The notes under the pieces are model-generated. The model saw only the letters and a list, made by a program, of their open reading frames with translations. It was not told where the DNA came from and did not search any database. 64,000 nt of DNA from Nitrospirillum viridazoti CBAmc (GTDB taxonomy: Bacteria > Pseudomonadota > Alphaproteobacteria > Azospirillales > Azospirillaceae), in assembly GCF_000730165.1 (NCBI RefSeq), contig NZ_CP022110.1:124001-188000 (forward strand), written 5' to 3'. Positions 1 through 64,000 of the stretch are shown piece by piece; positions within the stretch are counted from its first letter, which is position 1; every line of letters starts with the position of its first letter. A program made the position numbers and the translations under genes.

Positions 1-81
1 CACCAGGTCGACGAAGTTGACGCCCTTGACCACGCGCCCGTCCTTCACGTCCAGGCAGGGGATGATGCGGCGTTTCAGCAT
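1..81 (-). CDS. hisF: Imidazole glycerol phosphate synthase cyclase subunit, 5' fragment
   Basis: Only the first 27 codons lie in the window; the gene runs off the left edge. The visible residues begin [20 protein letters not shown], the characteristic HisF N-terminus, with the Asp of CLDV corresponding to the catalytic Asp of the family. HisF makes imidazole glycerol phosphate and AICAR using ammonia delivered by HisH, in histidine biosynthesis in the cytoplasm. Its ATG shares one base with the hisA stop (TGATG), so the two are translationally coupled. Identity is firm, but nothing can be said about the rest of the protein. Confidence 0.95.
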
Positions 82-821
82 CACAGCATCTCCCTGGGGC
101 GGTTCAGCAGGCCCAGCGCCGCCACGGGGTCGATACGCCCGTCATACAGGGCGCGGCCGCAGATGACGCCGGTGATGCCCGTGTCCTCCTGCCGCTTCAG
201 CGCGGCCAAGTCGGCGATGCTGGACACCCCGCCCGAAGCGATCACCGGCGTGGTGAGGTGGGAGGCCAGGTCGGCCGTCGCCTCCACGTTCACCCCGCCC
301 AGGGCGCCGTCACGGTCGATGTCGGTGTAGATGATGGCGGCCACGCCGGCGTCCTCGAACTTCAGCGCCAGGTCCAGGGCTGTGATGTCGGACGCCTCGG
401 CCCAGCCCTCCACTGCCACGCGGCCGTCGCGGGCGTCGATGCCTACGGCCACACGGCCGGGGAACAGGCGGCAGGCCTGCTTCACCAGCTCGGGGTCGCG
501 CACGGCGATGGTGCCCAGGATTACCCGCTCCACCCCGCGCTTCAGCCAGTCCTCGATGGTGGCGATGTCGCGGATGCCGCCGCCCAGCTGCACCGGCAGC
601 TTCACCCGATTCAGGATGGCGGCCACGGCGTCGCCGTTGACCGGCCGGCCGGCGAAGGCGCCGTTCAGGTCGACCAGATGCAGCCATTCGAAGCCCTGCG
701 CCGCGAAGCGCGCCGCCTGGTCGGCCGGGTCGGTGTTGAACACCGTCGCCTGGTCCATATCGCCGCGCACCAGGCGCACGCAGGCGCCGTCCTTAAGGTC
801 GATGGCCGGATAAATGATCAT
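81..821 (-). CDS. hisA: Phosphoribosylformimino-5-aminoimidazole carboxamide ribotide isomerase
   Basis: A 246-residue (beta/alpha)8 barrel isomerase that converts ProFAR to PRFAR in histidine biosynthesis. The protein starts [20 protein letters not shown], where the Asp of PAIDL is the general-base position. The phosphate-binding repeats GGGIRD (about residue 80) and ASGGVSS (about residue 200) are both present, as is YTDIDRDG with the second catalytic Asp near residue 130. The length is normal. The frame stays open upstream, but the conserved N-terminus fixes the start at 821. It lies 8 bases after the acetyltransferase gene and overlaps hisF, inside the hisB-hisH-GNAT-hisA-hisF run. Confidence 0.97.
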
Positions 822-829
822 GGTTCGCC

Positions 830-1423
830 CTAATCCCGCTTGATGTCTTGGGGCCGGTCTTCCTGCCGGCTGGATTCCGTCAGATCCTTGTAGAAGAACA
901 GGCCCGGGATATCCCGCCCGTCCACCCGCGCATAGTGGGGATGGTGGCCCCATTCGATGTAGCCCAAGGCGCGGTACAGCGCGATGGCGGCACCCTGGGT
1001 GGCGCGCACGTCCAGGTTCAGGATACGGAAACCGGCCTTGCGCGCCTCTTCCTCCACCGCCACGGTCAGCGCCCGGGCCAGGCCATGGCCGCGCCCCCAC
1101 GGGGCGACGAAGCTGGTGGTCAGGGTGCAGGCGAAGCTCTGCGCCTCATTGTTGCGGGTGGGGCGCACCAGCTGGGCCGATCCGGCGATGACCCCATCCA
1201 GGCGACCCACCAGCAGGGTGCGCTCCGGCACCACCATCACGCCCTTCCAATAGCGCTCCATGGCTTCCCGCGCGGGGGGCGTCACCCAGCCGAAGCCGCC
1301 GCCATCGCGGATGGCCAGGTCGGCGGCGTCGCACAGGTCGTCCATGTCGCCGGGGCGGATGCGTTCCACCACCTCCACGGTGATCTGGGCGCTGGGGGCG
1401 GCCGGCTGGTGCGCACCGGTCAT
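830..1423 (-). CDS. GNAT-family N-acetyltransferase inside the his operon
   Basis: A 197-residue protein with a GNAT fold. The acetyl-CoA pyrophosphate-binding motif A is visible as [13 protein letters not shown] near residues 110-122, followed by the usual ALYRALGY strand-helix (about residues 150-157), which is common in small-molecule acetyltransferases. The acceptor cannot be read from sequence. It sits between hisH (53 bases upstream) and hisA (8 bases downstream) on the same strand, so it is almost certainly cotranscribed with histidine genes. I recall similar placement in relatives such as Azospirillum, which suggests a stable operon passenger, but no histidine-pathway role is known to me. 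Confidence 0.88.
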
Positions 1424-1476
1424 GGGGAACCTCGAAGCGTGACGGCGGGAACGATAACGCGTGGAACAGGGGGTGA

Positions 1477-2142
1477 TCAGGGCGTCCAGGCCAGGAAATT
1501 GGCGATCAGCTTCAGGCCCGTGGCCTGGCTTTTCTCCGGATGGAACTGGGTGCCCGCCAGGTTGTCGCGGCCCACCAGCGCGGGAATGGATCCGGCGTAG
1601 TCGGCATGGGCCTTCAGCAGGGCGGGGTCGCCCACCTTCAGGCCGTAGGAATGGACGAAATAGACATGGGACCCGGCCTCGATGCCGGCCAGCAGCGGGT
1701 GGTCCGCTTGGTCCAGCACCAGCTCGTTCCAGCCCATGTGCGGGATCTTCAGGGCGGGATCGGCCGGGACCAGTCGTTCCACCACCGCATCGATCCAGCC
1801 CAGGCCAGGGTGCACGCCATGTTCACGACCCTCGCGCGCCATCAGCTGCATGCCGACGCAAATGCCCAGGAAGGGCTGGCCGCGGCGGATCACCGCCTCT
1901 TCCAGCGCGTCCTTGAGCCCGTCCACGGCCAGCAGTCCGCCCATGCAGTCGGCGAAGGCGCCCACGCCCGGCAGGATGATGCGGTCGGCCCGGGCGATGG
2001 CGCCGGGATCGGCCGTGACAGTGACGGCCAGCCCATGGCGCCCCGCCTCCTGCGCCGCCCGTTCCACGGCCTTGGCGGCGGAGCGCAGGTTGCCGGAGCC
2101 GTAGTCGATAAGCGCCACGGAGGCGGAGGAGGTCGCGGTCAT
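1477..2142 (-). CDS. hisH: Imidazole glycerol phosphate synthase, glutamine amidotransferase subunit
   Basis: A 221-residue class I glutamine amidotransferase that hydrolyses glutamine and channels ammonia to HisF. The nucleophile elbow is [11 protein letters not shown] (Cys near residue 97), and the His-Glu pair of the triad is in QFHPEKSQ near the C-terminus. The N-terminal [12 protein letters not shown] is typical of the family. The reading frame extends upstream to 2337 but that part is antisense to hisB, so the ATG at 2142 is preferred. It lies 31 bases after hisB on the same strand. Confidence 0.96.
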
Positions 2143-2173
2143 GAGAGGCGGACCCTGTGACGGAAAGAAAGGA

Positions 2174-2797
2174 TCAGAGCGAACCGCCCAGCACACCCTT
2201 GGTGGAGGGCACGGCGTCAGCCTTGCGCGGGTCGATCTCGATGGCGGCGCGCAGGGCCCGGGCCAGGGCCTTGTAACAACTCTCCACGATGTGGTGGTTG
2301 TTCTCCCCGTACAGGTTTTCCATGTGCAGGGTGGCACCGGCGGCGAAGGCGAAGGCCTGGAACCATTCCTTGAACAGTTCCGTGTCCATCTCCCCCAGCT
2401 TGTCGCGGGTGAAATGCACCTTCCAGATCAGGTAGGGCCGGTTGGACAGGTCGATGGCCGCGCGGGTCAGCGTCTCATCCATGGGGATGTAGGCGTGGCC
2501 ATAGCGGTTGATGCCGCGCCGGTCGCCCAGGGCCTTGGCGACGGCCTCGCCGATGGCGATGCCGGTATCCTCGGTCGTATGGTGGAAATCGATGTGCAGG
2601 TCGCCCACCGCGCGCACCGTCAGGTCGATGAGCGAATGGCGCGACAACTGCTCCAGCATATGGTCAAGGAAGCCGATGCCGGTCGACACGTCGTAGCGCC
2701 CGGTACCGTCGAGATCCACGGTCACGCTGATCTGCGTTTCCTTGGTCTTGCGCTCCACAGTGCTGCTGCGGGCGCCTGCTGGTTCGTTCCTGTCCAT
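2174..2797 (-). CDS. hisB: Imidazoleglycerol-phosphate dehydratase
   Basis: A 207-residue monofunctional IGP dehydratase, the dehydration step of histidine synthesis. Both metal-binding motifs are visible: DFHHTTEDT near residue 70 and ENNHHIVES near residue 165, with [13 protein letters not shown] between the N-terminal strands. There is no histidinol-phosphatase domain, as usual outside enterics. I chose ATG 2797; a GTG two codons upstream (2803) is an equal alternative. It is the first gene of the minus-strand his run and diverges from hslV across about 140 bases. Confidence 0.95.
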
Positions 2798-2860
2798 AAG
2801 CACTACTTAGCAGCAAGGCTGTTACCGTGAAAGGGGCGGAGCATAGACTCTGGCGCATGG

Positions 2861-2890
2861 CTTGACCCGCATCATCGCCATCCCACATAC
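2861..2890 (+). promoter_or_regulatory. Candidate heat-shock (sigma-32) promoter of hslVU
   Basis: CTTGAC at 2861-2866 is followed after 16 bases by CCACATAC at 2883-2890. This is close to the sigma-32 pattern CTTGAA, 13-16 bases, CCCCATNT. It lies 47 bases before the hslV start, where a heat-shock promoter is expected. The match is imperfect and only sequence-based. Confidence 0.45.
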
Positions 2891-2936
2891 CGTGGGCCCT
2901 CATCCTATTTCCCGTTTCCAACCGGAACCGCTTCCC

Positions 2937-3497
2937 ATGTCCGACTACGGCAAGACCCACGACCCTATCCAGTGGCACGGCACCACCATCCTTTCCATCC
3001 GCAAGAACGGGCAGGTGGTGGTGGCTGGCGACGGCCAGGTGTCGGTGGGCAACACGGTGATGAAGTCCAATGCCCGCAAGGTCCGCCCCCTGGCTGGCGG
3101 CAGCGTCATGGCCGGCTTCGCCGGGGCCACGGCGGACGCCATGACCCTGTTCGAACGGCTGGAAGCCAAGCTGGAGCAGTACCCCGGCCAGCTGACCCGC
3201 GCCGCCGTGGAACTGGCCAAGGACTGGCGCACCGACCGCTACCTGCGCCGGCTCGAGGCCATGATGGCGGTGGCCGACCGCCAGGCCAGCCTGATCCTGA
3301 CCGGCAACGGCGACGTGCTGGAGCCGGAGGACGGCATCATCGGCATCGGCTCCGGCGGCGCCTACGCCCTGGCGGCCGCCCGGGCCCTGATCGACCTGCC
3401 GGACCTGGATGCGGAGGCCATCGCCCGCAAGGCGCTGGGCATCGCCGCCGACATCTGTGTCTACACCAACCGCAACATCACCCTGGAAAAGCTGTGA
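2937..3497 (+). CDS. hslV: ATP-dependent protease subunit HslV (ClpQ)
   Basis: A 186-residue N-terminal-nucleophile peptidase that forms a double hexamer capped by HslU and degrades misfolded cytoplasmic proteins. The chosen start gives a 15-residue propeptide before TTILSIRK; by alignment with the E. coli enzyme, Thr16 becomes the catalytic N-terminus after processing. Family blocks [27 protein letters not shown], and [10 protein letters not shown] are present, and the protein ends ITLEKL. It is 8 bases upstream of hslU in the same operon. Heat-shock control is likely from the upstream promoter match. Confidence 0.97.
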
Positions 3498-3505
3498 GCC
3501 CGGCG

Positions 3506-4816
3506 ATGACCTCGTTCTCCCCCCGCGAAATCGTCTCGGAACTGGACCGCTACATCGTCGGCCAGAAGGACGCCAAGCGCGCCGTGGCCATCGCGCTCCG
3601 CAACCGCTGGCGCCGCCAGCAATTGCCCGACGGGTTGAAGGAGGAGGTTCTGCCCAAGAACATCCTCATGATCGGCCCGACTGGCGTGGGCAAGACCGAG
3701 ATTGCCCGCCGCCTGGCCAAACTGGCCCAGGCCCCCTTCCTGAAGGTGGAGGCGACCAAGTTCACCGAGGTGGGCTATGTCGGCCGCGATGTCGAACAGA
3801 TCGTGCGCGACCTGGTGGAGATCGCCATCACCCTGACGCGCCAGCGCCTGCGCAAGGAAGTGGCCGCCAAGGCCGAGCTGCGCGCCGAGGAACGGGTGCT
3901 GGACGCCCTGGTGGGCGAGGGGGCGTCGTCCGAGACGCGGCAGAAGTTCCGCAAGATGCTGCGCGAGGGGCAGCTGAACGACAAGGAGATCGAAATCCAG
4001 GTGCAGGACAACGCCGCGTCCGCCCCGGCCTTCGACATCCCCGGCATGCCCGGCGGCAGCATGAGCATGATTAACCTGGGCGACATCTTCGGCAAAGCCT
4101 TCGCCGGTCGCACCAAGGCCCGCCGCATGACCGTGTCCGAAAGCCACACCGTGCTGATGGCTGAGGAGTCCGACAAGCTGCTGGACAACGAGACGGTGGT
4201 GGCCGAGGCCATCCACGCTGTGGAGCAGAACGGCATCGTCTTCCTGGATGAGATCGACAAGATCACCGCCCGTTCCGAAAACCGGGGTGGCGGCGATGTC
4301 AGCCGCGAGGGTGTGCAGCGCGACCTGCTGCCCCTGATCGAGGGCACGACGGTCAACACCAAGCATGGCGCGGTGAAGACCGACCACATCCTGTTCATCG
4401 CGTCCGGCGCCTTCCATGTGGCCAAGCCGTCGGACCTGCTGCCCGAGCTGCAGGGCCGCCTGCCCATCCGCGTGGAACTGAAGCCCCTGACCGAAGAAGA
4501 CTTCCGCCGCATCCTGACGGAGCCGGAGGCCAGCCTGATCAAGCAGTATGTGGCCCTGCTGAAGACCGAGGATGTGGCCCTCAGCTTCACCGACGACGCC
4601 ATCGACGAGTTGGCGCGCCTGGCGGTGCAGATCAACAGCACGGTGGAAAACATTGGCGCCCGCCGCCTGCACACCGTGCTGGAGCGCCTGCTTGAGGAAA
4701 TCAGTTTCACCGCCGCCGACCAGGCCGGCAGCACCGTGGCCATCGACGCCGCCTATGTGCGGGAAAAGGTGTCGGACTTGGCCAAGAACGCCGACCTCAG
4801 CAAATTCATCCTGTAG
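3506..4816 (+). CDS. hslU: ATP-dependent protease ATPase subunit HslU (ClpY)
   Basis: A 436-residue AAA+ unfoldase that recognises, unfolds and translocates substrates into HslV. The Walker A is GPTGVGKTE (about residues 57-65), Walker B is [10 protein letters not shown] (about residue 250), and the substrate-entry region GYVGRDVEQ lies near residue 90. The arginine-rich C-domain and terminal DLSKFIL tail, which docks between HslV subunits, are intact. The start ATG at 3506 gives the standard N-terminus [10 protein letters not shown]; a GTG at 3494 overlapping the hslV stop is the alternative. Confidence 0.97.
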
Positions 4817-4841
4817 GCGTTGGCGCCAGCGTGCTGATGTG

Positions 4842-4871
4842 GGGCGGGGCCGCCGGGTCCCGCCCTTTTTT
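4842..4871 (+). terminator. Rho-independent terminator of hslVU
   Basis: GGGCGGG (4842-4848) pairs with CCCGCCC (4859-4865) around a 10-base loop, followed directly by six T (4866-4871). It is 25 bases after the hslU stop. The ISL3 element begins at the very next base. Confidence 0.85.
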
Positions 4872-4884
4872 GGTTCATCGCGGA
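4872..4884 (+). repeat. Left terminal inverted repeat of the ISL3 element
   Basis: GGTTCATCGCGGA, perfectly matched in reverse complement at 6179-6191. Confidence 0.9.
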
Positions 4885-4964
4885 TTAGCGGGTGGAGGCG
4901 GACAACGGCGCGTTCTGACAGACTGGTAGTCGCCAAACATCACAGACTGCCAGGGGGTGCGCCG

Positions 4965-6188
4965 TTGCCCGATAGAGAAGCTACGTCATGTCTCGTTGGG
5001 TGGGAAGCCTACCGGGTTGAGACAGTGGAACGCCGCGCGGGTGAGCAGCCGGCGGTTTGGATATATCTTGGCCGACCGTCCTGTTCGCCGATGATCTGCG
5101 ACGGTTGTGGCCAGGCGAGCGAGCGTGTTCACGACATTGAGACGCGAGTTGTCCGGGACCTTCCGATCCTGGATGCGGCGACGTGGATATCGGTGCCGCG
5201 CCGGCGTGTTCTGTGCGGGCAGTGCGGCCCTCGGCTGGAACGACTGGATTGGCTGGAGCGCCATGCCCGGGTGACACGGCGTTTGGCGGAGAGCGTGGTC
5301 CGCCTCTGCCGTGCCCTGCCGGTGAAGCAGGTGGCCGCGTTCTTCGGGCTGGACTGGCATACGGTCAAGGAGATCGACAAACGTGCGTTGCAACGATCCC
5401 TCGATCCGGTAGACCTCAGCGGGATCAGCGTGTTGGCGATGGATGAGTTCGCCATCCAGCGCGGCCACCGCTATGCCACGGTGGTAATCGAGCCCCACAC
5501 CCGGCGGGTGTTATGGGTTGGCCGCGAGCGTTCGCGCGAAGGCATCCGTCCCTTCTTCGACCTGTTGGGGGAGGAAGGCTGCCGCTGCATCAAGGCCGTG
5601 GCCATGGACATGAACGCCGCCTACGCCAATGAGGTGCGTGCGCGTTGTCCACAAGCCGAGATCGTCTACGATCTGTTCCACGTCGTCGCCAAATACGGCC
5701 ATGACGTCATCGACCGCGTCCGGGTCGACGAAGCCAACCGGCTGCGCGACGACAAGAAAGCCCGCAAGGTGATCAAGACTGCCCGGTGGCTGCTGCTGCG
5801 CAACCGGGAAAACCTGAAACGCGTCCAGGACGGCGTGCATCTGGATGAACTGCTCGCTGCCAATCAGGCGCTCATGACCGTCTATGTCATGAAAGATGAA
5901 CTCAAGCAGCTATGGCGCCAGCCTTCTACCCAGGCCGCCCGCACCGCTTGGCAGGCCTGGTTCGACAAGGCCATTGCCAGTGGCATCGACCCGCTGGTCC
6001 GCTTCGCCGGAAAATTGGCCGTCTACCTCCAAGGCATCGTCGCCAGCGCCGCATGGCCACTCAACACCAGCATCCTCGAAGGCATCAACAATCGCATCAA
6101 GGTCATCAAGCGCATGGCCTACGGCTATCGCGATGACGCCTACTTCTTCCTCAAAATCAGAGCCGCATTCCCCGGGGTTCCGCGATGA
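4965..6188 (+). CDS. ISL3-family transposase
   Basis: A DDE-type transposase of about 407 residues. It has an N-terminal zinc-finger-like segment (CDGCGQ then CGQCG), a helix-turn-helix region with VKQVAAFFGLDWHTVKEID, and the catalytic domain starting ISVLAMDEFAIQRGH. Further blocks are AVAMDMNAAYA (second Asp) and NTSILEGINNRIKVIKR (Glu region near the C-terminus), all typical of the ISL3 transposase domain. The start is uncertain: TTG at 4965 gives the expected N-terminus after the left repeat, while the first internal ATG would remove the residues before MICDGCG. The gene appears intact, so the element may be active. Confidence 0.9.
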   Translation: MPDREATSCLVGWEAYRVETVERRAGEQPAVWIYLGRPSCSPMICDGCGQASERVHDIETRVVRDLPILDAATWISVPRRRVLCGQCGPRLERLDWLERHARVTRRLAESVVRLCRALPVKQVAAFFGLDWHTVKEIDKRALQRSLDPVDLSGISVLAMDEFAIQRGHRYATVVIEPHTRRVLWVGRERSREGIRPFFDLLGEEGCRCIKAVAMDMNAAYANEVRARCPQAEIVYDLFHVVAKYGHDVIDRVRVDEANRLRDDKKARKVIKTARWLLLRNRENLKRVQDGVHLDELLAANQALMTVYVMKDELKQLWRQPSTQAARTAWQAWFDKAIASGIDPLVRFAGKLAVYLQGIVASAAWPLNTSILEGINNRIKVIKRMAYGYRDDAYFFLKIRAAFPGVPR

Positions 6189-6191
6189 ACC
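6179..6191 (-). repeat. Right terminal inverted repeat of the ISL3 element
   Basis: Reverse complement of the left repeat. The transposase stop codon (6186-6188) lies inside it. Confidence 0.9.
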
Positions 6192-6463
6192 TTTTTTTAT
6201 GGTTTATCTCCGGTTGCGAGGTGGCTGCCTGGAATCATCCCAGGATGGATGGTGCGCCCGCGCTCCTTGGATCAGACAACGGTGTCTTGGCGCTTTTAAT
6301 CCATTAACAGGCCATTTGACTTAAATTCCTCTTGGCTTCCGAGTGTGTGATCTATGACACAGAGACTCTCTTTAATGAAAAGATAGACTATTTATACCTT
6401 AAGAGGGGTTTCGTGGCCCCTGCGGGTAACTTTATTGTTCCCGTACAGGATCAACCCAGGAAC

Positions 6464-6700
6464 ATGCCATCCGGGGGCAAGATGAACGGCGATGCAATGG
6501 AAACGGTGGCGGACCTGCCACTGCCAGAGGCCAAGATTAGGGACAAGTCCGCCGGCGACAAGAGCGCCGGTCGCTGGCTGCTGCTGGCGCTGACCGCCGT
6601 GGGCATGATCCTGCTGGCGGCTTGGTCGTCCTCGGGTGAAAGCAACGCCGCCCCGGCCAAGGTACCGGCCCAGATGTCAGGAGCCCCGGTCGAACAATAA
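6464..6700 (+). CDS. Small single-pass membrane protein, unknown function
   Basis: A 78-residue protein with a charged N-terminus, one hydrophobic segment (WLLLALTAVGMILLAAW, about residues 40-56) and a short Ala/Pro-rich tail, consistent with an inner-membrane anchor and a small periplasmic end. ATG 6464 is chosen because CCAGGA lies just upstream; the frame opens earlier in AT-rich sequence that does not look coding. A hairpin terminator follows within 30 bases. I do not recognise a family. Confidence 0.6.
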   Translation: MPSGGKMNGDAMETVADLPLPEAKIRDKSAGDKSAGRWLLLALTAVGMILLAAWSSSGESNAAPAKVPAQMSGAPVEQ

Positions 6701-6727
6701 CGCCTGAAACAGGTTTGGTTGTTCACC

Positions 6728-6752
6728 GGGCGGCCTTGCGGTCGCCCTTTTT
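6728..6752 (+). terminator. Rho-independent terminator after the small membrane protein
   Basis: GGGCGGCC pairs with GGTCGCCC around TTGC, followed by five T (6748-6752). Confidence 0.8.
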
Positions 6753-6897
6753 ATTTGTGGTTTATCTTATTTATGGACTTGAGACGGGCGGCGCCTGCCA
6801 AATCCATCTATCCCCGCTGGCCGCGCCCCGGCATCTGCTTCCCGGGGGCGGCGATCATCGGATCAACCAAGTAAAATGCCGAACGGCAGGGCTGGTT

Positions 6898-7098
6898 TCA
6901 CGCGTGGCCGGCCAAGGCCGGTTCCGCCGTGGAAACCTTGGGCGCTGCCGCCTTCACGGCGGGCTTGGTGGCTTTGCGGGCCACGCTGGCCATCAGTTTC
7001 AGGACATCATCGCGGTAGACGCCGTCGCGCTCCATCACCAGGCGGACCACCGGGTCCTCCAGCATGTCGGTCAGGCGGGGTTCGTGGTGCACCATCAT
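6898..7098 (-). CDS. Small conserved hypothetical protein
   Basis: A 66-residue protein with no cysteine and no membrane segment. It begins MMVHHEPRLTDMLEDPVVRL, followed by an amphipathic helix pattern VVRLVMERDGVYRDDVLKLM, and ends in an Ala/Lys-rich tail. A strong ribosome binding site (GGGAGGG) lies upstream of the start. The LxDPVVRLVMERDGV segment resembles short uncharacterised proteins I recall from Rhodospirillales. Function is unknown. Confidence 0.65.
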   Translation of the reverse strand: MMVHHEPRLTDMLEDPVVRLVMERDGVYRDDVLKLMASVARKATKPAVKAAAPKVSTAEPALAGHA

Positions 7099-7538
7099 CG
7101 TGTCTCACCCTCCCTTCTTGGGCTTTGTCCAAGCCTGTTCCAGGCTTCGGGGTTCCAGGCCCCATCCCCATTTCAGAAGGGGCGGGGCATGAGCCATCCG
7201 TCGCCATGGGCATATATGAGCATGGCAGACGGCTATGACAGGGGCATGTCGGGTTTGTGGCCGCCAATGTCAGCGGCCATCCGGCATACCCTTGCCGTAC
7301 AGTGGGTTGTACGGTGCCGGAAGCCCAGGATCGTCGCCTGCCGATGGGGGTAGGGCGCCCTGCCGCAGGGGCCAAGGAAAGGGCAGGGGCGCCAGGCGCT
7401 TAGCCGCACGGCCCCGTGGTACCTCAAACGCGAACGGCGGACCCGGAGGTCCGCCGTTGGTGGGGGTGCGGCCTTCCGCCACCCCATGATTTTCGGGACC
7501 GGTGATTGGGCGGCCCGATGACTCGGGGGATGGCGGCG
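7099..7538. other. 440-bp intergenic region with hairpins
   Basis: No convincing gene. CCGGCA (7281-7286) pairs with TGCCGG (7315-7320) around an inner hairpin CCGTACA/TGTACGG (7295-7314). A second strong hairpin lies at 7433-7458. The region holds the 5' side of the 66-residue gene and the 3' side of the symporter gene, both on the minus strand. Confidence 0.5.
7433..7458 (-). terminator. Strong hairpin downstream of the symporter gene
   Basis: AACGGCGGACC and GGTCCGCCGTT form a perfect 11-bp stem with a 4-base loop. On the minus strand it lies 80 bases after the symporter stop and is followed by only a short T run, so it may be a terminator or an mRNA-stabilising hairpin. Confidence 0.45.
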
Positions 7539-8789
7539 TCAGATGTCCTCTTCCCCATCGGCCAGATGACCGGGGCCCAGCAGGCCCTCCCACTTGGCGA
7601 TGACGGCGGCGGCGACCGACACGCCCACCACGTTGGTGGCACTGCGGCCCATGTCCAGCAGGTGGTCGACGGCCAGCACCAGCACCATGCCCTCCGATGG
7701 GATGTGGAAGAAGGGCAGGGCGGCGGCGATGACCACCAGCGAGGCGCGCGGCACGCCGGCGATGCCCTTGCTGGTCAGCAGCAGCAGGCCCAGCATCTCC
7801 ACCTGCTGGCCGATGCTGATATGGATGCCGTAGGCCTGGGCGATGAACATGGTGGCGAAGGTGCAGTAGATCATCGAGCCGTCGAGATTGAACGAATATC
7901 CCAGCGGCAGGACGAAGCTGACGATCTTGCGGGCGGCGCCGAAGGCCTGCATGCGCTCCAGCGTGCGCGGGTACGCGGCTTCGGAGCTGGCGGTGGAAAA
8001 GGCCAGCAGTACGGGCTGGCGGATGGCGCTGACCAGCTCCCGCACCCGGCCGCCGATGAAGGGCACGGCAGCAAGCAGCAGCACCACCCACAGCAGCGCC
8101 ATGGCGATGTAGAAGCCGCCGACGAACTTCACGTAGCTGCCCAGCACCTGCAGCCCCTGCGTCGTCACCGTGGCCGCCAGGGCCGCGAAGATGGCGACGG
8201 GTGCGAACATCATGACGTAGCTGGTCACCTTCAGCATGACGGTGGCGATCTGTTCCACCAGGTGCACCACCACCGGCACCTTCTCCTTCACCGAGGCGAT
8301 GGCGATGCCCGCGAAGATGGAGAAGACGACGATCTGCAGGATCTCGTTGTTGGCCATGGCCTCGATCACCGAGCGCGGCACCGTGTGCTCGATGAAATTC
8401 TTCAGGGTGAAGACGGCGGCGTCCGGCGCCTTGCCGCCGGACGTGGGGTCCGGCAGGGCCATGCCCACGCCCGGTTCCAGGATCTGCACCATGACCAGAC
8501 CCAGGATCAGCGAGACGATGCCGGCCAGCAGGAACCAGCCCAGCGTCTTCACGCCCACGCGGCCGATGGCGGCCACGTCCTCCATATGCGCGATGCCCAC
8601 CACCAGGGTAGAGAAGACCAGGGGCGCGATGATCATCTTGATCAGGCGCAGGAAGATGTCCGTCAGGATGGACAGCGTGCTGGCCAGCGAGGCCCCGTCG
8701 GCCGCAGGCAGGTTGTGCCCCACGGCGCCCACCGCGATGCCGGCGACCATCGCGCCCAGGACGAACAGCGTGAAGCGCTTTTGCTGCAT
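7539..8789 (-). CDS. Dicarboxylate/amino acid:cation symporter (DAACS family)
   Basis: A 416-residue inner-membrane secondary transporter of the GltP/DctA family, importing dicarboxylates or acidic amino acids with H+ or Na+. Hallmarks in order are: N-terminal helices, IFLRLIKMIIAPLVFSTLV (about residue 50), serine-rich hairpin loop AFSTASSEAAYPRTLE (about residue 265), LPLGYSFNLDGSMIY (the NMDGT-type motif), SKGIAGVPRAS (second hairpin), and DHLLDMGRSATNVVG with the Arg/Asn of the substrate site. The substrate cannot be fixed; the variation NLDGS for NMDGT does not settle it. It has its own transcription unit, with a 164-base gap to the binding-protein gene upstream. Confidence 0.92.
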   Translation of the reverse strand: MQQKRFTLFVLGAMVAGIAVGAVGHNLPAADGASLASTLSILTDIFLRLIKMIIAPLVFSTLVVGIAHMEDVAAIGRVGVKTLGWFLLAGIVSLILGLVMVQILEPGVGMALPDPTSGGKAPDAAVFTLKNFIEHTVPRSVIEAMANNEILQIVVFSIFAGIAIASVKEKVPVVVHLVEQIATVMLKVTSYVMMFAPVAIFAALAATVTTQGLQVLGSYVKFVGGFYIAMALLWVVLLLAAVPFIGGRVRELVSAIRQPVLLAFSTASSEAAYPRTLERMQAFGAARKIVSFVLPLGYSFNLDGSMIYCTFATMFIAQAYGIHISIGQQVEMLGLLLLTSKGIAGVPRASLVVIAAALPFFHIPSEGMVLVLAVDHLLDMGRSATNVVGVSVAAAVIAKWEGLLGPGHLADGEEDI

Positions 8790-8953
8790 TGAAACCTATC
8801 CCCCGATGGCCGGCGCCGCCGCCCCGATGTGTCCGGGGCGATTTTGGCGCGGTCAAATTTTCTGTTGCTGTCTACTTGCCTTGAAACCGGCGCCGATACA
8901 ACGGCGGCCTTCGCCGGGAAGGACGGTCCCTACCGGAATCGCTCTGTTTCCCA

Positions 8954-10045
8954 TCACCGTATGGGCATGGCGTACATCAGGCCGCCCTGGTTCCACAGGG
9001 CGTTCAGCCCCCGGTCCAGGCGCAGCACGGAATTGCGGCCGACGTTACGCTCGAACACCTCGCCATAGTTGCCCACCTGGGAAACGATGCGCACGGCCCA
9101 GTCATCGTCCAGGCCCAGCGACTTGCCCAGGCCGGCCCCCGTCCGCACGCCCAGCAGGCGTTGCACGCCCGGGGCGGCGGACCCCAGGTTGTCGCGCACG
9201 TTGGCCTTGGTGACGCCCCGTTCCTCCGCCTCGATCAGGGCGAAGACGGTCCATCTCACGATGTCGGACCATTGCTCGTCACCCTTGCGCACCGCCGGCG
9301 CCAGCGGCTCCTTCGAGATCAACTCGGGCAGGATCAGATAGTCGTCGGCGCTGACCGTCTGCGCCGCGCGGGTGGCGGCCAGGGCCGAGGCGTCGGTGGT
9401 ATAGGCGTCGCAGCGGCCGCTGAAGAAGGCGGCCACCACCTCGCCCAAGTCCTCGATGGCCAGCGGCTTGTAGCTCATGCCCGTGGATTGGAAGTAATCC
9501 GCCAGGTTCAGTTCGGTGGTGGTGCCCTGCTGCACGCAGATGGTGGCGCCGTTCAGTTCGCGCACGCTGCGGGCATTGAAGGACCGCCGCACCATGAAGG
9601 CCTGGCCGTCGTAATAGACGGGCGGGGCGAAATCCATGCCTTGCACGTCCCGGCTCAGGGTCCAGGTGGTGTTGCGTGACAGCAGGTCGATATCCCCCGA
9701 CAGCAGGCTGCTGAAGCGCTGGCGGCCGCTCAATGGAATGAACTGGACCTTGCGGGCGTCGCCCAGCACGGCGGCGGCCACGGCGCGGCAGATGTCCACG
9801 TCCAGGCCCGTCCATTCCCCCTGGCTGTCCGGCGCCCCGAATCCCGGCAGGCCGGTGTTGACGCCGCAGCGCAGGATGCCGCGCTGGCGCACCTGCTCCA
9901 GCGTGCCGCTGCTTTTGGCGGCACCGGGCGCGGCCGCCCGGGCGGGTGCCATAAGGGCGCCGGCCGCCAGGGCCAGGCCCAGCGCCACACCCAGCACCCC
10001 TGTCTTCGCCGGGCGCATCCAGCCGCGCCGCATCCTGTGCCCCAT
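8954..10045 (-). CDS. Amino acid ABC transporter substrate-binding protein (AapJ-like)
   Basis: About 363 residues with an N-terminal signal sequence (VLGVALGLALAAGALMAPARA, cleavage expected after ARAAA), so it is periplasmic. The SBP_bac_3 fold is shown by RQRGILRCGVNTGLPGFG, WTGLDVDICRAVAAAVLGD, and DLLSRNTTWTLSRD, which are typical of AapJ/BztA general L-amino-acid binding proteins. No permease or ATPase genes are adjacent, so it is an orphan component. ATG 10045 is chosen for the signal peptide; ATGs at 10033 and 10018 are alternatives. Confidence 0.9.
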   Translation of the reverse strand: MGHRMRRGWMRPAKTGVLGVALGLALAAGALMAPARAAAPGAAKSSGTLEQVRQRGILRCGVNTGLPGFGAPDSQGEWTGLDVDICRAVAAAVLGDARKVQFIPLSGRQRFSSLLSGDIDLLSRNTTWTLSRDVQGMDFAPPVYYDGQAFMVRRSFNARSVRELNGATICVQQGTTTELNLADYFQSTGMSYKPLAIEDLGEVVAAFFSGRCDAYTTDASALAATRAAQTVSADDYLILPELISKEPLAPAVRKGDEQWSDIVRWTVFALIEAEERGVTKANVRDNLGSAAPGVQRLLGVRTGAGLGKSLGLDDDWAVRIVSQVGNYGEVFERNVGRNSVLRLDRGLNALWNQGGLMYAMPIR

Positions 10046-10551
10046 GACCCGCCCCACGTCGCCCTGAAGTTCCGCTCCCGCGCGACCGGCCCTGGGCGCT
10101 AACCGTTTGGTGGCCAAGGGGTCGTCATGGGTCATCGCAAGATACAAAAGCCCCGCGCGGGCGCCTAGTGCTCCCACGATGGATTCCGCCGGCCATAACA
10201 ATGGGGCTTACCATTCGTCATGTTGGAACAGACGCTATATTTGACTGGAAATAACGGGAGGCTACAAGTAATGGGCGCGATTCTCGTGTCCCGTCAGCCC
10301 ATCACATGGGAAGAAACCGACAATTTCGCAAGTCCACCATTTGGCCAAGTTGGCCATTTCTACACGATCGTGATACATCCATGACTTCCGGCGGGCATGG
10401 GGTTGCCCGCCGTTCCGCATTCGTATTCCGTAAGGCCTGTCCTGCCGCCTATCCGCCCGCATCGGATGGACCAGGACTGTGCCCAGCGCCGCCTGGCGCG
10501 GCCATCCGGAATGGGGATGCCCCACACGACGAACCCCCGGGATTGAGATCC
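10046..10551. other. 506-bp divergent intergenic region
   Basis: Separates the minus-strand binding protein from the plus-strand molybdenum hydroxylase genes. It holds a possible 37-codon reading frame at 10271-10384 (+) behind GGGAGG, and a perfect 8-bp hairpin GGCGGGCA/TGCCCGCC at 10390-10411, six bases after that frame ends. The local sequence at 10200-10380 is less GC-rich than its surroundings. No family match is recognised. Confidence 0.4.
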
Positions 10552-11016
10552 ATGCCGCCCATCAAACTCACCCTCAACGGAAAGCCCTGGTCGGTTGACG
10601 CCGATCCCGACATGCCGCTCCTCTGGGCGGTGCGCGAGATCGCGGGCAAGACGGGCTCCAAGTTCGGCTGCGGCGCCGCCCAGTGCGGCGCCTGCACCAT
10701 GCATGTCGACGGCCAGCCCGTGCGCGCCTGCTCCACCCCCATCGGGTCCATCGCCGGGTCCAAGGTGACCACGATCGAGGGCATCGAGGGCAAGGTGGCC
10801 AAGGCCGTGCAGGATGCCTGGGTCAAGCTGGACGTGGTCCAGTGCGGCTATTGCCAGTCGGGCCAGATCATGTCGGCCGTCGCCCTGCTGACCGATAACG
10901 CCAAGCCCACCGACCAGGACATCGACAGCGCCATGAGCGGCAACCTCTGCCGCTGCTCCACCTATGTCCGCATCCGCGCCGCCATCCACGAGGCGGCCAA
11001 GGCGTTGGAGATCTGA
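10552..11016 (+). CDS. [2Fe-2S] subunit of a xanthine-dehydrogenase-family molybdenum hydroxylase (IorA-like)
   Basis: A 154-residue protein with the two [2Fe-2S] clusters of the small subunit of isoquinoline 1-oxidoreductase or aldehyde oxidoreductases. The plant-type cluster is [12 protein letters not shown] plus the downstream RACSTP (about residues 42-62). The second is QCGYCQSGQ with [12 protein letters not shown] (about residues 100-140). It passes electrons from the molybdenum site of the partner subunit. The start at 10552 matches the family N-terminus KLTLNGKPW. The partner begins 2 bases after the stop. Confidence 0.94.
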
Positions 11017-11018
11017 TC

Positions 11019-13202
11019 ATGCCGGATGGACACATGAGCGATACCAGCCGCCGCCGTTTCCTGCAGGTCACCGGCGGCGCCGGCGTGGGCCTGATGGTGG
11101 GCTTCACCTGGACCGGCACCAGCCGCCGGGCCCAGGCCGCCGCTGCGACCAACGCCTTCGTCCCCAATGCTTTCGTAAAAGTGGCGCCGGACGGCACCGT
11201 CACCGTGCTGATCAAGCATCTGGAGATGGGCCAGGGCGTCTTCACCGGCCTGACCGCCATCGTGGCGGAGGAGATGGACGCCGACTGGGCGCAGATGCGG
11301 GCCGAACACGCCCCCGCCAACGCCAAGCTTTACAACAACACCGCCTTTGGTCCCATCCAGGGCACGGGCGGGTCCACCTCCACCTACAATTCCTGGACCC
11401 AGCTGCGCCAGGCCGGCGCCACGGCGCGCGCCCTGCTGGTGGCCGCCGCCGCCCAGACCTGGGGCGTGCCGGCGTCGGACATCACCGTGTCCAAGGGCGT
11501 GGTGTCTTCCGGGACGCACAAGGCCGGCTTCGGTGAGCTGGCGGCCAAGGCGGCCACCCTGCCCGTGCCCGCCGATGTGCCGCTGAAGGACCCGAAGAAC
11601 TTCACCTTGGTGGGGACCAAGCTGCCGCGCAAGGACAGCGCGGAGAAGACCACGGGCAAGGCCATCTTCGCCATCGACGTCGTCCAGCCGGGCATGCTGG
11701 TGGCGGTGGTGCAGCGCCCGACCCGCTTCGGCGCCAAGGCCCAGGCCATCGACGCCAAGGCGGCGAAGGCGGTGAAGGGCGTGGTTGAGGTGGTGGAGAT
11801 CCCGCGCGGCGTGGCCGTGCTGGCCACCTCCTACTGGGCGGCGCACCAGGGGCGAGAGGCGCTGAAGGTTACCTGGGACGAAACCAACGCCGAGAAGCGC
11901 GGCACCGACGCCATCATCGCCGACTACAAGGCCCTGCTGCCCAAGCCCGGTCAGCTGGTGACCAAGGAAGGCGATGTCGACGCGGTGAAGGGCGCCAAGA
12001 CCCTGAAGGCGGAATTCACCTTCCCCTACCTGGCCCACGCGCCCATGGAGCCGCTGACCTGCGTGGTCAAGCTGGGCAAGGACGGCTGCGAGATCTGGGC
12101 GGGCGACCAGTTCCAGACCATCGACCAGATGAACGCCGCCAAGACGGCCGGCCTGAAGCCGGAGCAGGTGACCATCCACACCGTCTACGCCGGCGGCAGC
12201 TTTGGCCGTCGCGCCAACGTCGAGTCCGACTACATCGTCGAGGGCGTGGCCATCGCCAAGGCGCTGTCGGATGCCAAGGTGCAGGGCGGCAAGCTGGCCG
12301 GGCGGCCGGTGAAGCTGATCTGGTCGCGGGAGGATGACATCCGCGGCGGCCGCTACCGCCCCCTGTATGTCCACGGCATGGAGGCCAAGCTGGGCGCCGA
12401 CGGCAGCGTGCTGGCCTGGCAGCACCGCATCGTCGGACAGAGCATCATGGCCGGCAGCCCGTTCGACCAGCCGGGCAAGCCCGACGCCACCTCGGTCGAG
12501 GGGGCGGCGGAAATCCCCTACACCATCCCCAACCGCCTGGTGGACCTGCACACCACCACCTCGCCCGTGCCGGTGCTGTGGTGGCGGTCGGTGGGGTCCA
12601 CCCACACCGCCTTCGCCGTGGAAACCTTTCTGGACGAACTGGCGGCGGAGGCCAAACAGGATCCGGTGGCCTTCCGGCGCAAGCTGATGGAGAAGCATCC
12701 GCGCCACCTGGCGGTGCTGAACCTGGCGGTGGAAAAGGCCGAGTGGACCAAGCCCCTGCCCAAGGGTTGGGCGCGGGGCGTGGCGGTGGCGGAAAGCTTC
12801 CGTTCCGTCGTCGCCCACGTGGCCGAGGTGTCGCAGGATGACAAGGGCCGCATCAAGGTGGAGCGCGTGGTCTGCGCCGTCGATTGCGGCATTGCCGTCA
12901 CCCCGGACGTGGTCAAGGCCCAGATGGAGGGCGGCATCGGCTATGGCCTGGGCGCCATCATGTATGGCGCCATCACCATGAAGGACGGTGTGGTCGACCA
13001 GTCCAACTTCGACACCTACCGCTGCCTGCGCATCGATGAGATGCCCAAGGTGGAGGTGCACATCGTCCCCAGCGCCAACCCGCCCACCGGGGTTGGCGAA
13101 CCGGGCGTGCCGCCCTTGGGGCCGGCGGTGGCCAACGCCATCGCCGCCCTGACCGGCAAGCGCATCCGCGACCTGCCCTTCGCCGGGTCGGTCAGCGTGT
13201 GA
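11019..13202 (+). CDS. Molybdopterin-binding subunit of a xanthine-dehydrogenase-family hydroxylase (IorB-like)
   Basis: A 727-residue molybdenum-cofactor subunit with a twin-arginine signal ([15 protein letters not shown]), implying folded export with its Fe-S partner to the periplasm. Cofactor-binding blocks include [17 protein letters not shown] (about residue 70) and [12 protein letters not shown] (about residue 390). The catalytic Glu is expected in [18 protein letters not shown] near the C-terminus. Isoquinoline 1-oxidoreductase beta is about this size; the physiological substrate (aldehyde or N-heterocycle) is unknown. No cytochrome or XdhC-type maturation gene is adjacent. ATG 11034 is an alternative start, closer to the Tat motif. 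Confidence 0.93.
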
Positions 13203-13209
13203 GTGATCC

Positions 13210-13237
13210 GGCGGCGTGGGAGAAATCCCACGCCGCC
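13210..13237. terminator. Perfect 12-bp hairpin between convergent genes
   Basis: GGCGGCGTGGGA and TCCCACGCCGCC with loop GAAA, located between the stops of the molybdenum hydroxylase gene and the convergent small gene. It has no T-tract on either side, so bidirectional termination or transcript end protection is likely rather than canonical termination. Confidence 0.55.
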
Positions 13238-13247
13238 GCGACCGCGT

Positions 13248-13448
13248 TTAGCTTGGGTAACGAGCTGGGTCATATTTGGGATTGAAGGTGAAGCTTCCTT
13301 CGATCTTGCCGTTAAGTGCCACCTTCCATGCTCCGACGATGGCTTCGGGAGGCACGCGCCCGTCAGGCCCAAAGGTACCGGCAATTCGATAAACCCAGCC
13401 GCCTGGATGCTTCGCCGCTTCCTTGATTTCATCTGGATGGGGTTGCAT
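13248..13448 (-). CDS. Small conserved hypothetical protein
   Basis: A 66-residue protein beginning MQPHPDEIKEAAKHPGGWVY, with GPDGRVPPEAIVGAWKVALNG and a FTFNPKYDP C-terminus. The Gly-Trp-Val-Tyr and PPEAI-GAWKV blocks look like a conserved small domain that I recall in uncharacterised bacterial proteins. A GTG at 13460 would add four residues. It follows the MarR gene on the same strand and could be cotranscribed. Function is unknown. Confidence 0.6.
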   Translation of the reverse strand: MQPHPDEIKEAAKHPGGWVYRIAGTFGPDGRVPPEAIVGAWKVALNGKIEGSFTFNPKYDPARYPS

Positions 13449-13479
13449 TGCTTCTTTCACTTCCCGCAGCCGGTAAAAA

Positions 13480-13956
13480 CTAATCCAAACTATCCGATAA
13501 GCTCACGCTGGCGGGAATCTCCTCCGCCACCCGCCGTTCCAGCTTTTCCATCAAGGCCCACAGCTGCGCGCGCTCGGTGTCCGTCAGGACCGACAGCAAC
13601 TGGCCTTCCCAGGCCAGGGCCTCCCGCGCCACCTGCGCGTAAAGGTCGCGGCCGCGCGGGCTGAAGGACAGGCGCAGCAGGCGCTGGTCGCGGGGGTGGG
13701 CCTGCCGGTCCAGCAGGCCGGCGGCCACCAGGCGGTTGACCGCCCGGCTGACCTTGGCCTTGTCCATGGCCGTGCGCTCCACGATGTCGTTGGACGACAG
13801 CGGCTGTTCCTGGCCCAGGGTGGCGAACACCCTCCACTCCGGAATGCTGAGGCCGAAGCGTTCCTGGTACCGCGTGGCCAGCGCCAGGCTGACCTTCTTC
13901 GACAGGATGTTCAGCCGGTAGGGCAGGAAGCGGTTCAGCTGCAGATCGGGGGGCAT
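13480..13956 (-). CDS. MarR-family transcriptional regulator
   Basis: About 158 residues with a winged helix-turn-helix: LSIPEWRVFATLGQEQPLSSNDIVERTAMDKAKVSRAVNRL, then the wing region DRQAHPRDQRLLRLSFSPRG. MarR dimers repress nearby or divergent genes and release DNA on binding small aromatic ligands. It diverges from the fumarylacetoacetate hydrolase/maleylacetoacetate isomerase pair, and a perfect palindrome lies between them, so control of that aromatic degradation pair is the natural inference. The start ATG 13956 is chosen because earlier codons are Pro-rich and non-conserved. Confidence 0.9.
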   Translation of the reverse strand: MPPDLQLNRFLPYRLNILSKKVSLALATRYQERFGLSIPEWRVFATLGQEQPLSSNDIVERTAMDKAKVSRAVNRLVAAGLLDRQAHPRDQRLLRLSFSPRGRDLYAQVAREALAWEGQLLSVLTDTERAQLWALMEKLERRVAEEIPASVSLSDSLD

Positions 13957-14001
13957 GGGGGTGCTGACCCTGTGACAGGTTGGTGGCGGTGGCGGGGCCG
14001 C

Positions 14002-14054
14002 TTGACAGGGCAACCCTCACAGCCTACTGTAAATATAACGTTTCATTTGAAACG
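14002..14054 (+). promoter_or_regulatory. Candidate promoter and MarR operator
   Basis: TTGACA (14002-14007) and TACTGT (14025-14030) are spaced by 17 bases. The perfect 16-bp palindrome CGTTTCATTTGAAACG at 14039-14054 follows. The position between the regulator and the divergent catabolic genes fits a repressor operator. Confidence 0.6.
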
Positions 14055-14258
14055 ATAAAACCGGCCGCTGTCCATCCTGTCATTGGGGTTGTCCTTAACG
14101 GGCGCCGCCCCGGGGGTGGAAGACGGGTTGGGAGGAAACAGCCCCGTTTTTCGTGGTCTCAAGGCGCCGCCGTCCCCTGGGATGGCCGGCCGCCTTGAGG
14201 GCGCCCCTTTTCCTGCCGACCCCGTAAGGGCGAAAGGATCGATAGGAAAGGCCCCCCC

Positions 14259-15350
14259 ATGAAGCTGGCTACCCTGAAATCGCTGGATCGCACGCTGGAC
14301 GCCGCCTTGCAGGCCAAGGTGGGCCGCGACGGCATCCTGGTCGTCGTCTCGGCCGACCTGGCGCGCTGCCGCGCGGTGCCCGGCATCGCCGCCACGCTGC
14401 AGCAGGCGCTGGACGACTGGGCCCAGGTGGCCCCCCGCTTGGCGGAGGTGGCGGCCGAACTGGATGAGGGCGTCGCCCCGTTCGAGGCGTTCGACGAGGC
14501 CGCCTGCATGGCCCCGCTGCCCCGCGCCTACCAGTGGGCGGACGGCTCGGCCTACGTCAACCATGTGGAACTGGTGCGCAAGGCCCGCGGCGCCGACATG
14601 CCGCCCAGCTTCTGGACCGACCCGCTGATGTATCAGGGCGGGTCCGACAGCTTCCTCGGGCCCCGCGACCCCATCCTCATGGCCAATGAAGCCTGGGGTA
14701 TCGATCTGGAGGGGGAGGTGGCGGTGGTCACCGGCGATGTGCCCATGGGCGTGTCGGCAGATGAGGCGCGCGGCCTGATCCGCCTGGTCATGCTGGTCAA
14801 CGACGTGTCCCTGCGCGGCCTGATCCCGGCGGAATTGGGCAAGGGCTTCGGCTTCTTCCAATCCAAGCCGTCCAGCGCCTTCGCCCCCGTGGCGGTAACG
14901 CCGGATGCCCTGGGCGACGCCTGGCGCGACGGCAAGCTGCACCTGGACCTGCTGTCCTTCATCAACGGGCAACCGTTCGGCCGGCCCAACGCTGGGGTCG
15001 ACATGACGTTCGACTTCGGCCAACTGATCGCGCACGCCGCCCGCACCCGGCCGCTGGTCGCCGGCACCATCATCGGCTCCGGCACCGTGTCCAACCGGGG
15101 GCCGGACGGCGGCCCGGGCAAGCCCATCGCGGAAGGCGGCATGGGTTATTCCTGCCTGGCCGAGGTGCGCACGGTGGAAACCCTGCTGCAAGGCCAGCCC
15201 AAGACGCCCTTCCTGCGCTTCGGCGACAACGTGCGCATCGAGATGCGGGACGCCGTCGGCGCCAGCATCTTCGGCGCCATCGAGCAGACGGTGGCGGAAT
15301 ACCGGCCCCAGCCGGTGGCGCCCGAGCCCGTTCCGGCCCCTGTCCTCTGA
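14259..15350 (+). CDS. Fumarylacetoacetate hydrolase family protein
   Basis: A 363-residue FAH-superfamily enzyme, most likely the fumarylacetoacetase of the homogentisate pathway given its partner. Metal-binding and catalytic blocks include NEAWGIDLEGEVAVVTGDVP (metal Glu residues), LVMLVNDVSLRGLIPAELGKG, and GTIIGSGTVSNRG near residue 270. It is 29 bases upstream of the maleylacetoacetate isomerase gene in the same operon. The upstream gap carries the palindrome presumed to bind the MarR regulator. No homogentisate dioxygenase gene is visible here, so substrate assignment rests on neighbour and family. Confidence 0.88.
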   Translation: MKLATLKSLDRTLDAALQAKVGRDGILVVVSADLARCRAVPGIAATLQQALDDWAQVAPRLAEVAAELDEGVAPFEAFDEAACMAPLPRAYQWADGSAYVNHVELVRKARGADMPPSFWTDPLMYQGGSDSFLGPRDPILMANEAWGIDLEGEVAVVTGDVPMGVSADEARGLIRLVMLVNDVSLRGLIPAELGKGFGFFQSKPSSAFAPVAVTPDALGDAWRDGKLHLDLLSFINGQPFGRPNAGVDMTFDFGQLIAHAARTRPLVAGTIIGSGTVSNRGPDGGPGKPIAEGGMGYSCLAEVRTVETLLQGQPKTPFLRFGDNVRIEMRDAVGASIFGAIEQTVAEYRPQPVAPEPVPAPVL

Positions 15351-15379
15351 CCATCCCCCTTCCAGGACCCGCCTGCCCC

Positions 15380-16048
15380 ATGGCCTCGCTCGCCCTTTAT
15401 ACTTATTTCCGCTCCTCCGCCGCTTACCGCGTGCGCATCGCCCTGAACCTGAAGGGCCTGACGGCCGAGCAGGTGCCGGTCCACCTGTTGCGTGACGGCG
15501 GGGAACAGCTGAAGCCGGACTATCTGGCCCTGAACCCGCAGGGCCAGCTGCCCACCCTGGCGGTGGACGACGCGACCGGCCGCCAGCTGCTGACCCAGTC
15601 GCTGGCCATCGTGGAATACCTGGACGAGGTTCACCCCACCCCCGCGCTGCTGCCGGCCGACCCCATCGCCCGCGCCCAGGCCCGCGCCATGGCCCTGGCC
15701 ATCGCCTGCGACATCCACCCCATCAACAACCTGCGGGTCCAGAAGTACCTGAAGGGTGAGATGGGCGTGGATGAGGAACGGGCCGGCCGCTGGGTGCGCC
15801 ACTGGATGGAAACCGGCCTGGCGGCGGTGGAGGCGATGGTGAAGCCCCATGCCGGCCGCTTCTGCTTCGGCGACACACCCGGCCTGGCCGACCTGACCCT
15901 GGTGCCGCAGATGTTCAACGCCCGGCGCTTCAACGCCGACCTGTCGGCCTGCCCCACCCTGGTGGCCATCGACCAGGCCTGCCTGGCCCTGCCGGCCTTC
16001 GCCGACGCCGCACCCGACCGCCAGGTCGACGCGCCGCCTGCGGCCTGA
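15380..16048 (+). CDS. maiA: Maleylacetoacetate isomerase (zeta-class GST)
   Basis: A 222-residue glutathione-dependent cis-trans isomerase converting maleylacetoacetate to fumarylacetoacetate in tyrosine/homogentisate catabolism. The zeta-class signature YFRSSAAYRVRIALNLKG is at residues 8-25, LNPQGQLPTL at about 51-60, and the C-terminal helical domain contains GDTPGLADLTLVPQ. Length is standard. It follows the fumarylacetoacetase-like gene and together they would process maleylacetoacetate to fumarate and acetoacetate. Confidence 0.94.
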   Translation: MASLALYTYFRSSAAYRVRIALNLKGLTAEQVPVHLLRDGGEQLKPDYLALNPQGQLPTLAVDDATGRQLLTQSLAIVEYLDEVHPTPALLPADPIARAQARAMALAIACDIHPINNLRVQKYLKGEMGVDEERAGRWVRHWMETGLAAVEAMVKPHAGRFCFGDTPGLADLTLVPQMFNARRFNADLSACPTLVAIDQACLALPAFADAAPDRQVDAPPAA

Positions 16049-16139
16049 GGCGCAAGGGCCTCAAGCTTCCTCTCGCCTGGCGGGCGGGCTCAAGGCATGA
16101 TGCGTGGCCTTCCATCCTCCTCCGACCGCAGCTCCGCCC

Positions 16140-16886
16140 ATGCCCTTCGACCTGGCGCCGCTGGACTTCCTGGCCCTCACCACCTTCTTCGTGTTGTGGG
16201 GCGGCTATAACGTCATCTTTCGCCTGCCGGGGGCGCCGGCCAGCCTGAACCTGCACATGCGCACGGTGCGCGAGGTGTGGATGCGCAACATGCAGGCGCG
16301 CGACACTCGCCTGCTGGACGGCCAGTTGCTGGGCCACTTGATCCAGAGCGTGTCCTTCTTCGCCTCCACCACCGTGCTGCTGATCGCCGGCGACCTCAGC
16401 GCCCTGGTGAACGCCGACCGGCTGGCGGCCCTGGTAGAAAAGATGCACGTCACCAGCACCGCGTCCGGTGCCTTGGTGGAGGTGAAGCTGTTCCTGCTGC
16501 TGGGCGTGCTGGTCTACGCTTTCTTCCAGTTCACCTGGGCGGTGCGGCAGTACAACTATACCTGCGCCCTGATCGGCGCCATGCCCGACGCCACCAACCA
16601 TCCGCCCAGCGTGGACGTGGAAGAGGCGGCGGATGCCGCTGCCACGCTGCTATCGCTGGCGGTGCAGAGCTTCAACGCCGGGGTGCGGGCCTATTATTTC
16701 GGCTTCGCAGCGCTGGGCTGGTTCGTCCACCCCCTGGCCTTCATGGCCAGCACCACGCTGGTGATCGTGGTGCTGGTGCGCCGCCACTTCCACTCCCGCG
16801 CCTTCCACGCCGTGCGCCGCTTCGGCACGGCGGTGCGCATGGTGCTGCCGGAACGCAGCCAGCCGCAGCCGCCCGAAGGGGGCTGA
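16140..16886 (+). CDS. DUF599 family membrane protein
   Basis: A 248-residue integral membrane protein with about four transmembrane segments: residues 8-25, 75-92, 115-135 and 190-220. Family-like blocks are VWMRNMQARDTRLLDGQLLG and IQSVSFFASTTVLLIAGDL, which I associate with DUF599. It starts at an ATG 92 bases after maiA on the same strand, so it may be read from the same operon or its own promoter. Its role is unknown. Confidence 0.85.
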   Translation: MPFDLAPLDFLALTTFFVLWGGYNVIFRLPGAPASLNLHMRTVREVWMRNMQARDTRLLDGQLLGHLIQSVSFFASTTVLLIAGDLSALVNADRLAALVEKMHVTSTASGALVEVKLFLLLGVLVYAFFQFTWAVRQYNYTCALIGAMPDATNHPPSVDVEEAADAAATLLSLAVQSFNAGVRAYYFGFAALGWFVHPLAFMASTTLVIVVLVRRHFHSRAFHAVRRFGTAVRMVLPERSQPQPPEGG

Positions 16887-16906
16887 ATGCCAGTTAGCGC
16901 CAGACC

Positions 16907-17998
16907 CTACTCCACCTCTTCGCTATAAGCATGCCGGCCGCCGCGCGGGTCGGTGACGGTCCAGCCGCCTTCGCCGTCGGGGGCCAGGTAGTCGGCGGTC
17001 AGGGGCACCTTGCCGTGGCCGCCGGGGATGTCCAGCACATAGGTCGGCTGGCACAGGCCGGAGACGTCGCCGCGCAACTCGCGCATCAGGGCGCGGCCGC
17101 GCTGGATCGTCGTGCGGAAATGGGCCGTGCCCTTGGCCAAATCCCCCTGGTGCAGATAGTGCGGCTTCACCCGCGCCTGGACCAGGGCGCGGAAGGTGCG
17201 GGTCAGGGTCTCGGCATCGTCGTTGACGCCCTTCAGCAGCACGGTCTGCGACAGCAGCGGGATGCCGGCGTCGACCAGGCGGGCAATGGCGCCGCGCGCG
17301 GTGTCGTCCAACTCGCGCCAATGGTTGGCGTGCAGCATCAGCCAGCTGGCGATGCGCTTGCCCTTCAGGGCGGCCACCAGTTCCGGCGTCACGCGGTCGG
17401 GGTCCACCACCGGCACACGGGTGTGGAAGCGGACGATGCCAACGTGGGGGATGGCGTCCAGGCGGGTGACGATCTCGGCCAGGCGGCGGGGCGACAGGAT
17501 CAGCGGGTCGCCCCCGGTCAGGATGACCTCCCACACCTCCTCGTGTTCGGCGATATAGGCGAGGGCGGTGTCCAGCTCCGCCCCGTCCAGGGTCTCGCTG
17601 CCCGGGCCCACCATCTCCCGCCGGAAGCAGAAGCGGCAGTAGACCGGGCAGACGTTGACGGCCTTCAGCAGCACGCGGTCGCGATAGCGGTGGACGATGC
17701 CCTTCACCGGGCTGTGCGGCCCGTCGCCGATGGGGTCGGCCAGCTCGCCGGGCGTGGTCCGCAGTTCCTCCCCCGCCGGGATGAACTGGCGGGCCACCGG
17801 GTCGTTCGGGTCGGTGGGGTCGATCAGGCCGGCCATCTGGTCGGTGACGGAGACGGCGAAGCTGGCTGCCACCTGTTCCAGCACGGGCAGGGCGGTGGCC
17901 TCGGCCAGTCCGGCCTCGACCAGGCCGGCAGAGGTGCGGATGGGCGCCGTGCGGATGGATGCGTTGCGCGGGGCAGGCTGGCGAACGGTGATGCCCAT
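16907..17998 (-). CDS. Lysine 2,3-aminomutase-like radical SAM protein
   Basis: A 363-residue radical SAM enzyme with the cluster motif CPVYCRFCFRREM near residue 115, preceded by HRYRDRVLLKAVN. Other family blocks are EVILTGGDPLILSP (SAM binding), HTRVPVVDPDRV and KPHYLHQGDLAKGTAHFRT; the PLP lysine is expected in the late C-terminal segment. In alphaproteobacteria such proteins are usually annotated as lysine-2,3-aminomutase-like and may act like EpmB in EF-P modification, but neither efp nor epmA is adjacent, so free-lysine activity cannot be excluded. The upstream frame to 18130 lacks conservation features, so ATG 17998 is used. Confidence 0.9.
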   Translation of the reverse strand: MGITVRQPAPRNASIRTAPIRTSAGLVEAGLAEATALPVLEQVAASFAVSVTDQMAGLIDPTDPNDPVARQFIPAGEELRTTPGELADPIGDGPHSPVKGIVHRYRDRVLLKAVNVCPVYCRFCFRREMVGPGSETLDGAELDTALAYIAEHEEVWEVILTGGDPLILSPRRLAEIVTRLDAIPHVGIVRFHTRVPVVDPDRVTPELVAALKGKRIASWLMLHANHWRELDDTARGAIARLVDAGIPLLSQTVLLKGVNDDAETLTRTFRALVQARVKPHYLHQGDLAKGTAHFRTTIQRGRALMRELRGDVSGLCQPTYVLDIPGGHGKVPLTADYLAPDGEGGWTVTDPRGGRHAYSEEVE

Positions 17999-18185
17999 GG
18001 AGCCTCTCCCTGGCAAGGCGTGGATGATGGAACAGGCGCTTAGATCGACCTTGGGCGCCCCGTCGTCAAGCGGCCCGCCCGCATGGGCCCCCCGCATCGG
18101 CGTTGGCGCCGGCCTGGGCTTGGGGCACACTGGCGCCCTGATGCGGGGGCATCTTCACACGAAATAAGCGCATGGGGACCAGGGC

Positions 18186-20219
18186 ATGGGGCTGAAACGG
18201 GCCGCGGTGGCGGCGCTGCTGATGGGATGGGTGACTGGCATGACGGACGCGACCGCCGCGGAGACAAAGACCGCCGCTTACGGCACCTGGGCCTCGCCCA
18301 TCACCGCCGCCCGCCTGGCCGGCAGTGAGATCCGCCTGGGTGACCTGATGGTGGACGGCGGCGTGCCCTATTGGCTGGAAAGCCGCCCGGCCGAGAAGGG
18401 CCGCTACGCCGTGGTGACGCCCGATGGCGCCGGCGGCATCCGTGAGCTGACGGGGCCGGAGGTCAACGCCCGCACCCGCGTCCATGAATATGGTGGCGGC
18501 GCCCTGCTGGCCGTTGGCGGTGGTCTGGCCGGTGGCCGCTTGTACTTCAGCAACTTCGCCGACCAGCGCCTGTACACCGTGCCCGAGGCGGGCGGCGCGC
18601 CGCAGCCGCTGACGCCGGAGGGCTACCGCTATGCCGATTGCGTGGCGGGCGCGCCCGGCCACCTCATTTGCGTCCGCGAGGATCACAGCGCCCCAGGGGA
18701 GGCCAAGAACGCCATCGTCAGCCTGGCGGTGGACCAGCCGGGCGATGCCGGTACGGTGCTGTTTGGCGGCAGCGACTTCGTGGCCTATCCGCGCCCCAGC
18801 CCTGATGGCAAGCGCCTGGCCTGGGTCGCCTGGTCCCACCCCAACATGCCTTGGGATACCACCACGCTCTATGTGGCCGACATCACGCCCGAGGGTCTGG
18901 GCACACCGATGGTGGTGGCCGGCGGGCATGACGAGTCGGTGCTGGAGCCGCAGTGGGATGCCGACGGCACGCTCTACTTCGTCTCCGACCGCAGCGACTG
19001 GTGGAACCTTTACGCTTGGCGGGCCGGGGGCAAGGCCCGCGCCGTCGCGCCCAAGGCGGCGGAGTTCGGCGGCCCCCTGTGGAACCTGGGCCTGACCACC
19101 TATGCCCTGACCGGGAAGGGCCAGGCGGTGGCGCGCTACAGCAGCCAGGGCCTGGACAGGCTGGCCGTCATCGACCTGAAGACGGGCAAGGCGCATGACC
19201 TGGACCTGCCTTTCGTCGGCATCACCGGCGTACGGCTGCTGGGGCCTGACCAGGCGGTCATGATCGCCAGCTTCGCCGATGCCACCCCGGCGGTGGTGAC
19301 CGTCAACCTGGCGACCGGCACCCACGCCGTGCTGCGCCGCCCGGCGCCGGAAGGCCTGGAGGCCGGCCTGGTGTCGCGCGCCCGGCCCATCGAATTCCCC
19401 ACCGCGCCCGGACCGGATGGCCAGGCGCGGACGGCCCACGCCTTCTACTACGCCCCCACCAACCCCGCCTTCCAGGCCCCGGCGGGGGAGAAGCCGCCCC
19501 TGCTGGTCAAGGTGCATGGCGGCCCCACCAGCGCGGCCAAGCCCTCTATGGACATGAGTGTCCAGTACTGGACCAGCCGCGGCTTCGCCGTGGTGGATGT
19601 GAACTACGGCGGCAGCACCGGCTACGGCCGCGCCTACCGCAACCGCCTGCGCGGCAACTGGGGCATCACCGACGTGCAGGACGCCACCGCCGTGGTGGCC
19701 TACCTGGACAAGGCCGGCCTGGCCGATGCCAACCGCGCCGCCATCCGGGGCGGCAGCGCCGGCGGCTACACCACCCTGGCCGCCCTGGCGCTGACCAAGG
19801 TGTTCAAGGCCGGCGCCAACTACTACGGCGTGTCGGACATGGAATCCCTGGCCAAGGACACCCACAAGTTCGAAAGCCGCTACCTGGACAGCCTGGTCGC
19901 CCCCTATCCGGCGGGCAAGGCCGTCTACGACGCCCGCAGCCCCCTGCACCACCTGGACGGCTTCTCCGCCCCGCTGATCACCTTCCAAGGGTCAGAGGAC
20001 GCGGTGGTGCCGCCGGCGCAGTCGCGCAGCATCGTCAATGCCTTGAAGGCCAAGGGCGTGCCCGTCGCCTACATCGAGTTCGAGGGCGAGCAGCACGGCT
20101 TCCGCAAGGCCGACAGCATCATCCGGTCGCAGGAGGCGGAGCTGTACTTCTACGGCCGCATCTTCGGCTTCACGCCGGCGGACGCGCTACCCGGGGTGAC
20201 GATCGATAATTTGAAGTGA
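18186..20219 (+). CDS. S9-family peptidase (prolyl oligopeptidase superfamily)
   Basis: A 677-residue exported serine peptidase. A signal peptide (residues 1-24, ending DATAA) is followed by a beta-propeller region (about 40-400) and an alpha/beta-hydrolase domain. The triad is visible: Ser in RGGSAGGYTTL (about residue 520), Asp in GSEDAVVPPAQS, and His in GEQHGFRK near residue 625. This arrangement fits dipeptidyl aminopeptidase/acylaminoacyl peptidases acting in the periplasm. It is a single-gene unit with a hairpin after the stop. Confidence 0.93.
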   Translation: MGLKRAAVAALLMGWVTGMTDATAAETKTAAYGTWASPITAARLAGSEIRLGDLMVDGGVPYWLESRPAEKGRYAVVTPDGAGGIRELTGPEVNARTRVHEYGGGALLAVGGGLAGGRLYFSNFADQRLYTVPEAGGAPQPLTPEGYRYADCVAGAPGHLICVREDHSAPGEAKNAIVSLAVDQPGDAGTVLFGGSDFVAYPRPSPDGKRLAWVAWSHPNMPWDTTTLYVADITPEGLGTPMVVAGGHDESVLEPQWDADGTLYFVSDRSDWWNLYAWRAGGKARAVAPKAAEFGGPLWNLGLTTYALTGKGQAVARYSSQGLDRLAVIDLKTGKAHDLDLPFVGITGVRLLGPDQAVMIASFADATPAVVTVNLATGTHAVLRRPAPEGLEAGLVSRARPIEFPTAPGPDGQARTAHAFYYAPTNPAFQAPAGEKPPLLVKVHGGPTSAAKPSMDMSVQYWTSRGFAVVDVNYGGSTGYGRAYRNRLRGNWGITDVQDATAVVAYLDKAGLADANRAAIRGGSAGGYTTLAALALTKVFKAGANYYGVSDMESLAKDTHKFESRYLDSLVAPYPAGKAVYDARSPLHHLDGFSAPLITFQGSEDAVVPPAQSRSIVNALKAKGVPVAYIEFEGEQHGFRKADSIIRSQEAELYFYGRIFGFTPADALPGVTIDNLK

Positions 20220-20225
20220 GGGACC

Positions 20226-20254
20226 GACAGGGCGGGTGGAAGCTCCCGCCCGTC
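20226..20254 (+). terminator. Hairpin after the S9 peptidase gene
   Basis: GGGCGGG (20230-20236) pairs with CCCGCCC (20245-20251), extended by GAC/GTC across one bulged base. A run of six T begins only 14 bases later, so it is a non-canonical terminator. Confidence 0.55.
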
Positions 20255-20346
20255 GACGGCAGCCATATTTTTTCACCGAGGCCATTGTCGCGCCGGAATT
20301 TCGACCGATCCTCATGGGGCAGGTTCGGATTTCGGAGCAATGCCTC

Positions 20347-20790
20347 ATGCCGTTCGTGGCCATCGGCTATACCGCCAATCCCAAGGCGCCCGTTGGGAAA
20401 TGGGTTTGTACCCGCACTTCGGCGCTGGGACCCTATGACACTCCACCTCCTGACGATACCCGACACAACCCGGATTATTGTGGGCAGTGCGTCTCCTACG
20501 TGACGCAGGTATGCCCTTCCCTCCCAGTAAGAACAGGGTTGTGGAGAAGGGGTGACATCGTAAAAGGAAACAAGAATATTGTTGCGGGAACCGTGATAGC
20601 GACATTCGATTCAAATGGCCATTATGATGGGCATGCCGCTATTTACGATCATCAAACCGATGATGGAATTTATGTATATGATCAATGGATCACCGGTACC
20701 GCCCCTCAAGCGGTTTCGCTTCGGCTTATTTTATGGCAGGGGCGAGGCATCTCAAATACCGGCAGTAAATTCTTTATTGTCGAGCACTAA
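20347..20790 (+). CDS. BPSL0067-family protein, predicted peptidoglycan amidase effector
   Basis: About 147 residues. It resembles the BPSL0067 family of NlpC/P60-like amidases, several of which I recall as type VI secretion effectors. The putative catalytic Cys lies in DYCGQCVSYV (about residue 45) and the His in GHAAIYDHQ (about residue 95). Other family blocks are RGDIVKGNKNIVAGTVIATF and GIYVYDQW. Start choice is uncertain: ATG 20347 with GGAG upstream, ATG 20314, or GTG 20236, the last falling inside the previous gene's terminator. The next gene starts 2 bases after its stop and is its likely immunity partner. No secretion genes are nearby. The sequence is distinctly less GC-rich than its neighbours, suggesting acquisition. 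Confidence 0.8.
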   Translation: MPFVAIGYTANPKAPVGKWVCTRTSALGPYDTPPPDDTRHNPDYCGQCVSYVTQVCPSLPVRTGLWRRGDIVKGNKNIVAGTVIATFDSNGHYDGHAAIYDHQTDDGIYVYDQWITGTAPQAVSLRLILWQGRGISNTGSKFFIVEH

Positions 20791-20791
20791 T

Positions 20792-21142
20792 ATGGTTCGA
20801 CTATCCTTACTTCCATTGCTTGTTAGCTTGATATCATCGGGCTCGGCATCTGCGACAACGCCAAGCGTATGTCCCGTTCGAGGTGGCGATCTCGTTAAAT
20901 ATATCAGCGTGTACAATGGAAAACCCGAGGATTTGGTAAATCTCGCCCCTGACGATGAAACCGGCAAAAATCCAAACCAGGACAAGTTTACGCTGGACTA
21001 TATCTACAAAGACGGTCGAGTGGCCACCATCCGGTGCAAGTACGCAAGTGGCGCCATCACCGATGTGGAGCTGAAAGAACCCGTTAAACAGTGCACAGCG
21101 TCGAGAGGGAAATCTGGTGAGGTGACGGTTCAGTGCCGCTAA
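20792..21142 (+). CDS. Predicted periplasmic immunity protein (STY0301-like)
   Basis: A 116-residue protein with a signal peptide (LSLLPLLVSLISSGSASA) and four cysteines, two of which (in VCPVRGG and near the C-terminus) could form a disulfide. The pattern VYNGKPEDLVNLAPD, then LDYIYKDGRVATIRCKY and a terminal Cys-rich strand, resembles STY0301-type proteins that sit beside peptidoglycan-cleaving effectors. Periplasmic location fits protection against an amidase. It starts one base after the effector stop, so expression must be coupled. Assignment rests on family recall and context. Confidence 0.7.
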   Translation: MVRLSLLPLLVSLISSGSASATTPSVCPVRGGDLVKYISVYNGKPEDLVNLAPDDETGKNPNQDKFTLDYIYKDGRVATIRCKYASGAITDVELKEPVKQCTASRGKSGEVTVQCR

Positions 21143-21260
21143 GGTCTTACTACTTATGCGATTACCGAGAAGAAGTCGACTGGACTGTCGGTGCGATGCC
21201 ACCGAAATATTAATGATCAGCGCCTGGTAGCCTATCTCTTATTCTGTTTGGCAAGGCCGC

Positions 21261-21491
21261 CTACAGCGTCACGGATCGCGGCGCGAATTGCCGTGGATGC
21301 ATCCTAATTTCCGCCGCCAGGCCGTCCAAGTAGGCGCTGTCGGCCAGGGCCGAGGCCACCTCTACCGCCGTCAGCGGAATATTCAGCTCATACATGCCGA
21401 CACCACCACACAGCACCGACAGGACATGCCCCGTGCCGGTTTCATACAGGATGTAGGTCCACGCCTTCTCAGCGACCTTTCGAGGCGTCAT
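21261..21491 (-). CDS. Small hypothetical protein near the island's left end
   Basis: A 76-residue protein starting MTPRKVAEKAWTYILYETG, with GHVLSVLCGGVGMYELNIPL and ADSAYLDGLAAEIRMHP. It has a compact, non-repetitive alpha/beta composition and AGGGA upstream of the ATG. The frame continues upstream through the att repeat, but that part is not expected to be coding. It resembles short hypothetical proteins of Azospirillum-like bacteria. It would have been the tRNA-Arg neighbour before island insertion. Function unknown. Confidence 0.55.
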   Translation of the reverse strand: MTPRKVAEKAWTYILYETGTGHVLSVLCGGVGMYELNIPLTAVEVASALADSAYLDGLAAEIRMHPRQFAPRSVTL

Positions 21492-21532
21492 GGGGTGTAT
21501 CCCTGGGAGGCCGACCCGCTGTGGCATATTAA

Positions 21533-21566
21533 ATGGCGATGTGGGAAATGGTGTCCCCGGCGGGAT
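21533..21566 (+). repeat. Left attachment repeat (att)
   Basis: 34-bp perfect match to 30710-30743. It contains the last 18 bases of the tRNA-Arg gene including the CCA-encoding end, but no functional tRNA. Confidence 0.93.
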
Positions 21567-21627
21567 GGGTGCCGCACCTGGGGTCAACCCTATGAATCCA
21601 ATAATATCATGACATTGGAATGGTGTT

Positions 21628-21650
21628 CCTGGTACACGCACCTGGTACAC
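21628..21650 (+). promoter_or_regulatory. Left arm-type integrase sites
   Basis: Two copies of CCTGGTACAC at 21628-21637 and 21641-21650, spaced by 13 bases, just upstream of the integrase start. The same sequence recurs at the right end. Confidence 0.7.
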
Positions 21651-21667
21651 ACCAGACTGAAACGCCC

Positions 21668-23047
21668 ATGCCTGACAATCGCCACCTGATCCAGAAGCAT
21701 CTTACCTGGTTCTTCCGCCTCCGCGTCCCCAACGACCTGCGCGCGGTCTATGGCAGCGCTGAGATTCACAAAAGCCTACAGACCCATTCCGTCATCCAGG
21801 CCCGCACGCAACGGGATGTCCTGCTTGGGCGCTACCGTCGCGAGTTCGAGGACCACCGGCGCGGCGCCAAGATGGAAGACTTGGTGTTGTCCAACGCCCT
21901 GCTTGCCAAGCGGGAAATCGCCCAGGCCAGCGCCAGCCGGATTGCTGTGGACCTCGGTGATGAGCGGTTGACGGAGCGGGAGTTGGCCGCAGACCTCGCC
22001 CGCGAGACGGCGCACAGGGTCATCCCCCAGGTCATTGGCACGGATGATCCCGATGACCCCCGATATATGGAGCAATTCGAACTCTACCACCGGGTGGCTC
22101 ACGGCACGTCTGATCCATTGGCGCCGCTGCTTGAACCCTGGCTCCGCGAGACCAAGGGGGCCGTGAAGACCATCGCGGAGAAGCGAAAGGTGGCCCAAGC
22201 GTTCCTGGACTGGATGGTGACACAGCGCCTGGTCCTGATCGACGACATTCCCCGCCGGGTCGCCTCGCGCTATGTGCGGGAAGAGATCGCCGGGCGCGGT
22301 GTGAAGCCCGCGACGATCAATAAGGAGATATCGCACCTGTCTTCCTGGTGGCGTTGGTTGAAGAAGCGCGGCCATCTGGAGGACAGCGAGAACCCCTGGA
22401 CGGACCAGGGCTATACCGTCAATCCGGATGCCGAAGGTGAGGACGAGGAAACCAACCACCGGGCTTGGACGACCGACGAACTGAGGACCCTGTTTAACGC
22501 CGATCCTGCGGCCTGTGGGGTGCGTCCGGCCACACGGGCTACTCTTCTGCGGTTCGCCAAGGCAGCCCTCTACACGGGCGCCCGGCGGAGCGATTTGGCC
22601 GGTCTGAAGGTCGGCGATGTCGAGACCAAGGAGGATGGTGGCCTATGGCTGATAATCCGCCGGGGCAAAACCAAAGCGGCAGTCCGCAACATTCCCGTCC
22701 ACAGCGCCATTGAGCCCCTGATACGGGAGATGATCCAAGATCGCCCGGCGGACGAGTGGCTGTTCACCGGCCCGGGGATCGTTGGAAAGACCACCGGCGC
22801 CCGTGCCAACTACGTGGGCAAGCTGTGGCGGGACATGACCAGCGAACTAAAGTTGATGCCGGTCCTGCACGGTCTCCGCGCGACCTTCATTGAACACATG
22901 GAGGCCGCCGGGGTCCCTCTCAGCACCGTGAAACTTATCGTCGGGCATCGGCGCGGCGACATCACGTTCGGCCGCTACAGCAAGGGCCACCTGGTGGACC
23001 TGCGCACGGAAATCGAGAAGGTGCAGGTGGTGGGGGTGTTCGGCTAA
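21668..23047 (+). CDS. Tyrosine-type site-specific integrase
   Basis: A 459-residue phage-type integrase. The N-terminal region (RHLIQKHLTWFFRLRVPNDL) resembles the arm-binding segment of island integrases. The catalytic domain shows Arg in TGARRSDLAGLKVGDV (about residue 310), HGLRATF, GHRRGDITFGRYS with the His and the Tyr nucleophile near residue 440. ATG 21668 is chosen because the upstream extension of the frame consists of the arm-type repeats. It lies about 100 bases inside the left att copy, at the end away from the tRNA. Confidence 0.93.
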   Translation: MPDNRHLIQKHLTWFFRLRVPNDLRAVYGSAEIHKSLQTHSVIQARTQRDVLLGRYRREFEDHRRGAKMEDLVLSNALLAKREIAQASASRIAVDLGDERLTERELAADLARETAHRVIPQVIGTDDPDDPRYMEQFELYHRVAHGTSDPLAPLLEPWLRETKGAVKTIAEKRKVAQAFLDWMVTQRLVLIDDIPRRVASRYVREEIAGRGVKPATINKEISHLSSWWRWLKKRGHLEDSENPWTDQGYTVNPDAEGEDEETNHRAWTTDELRTLFNADPAACGVRPATRATLLRFAKAALYTGARRSDLAGLKVGDVETKEDGGLWLIIRRGKTKAAVRNIPVHSAIEPLIREMIQDRPADEWLFTGPGIVGKTTGARANYVGKLWRDMTSELKLMPVLHGLRATFIEHMEAAGVPLSTVKLIVGHRRGDITFGRYSKGHLVDLRTEIEKVQVVGVFG

Positions 23048-23092
23048 GGTCAGCGGAAGTCTTTCCGCGTCTGCCAGTCCTGGGGGTGGGTA

Positions 23093-23506
23093 ATGGCCGT
23101 TCCTGAACATCTCCAGCGGCATTCGACCCGCAGCGCCATCGACGCCCTGGCGGCTCGCTTCAACCTTCCCAATCACCCCGGCATGCAGGACTGGGAATGG
23201 GAGGTGGCGGACCCGGCCCGCTTGGACGAGTTCATCCGTGCTTACGAAGGCGGCGGGCTAAGTGAGGACGAGCGTTTCACGCTCATGGAGACCATCATCC
23301 AGTCGTTTGAAGATGGTGACCAGGCCCCCGAACGTGACCCACGATGGGCGCACGTGCTCGGATTGCTTGACCGGAACGTTGGCCTTCACGGGCATTCCAT
23401 ATGGTACTGGTCTGCGCCGGAGGCCACTGCTGCCGGGGAGACGTTCCGGGTCTCCCTCACGATGCGTGACGTTCTGATGAAGCACCGGGAGCGCATTGGC
23501 TGGTAG
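23093..23506 (+). CDS. Hypothetical island protein
   Basis: 137 residues, acidic, soluble. It begins with a helix (RSAIDALAARFNLPNH) and contains WEWEVADPARLDEFIRAYEGG, LSEDERFTLMETIIQSFED and DPRWAHVLGLLDRN. The layout is reminiscent of small accessory or immunity-type proteins, but I do not recognise a family. It follows the integrase by 45 bases on the same strand. Confidence 0.65.
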   Translation: MAVPEHLQRHSTRSAIDALAARFNLPNHPGMQDWEWEVADPARLDEFIRAYEGGGLSEDERFTLMETIIQSFEDGDQAPERDPRWAHVLGLLDRNVGLHGHSIWYWSAPEATAAGETFRVSLTMRDVLMKHRERIGW

Positions 23507-23575
23507 CTATCGAGGGGAAGAAATGATCATCGAAATCGTTGTGGCAGCGGTTTCGATCAGGTGAGGATAGACATT

Positions 23576-23932
23576 ATGACGGTATCCGGGGCCTCTCGTA
23601 ATTCATGGAAGGTTCTCCCTTTACCGGCCAGGCGCGAACCGCTGAACCTGTTTCTAAGTTTTTCAGATGTGGATGCTGATAAACTGCGTCAAGGTCTCAT
23701 CCCCGCGAGCATGGACGATAGATGGTTCATTTTCTTCGAGGATGGATGGCTTTATTTCCATCGCAGCTGGACCGGTGCGTGTATATACGCGGTTCGCCTT
23801 GATGGCAGCCCAATGGGTGTGCGAGTTATAGACTCATGGGCCAGTCGTGATGTCGATCACTATAATTCCCCGGGTGCTGACCATGACAGGGAAACGGTAA
23901 CCCGCCTTATTCAATCGCTTCTGCGGCGTTAG
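23576..23932 (+). CDS. Hypothetical island protein with a FHRSWTG motif
   Basis: 118 residues with MDDRWFIFFEDGWLYFHRSWTG followed by CIYAVRLDG and SWASRDVDHYNSPGADHD. The F-H-R-S-W-T-G and I-Y blocks are conserved in small uncharacterised proteins I recall, sometimes near macrodomain genes, but none is here. ATG 23576 is chosen, with GAGGA upstream; a GTG at 23561 is the alternative. Function unknown. Confidence 0.65.
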   Translation: MTVSGASRNSWKVLPLPARREPLNLFLSFSDVDADKLRQGLIPASMDDRWFIFFEDGWLYFHRSWTGACIYAVRLDGSPMGVRVIDSWASRDVDHYNSPGADHDRETVTRLIQSLLRR

Positions 23933-24033
23933 CTCGTCATCGCCGAGGGCAGACATCAACAACAACACCGATAAACCCCAAAGGAAGTTTGAAAGAGGGT
24001 TTTCCCAGACCCCCTGGGGGTACTTTCGGGGTT

Positions 24034-24705
24034 TTACCGCACGGCCAGCCGGTCACGGACAGCCTTTACCTGCACGGCGGTCCATTGGCGTCCCCTTGGA
24101 GTCTTAAGACCTTTCTCGTTCAGGGCGCGCGCGATGCCTGACGCGGAACGCACGCCGTCGGCTTCCAGGTCAGCCAGCAAAGGGGCTAGGCGGAGGGCGT
24201 GGGCGGCAGCGGCGGCGGACCGGGCCTTGGCGCTGTTGACGTTGCCCAGGGCGCGGACAGTAGCGAGGTTGCCCCGATCCCCACCCAGGCGCGTGCCACG
24301 GGCTTTAGCGGCATCCAAGGCCGCCTTGGTGCGGGCGCTGATCGCTTCCCGCTCTGCCTCGGCCACCACCGCCAGGATACCCACGGTCAGGCGATTGGCG
24401 TTGGGCATGTCGGCGCATACGAAGTCCACCCCGGAGTCTCGTAGGGACAACAGGAAGGCCGCGTTACGGGACAGACGGTCCAGCTTGGCGATAACCAACG
24501 TAGCGCCGTACAGGCTGGCCGTGCGGATTGCGGCTTCGAGCTGGGGGCGGGCGTTGACCTTCCCTGACTCCACTTCCGTGAATTCCGCTACCAGCGGCGC
24601 ATGTCCGACGTGGGCCCGGACGGCAGACATTTGGGCTTCCAGACCCAATCCGCTTTCGCCCTGGCGGCGGGTGCTGACGCGGTAGTAGGCGACGTAGCGG
24701 GTCAT
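24034..24705 (-). CDS. Serine recombinase (resolvase/invertase family)
   Basis: 223 residues. The catalytic domain begins TRYVAYYRVSTRRQG with the nucleophilic Ser near residue 11, and contains LVIAKLDRLSRNAAFLLSL and AEAEREAISARTKAALDAAKARG. A C-terminal recombinase-type DNA-binding region (IARALNEKGLKTPRGRQWTA) follows. The upstream frame to 24873 is antisense to the toxin promoter region and was trimmed. It could resolve, invert or excise DNA in the island, but no inverted crossover sites were identified. Confidence 0.9.
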   Translation of the reverse strand: MTRYVAYYRVSTRRQGESGLGLEAQMSAVRAHVGHAPLVAEFTEVESGKVNARPQLEAAIRTASLYGATLVIAKLDRLSRNAAFLLSLRDSGVDFVCADMPNANRLTVGILAVVAEAEREAISARTKAALDAAKARGTRLGGDRGNLATVRALGNVNSAKARSAAAAAHALRLAPLLADLEADGVRSASGIARALNEKGLKTPRGRQWTAVQVKAVRDRLAVR

Positions 24706-24908
24706 CAGGAAGCCTTGAAGTTTGGTGCAACGCTCGTTGCAGTAAACTTTAATGGCCAAGCGGCCCGATGACCTGTGCTTATCCGGAATCAGGGGGCCGT
24801 CGCTAGAGCATGGCTTGGTCTTCGGGCTTTCGTAACGGCGCCTACCTGTAGATACCGCCCAGCGGTTGAACAACCACCTATTGTCCTGTCGCGCTATTTA
24901 CGGTACCA

Positions 24909-24920
24909 AGTTTGCAAACT
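24909..24920. promoter_or_regulatory. Candidate toxin-antitoxin operator
   Basis: AGTTTGCAAACT, a perfect 12-bp palindrome located 16 bases before the predicted toxin start. Position and symmetry fit an autorepressor site for the HigA-like antitoxin. Confidence 0.55.
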
Positions 24921-24936
24921 CCAAACGGGGCAACGA

Positions 24937-25257
24937 TTGGACATTGCGTTCGCAACAAGCCAACTACGGTCAATCTGCTTAAGCCCAACCAGAGCAAAAC
25001 GGGAATTTGGTCAGGCCATTGCGGATATCCTAAAGCGCCGATTGGCGGACCTTGACGCGGCTGATTCAATTGAAGACCTGGTAGCCGGGCAGCCGACGAT
25101 AATGGCTGACCCTCTGGAAGTGTCGATTGTGCTCCGTGACGACCACGTTCTATGCATCCGCTGCGGCCATGCTGCGCCCCCAACGGACAAGTGGGGAAAC
25201 ATCGAATGGCGAAGGGTCAGCCGGGTGAAGGTGATGGGGATTCAGAAAAATGGCTGA
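24937..25257 (+). CDS. HigB/RelE-like toxin
   Basis: 106 residues from a TTG start preceded by GGGG. The pattern LDIAFATSQLRSICLSP, KREFGQAIADILKRRLADLDAADSIEDL and a C-terminal WRRVSRVKVMGIQ matches the beta-alpha core of HigB-type RNases of type II toxin-antitoxin systems. The frame extends upstream to a GTG at 24775, but that part crosses the operator palindrome and lacks domain character. Its end overlaps the antitoxin start by 8 bases. Toxin activity is inferred. Confidence 0.7.
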   Translation: MDIAFATSQLRSICLSPTRAKREFGQAIADILKRRLADLDAADSIEDLVAGQPTIMADPLEVSIVLRDDHVLCIRCGHAAPPTDKWGNIEWRRVSRVKVMGIQKNG

Positions 25258-26344
25258 ACCTACGGAGTTCCAACCACAGTGGGCTTCTCCCCCCGGCGGG
25301 ACAATTCTCGACATCCTGGATGAGCGAGGAATGTCGATCGAAGATTTCTGCGCTGCAATGAAAACAACGGAGCGTCAGGCTTCTCGCCTCATAGCTGGGG
25401 CTGCGGAGATTGACGCAAAGCTTGCGGTGAAGCTTCAAGACGTTCTTGGCGGTTCCGCAGCGTTTTGGCTTCGGAGAGAGGCTCAGTTCCGTTCCAGTCT
25501 TTCGCGCATTTCTGACGCCGCAGCGGACATGGAGCCGAAGGCTTGGTTATCCACCCTCCCTGTTCGGGACATCGTGGCCTTCGGTTGGGTCCCGCGAATT
25601 GCGGGGCGAGCGCAGCAGGCGGCAGCTTTGTTGGAGTTCTTCAATACTCCGACGGTAGGAGCTTGGCATCAGCAGTATCAGAAGACAGTGACCGCCGTTG
25701 CCTACCGTACTTCGGCCACCTACGATTCGAAATTCGGCGCCCTGGCGGCATGGCTAAGGCAAGGTGAGATCGAGGCCGAAGAAGTTGAATGTGGCGCGTG
25801 GAACAAAGAAGGGCTCCGCAAACTTCTTCCGAAGATACGTGCGCTTACAGTCATCGAAGATCCATCGGTCTTTTTGCCAAAACTTCAGGAAATGTGCGCG
25901 ACCTGCGGAGTAGTTGTTGCGGTTGTTCGTGCTCCTGCGGGTTGCCGTGCTAGTGGGGCAACGAGATTTTTGTCAGAAGAAAAGGCGCTTCTTCAGCTAA
26001 GTTTTCGCTATAAGACTGATGATCATTTCTGGTTCACGTTATTCCATGAAATTGGCCACTTAATATTGCATGATTGTTCATCTATTTTTATCGAAGACAA
26101 AGACCTTATTCCAACACATGAAGAGGATGAGGCAAACGACTTTGCTGCTGACATGCTAATTCCAAGTCATTATAAGGATGATTTATTGTCTCTCCCCCAA
26201 GACTATAGGGCGATCATGCGCTTCTCAAGACGTATTGGTGTCAGCTACGGTATAGTTGTTGGGCAGATGCAGCATCTCGGTTTGTTGCCAAGGAATAAAT
26301 TTAATAAACTAAAGACGGGGTATGTGTGGGTTAATCGGGATTAA
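25250..26344 (+). CDS. HigA-type antitoxin fused to an ImmA/IrrE metallopeptidase domain
   Basis: 364 residues with two domains. The N-terminal XRE/HigA helix-turn-helix spans about residues 14-80 (PGGTILDILDERGMSIEDF, TTERQASRLIAG, LQDVLGGSAAFWLRRE). The C-terminal ImmA/IrrE (M78) peptidase carries HEIGHLILHD near residue 268 and DEANDFAADMLIP as the third zinc-ligand region. It should bind and repress the operon and neutralise the toxin; the peptidase may cleave a regulator on induction. It ends in a 4-base convergent overlap with the aGPT-like gene. Confidence 0.85.
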   Translation: MAEPTEFQPQWASPPGGTILDILDERGMSIEDFCAAMKTTERQASRLIAGAAEIDAKLAVKLQDVLGGSAAFWLRREAQFRSSLSRISDAAADMEPKAWLSTLPVRDIVAFGWVPRIAGRAQQAAALLEFFNTPTVGAWHQQYQKTVTAVAYRTSATYDSKFGALAAWLRQGEIEAEEVECGAWNKEGLRKLLPKIRALTVIEDPSVFLPKLQEMCATCGVVVAVVRAPAGCRASGATRFLSEEKALLQLSFRYKTDDHFWFTLFHEIGHLILHDCSSIFIEDKDLIPTHEEDEANDFAADMLIPSHYKDDLLSLPQDYRAIMRFSRRIGVSYGIVVGQMQHLGLLPRNKFNKLKTGYVWVNRD

Positions 26345-27273
26345 CCTCTAAATGGTTCATATGTGTCCGGGTTCTTTTGCCAGTTGCACAAGGCATCTTC
26401 CATGACCTGCATGCCTAGATCAAGATAGTCTCCAAGTTCTATTACCCATCCATTTAATACGTCGGGCCGCAGATTTGCTTCTCGGCTTCCACCAAACAAG
26501 AGTCTAGCCCCAGCGAGAGGGCCGGTTGCACCAATGAGGTAAGGGCTCCCAGGTTCGATGTCCGCAAGGGCTAGTTTCCCAATCATAGTAAGGAAGTCAA
26601 AGCGACCCGTTCTGCCAAACGATGTCACCTGTCCCATCTGATTATATAAATGATGGAATGCCGCTTTTGGATTTCCTTTGGTCGCGTCGTGAGTTTCTTG
26701 AATAAGAAGACCATGACCTTGGTTGTGGCCAATCCATGAGACGTAGGCATTAAAAACAGCAGAAGTTCCGCGTCGTGAGTCCGGGCGTAATGTTTCGTAT
26801 TTACGATGGTTTCCAAATCGTCTGGAAACACCGTCGGATCGCAGTGATGGATAAGCGTTGGTTAGCCATTGGCGGAAGCCGTTAACGTCGCCCGAGATTC
26901 TCATCCAGGTCCAGGGCATGCTTGCATCTCCGCCCCTGTACAGAGTTCGGGCCAATTCCCACCCATCACTCAGATGCTTTCCACAGTAGGTCGCAACGAA
27001 GACGAGCCAGCAGGCTTCATCTACATCACCCTTTCGATAATTTATTACCGCCGCTTTTAATGGGTCGAATAAGGCGCTTTCGGGATTACAGCGCGCTTCG
27101 TCGAGTTTCGCTTGGCGCAGTATGTGAACATACTCGATCCGCCGGATGCTGTCGATAAACTGAGAGACAAGAGTATTTCTTCGTTCGCTGGTCGTCAGTC
27201 CATTCAACGGGCGTACTTGATAGCTCTCAAGGTCCGAAAATAGTTTCAGACGGCGGTTTTCCGCTATTCTCAT
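26341..27273 (-). CDS. Alpha-glutamyl/putrescinyl thymine pyrophosphorylase-like protein (clade 3)
   Basis: 310 residues. Blocks FDPLKAAVINYRKGDVDEAC, LVFVATYCGKHLSDGWELAR, FGNHRKYETL, and TMIGKLALADIEPGSPYLIG, with GATGPLAGARLLFGG and EDALCNWQK, match the family I know as aGPT-pyrophosphorylase clade 3. Relatives in phages act in thymine hypermodification (alpha-putrescinyl- or alpha-glutamylthymine), replacing a pyrophosphate on 5-hydroxymethyl-uracil. Whether clade 3 has that activity is not established to my knowledge. It overlaps the thymidylate-synthase-like gene by ATGA, so they must be coexpressed. Composition is markedly AT-rich. Confidence 0.75.
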   Translation of the reverse strand: MRIAENRRLKLFSDLESYQVRPLNGLTTSERRNTLVSQFIDSIRRIEYVHILRQAKLDEARCNPESALFDPLKAAVINYRKGDVDEACWLVFVATYCGKHLSDGWELARTLYRGGDASMPWTWMRISGDVNGFRQWLTNAYPSLRSDGVSRRFGNHRKYETLRPDSRRGTSAVFNAYVSWIGHNQGHGLLIQETHDATKGNPKAAFHHLYNQMGQVTSFGRTGRFDFLTMIGKLALADIEPGSPYLIGATGPLAGARLLFGGSREANLRPDVLNGWVIELGDYLDLGMQVMEDALCNWQKNPDTYEPFRG

Positions 27274-28292
27274 CGTTCACCTTCATCATATTCATCTGAT
27301 TCTAGATTCAGGTCAAGCTGATCCTGATAGAATTTATCGGACTTCTTTCTTATGTATTGATCATAAAATGAAGACTTCATGGATTTTCTCAAAAAAACAA
27401 TACGGCGTAGGTTATCTCTATTTATTGTCCCTCTGGTTACGTTATATATCTGGAGAAGTCGTATGATGTCTTTCCAGTAATCATTCACATTAATTTTGTC
27501 GACGTCAACAGAATATCCGTTTCGAATTTTTTCTTCTGCGTCTAGAGCTAACTTAAAGGAAGGCCATTGGCTTCCCATGGGCATTGGAGGCATCATTCGT
27601 TTCGTTTGCCAGTCCTCCGCCATGAAAGCTTCGGCTTTCTTCAAATCGGTATCGTATAGATGGAGACTCGCAACTGCATGCTTGTAACGGCCGAGGCGAA
27701 CACCTAGTTCACGTGCAATGAGTTCCTGTATCATCGTGAAAGCAAAGACGTCATGAGGTAGTCCTTTATAGGCGTCGTTAGATCTCATGCTTACATACAT
27801 GTGAAGAAATCCACGCCTAACAATAAACTGCATTGTGCAGGTACATGGGACGTCTTTATAAAATCCAGCAAGGTCGCCTGAATCGTATAGCTGAATCACG
27901 GCCCGTCGGGATGAAACATTCCGTTTTAGGAGGCCGACGACCTCGTGAATTTGATTGACGTTGCTCTTATTTAACAGTCTAGGACCATATCCCCCCCAAA
28001 CTATATCAGTCCCTTCTTCCGCTTCGTACCCTTTGCTAATATAATATTCAATAAACTTAAGGGAATTGCTGCCCGAGAGATACCAAAATAGTTCACCAAG
28101 AGCGCTAAAAATTCTTCCTCGATTTTCGGTGCGGCTGACCCGGGCACGTGGCTGAGTTAATTCCAGCACCACGCCAAATAGCTCTTTGTTCGCGCCCTTG
28201 CTCGGAATTGGTTCGACCTGAAGTCCATGCCGGAGAATTCGAGAAAAGACTACGCGCAGAAGGTCGTCAAATGTCTTCCTGCGAATATGCAT
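27270..28292 (-). CDS. Thymidylate-synthase-fold (hydroxymethylase-like) protein
   Basis: 340 residues of the thymidylate synthase/dCMP-hydroxymethylase fold. The nucleophile Cys is in DVPCTCTMQF (about residue 148), the phosphate-binding block is MRSNDAYKGLPHDVFAF, and the nucleotide-binding HLYDTD follows. In normal thymidylate synthases the block is RSxDxxLGxPFNI; here the Asn that reads the uracil ring is Asp (PHDV), a change associated with dCMP-type substrates. A C-terminal extension of about 60 charged residues is unusual. ATG 28292 is used because an in-frame TGA lies just upstream. It overlaps the aGPT-like gene, suggesting production of a modified deoxynucleotide. Confidence 0.85.
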   Translation of the reverse strand: MHIRRKTFDDLLRVVFSRILRHGLQVEPIPSKGANKELFGVVLELTQPRARVSRTENRGRIFSALGELFWYLSGSNSLKFIEYYISKGYEAEEGTDIVWGGYGPRLLNKSNVNQIHEVVGLLKRNVSSRRAVIQLYDSGDLAGFYKDVPCTCTMQFIVRRGFLHMYVSMRSNDAYKGLPHDVFAFTMIQELIARELGVRLGRYKHAVASLHLYDTDLKKAEAFMAEDWQTKRMMPPMPMGSQWPSFKLALDAEEKIRNGYSVDVDKINVNDYWKDIIRLLQIYNVTRGTINRDNLRRIVFLRKSMKSSFYDQYIRKKSDKFYQDQLDLNLESDEYDEGER

Positions 28293-28305
28293 TACGAAAC
28301 CATTA

Positions 28306-28348
28306 TCAGATGTTTCCAGAGATATTCATATCATAGGTTGCCTCCTTT
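28306..28348 (-). promoter_or_regulatory. Strong Shine-Dalgarno followed by a minimal leader frame
   Basis: AAAGGAGG (complement of 28341-28348) precedes ATG ATA TGA starting at 28334, in the same frame as the thymidylate-synthase-like gene. A second ATG at 28329 opens a 7-codon frame (MNISGNI) ending at 28306, 14 bases before the gene's ATG. The best ribosome site of the operon therefore leads into stops rather than into the gene. Confidence 0.5.
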
Positions 28349-28533
28349 CTAAATTGATATATCGGTGGCACGCATGAAGCGCCGAAGTGCCTGATTTAGG
28401 TGTGCAGTGCCGTCGTTCCATATCTACGTAAAATAGACCGCACCAAGTGAAATAACAATTGCCGGTTTATAAAATGATATCGGAGAAGGGAGGTGAGTAA
28501 TTTCCGTCGCAATCAAATATATATTACATAATA

Positions 28534-30513
28534 ATGATTAATTATATTCCATCACACTTGGCAGACGTTCTTGATGGACCAACGCATGACATGCTAGAAG
28601 CGACACCCCTCCGTGGCAATTCTGCAAGTAGCTCGTTTCTGCAGATACACCGCGGTGTAAATATGACCTACCTTCCCCTAAGGCTACTAGAAAACATGGG
28701 TCCTAAAGCGCTCCCCCCCGGCCCCCTTCAGGTCGCCGCACGAGAGGCTCTCGAAAAGACCTTGTTGGGGCGGGGGCAACGGCCATCTCCAATCCAGATG
28801 GATGCACTGCACGACCTCTTGGATATCATGTGCATGATGGCCGAAGGGCGGACCCAGCCTTCCTATTACCTTTCTTCCCTAGATCCGGGCCTAGGAAAGA
28901 CGACGGCTGTGGTGTCATTCCTGAAGGCGCTTTGCGCTAGCGACCAGCACCGTCACGTCTCCGCCTTGGTTTGCCTGGCTCGGCGAGAGGAAATCAGGGA
29001 TGTGATCGAAGGCTCCGGGCTTTCGTCAGATGAGTTCGCCGTATTGGCGGGGAAGGCCTCCGAGGGCCCGCAAAGTGCGCGGTGGGTTGACTTAGATGGT
29101 CTGGGCGGCGTGGCACCAGACAAGGCCCGTGTCTTGTTCACCACTCAGGCTATGGTCAAGCATCGGTGTAAGCGTAGCCCGTTCGAAGACGTTTCCGCCT
29201 TCCAATACCGGGGAGAACTTCGGCAGGTCCGCATCTGGGATGAATCATTCGAGATCGCGGAAGGCATCACGATGGACCACGATGCTATAGCTGAACTGTT
29301 CCGGTCCCTGCGTGTCCTCAACCCCGAAGCCACAAAGGCCTTGCTGGGCTTGCACCGTGAATTGGAGGATGCGCCGGATGGGACTATCCACGAACTGCCC
29401 GACTTGGCCTCGCCTTTCGGTCTTCAGTTAGTAGATGCGCTGGACCATCACGGGAGTGCCTTGTCTCCGGAGAAGCTGGAGACGCTTTACCATTTGGTGG
29501 CGCTGTCTTCCCAGACCTGTGTCGTCCGCCACTTCCAGGGGCGCCGCTACCTCATCGGCAAGGCCACGCCCATTCCCGGAGACCTGGCGCCCGTTGTCAT
29601 CCTGGATGCCTCGGGACGGGTGCGGCAAACCTACACATTGTGGGAACGACATCGGCGGACCCTGGTGCGCTTGAAGGCGGCGGCCAAGGACTACAGCCGC
29701 CTTACCATCCACCATTGGTTCAAGGGTGGCGGTCGGGAAACCATTCGTGACGACATCTCCCGCTACGCTGATGCCGTGGCTGCGGCGATCAACACCAAGC
29801 CGGACCAGGAATGGCTGGTGGTTCACCATAAGCCCCGCGACGAGGAAACGGACCTTGCCGAGGCAGTGCTGAGCGGCCTTGAAGGAAACCTGAATCGCGT
29901 CCGATTTCTGACTTGGGGGCGCCATCATGGCACCAACGAATATGCCGACATTCCTAACGTGGTCCTGGTCGGGGCCTTGTATCAACGGGATATAGACCAC
30001 GAAGCCCGTTGGCACGCCTGTTCGGAGATCGCCCCCGGCCAGCAACGATGTTCGGAGGAAGACCGGCTCGCGGTGGAGGAAGGTGAGTTTCGACACATGG
30101 TGCTTCAGGCGCTATGTCGTGTGGTGGTGCGGAAGAATGAAGGCGGAACCTGCGCGCCCTGCACCGCATATGTAATCGCCAAGAAAGGGGATGTCGTTCG
30201 GAGCCTTAAGGAGGCCTTTCCGGGCGCTGCAATCGTTCCGTGGCACCCCGAGACCGTGGAACCATCCGGTCGGGTGGCTGAAGCTTTGGAGATCATCCGG
30301 GCATGGCTGGACGCGGGTGTTCCGGACCTTCTTCCTTTCAAGTCGGTGGCCCGGACCATGGGCATTCAGCCACGCACCTTCCGGGACAATGTCCGACAGC
30401 ATCCTTTATTCATGTCCCGCCTCGCTGCCCTTGGGGTTGAGGAAGCGGGCGGTGGCGGTGTTCGCAAGACCGGCTTCGCCAGGATCGCCATGGAGGCGGA
30501 TCGGGCCGCCTGA
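28534..30513 (+). CDS. Large P-loop ATPase/helicase-like island protein
   Basis: 659 residues (shorter if the ATG at 28663 is the start). Walker A is LDPGLGKTTAVVSFLKAL at about residue 115, and a Walker-B-like WDESFEI lies near residue 238. Later segments, such as VVIRKNEG-like strands and a C-terminal helical DNA-binding-type tail (FKSVARTMGIQPRTFRDNVRQHP), suggest an SF2-type helicase or DNA-stimulated ATPase. I cannot assign a named family. The 14-bp palindrome TACACCGCGGTGTA (28646-28659) sits four bases before the ATG at 28663. It diverges from the thymidylate-synthase-like/aGPT pair and fills the tRNA-proximal end of the island. Confidence 0.8.
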   Translation: MINYIPSHLADVLDGPTHDMLEATPLRGNSASSSFLQIHRGVNMTYLPLRLLENMGPKALPPGPLQVAAREALEKTLLGRGQRPSPIQMDALHDLLDIMCMMAEGRTQPSYYLSSLDPGLGKTTAVVSFLKALCASDQHRHVSALVCLARREEIRDVIEGSGLSSDEFAVLAGKASEGPQSARWVDLDGLGGVAPDKARVLFTTQAMVKHRCKRSPFEDVSAFQYRGELRQVRIWDESFEIAEGITMDHDAIAELFRSLRVLNPEATKALLGLHRELEDAPDGTIHELPDLASPFGLQLVDALDHHGSALSPEKLETLYHLVALSSQTCVVRHFQGRRYLIGKATPIPGDLAPVVILDASGRVRQTYTLWERHRRTLVRLKAAAKDYSRLTIHHWFKGGGRETIRDDISRYADAVAAAINTKPDQEWLVVHHKPRDEETDLAEAVLSGLEGNLNRVRFLTWGRHHGTNEYADIPNVVLVGALYQRDIDHEARWHACSEIAPGQQRCSEEDRLAVEEGEFRHMVLQALCRVVVRKNEGGTCAPCTAYVIAKKGDVVRSLKEAFPGAAIVPWHPETVEPSGRVAEALEIIRAWLDAGVPDLLPFKSVARTMGIQPRTFRDNVRQHPLFMSRLAALGVEEAGGGGVRKTGFARIAMEADRAA

Positions 30514-30637
30514 CGGGCGTATGCGTGACCGCAGCATGGTCCGGATGTGACCTAACGTGGGACACCCCGGTAGATGCCATCGGGGGGCGCTGCGACTCGG
30601 GATGAAAAATCTTCGGCGCGGCCGCGTTCCGTGGCGG

Positions 30638-30672
30638 CCTGGTACATAACCTGGTACACGGACCTGGTACAC
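30638..30672 (+). promoter_or_regulatory. Right arm-type integrase sites
   Basis: Three copies, CCTGGTACAT (30638), CCTGGTACAC (30650) and CCTGGTACAC (30663), spaced 12-13 bases, about 40 bases inside the right att repeat. The regular spacing is typical of tyrosine-recombinase arm sites. Confidence 0.7.
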
Positions 30673-30709
30673 ACGATGTCGTGGGGCATCGTCTAAGTTA
30701 TTGATTTAT

Positions 30710-30743
30710 ATGGCGATGTGGGAAATGGTGTCCCCGGCGGGAT
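30710..30743 (+). repeat. Right attachment repeat (att) overlapping tRNA-Arg
   Basis: 34-bp perfect match to 21533-21566. Positions 30726-30743 are the 3' end of the intact tRNA. Confidence 0.93.
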
Positions 30744-30802
30744 TCGAACCCACGGCCCCAGGATTAGGAATCCTGTGCTCTATCCTGCTGAGCTACGGAG
30801 AC
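30726..30802 (-). tRNA. tRNA-Arg (anticodon CCU)
   Basis: 77 bases with encoded CCA. The acceptor stem GTCTCCG pairs with CGGGGAC; anticodon stem CAGGA/TCCTG encloses the loop TTCCTAA, giving anticodon CCT; the T-loop GGTTCGAATCC is canonical. The 3' 18 bases are shared with the left att copy at 21549-21566, marking it as the integration target of the island. Confidence 0.95.
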
Positions 30803-30812
30803 GCCGGGGCGG

Positions 30813-30841
30813 GTTATAGCAGGTTTGGGCGGCTTGCACAG
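30813..30841 (-). promoter_or_regulatory. Candidate promoter of tRNA-Arg
   Basis: On the minus strand, CTGTGC and TATAAC (complement of 30813-30818) are separated by 17 bases, with the -10 element 10 bases from the tRNA 5' end. The -35 match is weak. Confidence 0.45.
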
Positions 30842-30888
30842 CCCCGGGGCGCGCAAGGCTCAGGCGTCCGGAATTCAATCAGATTCAA

Positions 30889-31359
30889 TCAGCCGACCAG
30901 CAGGCTGACGATCAGGACCTCATCCACCAGGGGCTTGCCCACGGCCTCGTTGGCCACTTCCATGATGCGGCCCTTCAGGGCCTGGACATCGGCGGTGTTC
31001 AGGCGGTTACGGGTCAGGTGGTCGACGGTCAGTGCCTCGGTCAGCTCGCCATTGATGCGGGGCTTGAGGTTGGTGACCAAGTCCACGTCCTCATTCAGAT
31101 GCTTGCTCATGCGCACGACCAGCATCACCTGCAGCCGGACGTAGGAGAAGCGGTCCTTCCCCGGCAGCAGCATGGGGTTCATCTTGATCTTGCGCAGCAC
31201 CTCCGGATCTTCCGACTTCTGGCCGCCGCCCTCGCCGGCCCAGGCCGCCTGCGGCAGGGCCGTGCCGGCCGCCAGTGCCAGGAGGGCGCCGGCCAGCACC
31301 CCGCGCAGCATGGCACTGCGGCGGCGATCACAGGGCAGGCGTTCGTCGTCGCGGGTCAT
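30889..31359 (-). CDS. FliL-like exported protein
   Basis: 156 residues. An Arg-rich start (DRRRSAMLRG) leads into a hydrophobic segment (VLAGALLALAAGTALPQAAWA), a signal peptide with possible twin-arginine character. The mature region SYVRLQVMLVVRMSKHLNEDV, PRINGELTEALTV and KGRIMEVANEAVG with VDEVLIVSLLVG has the strand-helix pattern of FliL-type domains. No flagellar gene is adjacent, so a flagellar role is uncertain. ATG 31311 is an alternative start just before the hydrophobic core. Confidence 0.7.
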   Translation of the reverse strand: MTRDDERLPCDRRRSAMLRGVLAGALLALAAGTALPQAAWAGEGGGQKSEDPEVLRKIKMNPMLLPGKDRFSYVRLQVMLVVRMSKHLNEDVDLVTNLKPRINGELTEALTVDHLTRNRLNTADVQALKGRIMEVANEAVGKPLVDEVLIVSLLVG

Positions 31360-31476
31360 TCCGGGGCGAGTTCCTATAGCCAGCCGCGAGGCTGGAATCG
31401 GGGTGAATACTGGGACGGCAACGGTTCACGGTTCAAAACCGGGCGGGTTATTTAGTCTAGCACGGCCGTTCCAAGG

Positions 31477-31538
31477 GAAAGCCTGAGTCTTGTCCCGCCT
31501 GGTATGCGAGATACTAGGACAGGTTCCTTAAGGCTTTC
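31477..31538. other. Candidate structured RNA or leader element
   Basis: An outer stem GAAAGCCT (31477-31484)/AGGCTTTC (31531-31538) encloses an inner hairpin with stem CCTGGTAT/ATACTAGG around GCGAG (one G-U pair). It lies in the 353-bp gap between the FliL-like gene and the membrane protein gene; strand and function cannot be told. Confidence 0.3.
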
Positions 31539-31645
31539 TTAGCGGGTGAACCTATCCGAAAGGCGTGGATTGGCGCCCGTATGGCGGATGTGCCAAGGCC
31601 CGACTCGGGAAAAAAAGACGCCCGGAACGATCTGGTCGATTAAAA

Positions 31646-31699
31646 GTCAGGTTGACCTGACACGAAAACGGAGTCATGTTTACCTGACAAAACGTCAGG
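31646..31699 (+). promoter_or_regulatory. Two operator-like palindromes upstream of the membrane protein/XRE pair
   Basis: GTCAGGTTGACCTGAC (31646-31661) is a perfect 16-bp palindrome. CCTGAC (31683-31688) and GTCAGG (31694-31699) form a second dyad with the same half-site. The first contains a TTGACC that may be a -35. Shared half-sites suggest autoregulation by the downstream XRE protein. Confidence 0.6.
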
Positions 31700-31712
31700 A
31701 GATCATGACATC

Positions 31713-32108
31713 ATGTCCGTCGCCGTTCTCTTCCCGCCCGCCTCCCGGCGCTATATCCTCACTTCGGTCGTCACCGCGGTCCTCTACGTCCTGTCCATCA
31801 AGGTCATCAGCTGGGGCCAATCGCAGCTGGACGGGCCCTTGCTGTGGGCGGCGATCCTGGTGCCGGTGGGCTGCATCGCCGTGCAGCTGTGGGCGACGCT
31901 CAGGCTTATGACCCAGGTGGATGAGTTCATGCGGGCGCTGCTGGCCAGGCGCTTCATCATCGCCGCCTGCCTGGCCTTCATCGTCGCCAGCGCCTGGGGC
32001 TTCCTGGAAACCTTCGCGCGGGTGGACCACCTGCCGGGCTACATGGTCTACGCCATCTTCTGGGTGGCCTTCTGCATCGTCTCGCCCTTCATCCGGAGTA
32101 CGCGCTGA
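31713..32108 (+). CDS. Four-helix membrane protein cotranscribed with an XRE regulator
   Basis: 131 residues with four hydrophobic segments: about 15-33, 45-65, 80-98 and 107-124. It resembles small membrane proteins that are encoded just upstream of short XRE regulators in many bacteria, where the membrane protein may sense a signal. The stop overlaps the regulator start as TGATG. No catalytic motif is seen. Confidence 0.75.
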   Translation: MSVAVLFPPASRRYILTSVVTAVLYVLSIKVISWGQSQLDGPLLWAAILVPVGCIAVQLWATLRLMTQVDEFMRALLARRFIIAACLAFIVASAWGFLETFARVDHLPGYMVYAIFWVAFCIVSPFIRSTR

Positions 32109-32314
32109 TGCGGAACACGTTGAAGGTTTTGCGGGCCGAGCGTGGCTGGACGCAGAACGATCTGGGCGAGCGGCTGGGCGTGTCCCGCCAGGCAGTGAAC
32201 GCCCTGGAGACGGAGAAGCACGACCCGTCGCTGGACCTGGCCTATCGCATCGCCGCGCTGTTCGGCCTGCCGGTGGAGGCGATCTTCACCAATCCCCACC
32301 GGCCAGCGGCATGA
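32108..32314 (+). CDS. Short XRE-family transcriptional regulator
   Basis: 68 residues, essentially one Cro/cI helix-turn-helix: LKVLRAERGWTQNDLGERLGVSRQAVNALETEKHDPSLDLA, with AALFGLPVEAIFTNP. This single-domain class regulates its own operon. The palindromes upstream of the preceding gene are its likely sites. Translational overlap with the membrane protein implies fixed stoichiometry. Confidence 0.92.
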   Translation: MRNTLKVLRAERGWTQNDLGERLGVSRQAVNALETEKHDPSLDLAYRIAALFGLPVEAIFTNPHRPAA

Positions 32315-32330
32315 GCTTCATGCCGTTGTA

Positions 32331-32346
32331 GGCCCCGACCGGGGCC
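32331..32346 (+). terminator. Hairpin after the XRE gene
   Basis: GGCCCCGACCGGGGCC, a perfect 7-bp stem with a 2-base centre, followed after 8 bases by TTTT. Weak T-tract, so a tentative terminator. Confidence 0.4.
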
Positions 32347-32430
32347 GCCGGAGTTTTGCGGGGAGCGGTAGCGGACTGCAAAACGAGGACAAGGCCAGCG
32401 GCCGGATGGCCGCGCCCGCCGCTTGAGGGA

Positions 32431-33282
32431 TTACTCAAACAATCCCGCCTGGTAATCGCGGATGGCGGCGATGATCTCTTCCCGGGTGTTCATGACGAAG
32501 GGGCCGTGGGCCACCACCGGTTCGGCGATGGGCTCGCCATGGCCGAACAGCAGCACCGCGTCTTCCTGCGCCGTGATCTCGACCGCGTCGCCCTCCAGGC
32601 TCAGTTCCGCCAGCTGATGGGCGGGGGCGGTGCCGCCGCCCACGGCGATCGCGCCGCGCACGACGTACAGGAAGACAGTGCGGCCGGCGGCGCCGTCAAA
32701 GCGCACGATACCGCCGGCGGCCAAGGTCACCGTGCTCATGAACACGTTGGTCAGTGAGGTGATGGGGCCGCTCACCCCGCCCCAGTTCCCGGAGATGAGG
32801 TTGACGGTGCCGCGCCCGTCGGGGGTGGGCAGGGCCGGGATGGCGTCGCGCTGCAGGCCGGTGTAGCCGGGCGCCGCGAACTTCAGCCGCGCCGGCAGGT
32901 TCACCCACAGCTGCAATATCTCCAGCGGCCCGCCCTTGCGGCGGAATTCGGCCGGCGACAGCTCCGAATGCACCACGCCGCGCCCCGCCGTCATCCATTG
33001 CACGCCGCCGGCCCTGATAACGCTTTCATGGCCGGCGCTGTCGGCGTGCGTCAGCTCCCCCTCCAGGATGAAGGTCACCGTCTCGAAACCCCGGTGGGGG
33101 TGGGGGCCGAAGGGCAGGCCGCCGTTATTGGGCGGATAGACCTGCGGCCCATGGTGGTTCAGGAACAGGAAGGGACTCAGCTGCGGCAGGGCCGGGCCCG
33201 GCAGGGGGCGGCGCGTCGTCAGGTCCGCGATGTCGTCGCGATAGGCCGGGTGCAGGCGTTTCAGGGTCTTCAGCGGGCTCAT
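32431..33282 (-). CDS. Pirin family protein
   Basis: 283 residues of the bicupin pirin fold. The N-terminal cupin metal motif is GPHPHRGFETVTFILEGELTHADS (His-His...His/Glu), about residues 58-80. ITAGRGVVHSE, typical of the family, follows. Some bacterial pirins have quercetinase activity, others act as redox or metabolic regulators; the substrate is not readable. The start ATG 33282 follows GGAGGGA. Confidence 0.92.
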   Translation of the reverse strand: MSPLKTLKRLHPAYRDDIADLTTRRPLPGPALPQLSPFLFLNHHGPQVYPPNNGGLPFGPHPHRGFETVTFILEGELTHADSAGHESVIRAGGVQWMTAGRGVVHSELSPAEFRRKGGPLEILQLWVNLPARLKFAAPGYTGLQRDAIPALPTPDGRGTVNLISGNWGGVSGPITSLTNVFMSTVTLAAGGIVRFDGAAGRTVFLYVVRGAIAVGGGTAPAHQLAELSLEGDAVEITAQEDAVLLFGHGEPIAEPVVAHGPFVMNTREEIIAAIRDYQAGLFE

Positions 33283-33481
33283 CGGCCGGTCCCTCCAGGG
33301 CAAATCTCACCGGGGCGCGGCATCGGCGCACCCGTCATCATCCTACATCTAAGCGGTGGCGGGCCCGCGCGATAGGGCATAGCGGCGGCACGGACTGTTG
33401 CTGTGCCGGAACGATGGACCATGGCGGCACCGGGAGCCGGGGCGGGGAGTTTTCGGGTTGACCCAGGCCTGGGCATGGCTG

Positions 33482-33497
33482 ATGGTACCGCTATCAT
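33482..33497. promoter_or_regulatory. LacI-type operator candidate upstream of the GH31 gene
   Basis: ATGGTACCGCTATCAT is palindromic apart from one pair and resembles carbohydrate LacI-family operators of the ATGGTANCGNTACCAT type. It lies 36 bases before the start codon, with TTGACC at 33458-33463 as a possible -35. No LacI gene is in the window. Confidence 0.5.
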
Positions 33498-33533
33498 ATG
33501 ATTTATAAGAATCCTCCAGGGGGAAGACCGACC

Positions 33534-36002
33534 ATGAAGACGCAGGGGCAGCCCGCGCGGGGCGCCACACCGAAATCCATGCTGAATTACCGGGGTCTGG
33601 CGCTGGTCCTGGGCCTCGGCGCCGCCGCCTCGGCCCTGACCACGCCGGCCCTCGCGGCCGACAGGGATGTTACCGCCGCCATGGTGGTGGACCAGTCGAA
33701 CAAGACCCAGGAACAGACCCTGGTGCTGGAGCCCTATGGCCCCAACATCATCCGCGTCACCCTCAGCCTGAAAAAGGATGCGGCCCTGGCCGGCCCCGGC
33801 TACGGCATCATTCCCGGCGCCAACCCCGCCGGCTGGACGCAAGGCCAGGATGAGCGCGGCGACACCGTGCTGAAGTCCGGCCAGATGTCGGCCACCATCG
33901 TCGGCTGGCACCCGCCGCCGCACGCCGTGCCGCCGCAGCAGACCGCCGTGGATATCAGCCGCTATTTCGGCGGCACCACCAACGGCGCCCACATCCTGTT
34001 CAAGGACGCGGCGGGCAAGACCATCCTGGACTTCACCGGCTGGTCCATGGGCATCCCCAACTTCAAGGACGGCAACAGCCAGTTGCTGCACGACCGCCGG
34101 CCCACCGATGACCAATTCTACACCGTGAACGGCACCTTCGCCTCCCCGGCGGATGAGCATTACTACGGGCTGGGCCAGAACCAGGAGGGCTTCCTGGACC
34201 ATCGCGGCCACGTGGTGCGCTGCTGGAATGACTACAACGCCTCGGGCGGGCAGAGCACCTGCGTGCCCTTCATGATCACCAACTACGGCTACGGCCTGCT
34301 GTGGGACAACCCGTCCAAGACGACGATCGAGCCGGGCTTCAACGAGGTCACGCGCTGGACGTCCGAGGTGGGCGACCGCGTCTCCTTCTTCGTCATCTCC
34401 GGCAAGACGCCGGACGAGATCTACGCCGGCTACCGCCAGCTGACCGGCGCCACCCCCATGCTGCCCAAGTCGGCCTACGGCTACATCCAGTCCAAGCAGC
34501 GCTACCGCTCGCAGCAGGAAGTGCTGGACGTGGCCAAGGGCTATCGTGAGCGGCACATCCCGGCCGACGTGCTGGTGGTCGACTGGTTCTACTACACCAT
34601 CATGGGGCAGTTCGATTTCGTGCCGGAGCTGTGGCCCAACCCCAAGGCGATGAACAAGCAGCTGCACGACATGGGTTTCGAAACCATGATCAGCGTGTGG
34701 CCGCGCTTCACGTCCGATGGCCGCTATTATGACTTGCTGAAGAAGAACGGCTGGTTCCTGAGCCAGGCGGACGGCACGCCCACCAATGGCCTGCCCTATG
34801 ACAAGGCCGGGTCGGACATCGACACCACCAACCCCGACGCCGCCAAGTGGTACTGGAACACCATCCGCGACAACATTCTGAGCCAGGGCTTCGACAGCCT
34901 GTGGTCGGATGAGACGGAACCGGATTTGCCGCCCAACGGCAGCTACTACCACATCGGTCCGGGCACGAAGTACTTCAACGTCTACCCGCTGTTCCACACC
35001 AGCGCGCTGTATGACGGCTTCCGCCGCGACTTCAAGGACAAGCGCACCGTCATCCTGTCGCGCGACGCCTATCTGGGCGTGCAGCGCAACGGCGCCATCG
35101 TCTGGTCGTCCGACATCACCCCCACCTGGGACGCGTTCAAGCGCCAGGTGCCCACCGGCCTGGACTTCGCCGCGTCTGGCATCACCTACTGGAGCAACGA
35201 CACCGGCGGCTGGCAGTACCTGCCGGAGGAGCACAAGCCCGCCAAGGCGCCGCTGCTGGACCCGACGCCGGCGCGCGGCGTGGTCGGCGGCTATGACGAC
35301 TATCCCGAGCTGTACACCCGCTGGTTCCAGTACGCGACCTTCCTGCCGGTGCTGCGCACCCACGGCAGCCGCCCGGCCAACGAGATCTGGTCCTACGGGC
35401 CCGACGCCCAGGCCATTTTGGAAAAGTACGTGAAGCTGCGGTACCAGCTGATCCCGTACATCTATTCCCTGGGCTACAAGACCTATAAGACGGGCGCGCC
35501 CTTCCTGCGGGCCCTGCCGCTGGACTTCCCCAACGACCCGGCCGTGACCGACATGCGGGACGAATACATGTTCGGCCCCGCCCTGCTGGTGGCCCCGGTG
35601 ACGGAGCAGGGGGCGACGACCAAGCAGGTGTACTTGCCGGCAGGCAGCGACTGGTACGACTTCTGGACGGACAAGCGCTACACCGGCGGCCAGACGGTGA
35701 CGGTGGCCGCCCCCATCGACCGCATCCCGGTGTTCGTGAAGGCCGGGTCCATCCTGCCCTTGGGCTCCCCCATCGAGAACACGCACCAGAAGCAGACCAT
35801 CGCGAAGGTGAAGGTCTATCCGGGCGCCGACGGCCGCTTCACCCTGTTCCAGGACGACGGCTTCACCTACGCCTACGAGCAGGGCGGCGGCAACGTCACC
35901 GAACTCAGCTGGTCAGAGGCCAGCCACAGCCTGGGCCATACCGGCGCCAAGGGCTGGAGCGAGCCTGACGCCAAGGTGGTGGAGGTGGTGCAGGCCAAGT
36001 AA
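33534..36002 (+). CDS. Exported GH31 glycoside hydrolase (alpha-xylosidase/alpha-glucosidase type)
   Basis: 822 residues. A signal peptide (residues about 10-42, GLALVLGLGAAASALTTPALA) is followed by a beta-sandwich and a (beta/alpha)8 barrel. The catalytic nucleophile motif is DSLWSDETEPD near residue 460; the acid/base region is GAIVWSSDITPTWD near residue 520, and LDFAASGITYWSNDTGGW follows. The C-terminal beta domains are intact. The substrate (xylosyl or glucosyl) is not certain. It is a single-gene unit without a TonB receptor, preceded by a LacI-type operator, and start ATG 33534 has AGGGGGA upstream. Confidence 0.92.
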   Translation: MKTQGQPARGATPKSMLNYRGLALVLGLGAAASALTTPALAADRDVTAAMVVDQSNKTQEQTLVLEPYGPNIIRVTLSLKKDAALAGPGYGIIPGANPAGWTQGQDERGDTVLKSGQMSATIVGWHPPPHAVPPQQTAVDISRYFGGTTNGAHILFKDAAGKTILDFTGWSMGIPNFKDGNSQLLHDRRPTDDQFYTVNGTFASPADEHYYGLGQNQEGFLDHRGHVVRCWNDYNASGGQSTCVPFMITNYGYGLLWDNPSKTTIEPGFNEVTRWTSEVGDRVSFFVISGKTPDEIYAGYRQLTGATPMLPKSAYGYIQSKQRYRSQQEVLDVAKGYRERHIPADVLVVDWFYYTIMGQFDFVPELWPNPKAMNKQLHDMGFETMISVWPRFTSDGRYYDLLKKNGWFLSQADGTPTNGLPYDKAGSDIDTTNPDAAKWYWNTIRDNILSQGFDSLWSDETEPDLPPNGSYYHIGPGTKYFNVYPLFHTSALYDGFRRDFKDKRTVILSRDAYLGVQRNGAIVWSSDITPTWDAFKRQVPTGLDFAASGITYWSNDTGGWQYLPEEHKPAKAPLLDPTPARGVVGGYDDYPELYTRWFQYATFLPVLRTHGSRPANEIWSYGPDAQAILEKYVKLRYQLIPYIYSLGYKTYKTGAPFLRALPLDFPNDPAVTDMRDEYMFGPALLVAPVTEQGATTKQVYLPAGSDWYDFWTDKRYTGGQTVTVAAPIDRIPVFVKAGSILPLGSPIENTHQKQTIAKVKVYPGADGRFTLFQDDGFTYAYEQGGGNVTELSWSEASHSLGHTGAKGWSEPDAKVVEVVQAK

Positions 36003-36020
36003 GGCCGGCATCTAATACGT

Positions 36021-36052
36021 GCGGCAGTTGATCGTGACCGATCAGCTGCCGC
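36021..36052 (+). terminator. Hairpin after the GH31 gene
   Basis: GCGGCAGTTGATC pairs with GATCAGCTGCCGC (one G-U pair) around GTGACC, 18 bases after the stop. It lacks a T-tract. Confidence 0.5.
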
Positions 36053-36112
36053 CCCTCAGGCGCCGGGCGCGTCCGCGGGCTTGTGTCTTCCATAATCTGC
36101 GTAAAATGCGCT

Positions 36113-36144
36113 GTCACGAGCTGGGGCATGCCCCAGCTCGTGAC
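36113..36144. repeat. 32-bp perfect palindrome
   Basis: Two 16-base arms (GTCACGAGCTGGGGCA and its complement) with no spacer, upstream of the IS110 transposase. It is a likely RNA hairpin of the element or its insertion target. Confidence 0.7.
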
Positions 36145-36272
36145 CCGTCCGGAAGACCGCTCCGCTTTTCGGTAGTTCGCGCTCCGTAGCCAAGCAAGGC
36201 TCTCCGAACGGCCCCTTCATTGACCCGAACAGTTGCCTGGGGTTGCCGCCCCGTACGTGCAAGGATGGGAGC

Positions 36273-37208
36273 ATGAAGATGGCGCAGAACGACTCTATCA
36301 TCGCCCTGGATGTCAGCAAGGCCCGCCTGGACGGCTTCGATGCCGCGACGGGAGAGACCTTTCAAATCGATAACACCAAAGCCGGATATGCCACCCTCCT
36401 GCAACGGTGCCGGAAGCGGGCTGTACAGGTCGTTGTGGAGGCCAGCGGCGGCTATGAGCGACTTGTCATGAAGGCTTTATGGAAGGCCAATATTCCCGTC
36501 CGTATCGTCGATCCCCGCCGGGTTCGGCATTTCGCACGAGCCAGTGGGCGCTGGGCCAAGAATGACCGCCTCGATGCCCGAATGATCACCGCCTTCGCGC
36601 AGGCAATTGAAGGCGAGCCATACCAGGCGGACCCACATCGGGAGAAACTGGCGGAACTGGCCACGCGACGGCGTCAGCTCACCAACATGCAGACCATGGT
36701 CCGCAACCAGGCTCAGCTTCTGGAGGACCTGGAGTTGGCCCGTCTGAGCAAACGCCACCTGAACATCCTGGCCCTTCAGATCGCCCGCATCGAAAAGCGT
36801 ATCGCTGACCTCATCGCCCAGCATGAAACCTTCAGGACCAACAACGCCAGGCTCCAGTCCATCCCCGGCGTCGGTCCGGCCTGCTCAACCGTCCTGTTGG
36901 CCTACATGCCCGAACTGGGCGCCATCACACGACACCAGGCCGCCGCATTGGTCGGCGTCGCTCCCATGGATAACCAGAGCGGCAAACGCGACAGGCCCAG
37001 GAGCATTTACGGCGGAAGATCAGAGGTCCGATCCGTCCTCTATATGGCCGCCCTCGTCGCCAGCAAGCACAACCACACCCTCAAAGACTTCTATCGGAGG
37101 CTGATCAACGCCGGCAAAAAGCCCAAAGCCGCCCTCGTCGCTGTCATGCGTAAGCTCATTATCCTCGCCAACGCACTCATTCGAGACCAGAGGGCATACG
37201 CACCTTAA
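36273..37208 (+). CDS. IS110-family transposase
   Basis: 311 residues. The N-terminal DEDD RuvC-like domain shows ALDVSKARLDGF (first Asp), VVVEASGGYE (Glu) and KNDRLDARMITAFAQ (Asp pair). The C-terminal Tnp20 domain has LQSIPGVGPACSTVLLAYMPELG and LVGVAPMDNQSGKRDRPRSI with the serine expected in this region. Start ATG 36273 is preferred over an upstream one at 36243. The gene looks intact. Confidence 0.93.
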   Translation: MKMAQNDSIIALDVSKARLDGFDAATGETFQIDNTKAGYATLLQRCRKRAVQVVVEASGGYERLVMKALWKANIPVRIVDPRRVRHFARASGRWAKNDRLDARMITAFAQAIEGEPYQADPHREKLAELATRRRQLTNMQTMVRNQAQLLEDLELARLSKRHLNILALQIARIEKRIADLIAQHETFRTNNARLQSIPGVGPACSTVLLAYMPELGAITRHQAAALVGVAPMDNQSGKRDRPRSIYGGRSEVRSVLYMAALVASKHNHTLKDFYRRLINAGKKPKAALVAVMRKLIILANALIRDQRAYAP

Positions 37209-37268
37209 AGACAGTTGCTTGGCTTCTCCTCGCCTTTCAGTCCACTGCGTTCCCCGAAAGGCTCCGGC

Positions 37269-37305
37269 GGCCCCGGTCGGGGCCTAGGCCCGAGGCGTGG
37301 CCTCG
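37269..37305 (-). terminator. Double hairpin downstream of marC
   Basis: GGCCCCG/CGGGGCC (37269-37284) and CCGAGGC/GCCTCGG (37289-37305) are two adjacent stems between the IS110 gene and marC, on the 3' side of marC. No T-tract follows, so termination is tentative. Confidence 0.4.
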
Positions 37306-37353
37306 GACCGGCATTCTCTCGGTAGTGTGCGCCATGGCGGCGGTGAGGGGAAG

Positions 37354-38019
37354 TCAGCCGCCGCCGGCCAGGCCGGGGAACAGGTTGCGCAGGCCGGCGG
37401 CGATGGTTTCCACCGCGACCGAGGCCAGCAGCAGGCCGAACAGGCGGCTCATGATGTTCAGGCCGATCTGGCCCAGGCGGTTGCCGATGGGGCCGGCCAG
37501 GCGCAGGGATCCCCACAGCAACAGGCAGACAAAGACGATGCAGCCGATGATCAGGCCGCCATGGATGGGGCCGTGGCCCTTCTGCATCTGGATGATGACG
37601 GCGGTGATGGCGCCGGGGCCGGCCAGCAGGGGCAGGCCCAGCGGCACCACGCCGATGGCGCTGCGCCCCTCCGCCTCGCTGGCCTCGCCCTCCGTCTGCT
37701 TCATGGCCGAGACGTTGGCGTTCAGCATGGACAGGGCGATCAGCAGCAGCACCAGGCCGCCACCCACGCGGAAGCTGTCCAGGCTGGTGCCCAGCAGGCG
37801 CAGCACCAGGTCCCCCACCAGGGCCGATACGATCAGGACGGTGGCAACAGTCAGCACCGCCTGGCGGGCGATGATGTTGCGTTCCCGCTGGCTGCGGCCC
37901 TCGGTCAGCCCGAGGAAGATGGGGATGGCGGCGAAAGGGGTCAGAATGGCGAACAGCGCGATGACGAACTTGCTGTATTCCTGCCACGACGCCACGAACG
38001 ATGAAAAATCCAAGGCCAC
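37354..38019 (-). CDS. MarC family integral membrane protein
   Basis: 221 residues with six hydrophobic segments and the family pattern LFAILTPFAAIPIFLGLTEG, IVSALVGDLVLRLLG, SFRVGGGLVLLLIALSML and PLGLPLLAGPGAITAVI. MarC proteins are inner-membrane proteins of unresolved function, and the original link to antibiotic resistance has not held. It is a single-gene unit. Confidence 0.92.
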   Translation of the reverse strand: MALDFSSFVASWQEYSKFVIALFAILTPFAAIPIFLGLTEGRSQRERNIIARQAVLTVATVLIVSALVGDLVLRLLGTSLDSFRVGGGLVLLLIALSMLNANVSAMKQTEGEASEAEGRSAIGVVPLGLPLLAGPGAITAVIIQMQKGHGPIHGGLIIGCIVFVCLLLWGSLRLAGPIGNRLGQIGLNIMSRLFGLLLASVAVETIAAGLRNLFPGLAGGG

Positions 38020-38106
38020 CCCCGCACCATGCCCGCGCCCAGTCGCGGGTTCGAGGCAGAGTAGCGTTGGCGGTGGCGGCGCTTCAACCGCTCAGCGTGC
38101 GGTTCC

Positions 38107-39117
38107 TTAACGGAAAAACGCCGCCACGATCTCCAGCGCCGCGTCCACGGCCGCCGCATCCACATCCAGGTGGGTGACCCAGCGCTGCATGCCATAGGTG
38201 CTGGTGACGGCGACGCCGTGGGCCTTCAGGTGGGCATTGAAGGCATCGGCCACGTCGGACGCCACGGCCACGAACAGGATGTTGGTGTCGGGCGGGGTGA
38301 CGGTCAGGGCGGGGAAGGCCGAGAGACCCTCTGCCAGGCGGCGGGCGTTGGCGTGGTCATCGGCCAGCCGGCCGACGTTGTGCTCCAGCGCGTACAGGCC
38401 GGCGGCGGCCAGGATGCCCACCTGGCGCAGGCCGCCGCCCAGCATCTTGCGGATGCGCCGGGCGCGCGTGATGAGGTCGGCCTCGCCCACCAGCACGCTG
38501 CCCACCGGCGCGCCCAGGCCCTTGGACAGGCAGACGGACACGGTGTCGAAGCCCGCCGCCACCTCGGCCGCCGGCACACCCAGGGCTGTCGCGGCGTTGA
38601 ACACGCGGGCACCATCCAGGTGGGTGGCCAGGCCGTGGCGGCGGGCCAGATCGACGGCATCCCTCATATAGGACAGGGGCAGGGCGCGGCCGCCCAGCGT
38701 GTTCTCCAGCGCCAGCAGGCGGGTGCGGGCGAAGTGCGGGTCGTCCGGCTTGATGGCGGCCTGGATGTCGGCCAGGGCCAGGGTGCCGTCGGCCAGGTGG
38801 GCGATGGGCTGCGGCTGGATGCTGCCCAACACGGCGGCCCCGCCCGCCTCCCAGCGGTAGCAATGGGCCATCTGGCCCACGATGTACTCATCGCCCCGGC
38901 CGCAATGGGCCATCAGCGCCGCCAGGTTGGACTGCGTGCCCGACGGTAGGAACAGGCCCGCCGCCTTGCCCAGCATCGCCGCCGCCGTCTCCTCCAGCCG
39001 CTTCACCGTCGGATCGTCGCCAAACACGTCGTCGCCGACCTCCGCATTCGCCATGGCTTGACGCATGGCGGGGCTGGGACGAGTGACGGTGTCGCTGCGG
39101 AAGTCGTAGCGGATCAT
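38107..39117 (-). CDS. ltaE: Low-specificity L-threonine aldolase
   Basis: 336 residues, PLP-dependent fold type I. It starts MIRYDFRSDTVTRPSPAMRQ, the family signature, and has LFLPSGTQSNLAALMAHC, TRLLALENTLGGRALPL and the Schiff-base Lys in SVCLSKGLGAPVGS near residue 200. It cleaves L-threonine/allo-threonine to glycine and acetaldehyde. AAGGA lies upstream of the ATG at 39117, preferred to an in-frame ATG at 39138. Confidence 0.93.
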   Translation of the reverse strand: MIRYDFRSDTVTRPSPAMRQAMANAEVGDDVFGDDPTVKRLEETAAAMLGKAAGLFLPSGTQSNLAALMAHCGRGDEYIVGQMAHCYRWEAGGAAVLGSIQPQPIAHLADGTLALADIQAAIKPDDPHFARTRLLALENTLGGRALPLSYMRDAVDLARRHGLATHLDGARVFNAATALGVPAAEVAAGFDTVSVCLSKGLGAPVGSVLVGEADLITRARRIRKMLGGGLRQVGILAAAGLYALEHNVGRLADDHANARRLAEGLSAFPALTVTPPDTNILFVAVASDVADAFNAHLKAHGVAVTSTYGMQRWVTHLDVDAAAVDAALEIVAAFFR

Positions 39118-39148
39118 GAGAGGCGTTCCTTTGGGCAAGATCGACTTA

Positions 39149-39448
39149 TCAAGACAAACGATGCAGCGGCAGATTCATGCGTTGGTGGAGGACGCGCATT
39201 ATATGGGTCGTGCCAGCGCGATGACGATAAATGACAAGATGTTGTTCAACTAACAAAGTGCGATAGCCACGACCCAAGTCGTCACGTGCCCGGCTTCCAA
39301 GCATCCTCGGATTCTCATCGAGCCGTTGAAATGCCTTGGCAAAAGCGCGCGTATAGACGTCCGCCTGGGCATCACCCCATCGGTCAGCCGTATACTCGGC
39401 AATATCCAGTAAGTCGGCGTCCGCCCGGCGCGTGAGACGGATCGTCAT
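39149..39448 (-). CDS. ParE/RelE-family toxin
   Basis: 99 residues with the ParE pattern RLTRRADADLLDIAEYTADRWG, YTRAFAKAFQRLDENPRMLGS and VEQHLVIYRHRAGTTHIMRVLHQRMN. It is the toxin partner of the gene upstream (stop 23 bases before this start). ParE-type members usually poison gyrase; target here is inferred only. Confidence 0.88.
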   Translation of the reverse strand: MTIRLTRRADADLLDIAEYTADRWGDAQADVYTRAFAKAFQRLDENPRMLGSRARDDLGRGYRTLLVEQHLVIYRHRAGTTHIMRVLHQRMNLPLHRLS

Positions 39449-39471
39449 AGAAGGTAACGCCCTCTGAGCGA

Positions 39472-39726
39472 TTAGCCGTTATTGCGCCGACGGGCCCGGG
39501 CGATGCCCTCGGCGAAAATTTCTTCCACGGTGCGGGTCGAAAAGAGGCCAGCATCTGCCTCATCCGCGCCAAGCTTAACGGCGGCCCGCAACGCTTCCAT
39601 CTCCAGCTGCTCCAGCCGGGCGGCCAAGGCGGCGTCGAGGACCGTATCAATGTCCTGGCCGGTTAGCGCCTGCAGGCGGGCCAACCGTTCGGCGGTGCTG
39701 TCCTGGATGTCGATGCGCTGGGTCAT
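39472..39726 (-). CDS. Ribbon-helix-helix-type antitoxin (ParD-like)
   Basis: 84 residues. The N-terminal TQRIDIQDSTAERLARLQAL with DIDTVLDAALAARLEQLEME gives a beta-strand and two helices, as in RHH antitoxins; the C-terminal helix (FSTRTVEEIFAEGIARARR) is the probable toxin-binding part. It precedes the ParE gene as usual for antitoxins. Confidence 0.8.
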   Translation of the reverse strand: MTQRIDIQDSTAERLARLQALTGQDIDTVLDAALAARLEQLEMEALRAAVKLGADEADAGLFSTRTVEEIFAEGIARARRRNNG

Positions 39727-39783
39727 GCCGAATTATATGCGGGCGGGAACGGCTTTTGTCCATTCCCGCCCTTGACAGGCTTC

Positions 39784-41391
39784 TTACTTGATCCCGTCGC
39801 CCAGCGCCTGGTCGATCAGGGCTTTGGTCTCAGCGACGCCGTACAGGGCGATGAAGCTGCCCATGCGGGGGCCGGTGCTCTGGCCCAACAGCACCTCATA
39901 GAGGGTCAGGAACCAGGCGCGCAGTTCGGTGAAGGGATGGCGCTTGCCGATCTCATAGACCTCGTTCTGCAAGGCCTCGGCATTGGTCAGCTGGTCGGCC
40001 GGCCACTGGGCCAGGGCCGCGCGCAATTCCTCCAGGGCTGCCCGCTCCACATCGGTGGGGGCGCGGTAGACCTTGGTGGGCTTCACGCGGTCCTGGTAAT
40101 AGGCGACGGCGTAGCCGACCAGCCGGTCCAGGAAGGGGCTGTTGGCCGGGGTGGCGGCCGGGGCGTAGCGGCTGATGAAGCCCCACATCACGTCCGCATT
40201 TTCCGCGTTGGCGGCCCCCGCCAGGTTCAACAGGATGCCGAAGGACAGATTGGTCTTCAGCTGGTCCGCAGCGGTGGCCCACGCCGGCACCTGGCCGTTG
40301 TGGATGTGCCAGGCCGGGTTCTCCAGCGCCTTGGCCGGCTCTTCGCCCTTCAGCTTGTCGACGAAGGTCAGATAGTCGTCGACGGCGCGCGGGATGACGT
40401 CGAAGAACAGCTTCTTGGCCGCCCGCGGCTTCTGGAACATGTAGAGGGCCAGACTTTCCGGCGGGGCATAGCGCAGCCACTCCTCCATCGTCAGGCCGTT
40501 GCCCTTGGACTTGCTGATCTTCTGGCCCTTGTCGTCCAGGAACAGCTCGTAATTGAAGCCCTCGGGCGGCTGGGCGCCCAGGATGCGGCAGATCTTGCCG
40601 GCCAGCTCGACGGAGGGGATCAGGTCCTTGCCCGCCATCTCATAATCGACGCCCAGCGCGAACCAGCGCATGCCCCAGTCGGGCTTCCACTGCAGCTTCA
40701 CATGGCCGCCGGTGACGGGGGTCTCGACCTTCTTGCCGTCCTCATCCTCGAACACCACGGTCCCGGCATCCGGATTGATCTCCAGCATCGGCACCTGCAG
40801 CACGCGGCCGGTGCTGGGGCTGATGGGCAGGAAGGGGCTGTAGGTCGCCCGGCGTTCCTCGCCCAGGGTCGGCAGCATCACGCCCATGATCTCATCATAG
40901 TGGCGCAGCACGGCCAGCAGGGCGTGATCGAATCGGCCGGAGGTGTACCAGTCGGTGCTGCTCTGGAACTCGTACTCGAAGCCGTAGCTGTCGAGGAAGG
41001 CGCGCAGGCGGGCGTTGTTGTGGTGGCCGAAGCTCTCATGCGTGCCGAAGGGGTCCGGCACCTTGGTCAGCGGCTTGCCCAGGTGCTGCGCCACCATCTC
41101 GCGGTTGGGGATGTTGTCCGGAACCTTGCGCAGGCCGTCCATGTCGTCGGAGAAGGCGAACAGGCGGGTGGGCACGCCCGGCGCCAGCCGCTGGAAGGCC
41201 TGGCGCACCATGGTGGTGCGGGCCACCTCGCCGAAGGTGCCGATGTGCGGCAGGCCCGAGGGGCCGTAGCCGGTCTCGAACAGGACGTAGCCTTTGGCCG
41301 GGGCTTTGTCGCCGTAGCGCGCGACCAGTTTGCGCGCCTCCTCAAACGGCCAAGCCTTCGCCTCGCGTGCCAGTTCCTGTTCCGTCGCCAT
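39784..41391 (-). CDS. lysK: Lysyl-tRNA synthetase, class I
   Basis: 535 residues. Class I signature motifs are [16 protein letters not shown] (HIGH-like PHIG, about residues 45-52) and [14 protein letters not shown] (KMSKS-like, about residue 290). Class I LysRS is characteristic of many alphaproteobacteria, replacing the class II enzyme. It charges tRNA-Lys. The GTG at 41400 would add three residues, but ATG 41391 is used. Confidence 0.95.
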
Positions 41392-41441
41392 CGCGGTCAC
41401 TCACGTCAATTCGGATGTGGAAAACGCCCGGCTCCACACCA

Positions 41442-41462
41442 GTGCCGAGTCGGGCTCGGCAC
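41442..41462 (-). terminator. Hairpin between tgt and lysyl-tRNA synthetase genes
   Basis: GTGCCGAG and CTCGGCAC form a perfect 8-bp stem with a 5-base loop, 36 bases after the tgt stop. No T-tract. Confidence 0.35.
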
Positions 41463-41497
41463 CCTAGGCGCTGCCAGGAATACGGTCAATCCAGGGT

Positions 41498-43596
<2,099 letters not shown>

Positions 43597-43706
43597 GGAT
43601 GTGAGGCCCCAGCCCGCAGGCAAGGCGATCGTCACGCAGGAATGCTTATGGGCCGCAGGCGGACCGCCCGGCAACACTCATTCGGCAGCATTCGTTCACA
43701 AGGATC

Positions 43707-43732
43707 GGGGCGGCACCCAATGGAGCCGCCCC
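43707..43732 (-). terminator. Hairpin downstream of rpmB
   Basis: GGGGCGGC (43707-43714) and GCCGCCCC (43725-43732) form a perfect 8-bp stem about 22 bases after the rpmB stop. The T-tract is poor on the minus strand. Confidence 0.5.
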
Positions 43733-43754
43733 ATTCCCGGAAGGCGTGCGATGC

Positions 43755-44051
43755 TTAGGCGGCGGCCTTGTTGGCCAGGACCTTGGCGATGCGGCGCTTC
43801 ACGCGGCGCGCATCCAGCGACAGCTCGCTGTCCTTCATGTCCAGCAGGGCGCTGTCCAGGCCGCCCTTGTGCTCGATCGTGCGGATGCCCTTGGTGGACA
43901 GGCGCAGACGAACCATGGTGCCCAGCGCATCGCTCAGCAGCGAGGTCTCCTGGAGGTTGGGCAGGAAACGCCGGCGGGTCTTGTTGTTGGCATGGCTAAC
44001 ATTGTTGCCGAACTGCAGACCTTTGCCGGTCACATCGCACTTGCGGGCCAT
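43755..44051 (-). CDS. rpmB: 50S ribosomal protein L28
   Basis: 98 residues, starting [20 protein letters not shown] with [15 protein letters not shown], the family signature. It has the C-terminal extension common in alphaproteobacteria and a basic [17 protein letters not shown] end. Start 44051 has AAGGTG upstream; a strong promoter lies 68 bases before it. Confidence 0.97.
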
Positions 44052-44118
44052 TGGAGCACCTTCACGGAATAACAAGAATGACGACCCCGGGCGCACACCG
44101 CTCCGGAGGGAAGCGGCG

Positions 44119-44147
44119 ATATAACCGAAGGGGCGGCGGAGAGTCAA
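44119..44147 (-). promoter_or_regulatory. rpmB promoter
   Basis: On the minus strand, TTGACT (44142-44147) and TTATAT (44119-44124) are separated by exactly 17 bases, 68 bases upstream of the rpmB start. Confidence 0.75.
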
Positions 44148-44322
44148 GGGCGCCCCGGGAAAAACCAGGGGCCAGTCGCCGGCATCCCTGCCATGGCCTG
44201 ACGGAGAATCAGGGTAGAACAGGGCCCGGCGGCCATGGGGCGCTACTGATGACCACTCGGGCACCGGGAGTCAATGCCGTGCCGTTTTTTCTTGGGCGAC
44301 GGACGGGGGCTATTCACGCAAA

Positions 44323-44817
44323 TCAATCCCCCGTCCGGGACATCTCCAGATCAACGCGGTGGGGTTTGCCTTTGTGGATGAACTCCCCCACGAAACTCAG
44401 CCTGTCCTTGGTGCGGGCATAGGTGATGCGCTCGCCGGCATGGGGCCCCACGCCTTCGAACACCACGCTTTGCAGGCTGCACTCGCTGGCGATGAAGGTG
44501 ACGGGCGCCGTCTTGTCCTCCCAGGCGCGGGCCAGGGTGCCGTCGAAATGGCGCAGCCGCAGGGTGACCTTGCCATCGGAGGGCGCCAGGCTCAGCGCCT
44601 CCACGAAATGGGGCGTGCCATCCTTGGCCGTTTCCCACGCGCTGCCGGCGAGGGTGCCGCCGGGCAGCAGGGCCCAGCGCTCCTCGCCCGCGGTGTCGAT
44701 GGCGGTGTTGCTCCAGGCGCCTTGCAGCCAGTGCAGAGCCTCCAGCGTGCAGGTCTCCGCCCGGGCCGGGGCGGACGCCAGCAGGGGCACCAACAGGACG
44801 GCGGCGATGGGGCGCAT
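44323..44817 (-). CDS. DUF6265-like exported protein
   Basis: 164 residues with a signal peptide (residues 1-20, ending SAPARA). The mature protein begins CTLEALHWLQGAWSNT and contains GTLAGSAWETAKDG and RLRHFDGTLARAWED, a lipocalin-like pattern of the DUF6265 type. The start at 44817 sits directly behind the meaB stop with GAGG as ribosome site, so it is translationally linked to meaB. Function unknown. Confidence 0.8.
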   Translation of the reverse strand: MRPIAAVLLVPLLASAPARAETCTLEALHWLQGAWSNTAIDTAGEERWALLPGGTLAGSAWETAKDGTPHFVEALSLAPSDGKVTLRLRHFDGTLARAWEDKTAPVTFIASECSLQSVVFEGVGPHAGERITYARTKDRLSFVGEFIHKGKPHRVDLEMSRTGD

Positions 44818-44819
44818 GG

Positions 44820-45845
44820 TCACTCCTCGTGGCGGAAGCGGGCCAGCAGGGACCGGGCCGCCATGGCTGGGGTCTGGGTACCGGCCGTGACCGCCGACTC
44901 GGCCCCGCCCAGCTGGGCGCGCACGGCCGGATCGCTGGTGAAGGCCGCCAGCAGGCTTTCACGGATTTCGTTCCACATCCAGGCGCGCGCCTGGTCGGCC
45001 CGGCGGCCGTCCAGCCGGCCGCTGGCGGCCTGGGCGTCGCGGAACCGTCCTATGGTGTCCCACACCCCGTCCACGCCCGTGCCCGTGATGGCGGAACAGC
45101 TCAGTACCGGCACGGTCCAGTCCGGCGTGGCTGGCCGCAGCAGCGCCAGGGCGTGGCCGTACTCGGCCACGGCGTGGCGGGCCTGGGCCACTAGGTCGCC
45201 ATCGGCCTTGTTGACCACCACCAGGTCGGCCAGTTCCACAATGCCCTTCTTCAGGCCCTGCAGCTCATCGCCGCCCGCCGGCAGCAGCAGCAGCAGGAAC
45301 AGGTCGACCATGTCGGCCACGGCCGTCTCCGACTGGCCCACGCCCACCGTCTCCACCACGATGACGTCGAAGCCGGCGGCCTCGCACAGCAGCATGGCCT
45401 CGCGCGTGCGCCGGGCGACGCCGCCTAAGGTGCTGCCGGCGGGTGAGGGGCGGATGAAGGCCGCCGGGTCGCGCGACAGCTGCTCCATGCGCGTCTTGTC
45501 GCCCAGGATGGACCCGCCGGTGCGCTGGCTGGACGGGTCGATGGCCAGCACCGCCACCTTGTGGCCTTCGCCAATGACGTGCAGGCCGAAGGCCTCGATG
45601 AAGGTGGACTTGCCCACACCCGGCACGCCGGTGATGCCCACCCGCACCGACCGTCCGGCATGGGGCAGCAGCCGGGCCAGCAGGGCGTCGGCCTGGGCGC
45701 GATGGTCGGCGCGGGTCGATTCGATCAGGGTGATGGCCCGCGCCAGGGCCCGCCGGTCCCCCGCCAGCAGCGGTTCCGCCAGACCGGTGGAATCGGCCCC
45801 GGAACCAGCGGGCGACTCGGGGTGCAGAGGGGTGTCGGCGTTCAT
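44820..45845 (-). CDS. meaB: Methylmalonyl-CoA mutase-associated GTPase MeaB
   Basis: 341 residues, G3E-type GTPase. Walker A is [17 protein letters not shown] (about residue 70), with [33 protein letters not shown] and the base motif VVNKADGD. MeaB chaperones and protects B12-dependent methylmalonyl-CoA mutase. The mutase genes are not in the window. Confidence 0.94.
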
Positions 45846-45931
45846 AGGCGGCCTCGGGGAAACGTCCTAAGTCGCTCCATATCCCAGAACTTTGGTCTGG
45901 GCGAATGCTGATGTCAAAAGCGGGCCGGGCC

Positions 45932-46213
45932 CTATGGGGTCGGCGGCCATTGGCGCGCCGCATGCACAAGACCCAACACCCGTACGACGCCGCCGATCAC
46001 GCGATAGATCAATATGTAGTTCCGCTGTATGACCAATTCGCGCGTACCGACGATACGTCCTGGCCGGCCGATGCCAGGATGCTTGGTCAAAAGCAGGGCC
46101 TTTTCTGAAAACAGCTCATCCAACGCCAGCGCGGCGGCCGGGTTTTCCTGTGCGATGTAATCACGGATTGCCCTGCGGTCAGCGGCTGATGGACGTGCCC
46201 AAATCAGCTTCAC
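45932..46213 (-). CDS. ParE/RelE-family toxin
   Basis: 93 residues: LIWARPSAADRRAIRDYIAQEN, EKALLLTKHPGIGRPGRIVGTREL and NYILIYRVIGGVVRVLGLVHAARQWP, the ParE/RelE pattern with the C-terminal HAARQWP. Its start overlaps the antitoxin gene by 4 bases (ATGA). Confidence 0.9.
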   Translation of the reverse strand: MKLIWARPSAADRRAIRDYIAQENPAAALALDELFSEKALLLTKHPGIGRPGRIVGTRELVIQRNYILIYRVIGGVVRVLGLVHAARQWPPTP

Positions 46214-46500
46214 GACGCTGGACCAACCAGCTTGCGCCGCATCGCCGCCCGCCAGGTTTCGGCTTCGGCCTCCACTTCTTCAGCCGACAGCACGTCACCT
46301 GCGTCGTCAGCATCAATACCGGCCTGCACCTTGGCTCGGAACCAGGCGTCGTAGTCCGCGGTTTCCTGCTGCTTTCGCACGAAATCGCGCATGTAATCCC
46401 GGAGCAATTGCGCACCGGTGCGATCATTGGTTTTGGCGGCTTCAGCGAACGCGGCTTTCAGGGCTTCATCCACCCGGAAAGTGAAGGTCGTTTCGGTCAT
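46210..46500 (-). CDS. Ribbon-helix-helix antitoxin
   Basis: 96 residues: an N-terminal strand and helix (TFTFRVDEALKAAFAEAAKTND) as in RelB/ParD antitoxins, a middle YMRDFVRKQQ and a C-terminal acidic then basic tail. It precedes and overlaps the ParE-type gene. Likely autoregulates the pair. Confidence 0.82.
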   Translation of the reverse strand: MTETTFTFRVDEALKAAFAEAAKTNDRTGAQLLRDYMRDFVRKQQETADYDAWFRAKVQAGIDADDAGDVLSAEEVEAEAETWRAAMRRKLVGPAS

Positions 46501-46548
46501 CGCAAGAGCCTATGTGTTACACCATAGGTGCACCGTAGCACATTGCCA

Positions 46549-48441
46549 TCACCCTGTAACAGTAACAGGTTCGACAGTAGCAGTGTCCGGTGGGGCGCTT
46601 CCCTCCTTCACCGGATCCGCCGTCTGTTGCCGCGCCCACAGTTCGGCATAGGCGCCGCCCAGGGCCAGCAGGTCGGCGTGGCGGCCGCGCTCGCGCACGC
46701 GGCCTTCCTCCAGCACGATGATCTCGTCGGCGTCCACCACGGTGGACAGGCGATGGGCGATGACCAGGGTGGTGCGCCCGCGGCTGACCTCGCGCAGGTT
46801 GCGCTGGATTTCCCGCTCGGTATGGGTGTCCAGGGCGCTGGTGGCCTCGTCGAACATCAGGATGGGCGGGTTCTTCAGGATGGTGCGGGCGATGGCCACG
46901 CGCTGCTTTTCGCCACCGGACAGCTTCAGGCCGCGCTCGCCCACCGTGGTGTCCCAGCCATCGGGCAATCCCGCGATAAAGCCGTCGATGTGGGCCAGTG
47001 CCGCCGCGTGCTCCACCTGGCTTTGTGTCGCCTCGGTGCGGCCATAGGCGACGTTGTAGCGGATGGTGTCGTTGAACAGCACCGTGTCCTGCGGAACGAT
47101 GCCGATGGCTGCCCGCAGGCTGGCCTGGGTGATCTGGGTAATGTCCTGCCCGTCGATCAGGATGCGGCCGCCGTTGGCGTCGTAGAAGCGGAACAGCAGC
47201 CGCGACAGGGTGGACTTGCCGGCGCCGCTGGGCCCGACGATGGCCACGGTGCGGCCGGCGGGCACGGTGAAGCTGATGCCTTTCAGAATGGGCCGGCGCG
47301 GGTCATAGCCGAAGGACACGTCCTCGAACCGCACCTCCCCACCGCGGATGGCCAGCGGCTGGGCACCGGGGGCATCAGCCACCTCGCGGTCCACGGCCAG
47401 CAGCACGAACATCCTCTCCATGTCGATCAGGGCTTCCTTCACCCCGCGATAGACGAAGCCGAAGATGTTCAGCGGCTGGTACAGCTGCAGCATATAGGTG
47501 TTCACCAGGACGAAATCGCCCAGGGTCAGGGTGCCGGCCTCGATGCCGCTGGCCGCCATCCACATGACGGCCACCAGGCCCACGGCGATGATGAAGCTCT
47601 GGCCCACGTTCAGGATGGACAGCGAGGTCTGGGTGCGCACCGCCGCCTGCTCATAGACCTTCAGCGCGCGGTCATAGCGCTGGGCCTCATGCTCCTCATT
47701 GCCGAAGTACTTCACCGTCTCATAGTTCAGCAGGGTGTCGATGGCACGGGCGCTGGCCTTGGTGTCGCTCTCCACCATCTGGCGGCGGATGCGGGTGCGC
47801 CAGTTGGAAATGACGACGGTGAAGGCGATGTAGCCGCCCACGGCCACGAAGGTGACCAGGGCGAACCAGATGTTGAACAGGCGCCACAGGATGCCGGTGA
47901 CCAGCAGGATCTCCAGCACCGTGGGCAGGATGTTGAACAGGGCCGTGGACAGCAGGGTCTCGATGGCCTTGGTGCCCCGCTCGATGGAGCGGGACAGGCC
48001 GCCGGTCTGCCGTTCCAGGTGAAAGCGTAGCGACAGGCCATGCAGGTGGCGGAAGACACTCAGCGCCGCCTTGCGCATGGCGCGCTGGGCCACCCGCTCG
48101 AACACGCTGTCGCGCAGCTCGCCGAAGGCCAGCGACAGCACGCGCGCCAAGCCATAGGACAGGATGGCCAGCACCGGTACCACGGCGGCGTTGGCCTTGA
48201 TGCCCTCGCCCAGCTGATCCACCGCGTGCTTGTAGAAGACGGGGATGGTGACGCTGGCCGCCTTGGCGCCCAGCAGCAGCAGCATGGAGATGATGACCCG
48301 CCCCCGGGTGCCCCAGTCGCCCTTGGGCCAGACATAGGGCATCAGCATGGCCAGCGCCTTGCCCTCCCCCATCTGCGGACGGGTGGGCCGGGGCTCTGGT
48401 GCCGCGGGTGACGGATGGGTGGGGGTGGCGGTCTGGGTCAT
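46549..48441 (-). CDS. Atm1-family ABC exporter (permease-ATPase fusion)
   Basis: 630 residues. The N-terminal six-helix membrane domain carries the Atm1-type block TGGLSRSIERGTKAIETLL and NYETVKYFGNEEHE. The C-terminal ATPase has Walker A GPSGAGKSTLSRLLFRFYD, signature LSGGEKQRVAIART and Walker B PILMFDEATSALD. Bacterial Atm1 homologues export glutathione-linked sulfur or metal conjugates across the inner membrane. Start 48441 is chosen. Confidence 0.94.
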   Translation of the reverse strand: MTQTATPTHPSPAAPEPRPTRPQMGEGKALAMLMPYVWPKGDWGTRGRVIISMLLLLGAKAASVTIPVFYKHAVDQLGEGIKANAAVVPVLAILSYGLARVLSLAFGELRDSVFERVAQRAMRKAALSVFRHLHGLSLRFHLERQTGGLSRSIERGTKAIETLLSTALFNILPTVLEILLVTGILWRLFNIWFALVTFVAVGGYIAFTVVISNWRTRIRRQMVESDTKASARAIDTLLNYETVKYFGNEEHEAQRYDRALKVYEQAAVRTQTSLSILNVGQSFIIAVGLVAVMWMAASGIEAGTLTLGDFVLVNTYMLQLYQPLNIFGFVYRGVKEALIDMERMFVLLAVDREVADAPGAQPLAIRGGEVRFEDVSFGYDPRRPILKGISFTVPAGRTVAIVGPSGAGKSTLSRLLFRFYDANGGRILIDGQDITQITQASLRAAIGIVPQDTVLFNDTIRYNVAYGRTEATQSQVEHAAALAHIDGFIAGLPDGWDTTVGERGLKLSGGEKQRVAIARTILKNPPILMFDEATSALDTHTEREIQRNLREVSRGRTTLVIAHRLSTVVDADEIIVLEEGRVRERGRHADLLALGGAYAELWARQQTADPVKEGSAPPDTATVEPVTVTG

Positions 48442-48536
48442 CAGCACTAGATGGGGCGGCGGGGCGGATGGGGTAGGGCGGGGCGGCTATGTGATTGCGG
48501 CCGGTCCGGCCGTGGCGCAGCGATGGCCGTCACCTG

Positions 48537-48812
48537 TCAGCGCCTGTCGTTCAGCAATTGGCGGATGGCTTCGGCCAGCAGGCGGTAGGCACGATCGTCG
48601 CCCTTGTCGGCGGCGGCGGCCGCCTTGTCCGCCTGGGCGCGGAAGCGGGCGTAACCCTGGTCGCGGCGCAGGCTGTCCCGGGCGCCGGCCGCCAGCACCT
48701 CGTCCAGGGTGGACGGCACCTCGGCCGCCTTTACCGAGGTGGGCGCCAAGGTGGGCGCAGCACCTTTGGATTTGGTCGGCAACGGTTTGGACGGCCGTTT
48801 GAACGGGGACAT
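48537..48812 (-). CDS. Small basic hypothetical protein
   Basis: 91 residues. A Lys/Pro-rich N-terminus (SPFKRPSKPLPTKSKG) is followed by helices LDEVLAAGARDSLRRDQGYARFRAQADKAAAAADKGD and RAYRLLAEAIRQLLNDR. A GAGGG ribosome site is upstream. No family is recognised. Confidence 0.6.
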   Translation of the reverse strand: MSPFKRPSKPLPTKSKGAAPTLAPTSVKAAEVPSTLDEVLAAGARDSLRRDQGYARFRAQADKAAAAADKGDDRAYRLLAEAIRQLLNDRR

Positions 48813-48859
48813 GGGCGCCCTCGGGATGCGCGGACCGGAACGGCCCCATCATGCCCCGG

Positions 48860-50617
48860 TCACGGCAACATCGCCAGCGCCGGGCCGGGCGGCACCTGGC
48901 GGTCGGGCGGGAAAATCACGGTGACGCGGGTGCCGCCGCCGGGCGGGCATTCCACCAGCAGGCTGCCGCCGTGCAGTTCCATCAGGCGGCGGACGATGAA
49001 CAGCCCCAGGCCGCTGCCGCCATGGCGCCGCCGCAGCGAGGGCTCCGCCTGCAGGAAGGGCTGGGTGCCCAGGTTCTCCAGCACGTAGCGGGAGATGCCG
49101 GGGCCTGTGTCGATCACCGACAGGGCCAAACCTTCCCGCCGGATGTCGGCCGACACCGTCACCCGGCCGCTGTCGGGCGTGAACTTCACGGCGTTGCCCA
49201 GCAGGTTCAGCAGCACCTGGCGCAGGGCCGTGGGGTCCAGCATGGCGTGCAGGCCGGCGACGCCGGCCACGGTGATGTCGATCTTGCGCTGCAGGTTGCC
49301 GGCCTGGATTTGGCGCACCGCCACCGCGACCTCGGCCGCGATGTCCACCACCTTGTCCTCCAGCTCGAACCGGCCCGCCTCCATGCGCGCCACGTCCAGG
49401 ATGTCGTTCACCAGTTCCAGCAGGTGCAGGCCGCTGACGCGGATATCCTCGGCGTAGTCGGCGTAGCGCGCGTCACCGACCGGGCCGTAGGTCTGCTGGG
49501 TGATCAACTCGCTGAAGCCGATGATGGCGTTCAGCGGCGTGCGCAACTCGTGGCTCATGCTGGCCAGGAAGGCGGTCTTGCTGCGGCTGGCCATTTCGGC
49601 GTCGTGCCGGGCGCGGGCCAGCTGGCCATCCGTCTCCTTGCGCACGGTGATGTCCATGAGCGAGCCCAGCAGGCGGACCGGCCGGGGGGCGGCGTCCCCG
49701 GTTTCCATCGGCGGCCAGACGCCCTGGCCGCGCACGTGGAACCAGCGGGTGACGCCGTCGGCGCAGACCATGGGCAGTTCCAGGTCGAAGGGCTGGCCCA
49801 GGCGCAGGTGGCTGCGCACATGGGAAAAGGCCCGCGCCCGCTCCGCCTTGGGGATCATGCCCAGCACGCGGCGGGGCCCCTGGATGCCCGCCGGCAGGCG
49901 CAGCAGGGTCTGGGCCTGGCCGGACAGGTGCAGGCTGCCGTCGCCCAGATGCCAGTCCCAGATGCCGACGGCGGAGCCGCCGGTCGCCAGCTCGTACCGT
50001 TCCTTTTCCTGGCGCATGGTCTCGGCCGCCACATGCTGGGCCGTCAGGTCGATGGCCATGCCGACATAGCCCAGCCGCTCGCCCTCGCGCGCCGTCACGG
50101 GCACGGCCTCGCACAGCACCCACACGATGCGCCCGTCGGGGCGACGGATGCGGAATTCCTCGGCATAGCGTTCCCCCCGCTGGGTGGCCACCAGCCAGCG
50201 GGATTGCGCGCGCTTGTGGTCCTCGGGATGGATCAGCCACCATTCCCAGCTGCCGCCGGGGTCCAATTCGGCCGGCATGCCCGTGATTTCGCGCAGGTGG
50301 GGATTGCGGTAGGTGATCTGGCCCGTGGAGTCGACATGGAAGATACCCACGGGGGCCATGTCGGCCAGGGCGTTGTAGCGCGCCTCGCTGATGGCCAGCT
50401 CCCGGGTCTTGCGCGCGTCGGCGGCCAGGGCGCGCACCAACACGCGGTGTAGCAACAGCGCCGTGATCAGGACGAAGCCCACGCCCTTGACCGGCCCCAC
50501 CCATGCCGCGTGGACAGGACCCAGTGTCATGTCCAGCGCGATGTCGGAACCCAGGACCCACAACCCGCCCAGCAAGGCGTAGCCCAGGCAAATCCGTGTT
50601 GCCGCCCCCAACCGCAC
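48860..50617 (-). CDS. PAS-domain sensor histidine kinase
   Basis: 585 residues. Two N-terminal transmembrane segments (about 8-28 and 42-62) are followed by two PAS domains (about 78-200 and 205-330). The kinase core has the H-box SMSHELRTPLNAIIGFSELI, N-box LRQVLLNLLGNAVKFTPD, VIDTGPGIS, and GGSGLGLFIVRRL. Start GTG 50617 gives a good topology. No receiver-domain partner gene is adjacent. The signal is unknown. Confidence 0.93.
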   Translation of the reverse strand: MRLGAATRICLGYALLGGLWVLGSDIALDMTLGPVHAAWVGPVKGVGFVLITALLLHRVLVRALAADARKTRELAISEARYNALADMAPVGIFHVDSTGQITYRNPHLREITGMPAELDPGGSWEWWLIHPEDHKRAQSRWLVATQRGERYAEEFRIRRPDGRIVWVLCEAVPVTAREGERLGYVGMAIDLTAQHVAAETMRQEKERYELATGGSAVGIWDWHLGDGSLHLSGQAQTLLRLPAGIQGPRRVLGMIPKAERARAFSHVRSHLRLGQPFDLELPMVCADGVTRWFHVRGQGVWPPMETGDAAPRPVRLLGSLMDITVRKETDGQLARARHDAEMASRSKTAFLASMSHELRTPLNAIIGFSELITQQTYGPVGDARYADYAEDIRVSGLHLLELVNDILDVARMEAGRFELEDKVVDIAAEVAVAVRQIQAGNLQRKIDITVAGVAGLHAMLDPTALRQVLLNLLGNAVKFTPDSGRVTVSADIRREGLALSVIDTGPGISRYVLENLGTQPFLQAEPSLRRRHGGSGLGLFIVRRLMELHGGSLLVECPPGGGTRVTVIFPPDRQVPPGPALAMLP

Positions 50618-50765
50618 CCTGGGCCCCGTCCTTTTTACCGGCGCGGGCCGCTGCCCCGAAAGGTCAGGTGCTTGGCCGGCTGGGTTTAACCAATGGACAT
50701 ACTGTAGGCACGGGCAACGGTCTGGCGCAATCAGCGGAAGGCCAGGATAGGGGGAAGAGGGGCGC

Positions 50766-51932
50766 TTATTCGCCGCCCAGCACGACCTCGCCGCTGCCCG
50801 ACTTGCCGATACGCGGCGTGCCGGTGTGCTTGGCCACCGTGATGGTGCCGCTGCCGCCCATGAACAGGTTGGGGTCCTTGGCGGTGCCGTCGAAGGTGAA
50901 GTCGCCCTGGCCCAGGACGGCGACCTTCAGGGCGCTGGCGTTGCCGTCGTTGATGTGCACGTCGCCCTTGCCGTTGATGACGGCCTCGATGACGCCGTCC
51001 ACCCGGTCGGCGGAGATATCGCCGTTGCCATAGACAGCCAGGCGCAGCGCCTTGTCGATGGTGCCCAGCGACAGGTCGGCCTGGCCCATGACGCGGACTT
51101 CCGCCTCCGACGCGCGACCGACGTGCAGGTCGCCATGGCCGGCGATGACGAACTTCAGCGACTCCGCCACCTCGTCCACGCTGATCTCGGCGCTCTCGGC
51201 GATGTTGGCCTGCAGCGACTTGACCTTTTTCAGCGATACCTGGGCCTTGCGCAGGTCCAGCACCACGTCGCCGTCCAGTTCGCCATCCACGGTCAGCTCG
51301 CCGGACAGGCCGGCGGCCACCAGCTTGGTCTTGGCGGGCACCGTGATGGTCAGCTCGGTCGACCGTCCGCTGCCCGACACCTGTAGCGTGCCGTCCTCGG
51401 CCGCCGCGCGCACGGCCCCGCCGCTGGCGGAAATGCCGATGGTGGTGGCGCTGCTGGACGGGCGGATGATGGTGTTGCCGGACAGGTTGGACAGGTTCAC
51501 CACCTGCTGCGCCGGGAATTCCTGGGTGCTGTCGCTCAGGGCCCGGGCATCGCGGGCGGCGGCCCGTGCGGCCATCGCCGCGGCCTTGGCCTCCTGCTTG
51601 ATGGACTCGACGTCCAGCCCGCGCATCGCCTCTTCCACATCGCGGCGGATCTGGTCGGCGTCGGCCCGGCTGATGGGGGCGGTGGGCGACGCGGGGGACG
51701 CAGGCGCTATCGGCGGAATCGGCGGGATGGGGGGAATGGGCGGAATGACGCCATCCATCTTCACCACCTTGACCGAATGCGACGAGCCGTGGCCATGGCT
51801 GCCCAGCAGCATGAAGCCCAGCGAGCCGACAGCGACCAGGGCGGCGATGACGCCGCCGGCGGGTATGCCGGGCGTGAGGCGGGGACGGGGGGAGGTGACA
51901 CTGGTTTCCATGGGGCGCACCCTGCGCGACAT
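50766..51932 (-). CDS. Membrane-anchored head-GIN-domain protein
   Basis: 388 residues. One N-terminal membrane segment (about 20-42) is followed by a short proline-isoleucine repeat (PPIPPIPPIPPI), an alpha-helical stretch (about 85-130), and a long beta-rich C-terminal domain with GHGDLHVGRASEAEVRVMGQ, YGNGDISADRVDG and LGQGDFTFDG repeats, typical of DUF2807/head-GIN beta-solenoid proteins. Function of such domains is uncertain. Start 51932 has GGGGGA upstream. Confidence 0.82.
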   Translation of the reverse strand: MSRRVRPMETSVTSPRPRLTPGIPAGGVIAALVAVGSLGFMLLGSHGHGSSHSVKVVKMDGVIPPIPPIPPIPPIAPASPASPTAPISRADADQIRRDVEEAMRGLDVESIKQEAKAAAMAARAAARDARALSDSTQEFPAQQVVNLSNLSGNTIIRPSSSATTIGISASGGAVRAAAEDGTLQVSGSGRSTELTITVPAKTKLVAAGLSGELTVDGELDGDVVLDLRKAQVSLKKVKSLQANIAESAEISVDEVAESLKFVIAGHGDLHVGRASEAEVRVMGQADLSLGTIDKALRLAVYGNGDISADRVDGVIEAVINGKGDVHINDGNASALKVAVLGQGDFTFDGTAKDPNLFMGGSGTITVAKHTGTPRIGKSGSGEVVLGGE

Positions 51933-52080
51933 CGTAGAATTCCCCCGACTATTGGCCACTTGATCCCGCCTGTCCGCAGTGTTTGCCTAACCGTTACACT
52001 TTTAACCCGCCTGTTACACGACCGCCAGGGGCGGCGACGCGCCCAAGCGGTCTACCTCCGGCAGATGCGGCCCCCGCGCC

Positions 52081-52968
52081 TTACCAACCCAGGCGATTCA
52101 TGACGGCGCTGATGCGCAGGCCGGCCTGGGCCGCGATCGCCGCCAGCCGGTCCACATCGGGCAGGTCGGTCAGCGGATCGGCCACGCCCAGTTCCTCGCG
52201 GTGGATGCCGCCGGCGATCAGCAGGCCGTCGATGCCGGCGGCGTTGGCGCCGGCCATGTCGGTACGCAGGCTGTCACCCACCGCCAGGATGCGGTCCGGC
52301 GCCATGCCGCCCAGCAGATCGAAGCAGCGGGCGTAGACGCCGGGATAAGGCTTGCCGTGCTGGCGCACGTCGCCGCCCAGCTCTTCATACCGCCGCGCCA
52401 GCTCACCCGCGCAGATCACCAGCTGCGGTCCGACATGCACCACCAGGTCCGGGTTGGCGCAGACCATGGGCAGCTTCAGCGCGGCGCAGGCGGCCAGGAT
52501 GGGTTCGTAATCCGCCAGCGATTCGCTGAAATCGACAATGCCGGTGTTCAGGACGAAGTCCGCGTCCTCGGGCCGGTCGACCTTCAGCCGGTCCCCGAGA
52601 TCCAGGTAGACGCCGGCGTCGCGGTCGGGGCCGATGTGCAGCAGCTTCGGCCCCAGGGCCCGGTGCCAGGCGTCTGGCGGATCGCGCAGGGCGTCGTGCG
52701 TCGCCTCGCCCGAGGTCAGCAGCGCGTCGTAATGGTCGGGCGTCAGCCCCATCTCGGTCAGCCGGGCGGCGGCGGCATCCACGCGGCGGGGGGCGTTGGA
52801 CAGCAGACAGACGCGCTTGCCTTGGGCGCGCAGCGTCTTCAGGCATTCGGGCACGCCAGCATAGGGGGCGATGCCGTCATGCACGACCCCCCACAAATCC
52901 AGGACGAATCCGTCGTAGCGGTCCGCCAGCTGCGACAGGCCGGTAAATAAGGGAATGGCAGGGCTCAT
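52081..52968 (-). CDS. HAD-superfamily hydrolase (TIGR01459-like)
   Basis: 295 residues of HAD subfamily IIA. Motif I is VLDLWGVVHDG (about residue 24), in which the usual second Asp is a Trp-Gly variant, motif II is LLSNAPRR, motif III is HGKPYPGVYARC, motif IV is VGDSLRTDMAGANAAG. TIGR01459 members are widespread in alphaproteobacteria, with unknown substrate. Confidence 0.9.
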   Translation of the reverse strand: MSPAIPLFTGLSQLADRYDGFVLDLWGVVHDGIAPYAGVPECLKTLRAQGKRVCLLSNAPRRVDAAAARLTEMGLTPDHYDALLTSGEATHDALRDPPDAWHRALGPKLLHIGPDRDAGVYLDLGDRLKVDRPEDADFVLNTGIVDFSESLADYEPILAACAALKLPMVCANPDLVVHVGPQLVICAGELARRYEELGGDVRQHGKPYPGVYARCFDLLGGMAPDRILAVGDSLRTDMAGANAAGIDGLLIAGGIHREELGVADPLTDLPDVDRLAAIAAQAGLRISAVMNRLGW

Positions 52969-52986
52969 GAGGGGAACAGTCTACTC

Positions 52987-54222
52987 TCAGGAAGGCAGGC
53001 GGCGGGCCATGCGCGGCTCGCCGAACAGGTAGCCCTGGCCGAAGTCGATGAACAGATCCAAAAGGTCCAGCAGCTGCTGGTCGGTTTCGATCTTTTCCAC
53101 GATCAGGTCGATGTTGTTGCGGTCCAGCTGGCGCTTCAGCAGCGTCACCTTGTCCGGGTTGGCGAAGCGGCCGTCGGGGTCCAGCAGGCGGGCGGCGTCC
53201 AGCTTCACGAAGCGGATTTCGTGCGCCGCCAGCTGGTCCCAGTCGACGTCGAAGCGATCGACCTGGTCCATGGAAAAGCGGAAGCCCAGGCTGCGCAGCC
53301 CGTCCAGGAAGCCGGTGGCGAAGATGTCGCCCTGCATCAGGTCGGCCTGGCTGAGCTCGAAGATGATCTTCTGCACCAGGTTGGGATGCTGGCCCATGAA
53401 CTGGACGAATTCCCGCATGAAGGTGCCGTCGTTCAGCGTGGCGGCGGAGATGTTGCAGAAGAAGCCCACGTTCTGGTGCCGTTTCTCCGTCTCGCGCAGC
53501 AGCTGGACGCAGCGGAACAGCAGCAGGTTGTCGATGGGCGCCATCAGGTTGTGGCGGGCCGCCACGCCCAGATAGCGGTCGGGCGTGAGATAGCTGCCGT
53601 CCTCCAGCCGAATGCGGGAGAACACTTCATAAAAGCGGTGCTTGCGCTGCGGCAGGCTGACGATGGGCTGAAGGAAGATGTCCACCCGGTCCGACCGCAG
53701 CGCCTCGCGGATGCCGTTCATCACCGGGCCGTCGTCCTCCGCCGACGGCGCCTCGCCGGGCAGGGGACCGTAGGCAGAGCCCAGGCTGGGCACGCCGGTG
53801 GTGCGGGCAGCCTGGGCTGCCGCCGGGGCGACTTGCGGCGCTGGCGCGTGCGGGGCAGGCTCGATGGCGGTGGCGGGTCCCGCCGGCATCTGGTCGGCCA
53901 GGGTGCGCAGCATGCGGGCGTCGCTGACCACGGCGGCGACCGCGCCGCCGGCCTCGCCGCTGGGTCGCATCAGCCGGTCCAGGGCGGCCAGCACGTCGCG
54001 TTGGCGATCCAGCAGGCGGTCCAACCGGTGCTCCATCCGCTCCGCCTGCTCCATGCGGGCATAGAATTCATGCAGCAGGCCGCCGAAGACGAAGACCACC
54101 AGGCCCAGCAGCAGGCCATAGGACCGGTCGACGCCCACGCCGGCCAGCGGCAGGGCCAAGGCCACGGCCACCGCCACGGCGACATAGCAGGCGGCGAAGA
54201 TGATGTGACGCAGCACGTGCAT
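52987..54222 (-). CDS. Degenerate EAL-domain protein, TipF-like
   Basis: 411 residues with two N-terminal membrane segments (about 5-25 and 33-53), a coiled-coil-like helix (ARMEQAERMEHRLDRLLDR), an Ala/Pro-rich linker and a C-terminal EAL domain. The EAL signature reads EVF, and the DDFGTG block reads DQVDRF, so the second catalytic Asp is missing, while the Asn, Glu and Lys metal positions (CNISA, FELSQ, VKLDA) and VEKIET remain. This suggests c-di-GMP binding without hydrolysis, as in TipF of Caulobacter flagellar assembly. Confidence 0.82.
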   Translation of the reverse strand: MHVLRHIIFAACYVAVAVAVALALPLAGVGVDRSYGLLLGLVVFVFGGLLHEFYARMEQAERMEHRLDRLLDRQRDVLAALDRLMRPSGEAGGAVAAVVSDARMLRTLADQMPAGPATAIEPAPHAPAPQVAPAAAQAARTTGVPSLGSAYGPLPGEAPSAEDDGPVMNGIREALRSDRVDIFLQPIVSLPQRKHRFYEVFSRIRLEDGSYLTPDRYLGVAARHNLMAPIDNLLLFRCVQLLRETEKRHQNVGFFCNISAATLNDGTFMREFVQFMGQHPNLVQKIIFELSQADLMQGDIFATGFLDGLRSLGFRFSMDQVDRFDVDWDQLAAHEIRFVKLDAARLLDPDGRFANPDKVTLLKRQLDRNNIDLIVEKIETDQQLLDLLDLFIDFGQGYLFGEPRMARRLPS

Positions 54223-54303
54223 GTTCAGGCCCCTCGTTCCGCCCTTCGGTGCTCGCTCCGGGACCTGCGGTCGCAGGCCTGGCATTTGCTGGAACCTTGT
54301 ACG

Positions 54304-55371
54304 TTACTTGTGGTCCGCCCCCACCGCCTGGGCCACGTTGGTGAAACCGTCGCGGCGCAGCAGGTCGGCCAGGTCGCGCTTGATGGCGGCGACCAGGCCG
54401 GGGCCGTGGTAGACCAGGGCGGAATAGATCTGAACCAGGCTGGCCCCGGCGCGAATCTTGGCATAGGCCTGCGCGCCCGATCCGATGCCGCCCACGCCCA
54501 CCAGCGGCAGCTTGCCGCCCGTCAGGCGGTAGAAATCGCGCAACACGGACGTCGACTTTTCGAACAGCGGCTGGCCGCTGAGGCCCCCGGCCTCCGCGCG
54601 ATGGGCGGGGGTCAGGCCGTCCGGCCGCTCCAGTGTGGTGTTGGACACGATCAGGCCGTCGATGCCGCTGGCCAGCGCCACCTCCGCCACGTCCACCTTG
54701 TCGTCCTCGGTCAGGTCCGGCGCCACCTTCAGCAGCAGGGGCGTGCGACGGCTTCCCCGCGCCTCCAGGCAGGCGGCCAGCAGGTCGGTCAGGGCCTGGC
54801 GCCCCTGCAGCGAGCGCAGGCCCGGCGTGTTGGGGGAGGAGACGTTGACCACCAGGTAGTCGGCCAGGGGCGCCAGGCGGCGGATGCCGATGACGTAGTC
54901 GGACGCCGCGTCCGCCGTTTCCTTGTTCTTGCCCACATTGGCGCCGACGATGCCGGTGCGGCCCAGGCCGCGCCGATCTTCCAGCCGCCGGGCGAAGGTC
55001 TCCAGCCCCTCATTGTTGAAGCCGAAGCGGTTGATGACGCCCTCGACCTCCACGGCGCGGAACAGCCGGGGCTTGGCGTTGCCGGGCTGCGGCCGGGGGG
55101 TGACGGTGCCGGCCTCCACCAGGCCGAAGCCCAGGGCCAGCATGGCGTCCGGCACCCGGGCGTTCTTGTCGAAGCCGGCGCCCAGGCCCACCGGGTTGGG
55201 AAAGTCCAGGCCGAACACGGTCTGGCTCAGCGCCGGGTCGTCGGGGCCGCCGGCGCCGAACAGGGCCGGGGGCAGGGCGCCGACCTTCAGCAGGTTGATG
55301 GTCAGGTCGTGCGCCCGCTCCGCATCCATGGCGAACAGGATGGGGCGGGCGAGGCGATAGGCCAGGCTCAT
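54304..55371 (-). CDS. pyrD: Dihydroorotate dehydrogenase (quinone), class 2
   Basis: 355 residues. The membrane-associating N-terminus is YRLARPILFAMDAERAHD, typical of class 2. FMN-binding blocks are PVGLGAGFDKNA, the catalytic Ser region NVSSPNTPGLRSLQG, LLLKVAPDLT, and GVGGIGSGAQAYAKIRAGAS. It oxidises dihydroorotate in pyrimidine synthesis using quinone. The start overlaps the DUF952 gene stop by one base. Confidence 0.96.
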   Translation of the reverse strand: MSLAYRLARPILFAMDAERAHDLTINLLKVGALPPALFGAGGPDDPALSQTVFGLDFPNPVGLGAGFDKNARVPDAMLALGFGLVEAGTVTPRPQPGNAKPRLFRAVEVEGVINRFGFNNEGLETFARRLEDRRGLGRTGIVGANVGKNKETADAASDYVIGIRRLAPLADYLVVNVSSPNTPGLRSLQGRQALTDLLAACLEARGSRRTPLLLKVAPDLTEDDKVDVAEVALASGIDGLIVSNTTLERPDGLTPAHRAEAGGLSGQPLFEKSTSVLRDFYRLTGGKLPLVGVGGIGSGAQAYAKIRAGASLVQIYSALVYHGPGLVAAIKRDLADLLRRDGFTNVAQAVGADHK

Positions 55372-55730
55372 CAGACCATTCCCTCAAGGACATGCGGCGG
55401 GAACTCATGGCGGCCATCCCCGCCCAACGGCAGCGGGTCGGCGCGCAGGACGGCGCTTACCGGAAGGCCGCCATACAGGTGAGGGAACAGCTGTCCGCCG
55501 CGTGACGGCTCATACTTCAGGGCATCGCCCAAGGGGACTGGATCCACCGTGAGGATCAGCAGGCCGGTCTGGCCGGCGCGGTGCCTGGCGGCGCTTTCCA
55601 CCACCTGGCTGGCTGTGGAGAAATGGATGAAGCCGTCGGCCTGGTCCTGCGAGGACCCCGGATAGACGCCGGCCGCCAGGGCCGCCAGCCATTCGTCCGC
55701 GCGGCACATATGGAAAATCACATCGCTCAT
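55371..55730 (-). CDS. DUF952 family protein
   Basis: 119 residues: IFHMCRADEWLAALAAGVYPGSSQDQADGFIHFST and LKYEPSRGGQLFPHLYGGLP, the DUF952 pattern. Function unresolved. It is translationally coupled to pyrD by a one-base overlap. Confidence 0.9.
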   Translation of the reverse strand: MSDVIFHMCRADEWLAALAAGVYPGSSQDQADGFIHFSTASQVVESAARHRAGQTGLLILTVDPVPLGDALKYEPSRGGQLFPHLYGGLPVSAVLRADPLPLGGDGRHEFPPHVLEGMV

Positions 55731-56007
55731 GCTGTCGCCCCCATCGTGGCGCCGACCCTAGTGCATTTCGCCGTGCAGCAGGATGGGAAAATGCGGGAGT
55801 CGCAAATTGAGACGAATGCCGCAGGTCTCGTCGCAAAATGACACCGCGCCAGCGTTGAAATTTTGTGACCGCTACCCGGACGCAAACGGAAAGCGGCCTG
55901 TTCCTTAGGGCAACGCTGGATCTACCCGTAGGAAATAGGCAGCGGTTGCAATGGCATCAGTCTTGCGTCGCGCCGCCTGCACACCTGCAATCGAGGGGAA
56001 TGGAACG

Positions 56008-56226
56008 ATGAGCCTGCTGGATGCGCCGCACCGTGATGACCAAACCCTGAGCGCCGGTTTCCTGACGGTGGGCAGTGGCCGCGCCACGCTGGCGGGCCCG
56101 GTGATGACCCACACCCCCGTGCCGCTGAAGCCGACGACCGAGATGCTGGCGGCCGGCGCCCGCGCCGGCGGCGTCAGCGTCGCCACCGCCTGGGCCATCT
56201 ACACGTCTATGCTGAAGTCGGCTTAA
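56008..56226 (+). CDS. Small hypothetical protein
   Basis: 72 residues beginning MSLLDAPHRDDQTLSAGFLT with GSGRATLAGPVMTHTPV and a C-terminal helix GVSVATAWAIYTSMLKSA. GGGG upstream of the ATG. I recall similar short proteins in Azospirillum-like genomes. Unknown function. The last codons are copied twice downstream. Confidence 0.6.
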   Translation: MSLLDAPHRDDQTLSAGFLTVGSGRATLAGPVMTHTPVPLKPTTEMLAAGARAGGVSVATAWAIYTSMLKSA

Positions 56227-56286
56227 TGCCGACAGGGCATGCTGAAGTCGGCTTAGCGCTGATGGAGCCATGCTGAAGTCAGTCTG
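56209..56286 (+). repeat. Triplicated 3' end of the small gene
   Basis: ATGCTGAAGTCGGCTTA occurs at 56209 and 56239, and a diverged copy (ATGCTGAAGTCAGTCTGA) at 56270, spaced 30 and 31 bases. The first copy encodes the C-terminal MLKSA and the stop of the small protein. Confidence 0.8.
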
Positions 56287-56299
56287 AGGCTGGTGGACG

Positions 56300-59290
56300 T
56301 CAGTCCAGGTCGAATCCCTGCAGATGGAAGGGCTCGTCCCCCCACGGATCGTCGGGCGGTGACGACAGCCTTGACGGCGGGGGTTTCGTCAGGGGCGGCA
56401 GGGTGAGGTCCGGCCCCTGCCCCGGCGCATACTGGGCCGGCGCATGCAGGAAGTCGCGCGTGATGCGCACGGCCTCGGCCAGGCCCACGCGCTGCGGCTC
56501 CACCCCGCCGGGGAAAGCGCCCTTCAGCCGGCTGGGCATCATGGGGTCCAGCAACACGAACACGCCAGTGTCGTCGGCCCGTCGCACCAGCCGTCCGAAG
56601 GCCTGGCGCAGCCGCAGCCGGGTGATCATGTCGTCGTAATGCCGCCGCCGGGCGGTGCGGTCGAAATAATCGCGCCGCGCCTTGTGCAGGATGTCCGGCC
56701 GCGGCCAGGGCACGCGGTCGAAGACGATCAGGCGCAGGGACCGGCCTGGCACGTCCACGCCGTCGCGCACCGCGTCGGTGCCCAGCAGGCAGGCATTGTC
56801 CTCCCCCCGGAAGATATCGACCAGCGTCGCCACATCCAGCCCGTCCAGGTGCTGCGACAGCAGCGGCAGGCCCGCCGCCTCCAGCGGCGCGCCGATGCGC
56901 TCATGCACGGCGCGCAGGCGCTGCACCGCCGTGAACAGGCCGATGGCGCCACCGCCCGAGGCCAGGAACAGCTCGCGATAGGCGGCGGCCACCTGGGCCA
57001 AATCGTCCTTGCGCACGTCGTTGACGATGAGCACCCGCGTCTGGCTGGCGTAGTCGAAGGGGGACGGCACCTGGGCGCGCAGGGCGGGGCGGGGCAGGTG
57101 GATGGCGCCGGTGCGGGCGTGGGCCGCCTGCCAGTCCGCCTCCACATCACCGGTGCCGTCGGTCAGGGTGGCGGAGGTCATGACCAGGCCGTGCGCCTGC
57201 GCCCCCAGGATCTGGGCCAGCGGCCAGGTGGGGTCCACCCAGTGGCGGTACATGCCCACGTCCAGGTCGCGGCCGTCCTGGCGCTCCACCCCGAACCAGT
57301 CGACGTAGCGGCTGGGCGTCTCCTCGGCCAGGGCCGCCAGCATCTGGCGCCAGCCGCCGATCTCGTTGGCGGAGCGTCGCTTCAGGCTGCGGGCAATGGC
57401 GTCGATGCGCCGGCGGGTGTCGCTCTCCAGCTCATCCGACTCGTCGTCCAGCCGCTCACGCAGCCGGTCGGCCAGGGCCTCCAGCGGGGCGGACAGCTCA
57501 CCCAGGGCGGCGGACAACGCCTGTGCCGCCTCCAGCACCCCGTCCACCAGGGGCTGGACCTCCACCTCCAAGCTGTAGGGGTTGTCCGGGCCGTGGGCGC
57601 GGGCATAGACCTGGGCGCGCACCTGGGCCAGGAAGGCCTCCGTCGGGCCCACCGGCTCGCCGCCGCCCACGCGCTGCGGCCAGGCCTCGCCCGGCAGCTG
57701 GCGGGCGGCGCGCGCGATCTCATCCAGCAGGCGGCTGGCGTGATCGTCGCCGCCGATCAGATCCTCCACCCGGCGGCGCAGGCCGCGCGCCCGGCTGCGC
57801 CCACCGCTTTCCGCCCCCAGCAGCCAGCGGCGCAGCTCCGCCGTCTCGAACCCCGTCAGATGGCCGGCGAAGGCGTTGTCGGCGGCGTCGAAGACGTGGT
57901 GGCCCTCATCGAAGACATAGCGGGTGGGGATGTAGGCGTCGTCCCCGCCGCCCAGGGCCGCCTGGATCATGACCAGGGCGTGGTTGGCGATGACGATGTC
58001 GGCCCGCCGCGCCCGGCGCACGCTCTTTTCGATGAAGCATTTGGTGTAGTGGCTGCAGGCGCTGTAGACGCACTCCCCCCGCCGGTCGGCCAGCGCCAGG
58101 GTGCGGCCTTTGCCCAGCAGGTCGACCAGCCAGCCCGGGAAATCGCCGCCCTGCATGTCGCCGTCGCGGGTGGCGGCGGCCCAGCGCGCCATCAGGCCGA
58201 TGGCCACGGCGTACTGCGGGTTGGCGGTGGCGACGCCGGCCGCCTCCTCCAGGTTCAGCAGGCAGAGATAGTTTTCCCGTCCCTTGCGGATCACGACCTT
58301 GCGCGCCTTGGTGGCGGGGTCGCGGTGCAGGCGGTCCATCTCCTTGTCGATCTGGTGCTGCAACTGGCGGGTATAGGTGGAAATCCAGACGGGGCCCTTG
58401 TTCTTCTCCGCCCACACCGTGGCCGGCGCCAGATAGCCCAGGGTCTTGCCCACGCCCGTGCCGGCCTCTGCCAGCACCAGGTTGGGCTCCCCCTCCACGT
58501 CGCGGGGGGTGAAGGCGGTGGAGACGGCGCTGGCGTAGTCCGACTGCTGCGGCCGGGGTTCGGCCTGGCTGCCACTCATCACCAGGTCGGCCAGGCGGCG
58601 GCGGGCTTCGGCCGGCTCCACCGGCAGGTGGCCGGGCGGCGGTTCCGGCGCGTCCGCCTGCCATTCCTTCATGCCGGCCCACACCTGGTAGGCGCGGATG
58701 GCGCCGCCGCGCCAGCGCGACTTTTCCGGTCCCGCCGGGGCGCCCAGGGCCGCCAGCACCAGGGGCGACCACAGCCAGCCGCCACCGCTGGCACCGCCAT
58801 CGCCTTCCGCACCCATGGCCCAGGCCAGGCCGACGGGGTCGGAACGCTGGTCGTCGACCGGGCCCATCAGTTCCCGCAGCAGGGCCTCGGCCGCGCGCAC
58901 CAGCGTCAGGGCCTCGGCCTCCGCATCCGCCGGTCGGGGCAGGTCCAACGCCTGCGCCAGGCCGCGCGGCGTAGGCAGGCAGAAGGTGGCGGGCCGCACG
59001 AAGGCATACAGTTCCAGCAGGTCATAGCCCTGGATCAGCTTGTCGGTGCCCAGGCGCCGGGCGGTGGCGCGGGCATGGCACAGCAGGTGCGGCTGGCGGA
59101 GGACGCGGCGCACCGCCTCCGCCTTGTCGATGATCTCCACCTCGCCATCGGGGCTCAGCCACACCGCCTGGCGGGCACCCGGCACCAGGGCCGGCGCATC
59201 CGGCACCAGCAGGCGCCGCGGCCCGGTGGGGGCGGACACCAGGCTGGGCGGCGGCTTCGGTACGGTGGGTGGTTGAAACGGATCGGTCAT
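56300..59290 (-). CDS. DinG/XPD-like ATP-dependent DNA helicase
   Basis: 996 residues, longer than E. coli DinG. Walker A is EAGTGVGKTLGYLAPA (about residue 290), the DEAH-box variant is FDEGHHVFD (about residue 450), and the iron-sulfur cluster is expected from ENYLCLLN plus CVYSACSHYTKC. The C-terminal helicase motifs include VMTSATLTD, GTDAVRDGVDVPG and RLRQAFGRLVRR. The N-terminal 260 residues are an extra region of unknown role. It diverges from the toxin gene. Confidence 0.92.
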   Translation of the reverse strand: MTDPFQPPTVPKPPPSLVSAPTGPRRLLVPDAPALVPGARQAVWLSPDGEVEIIDKAEAVRRVLRQPHLLCHARATARRLGTDKLIQGYDLLELYAFVRPATFCLPTPRGLAQALDLPRPADAEAEALTLVRAAEALLRELMGPVDDQRSDPVGLAWAMGAEGDGGASGGGWLWSPLVLAALGAPAGPEKSRWRGGAIRAYQVWAGMKEWQADAPEPPPGHLPVEPAEARRRLADLVMSGSQAEPRPQQSDYASAVSTAFTPRDVEGEPNLVLAEAGTGVGKTLGYLAPATVWAEKNKGPVWISTYTRQLQHQIDKEMDRLHRDPATKARKVVIRKGRENYLCLLNLEEAAGVATANPQYAVAIGLMARWAAATRDGDMQGGDFPGWLVDLLGKGRTLALADRRGECVYSACSHYTKCFIEKSVRRARRADIVIANHALVMIQAALGGGDDAYIPTRYVFDEGHHVFDAADNAFAGHLTGFETAELRRWLLGAESGGRSRARGLRRRVEDLIGGDDHASRLLDEIARAARQLPGEAWPQRVGGGEPVGPTEAFLAQVRAQVYARAHGPDNPYSLEVEVQPLVDGVLEAAQALSAALGELSAPLEALADRLRERLDDESDELESDTRRRIDAIARSLKRRSANEIGGWRQMLAALAEETPSRYVDWFGVERQDGRDLDVGMYRHWVDPTWPLAQILGAQAHGLVMTSATLTDGTGDVEADWQAAHARTGAIHLPRPALRAQVPSPFDYASQTRVLIVNDVRKDDLAQVAAAYRELFLASGGGAIGLFTAVQRLRAVHERIGAPLEAAGLPLLSQHLDGLDVATLVDIFRGEDNACLLGTDAVRDGVDVPGRSLRLIVFDRVPWPRPDILHKARRDYFDRTARRRHYDDMITRLRLRQAFGRLVRRADDTGVFVLLDPMMPSRLKGAFPGGVEPQRVGLAEAVRITRDFLHAPAQYAPGQGPDLTLPPLTKPPPSRLSSPPDDPWGDEPFHLQGFDLD

Positions 59291-59497
59291 CGGGGGGCTT
59301 CGGCGTTGGGCGGGGCGGAGTATAGACGGCGACTCGCGGCATTTCATGAACAAAAGCGGTACGGCTGCGTCGGTCCTTTTCGGGGACAGCGGCCGAGGCC
59401 TGGCCTGTTGGGATATGCCCCTTTCCCGTGCAGGCGATCGTCTTAATTCACCCCCTGGGCCGTGTGGCGGCCCGGGTTGAACGTAGGGGAAGGGACG

Positions 59498-60937
59498 GTG
59501 CCTGACAGTTTCATCAGCGGCGGTGGCGCGGCTGGCCTGTCCATGGCCGACTGGATGGATGCCGAGATTCCTGAGGGCCGCCTGCTGATCGGGCCCACGC
59601 GCGCCATTCCCGCCGGCATGCGGCGCTACGCTCTGGGCGGGCCGACCTGCAGCCCCATTTGGCGGGACGCCCGCGTCATCAAATACCTGCACGGTCTGGA
59701 CGCGGTCGGCCGCCTGCGCCTGCGCCAGATGGTGCGGGGCGTGGACTTCCGCGTCAGCGACACGCAACTCGTCGACCAGGCGATGCGCGACCTGGCCATG
59801 GGCAGCCTCAGCGCCTTCCTCATCCCCCGCGCCATCGCCCCGCTCTCGCCCCCGTCCGTGGACCCGCCCCGGCACGACCAAGGGGACGAGGATCCGCCGG
59901 GCCAGCCCGCGCAATGGTCGGTGACCGACCGCGTCGTCGCCACGCTGCGCCGCTGCGTGCCCCTGCTGCCGCGCGACATGCAGCAGGCGGCCAAAAGCCT
60001 GTTCACCCGCGAAACGCTGTACTGGCTGGCCGGCTTCCTGGTGGTGTGGGCCGGCGGCCACCTGGCGGGCTATGGCGAGGCCATCGACGTGATCCTGCTG
60101 GGCGTGGGCTACGCCATGGTGGGTTGGTCGGTGTTCCAGGGCCTGAACGACCTGGGCCACGGCATCGCCCTGGCCATCACCGCCAAGACCCAGCATGATC
60201 TGGACGAGGCCGCCAAGCGCACGGCCGCCGGCCTCACCATCCTGACCATCAACGCCCTGATCGCCCTGATCGCCAAGGTGAAGCCGGCGTCGGGTGGCAA
60301 GCGCCCGATGGTCGAGGAACCGCCACCGCCACCGGCCGACCCGCCGTTGCCGCCGAAGGCGCCCAAGCCCGACCTGAAGACATTACGGGAGCGATACGCG
60401 GACCGGATCAAGAAGGGCGACACGTTTAAAACACTAGGTGTAAGTGAAGAAGAGGCGGAAGGCTTCCTGGACACAGAACCAGGGAACCGATTGCTGAGCG
60501 AACTTTCGAAGGCGGATCCGACAGCAAGTGTGAAGTTGATCCGTGATCGTGCCATATCCATGGTACAGTCTGGTTCCGGTTTACCGGAAATGGCGAATAT
60601 GGCATCGCCATTAGTAAAGATCGTCCCAAAAGGAGCCAGCATTTCTCCCTATTCTCCGTATTTCACAACTATGGAGAATTTGAATAAGGCGACATCGTCA
60701 GGTAAGAATCTTGCTGACTATTTTGGGCTTCCGGTAAGTAGCGGAGCATCCGTGTACGATGTGTATCAAATATCACCAAAGGTCGGCGTTGATCCGCCAG
60801 CGGTGTTCGTTAGCAAGATCGCGCCAACCAGTGAGCTTGGTGGGTTGGTGGAGCGGTCGGGTGGCGCCACACAATATATCGTCCCTAACCGCGGATTATG
60901 GGATGCCCCTGTGCCGATCGGCACCATTGGTTTCTAG
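59498..60937 (+). CDS. Polymorphic toxin (predicted secreted effector)
   Basis: 479 residues from a GTG start behind AGGGGAAGGGA. The N-terminal part has a conserved effector-like domain and two membrane segments (about 173-212, YWLAGFLVVWAGGHLAGYG, and GLTILTINALIALIAKV at about 245), then a proline-rich linker (PPPPPADPPLPP). The C-terminal 170 residues, less GC-rich than the rest, hold SPYSPYFTTMENLNKA, LADYFGLPVSSG and TQYIVPNRGLWD, a pattern I recall from toxin tips of T6SS/Rhs-type effectors but cannot name. Two candidate immunity genes follow. Confidence 0.8.
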   Translation: MPDSFISGGGAAGLSMADWMDAEIPEGRLLIGPTRAIPAGMRRYALGGPTCSPIWRDARVIKYLHGLDAVGRLRLRQMVRGVDFRVSDTQLVDQAMRDLAMGSLSAFLIPRAIAPLSPPSVDPPRHDQGDEDPPGQPAQWSVTDRVVATLRRCVPLLPRDMQQAAKSLFTRETLYWLAGFLVVWAGGHLAGYGEAIDVILLGVGYAMVGWSVFQGLNDLGHGIALAITAKTQHDLDEAAKRTAAGLTILTINALIALIAKVKPASGGKRPMVEEPPPPPADPPLPPKAPKPDLKTLRERYADRIKKGDTFKTLGVSEEEAEGFLDTEPGNRLLSELSKADPTASVKLIRDRAISMVQSGSGLPEMANMASPLVKIVPKGASISPYSPYFTTMENLNKATSSGKNLADYFGLPVSSGASVYDVYQISPKVGVDPPAVFVSKIAPTSELGGLVERSGGATQYIVPNRGLWDAPVPIGTIGF

Positions 60938-60945
60938 AGGGAAGA

Positions 60946-61278
60946 ATGGATCAAACGCTTATACAGCAGTCCGCTATCAAGCTGGAGGTTCTGCTACGCC
61001 AATACGCTGCGGCTGATTCTGAAGCGGCGGAATTGCTGGAAGGGCTTAAGGATCTGGTTTTCAACGCTAAGATCGGGGGCATTAAATCTCCCATTGATCG
61101 TCGCGACATACCCGGTTCTTGGTATTTTTTTGAAGGCAATCTGAGGAGGTACAAAGACCTGGAAGAGGCATTTGCAGAGTTTAAATTCCAAATAACCGGG
61201 GGGGAAACCCCGGCAAGGCAGGCTACGCTACAAAGGATAGCTGAAATTAAGGCCCAGCAATCAAAATCGGGACAGTAG
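60946..61278 (+). CDS. Candidate immunity protein, copy 1
   Basis: 110 residues, soluble. It starts 8 bases after the toxin stop with GAGGGAAG upstream. Conserved with the next gene in the YAAADSE.., IPGSWYFFEGNLRRYKDLEEAFAEFK and TGGETPARQATL blocks. Its position suggests it neutralises the toxin C-domain; no known family is recognised. Confidence 0.75.
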   Translation: MDQTLIQQSAIKLEVLLRQYAAADSEAAELLEGLKDLVFNAKIGGIKSPIDRRDIPGSWYFFEGNLRRYKDLEEAFAEFKFQITGGETPARQATLQRIAEIKAQQSKSGQ

Positions 61279-61411
61279 GCGACGCTCTCTGAGGAAGGAG
61301 TGAATCCGACGGTGAAAGTGGCGGTGGTAGTGCAGGTCATTGTCATGCGGATGTAGGGAAAGCACGGTTGGCGTTGGTCCCTATCGAGCCACATCCTGAG
61401 GGAGAAGGATA

Positions 61412-61717
61412 ATGGATCTGGAGCGCTTCAAGCGGTCCGCCCTCGAACTAGAAGACGAGGCACGCCACTATGCCGCAATGGATCCGCAGGTGAAGTGCTT
61501 CGCTGGTTCTGTCGAGGGCATCACCGCCGACGCGAAGACAGAAAGGATTCTGGCACCGCTCGACCATATACCTGGAGACTATTATTTCTATGAAGGCACC
61601 TTGTGGCAGTACCGCGACCTTGAAAGTGCGTTCGCCCGGTTCAGAATCGAGGTGACCGGCGGTGAGACGCCGGCTGTGAAGGCCGCTCTGGACGCGATAC
61701 GGGCAACGAAGCCGTAG
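61412..61717 (+). CDS. Candidate immunity protein, copy 2
   Basis: 101 residues, a diverged paralogue of copy 1: ARHYAAMDPQ, IPGDYYFYEGTLWQYRDLESAFARFR and TGGETPAVKAALDAI align throughout. A GAGGGAGAAGG ribosome site lies before the ATG. It may be a decoy or orphan immunity gene kept from a former toxin allele. Confidence 0.75.
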   Translation: MDLERFKRSALELEDEARHYAAMDPQVKCFAGSVEGITADAKTERILAPLDHIPGDYYFYEGTLWQYRDLESAFARFRIEVTGGETPAVKAALDAIRATKP

Positions 61718-61756
61718 TATGCGAAGAGCGCCTTTGGGTGCCGGAGGGGCTGCTAC

Positions 61757-61927
61757 GTGTTCAGTGATCTCGACCTGGTGGAACTGGTGAAAGCCGAGAT
61801 GGCCGATCTCATGGCTCGCCATGGCCTGGAACTGGCTGTCATAGGGAAGGGAGAGGTCCTTCTTCGGCGGACGGATTACGCCATAAAGCGTAAGCGTCAG
61901 CGGATCGGCGAGCAGTTCAAGGGTTGA
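61757..61927 (+). pseudogene. Small ORF, probably truncated by the IS66 element
   Basis: 56 codons from GTG 61757, with GGAGGGG 7 bases upstream: FSDLDLVELVKAEMADLMAR, then HGLELAVIGKGEVLLRRTDYAI. From about 61890 the frame reads into sequence beginning GTAAGCG, an IS66-type end, so the last 13 codons are probably IS sequence and the original gene was cut. No family recognised. Confidence 0.5.
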
Positions 61928-62522
61928 CGGCCTTCTTCATTCTTGAAGCGCTGGCGATCCGCTTAAGAGTAATGCGGATCTGCTCTTCATCGATATCGTC
62001 GGGGTCGTAGGGGCCGCCGTACCAGTCGAGGGCTTCCTTCTTCTTTTTGCTGCCTCTGCCCTTGTCGGGCCCGGCGATGTCATCGAGGAAGTCGTAGTAG
62101 CCGGGAACTCCGCCGCAATCCTCGGGCGGGCAGCGCCGCTCGCCACCAAGGAACTGGGGATAGGGCTGGTCCGGCTGAGCGGCCTCGACGCGCTCGATGA
62201 TGATCTGGTGTTCCCAGTTGTCGCCCATGTCGTAGACGTAGCCGAACGTCTCGACACCGGCATCGAGCAACTTTTGTAGCTTGATCGTGCTGGCGCGCTT
62301 GATAGTGCGCCCCCAGTCCATGCCATCGGGATCGGGAAGGCCGTAGGTGGCCCCCTCGACCTCGAACTCCCACAGATGGTAGTCGAGCCAGCCCATGGCG
62401 GCCTGGATGATCTTGTGGAGCGCCGCGAGGCTGGTGGTGCCGCGCACGGCAACGCGGCGCCAGACCAGGGGTTCGGTATGGAGCAGTTCGATGCGCAGGA
62501 TGGCAAGGGTGTCGGCGGTCAT
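61917..62522 (-). CDS. pRiA4b ORF-3-like protein
   Basis: 201 residues: LRIELLHTEPLVWRRVAVRGTTS, MGWLDYHLWEFEVEGATYG, YVYDMGDNWEHQIIIERV and CPPEDCGGVPGYYDFL, the signature of the plasmid pRiA4b ORF-3 family. Such genes occur in and near IS66 elements; function unknown. Its ATG overlaps the transposase stop by 4 bases, so it is read as part of the element. Confidence 0.9.
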   Translation of the reverse strand: MTADTLAILRIELLHTEPLVWRRVAVRGTTSLAALHKIIQAAMGWLDYHLWEFEVEGATYGLPDPDGMDWGRTIKRASTIKLQKLLDAGVETFGYVYDMGDNWEHQIIIERVEAAQPDQPYPQFLGGERRCPPEDCGGVPGYYDFLDDIAGPDKGRGSKKKKEALDWYGGPYDPDDIDEEQIRITLKRIASASRMKKAVNP

Positions 62523-64000
62523 GCCGCGAGTTTGTCAGCCCGGCGCATCCAGTTCCAGGGCAGAAGTTCGGCCAGCCGGTTGATCGGATGCCCCTTGGCC
62601 ATGCGGTCCAGGACATCCGCCAGATAGGCCTCGGGGTCGAGCCCGTTCAGCTTCGCCGTCTCCAGGACGGAGTAGAGGAGTGCCGCCCGGTCGCCGCCCG
62701 CCTCGGAGCCCAGGAACAGGAAGTTCTTCCTGGTGATTGCGATGCCGCGCAGGGAGCGTTCGGCGGGGTTGTTGTCGATGGCGATACGGCCATCGGCGAC
62801 ATAGAGGGTGAGCGCCTCCCAGCGGTTCAGCGCATACCCGATCGCCTTGCCCAGCGTGTTCTTGGCCGACAGGCGCCGTTGCTGCGCCTCCAGCCATGGC
62901 TTGAGGTCGTCGAGGATGGGAACGGCGAGTTGCCGCCGGGCGTCCCGGCGCTGTTCAGCCGACAGGCCGGTGATCGCGGCCTCGACCTCGTAGAGCCGCC
63001 CGATCCGGCGCAAGGCCTCCTCGGCGATGGGTGACCTGGTCTTCTCGTACTGGTCGTAGAGATGCCGCCGCGCATGCGCCCAGCAGGCAGCATGAACGAT
63101 GCCCGATGGGATGATGCCGGGCTGGACCAGGCTCGATGGCCGGGTCAGTGCCTCATAACCCGTATAGGCGTCCGCCTGGATCACCCCGCTGAACCCGGAG
63201 AGATGCTCACGGGGCCGTTCGCCCTTGCGATCCGGGCTGAAACGATAGAACGCCGCTGGCGCACGCTCCCCGCACCAGGGCCGCTCATCGACCAGGTAGG
63301 TCCAAAGCCGACCGAGCCGGGTCTGGCCGTTGCCGGGGGCCAGCACCTTGATCGGCGTGTCGTCGGTGTGGATGACTGGCGCCGCCATTACATGGGCACC
63401 GATCAGACCGGCCAGGGGGGCCACCCACCAGGCGGCATGGCCGACCCAATCGGCCAAGGTCGCGCGCTCGATCGCGATGCCCTCGCGCGCCAGGATCGCC
63501 GACTGCCGGTAGAGCGGCAGCCCGTCCAGGTACTTCGACACCACGACATTGGCCAGCAGGCCGGGCCCGGGGCGGCCCTTCTCCACCGGCAGGTCTGGGG
63601 CAGGCGCCTGGAGGATGACCTCGCACGCCCGGCAGGAGAGCTTCGGCCGGATGTGGCGGATCACCTTGAGGCGGGCCGGGATCTTCTCCAGCACCTCGGT
63701 CACGTCCTCGCCCAGCTTGGAGAAATGCGTGCCGCCGCAGCCGGGGCAGACGTCACCGGGGGAATGGACGACCTCCTCCCGCGGCAGATGCTCCGGCAAG
63801 GGATGGCGCACCGGATGGCGCTGGTCCCGCTGGCGCCGTTCCGGGGCCGCGTTCCCGGCATCCAGCGACGGCGCCGTCCGGGCGGCTTCGCCTTCCTCCA
63901 GGTCTTCCAGCATCAGTTCCAGTTGCGCGATCTGCCGGTCGAGCTTCTCCGATGAGCGGCCGAACTGCATCCGGCGGAGCTTGGCCAGTTGGGCCTTGTA
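62519..64000 (-). CDS. IS66-family transposase (TnpC), 5' end outside the window
   Basis: At least 493 codons; the frame is open at the right edge. Visible parts: a leucine-zipper-like region (LDRQIAQLELMLEDLEEGE), a zinc-finger segment (VCPGCGGTHF, and SCRAC), and the DDE core with IHTDDTPIKVL, VIQADAYTGYEAL and DNNPAERSLRGIAITRKNFLF. A C-terminal tail PINRLAELLPWNWMRR is typical. It appears intact over the visible part. Confidence 0.92.
   Translation of the reverse strand, partial: YKAQLAKLRRMQFGRSSEKLDRQIAQLELMLEDLEEGEAARTAPSLDAGNAAPERRQRDQRHPVRHPLPEHLPREEVVHSPGDVCPGCGGTHFSKLGEDVTEVLEKIPARLKVIRHIRPKLSCRACEVILQAPAPDLPVEKGRPGPGLLANVVVSKYLDGLPLYRQSAILAREGIAIERATLADWVGHAAWWVAPLAGLIGAHVMAAPVIHTDDTPIKVLAPGNGQTRLGRLWTYLVDERPWCGERAPAAFYRFSPDRKGERPREHLSGFSGVIQADAYTGYEALTRPSSLVQPGIIPSGIVHAACWAHARRHLYDQYEKTRSPIAEEALRRIGRLYEVEAAITGLSAEQRRDARRQLAVPILDDLKPWLEAQQRRLSAKNTLGKAIGYALNRWEALTLYVADGRIAIDNNPAERSLRGIAITRKNFLFLGSEAGGDRAALLYSVLETAKLNGLDPEAYLADVLDRMAKGHPINRLAELLPWNWMRRADKLAA

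Follow-up and report, generated by a model that had tools for sequence, protein, structure and literature searches.

Thymidylate synthase-fold enzyme and DNA transferase homologue in a conserved mobile four-gene module: a candidate for cytosine hypermodification with a possible anti-phage role

Why would a bacterium carry, on a mobile island, a thymidylate synthase-fold enzyme side by side with a homologue of the amino acid:DNA transferases of phages? The question is raised by the window, i.e. the whole 64,000-nucleotide stretch of Nitrospirillum viridazoti CBAmc DNA that was analysed. The original prediction had placed such a pair at 26341–28292 and read it as a two-gene system for a hypermodified pyrimidine. 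Its coordinates are exact, both open reading frames are intact and they share four bases, ATGA at 27270–27273. The pair is also AT-rich as described, GC being 0.44–0.49 in three 1-kb windows over the synthase and transferase genes as compared to 0.61–0.74 in most other windows.

A conserved four-gene unit on a mobile island

The features of the island are as follows:

21529–21566: left att-like repeat, 38 nt, 97% match to the right copy
21620–23047 (+): tyrosine integrase of the element (PF00589, 6.3e-16)
24034–24711 (-): serine recombinase of the resolvase family, passenger gene (PF00239, 3.2e-26)
24937–25257 (+): HigB-like small protein, 106 aa, TTG start; RelE/HigB fold by AlphaFold2 and Foldseek
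25250–26344 (+): HigA-type HTH fused to an ImmA/IrrE (M78) zinc protease, presumed sensor/regulator (Pfam, PADLOC)
26341–27273 (-): amino acid:DNA transferase/aGPT-Pplase clade 3 homologue, 310 aa, intact ORF (PF18746, PF18724)
27270–28292 (-): thymidylate synthase-fold enzyme, predicted dCMP 5-hydroxymethylase, 340 aa, intact ORF (PF00303)
28534–30513 (+): 659-aa protein with a Walker-A-like motif (by eye), passenger gene, no family above cut-off
30706–30743: right att-like repeat, overlapping the end of tRNA-Arg(CCT) at 30726–30802 (-)

The pair is real, but the unit to which it belongs has four genes, the other two forming a convergent HigB-like/HigA-ImmA operon. Protease and transferase genes face each other and overlap tail to tail by four bases (26341–26344). 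Content, order and convergent layout are conserved: among 39 transferase loci the synthase is found in 37, the convergent protease in 37 and the HigB-like gene in 34. In one locus (L012) the partners are genuinely absent; the remaining misses are at contig ends. Since the pair recurs in 37/39 transferase loci, the association of synthase and transferase is more than chance. These loci are not independent: 36 synthases form 29 groups at 90% identity, the near copies being L023/L024, L025–L027, L005/L028/L030/L031 and L034/L035, with L028 and L030 as two ends of one contig. L002 and L049 repeat the window and were excluded before counting. Seven of the eight plasmid records were examined (H6 was left out), and L061, another complete E. 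coli copy of the four-gene set, stands outside the 39 loci.

The four genes are inherited jointly. The distance matrices of the four gene families are closely correlated (r 0.88–0.94, 26 loci), and none of 1000 permutations was as high (maximum 0.336); we take the correlation to mean that the genes share their history. Between two E. coli alleles the differences are mostly silent, dN/dS being 0.06–0.21 across the four genes; in this comparison the synthase approaches saturation at synonymous sites. Of 5426 complete E. coli genomes, 226 carry the four-gene set, and the synthase–transferase pair occurs in Pseudomonadota, Spirochaetota and Actinomycetota. The idea of a pair confined to this island is therefore not supported. 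As one half of a unit conserved in distant bacteria, the pair is no isolated curiosity. The second (transferase) protein has already been named by NCBI in some E. coli records. A gene of the module is also contained in IMG/VR contigs, which are putatively viral (one-protein viral-contig scan, none confirmed).

The flanks of the island lie 0.08 and 0.4 kb apart in two relatives. Elsewhere the module resides on plasmids, on tRNA-linked islands and in one plasmid record that also contains phage genes for portal and tail assembly. In the few loci where neighbours were compared, Lamassu adjoins the module (L003), type I restriction genes adjoin it in two E. coli loci, and related HigA-ImmA genes adjoin ubiquitin-like and Pycsar-like genes. 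A gene called MazG-like by NCBI adjoins the module in two E. coli records and its relatives adjoin three more copies. The mobile settings of the module (plasmids, integrated islands, one plasmid bearing phage genes) would also suit an element that protects itself, the pair decorating cytosines of the element or the host against restriction and the HigB-like/HigA-ImmA proteins acting as an addiction or control unit. Phages do use hydroxymethyl-U-based hypermodification against restriction, according to the relevant part of PMC6449724. Nevertheless we regard self-protection as unlikely: E. coli chromosomal copies adjoin type I restriction genes, none of the four is a replication gene, the module was not found in 50,697 phage records, and modifying every cytosine of the host constitutively would presumably be costly. 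In those records the window protein has no match at E 1e-5 and the E. coli one none at E 10. A gene of ordinary phages was rejected on the same records, with the caveat that it is carried by a plasmid with phage genes.

Residues of the synthase and its predicted substrate

Both enzyme families named in the original prediction score above the curated Pfam cut-offs, and the synthase matches Thymidylat_synt at 5.9e-24 (85.1 bits, cut-off 24.3). The motifs pointed out earlier are all present, i.e. Cys150 in PCT, RSND at 170–173 and Asp181 in PHDV. Asp181 occupies the position of the thymidylate synthase Asn, which is Asn in the ThyA of the host and in the phage M6 synthase. Moreover, the dCMP-hydroxymethylase set is complete in the window (Cys150, Glu67, Asp147, Asp181, Ser171 and Arg129) and identical to that of T4 dCMP hydroxymethylase, where the two Asp are Asp145 and Asp179. 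All 36 module synthases have Asp181, Ser171, Cys150 and Glu67; Asp/Glu147 is found in 35 and Arg129 in 33. L001, whose frames are broken, stands outside this count, and L001, L004 and L047 outside the corresponding transferase count. The exceptions are Asn at 147 in L009 and Lys at 129 in L008, L037 and L041, and by these departures some synthases may prefer other substrates. The meaning of the residues for substrate specificity follows the pertinent parts of PMC5175136 and PMC6400193.

On the basis of these residues we predict that the substrate is dCMP and not dUMP, and 5-hydroxymethyl-dCMP is the expected product. The proposal of a hypermodified-pyrimidine system therefore survives in part: the module is a candidate for one, on a mobile island, but hydroxymethyl-uracil is an unlikely product because the specificity residues point to cytosine. 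An ordinary thymidylate synthase was rejected because of Asp181, Asp147 (ThyA has a Leu three residues ahead of its catalytic Cys) and the separate ThyA in the host genome; the best NCBIfam score is 75.8, the equivalog cut-off for thymidylate synthase being 327. A dUMP hydroxymethylase was rejected because of the Asp at position 181 in 36/36 module synthases, where the M6 enzyme has Asn.

Among the PDB matches listed, the best relative of the window synthase is the CMP hydroxymethylase MilA (1.2e-45), an enzyme of nucleoside-antibiotic synthesis. This relation and the MazG-like neighbours would fit a system of free nucleotides, where modified dCMP or a nucleoside-like molecule poisons phage polymerases or serves as a signal and the substrate of the transferase is not DNA. 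Such a system seems to us distinctly unlikely. The ribose residues of MilA, Ala176 and Lys133, are replaced by Ser171 in 36/36 and by Arg129 in 33/36 module synthases, which also led us to reject a CMP hydroxymethylase for antibiotic synthesis in the window; the model of the transferase resembles DNA-acting phage proteins; and the four conserved genes include neither an exporter nor another biosynthetic enzyme.

The transferase homologue and the convergent operon

The second enzyme matches aGPT-Pplase3 (PF18746) at 8.3e-99 with 330.9 bits (cut-off 25, profile 2–279 of 279) and ADDT (PF18724) at 1.4e-67 with 228.2 bits (cut-off 26.2, profile 1–232 of 232). Its AlphaFold2 model has a pLDDT of 91.0, and the best viral fold match is an ADDT-domain phage protein (E 4.6e-5, probability 1.00, TM 0.44/0.46, i.e. 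<0.5), followed by a weaker likeness to the helical domains of 5-hmdU kinases. Foldseek against PDB gave no match at E 0.001 and sequence searches of PDB gave nothing useful. The transferase profile did not recognise the phage M6 transferase in the 48 of 59 kb of M6 that were scanned, and 14 well-known control genomes, E. coli included, all lack the family. The relatives of the transferase in phages act on hydroxymethyl-U, and there a 5-hmdU DNA kinase activates the base. No such kinase is among the module genes, and a PF18723 search found none in the own genome, all 14 control genomes being silent too. We know of no transferase of the ADDT/aGPT-Pplase family acting on cytosine.

The transferase model also has weak likeness to endonuclease III (E 1.3, TM 0.42/0.52) and, in PDB, to 8-oxoguanine glycosylase (E 3.8, TM 0.35/0.37). 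An extra gene lies between synthase and transferase in five of the 37 loci where both enzymes are present, whole or in pieces, and one of its three scanned copies matches DNA-deoxyinosine glycosylase far below cut-off (8.3e-4, 19.5 bits, cut-off 80); a PDB sequence search and a comparison with the transferase profile gave nothing useful for this gene. One could imagine a base-excision weapon, in which the synthase places hydroxymethylcytosine in phage DNA, glycosylase-like proteins (the transferase homologue and the product of the extra middle gene) attack those sites and repair breaks the DNA. We consider this very unlikely: the extra gene is present in only 5/37 loci and Pfam puts the second enzyme among transferases at high scores. 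Restriction-modification was rejected, as none of the four conserved genes encodes a nuclease.

In the convergent operon, the protease matches Peptidase_M78 at 3.4e-9, over cut-off, HTH_3 at 1.6e-4, just below cut-off, and TIGR02607 HigA at 5.7e-9, below cut-off. PADLOC assigns it to PD-Lambda-2_B (2e-22; 8.7e-30 for an E. coli copy), and HExxH is present in 37/37 module proteases. The HigB-like protein has no Pfam family above cut-off, but its AlphaFold2 model (residues from 24940, pLDDT 93.5) resembles YoeB (E 9.2e-4) and P. vulgaris HigB (E 8.3e-3, TM 0.66/0.76). The C-terminal DYH of HigB is found in 0/34 module copies, three near-identical ones having EDYGF, and an active HigB toxin was rejected on that ground. 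A separate HigB adjoining the module of L003 has the C-terminus TDYH. The HigB-like gene is the smallest of the four and readily overlooked. Four of the seven plasmid loci examined, for which the table of genes has gaps, do not list it; nor does the first E. coli record examined, although the second does. No operator common to both operons was found upstream in 14 loci, with six shuffles per locus and palindromes limited to perfect 9-base arms; in just one locus did the top 24-base match beat all six shuffles, and there by a single base. The idea that the HTH protein controls the synthase is thus unsupported.

A possible role and its relation to known systems

The reading we prefer, tentatively, is that the four genes constitute a mobile module against phages, inducible and acting by hypermodification of cytosine. 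The synthase would convert dCMP to 5-hydroxymethyl-dCMP with methylene-tetrahydrofolate, host kinases would raise the product to the triphosphate, and it would enter new DNA, chiefly while a phage replicates. The homologue of the transferases may then flip 5-hydroxymethylcytosine and couple its methylene group to an amine, either an amino acid or a polyamine. Bulky cytosines could block copying, reading or packaging of phage DNA, or kill the infected cell. HigB-like and HigA-ImmA proteins would be a control pair of the PD-lambda-2 type: a sign of infection, e.g. single-stranded DNA, may set off the protease, which would lift repression or free a toxic activity, so that modification occurs only when needed. 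It is doubtful, in our view, that all particulars hold together, i.e. an immune module controlled by HigB-like/HigA-ImmA in which an ADDT-family enzyme attaches the amine to hydroxymethylcytosine in DNA and does so without a kinase.

The anti-phage reading draws on the position of the module on mobile elements and next to the defence genes Lamassu and type I restriction, and on PD-lambda-2, which has the same B protein and gives abortive defence in the published excerpts used here. A thymidylate synthase and a 5-hmdU kinase occur among the domains of defence systems that have been validated, and aGPT-Pplase is listed as a predicted defence domain (PMC13092281). Against it we count that many kinds of mobile genes adjoin defence genes, that the base-activating 5-hmdU DNA kinase was not found, which leaves the activation step unaccounted for, that L012 lacks partners, and that the transferase has viral TM-scores <0.5 and no significant PDB fold match. 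PADLOC gives no match for synthase or transferase.

If the fuller reading, with an amine on hydroxymethylcytosine and no kinase, is true, classic phage counter-defence chemistry has been turned into a host weapon, and the product would be, to our knowledge, the first amine-decorated cytosine of its kind. The predicted products, 5-hydroxymethyl-dCMP and amine-decorated cytosine, are checkable, and the occurrence in E. coli opens the suspected antiviral role to testing. In the literature searched, a role of aGPT-Pplase in defence is a prediction only (PMC13092281, as far as its consulted portions go), and the module supplies gene content for this domain; the gene set itself may be in Iyer 2013, Lee 2018 or Lee 2022.

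How does the module compare with known systems? T4 gp42 dCMP hydroxymethylase agrees with the window synthase in the Cys, Glu, water-activating Asp, cytosine Asp and deoxyribose Ser and Arg; it is absent among the best 60 of 126 and of 127 PDB matches listed, which MilA leads. The partner in T4 is a glucosyltransferase, whereas in the module it is a transferase homologue. The CMP hydroxymethylases MilA and BcmA share the cytosine Asp, and the difference from MilA lies in its ribose-preferring Ala176 and Lys133. Thymidine hypermodification in phages phiW-14, M6 and ViI likewise combines a TS-fold hydroxymethylase with an ADDT/aGPT-Pplase homologue. In contrast to that pathway the module has the cytosine-type Asp181 instead of Asn, lacks a detectable 5-hmdU DNA kinase (the PF18723 search with 14 silent controls), is bacterial and mobile, and adds the convergent HigB/HigA-ImmA operon. 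The aGPT-Pplase candidate of DefensePredictor shares that domain with the module; the legend of Fig. 6F in PMC13092281 has HTH and UDG among its abbreviations and lists aGPT-Pplase as predicted defensive, unvalidated. PD-lambda-2 has a HigB-like protein followed by a HigA-peptidase fusion, as does the module, in which the likeness to the A component is by fold only, with no PADLOC match, and the C component, related to P4 antitoxin, has no match among the module proteins scanned (most neighbours were outside the scan). What sets the module apart from PD-lambda-2 is its two convergent nucleotide enzymes, by which DNA hypermodification is linked to control proteins of the PD-lambda-2 type.

Gene pair and mobile element

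The original prediction placed a thymidylate-synthase-fold gene next to a homologue of aGPT-pyrophosphorylases, and it describes the pair correctly: coordinates agree, and the two genes overlap by ATGA. GC content around the pair is 0.44–0.49 in 1-kb windows, which is AT-rich as compared to the genome. The relevant features are as follows.

21529–21566 and 30706–30743: 38-base repeat, copies 97% alike, bracketing about 9.2 kb
24937–25257, plus strand: small HigB-like gene with TTG start, in front of the protease gene
25250–26344, plus strand: fusion of HigA-type HTH and ImmA/IrrE protease, tail to tail with the pair (4 bases shared)
26341–27273, minus strand: transferase (aGPT-Pplase3, 8.3e-99; ADDT, 1.4e-67)
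27270–28292, minus strand: synthase with thymidylate-synthase fold (PF00303, 5.9e-24)
28534–30513: 659-aa passenger protein of the element; it has a Walker-A-like motif but matches no family
36270–37208: IS110-family transposase, outside the element

The right repeat copy overlaps tRNA-Arg(CCT). Between the repeats lie a tyrosine integrase, two small ORFs (no family above cut-off), a serine recombinase, the four-gene module and the 659-aa protein. In L055, a relative of the same genus, sequence resembling window position 21138 is found about 0.08 kb from the tRNA side, as compared to about 9.6 kb in the window; in L052, also of this genus, sequence resembling position 20222 is about 0.4 kb away versus about 10.5 kb. 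The insertion site thus looks empty in both. Three further relatives (L051, L053, L054) had no long left-flank match within the stretch compared. The AT-richer segment 20222–21528, left of the element, is absent at the L052 site and partial in L055 (69–71% identity); it may stem from an earlier insertion event at this tRNA. An AGGAGG lies upstream of the synthase (28293–28347, minus strand); what comes directly after it is not the synthase gene itself but three successive tiny reading frames of 2, 7 and 3 codons. Translational control by these frames is possible, and they may also have arisen by chance.

Predicted chemistry of the synthase and transferase

Among proteins of known structure, the synthase matches the CMP 5-hydroxymethylase MilA best (1.2e-45; 5e-71 with a family profile). 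Asp186 of MilA, equivalent to Asp179 of the T4 enzyme, has been linked to cytosine, and Ala176 and Lys133 to ribose, deoxy enzymes having Ser and Arg instead (PMC5175136). Asp145, three residues before the Cys, is described as activating water for hydroxymethylation and is Leu in thymidylate synthases (PMC6400193). In the window numbering, Asp181, Ser171, Cys150 and Glu67 are present in all 36 module synthases counted (L001 excluded), Asp or Glu at position 147 in 35/36 and Arg129 in 33/36. T4 gp42 has this residue set in common with the module synthases, whereas the host's own ThyA has Leu147 and Asn181. The phage M6 synthase carries Asp147 as in the window copy, but Asn181, and the Priestia enzyme (L020) differs from the window synthase in having Ala171 and Lys129. 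Because of the residue comparison with T4 gp42, MilA, ThyA and the M6 synthase, 5-hydroxymethyl-dCMP is the predicted product of the window synthase. A synthase with the same dCMP-type residues is found on a Streptococcus salivarius plasmid (L019, 4878–5744) among AAA, PqqD-family, phosphotransferase and CYTH genes, a candidate for a different modification or antibiotic cluster.

The transferase model, built from 20 sequences, is nearly all helical (pLDDT 91.0, pTM 0.90). Its best viral match is an ADDT-domain protein of Mycobacterium phage LilMcDreamy (E 4.6e-5, TM 0.44/0.46), followed by weaker matches to the helical domains of 5-hmdU kinases from phiRSL1 (E 0.08) and phiW-14 (E 0.41) and to endonuclease III (E 1.3); the PDB fold search gave no significant match. 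Residues invariant in all 36 aligned copies (L001, L004 and L047 excluded) include Gln38, Ser42, Trp89, His156, Arg157, Arg221, Glu292, Cys296, Trp298 and Lys300. In phages the hydroxymethyl base is reported to be phosphorylated first by a 5-hmdU DNA kinase (PMC6449724), whereas the module has no gene for such a kinase. A PF18723 search of the genome found none either, the same search being silent in all controls too.

Distribution and joint inheritance

The transferase matched 8 of 72,556 plasmid records (tblastn) and none of 50,697 phage records; profile-based scanning of IMG/VR yielded 26 loci. All seven plasmid loci examined (Roseomonas, Leptospira, Pantoea, Neorhizobium, Rhizobium, Agrobacterium, Arthrobacter) combine the transferase with the synthase and the convergent protease, the Leptospira transferase being annotated as two genes. 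PF18746 was found in 4/398 genomes of the phylum, including the window's, and in 1/385 of the class, again the window's own, which was also the only one of 99 relatives' genomes searched to have the transferase family. Among complete E. coli genomes, 226 of 5426 contain 80% or more of the module DNA.

Of the 39 loci in which a transferase ORF is present (L001, L003–L013, L022–L047 and the window), 37 have the synthase, 37 the convergent protease and 34 the HigB-like gene. Genes are absent at contig ends in L001, L031, L032, L033 and L047. L012 is a real exception: its stand-alone transferase relative (1387–2295, 37% identity) sits amid unrelated genes, with no module partners within about 1.4 kb on either side.

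Across 26 representative loci, the pairwise distance matrices of the four families are correlated (0.88–0.94); in 1000 label permutations the correlation never rose above 0.336. This shows that the four genes are inherited jointly; joint function by itself does not follow. A comparison of two E. coli alleles with 79% DNA identity gives a dN/dS of 0.06 for the synthase (dS 2.0, near saturation), 0.07 for the transferase, 0.08 for the protease and 0.21 for the HigB-like gene. Both E. coli copies lie inside islands with integrase and type I restriction genes, and the Lamassu genes LmuA and LmuB adjoin the Roseomonas copy.

Two accessory genes recur.

L004 7151–7954; L023 and L024 5105–5932; L032 5147–5944; L033 5148–6008: additional conserved gene lying between the synthase and transferase genes
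L013 7631–7894; L061 6476–6742; L034 7461–7724; L035 4606–4869; L046 8430–8696: MazG-like gene and relatives, reading away from the HigB-like gene

The extra middle gene, present in these five loci, is perhaps uracil-DNA-glycosylase-like: one of three scanned copies matched DNA-deoxyinosine glycosylase (8.3e-4, far below cut-off). Its one match in the 72,556 plasmid records is the Leptospira module. The gene beyond the HigB-like gene is annotated as MazG-like in the E. coli copies (L013, L061), with relatives likewise placed in the other three loci; its dN/dS between E. coli alleles is 0.05, and Pfam recognized neither of the two copies tested.

Control genes and known defence systems

The protease protein has a PADLOC match to PD-Lambda-2_B (2e-22). 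The HigB-like protein model (pLDDT 93.5) is similar to the YoeB and HigB toxins. Because the C-terminal DYH of HigB is absent from all 34 module copies, a role as partner or antitoxin is more probable than RNase activity. In PD-lambda-2, toxicity of the HigA-peptidase B protein is described as rescued by the HigB-like A protein (PMC9519451). Deinococcus PprI, an ImmA/IrrE relative, reportedly senses DNA damage via single-stranded DNA (PMC10904395).

Related protease genes without the synthase were examined in five plasmid loci. Their neighbours are ThiF/multiubiquitin genes in two, a Pycsar-like TIR-cyclase set with an E2 gene in one, a restriction subunit gene in one and nothing telling in one. 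In L015, L016 and L018 the HigA-ImmA gene directly adjoins the ThiF/multiubiquitin genes or the Pycsar-like set, and a HigB-like gene accompanies it in L015 and L016. This arrangement suggests that the HigA-ImmA gene, with its HigB-like companion where present, may serve defence systems in general as a control cassette.

Thymidylate synthase and 5-hydroxymethyluracil kinase are both listed as domains found in validated defence systems of E. coli (PMC13092281); in the part of that source available to us, aGPT-Pplase figures as a predicted defence domain only. The module may combine base hypermodification with a PD-lambda-2-like control pair, its likely target being cytosine rather than thymine.
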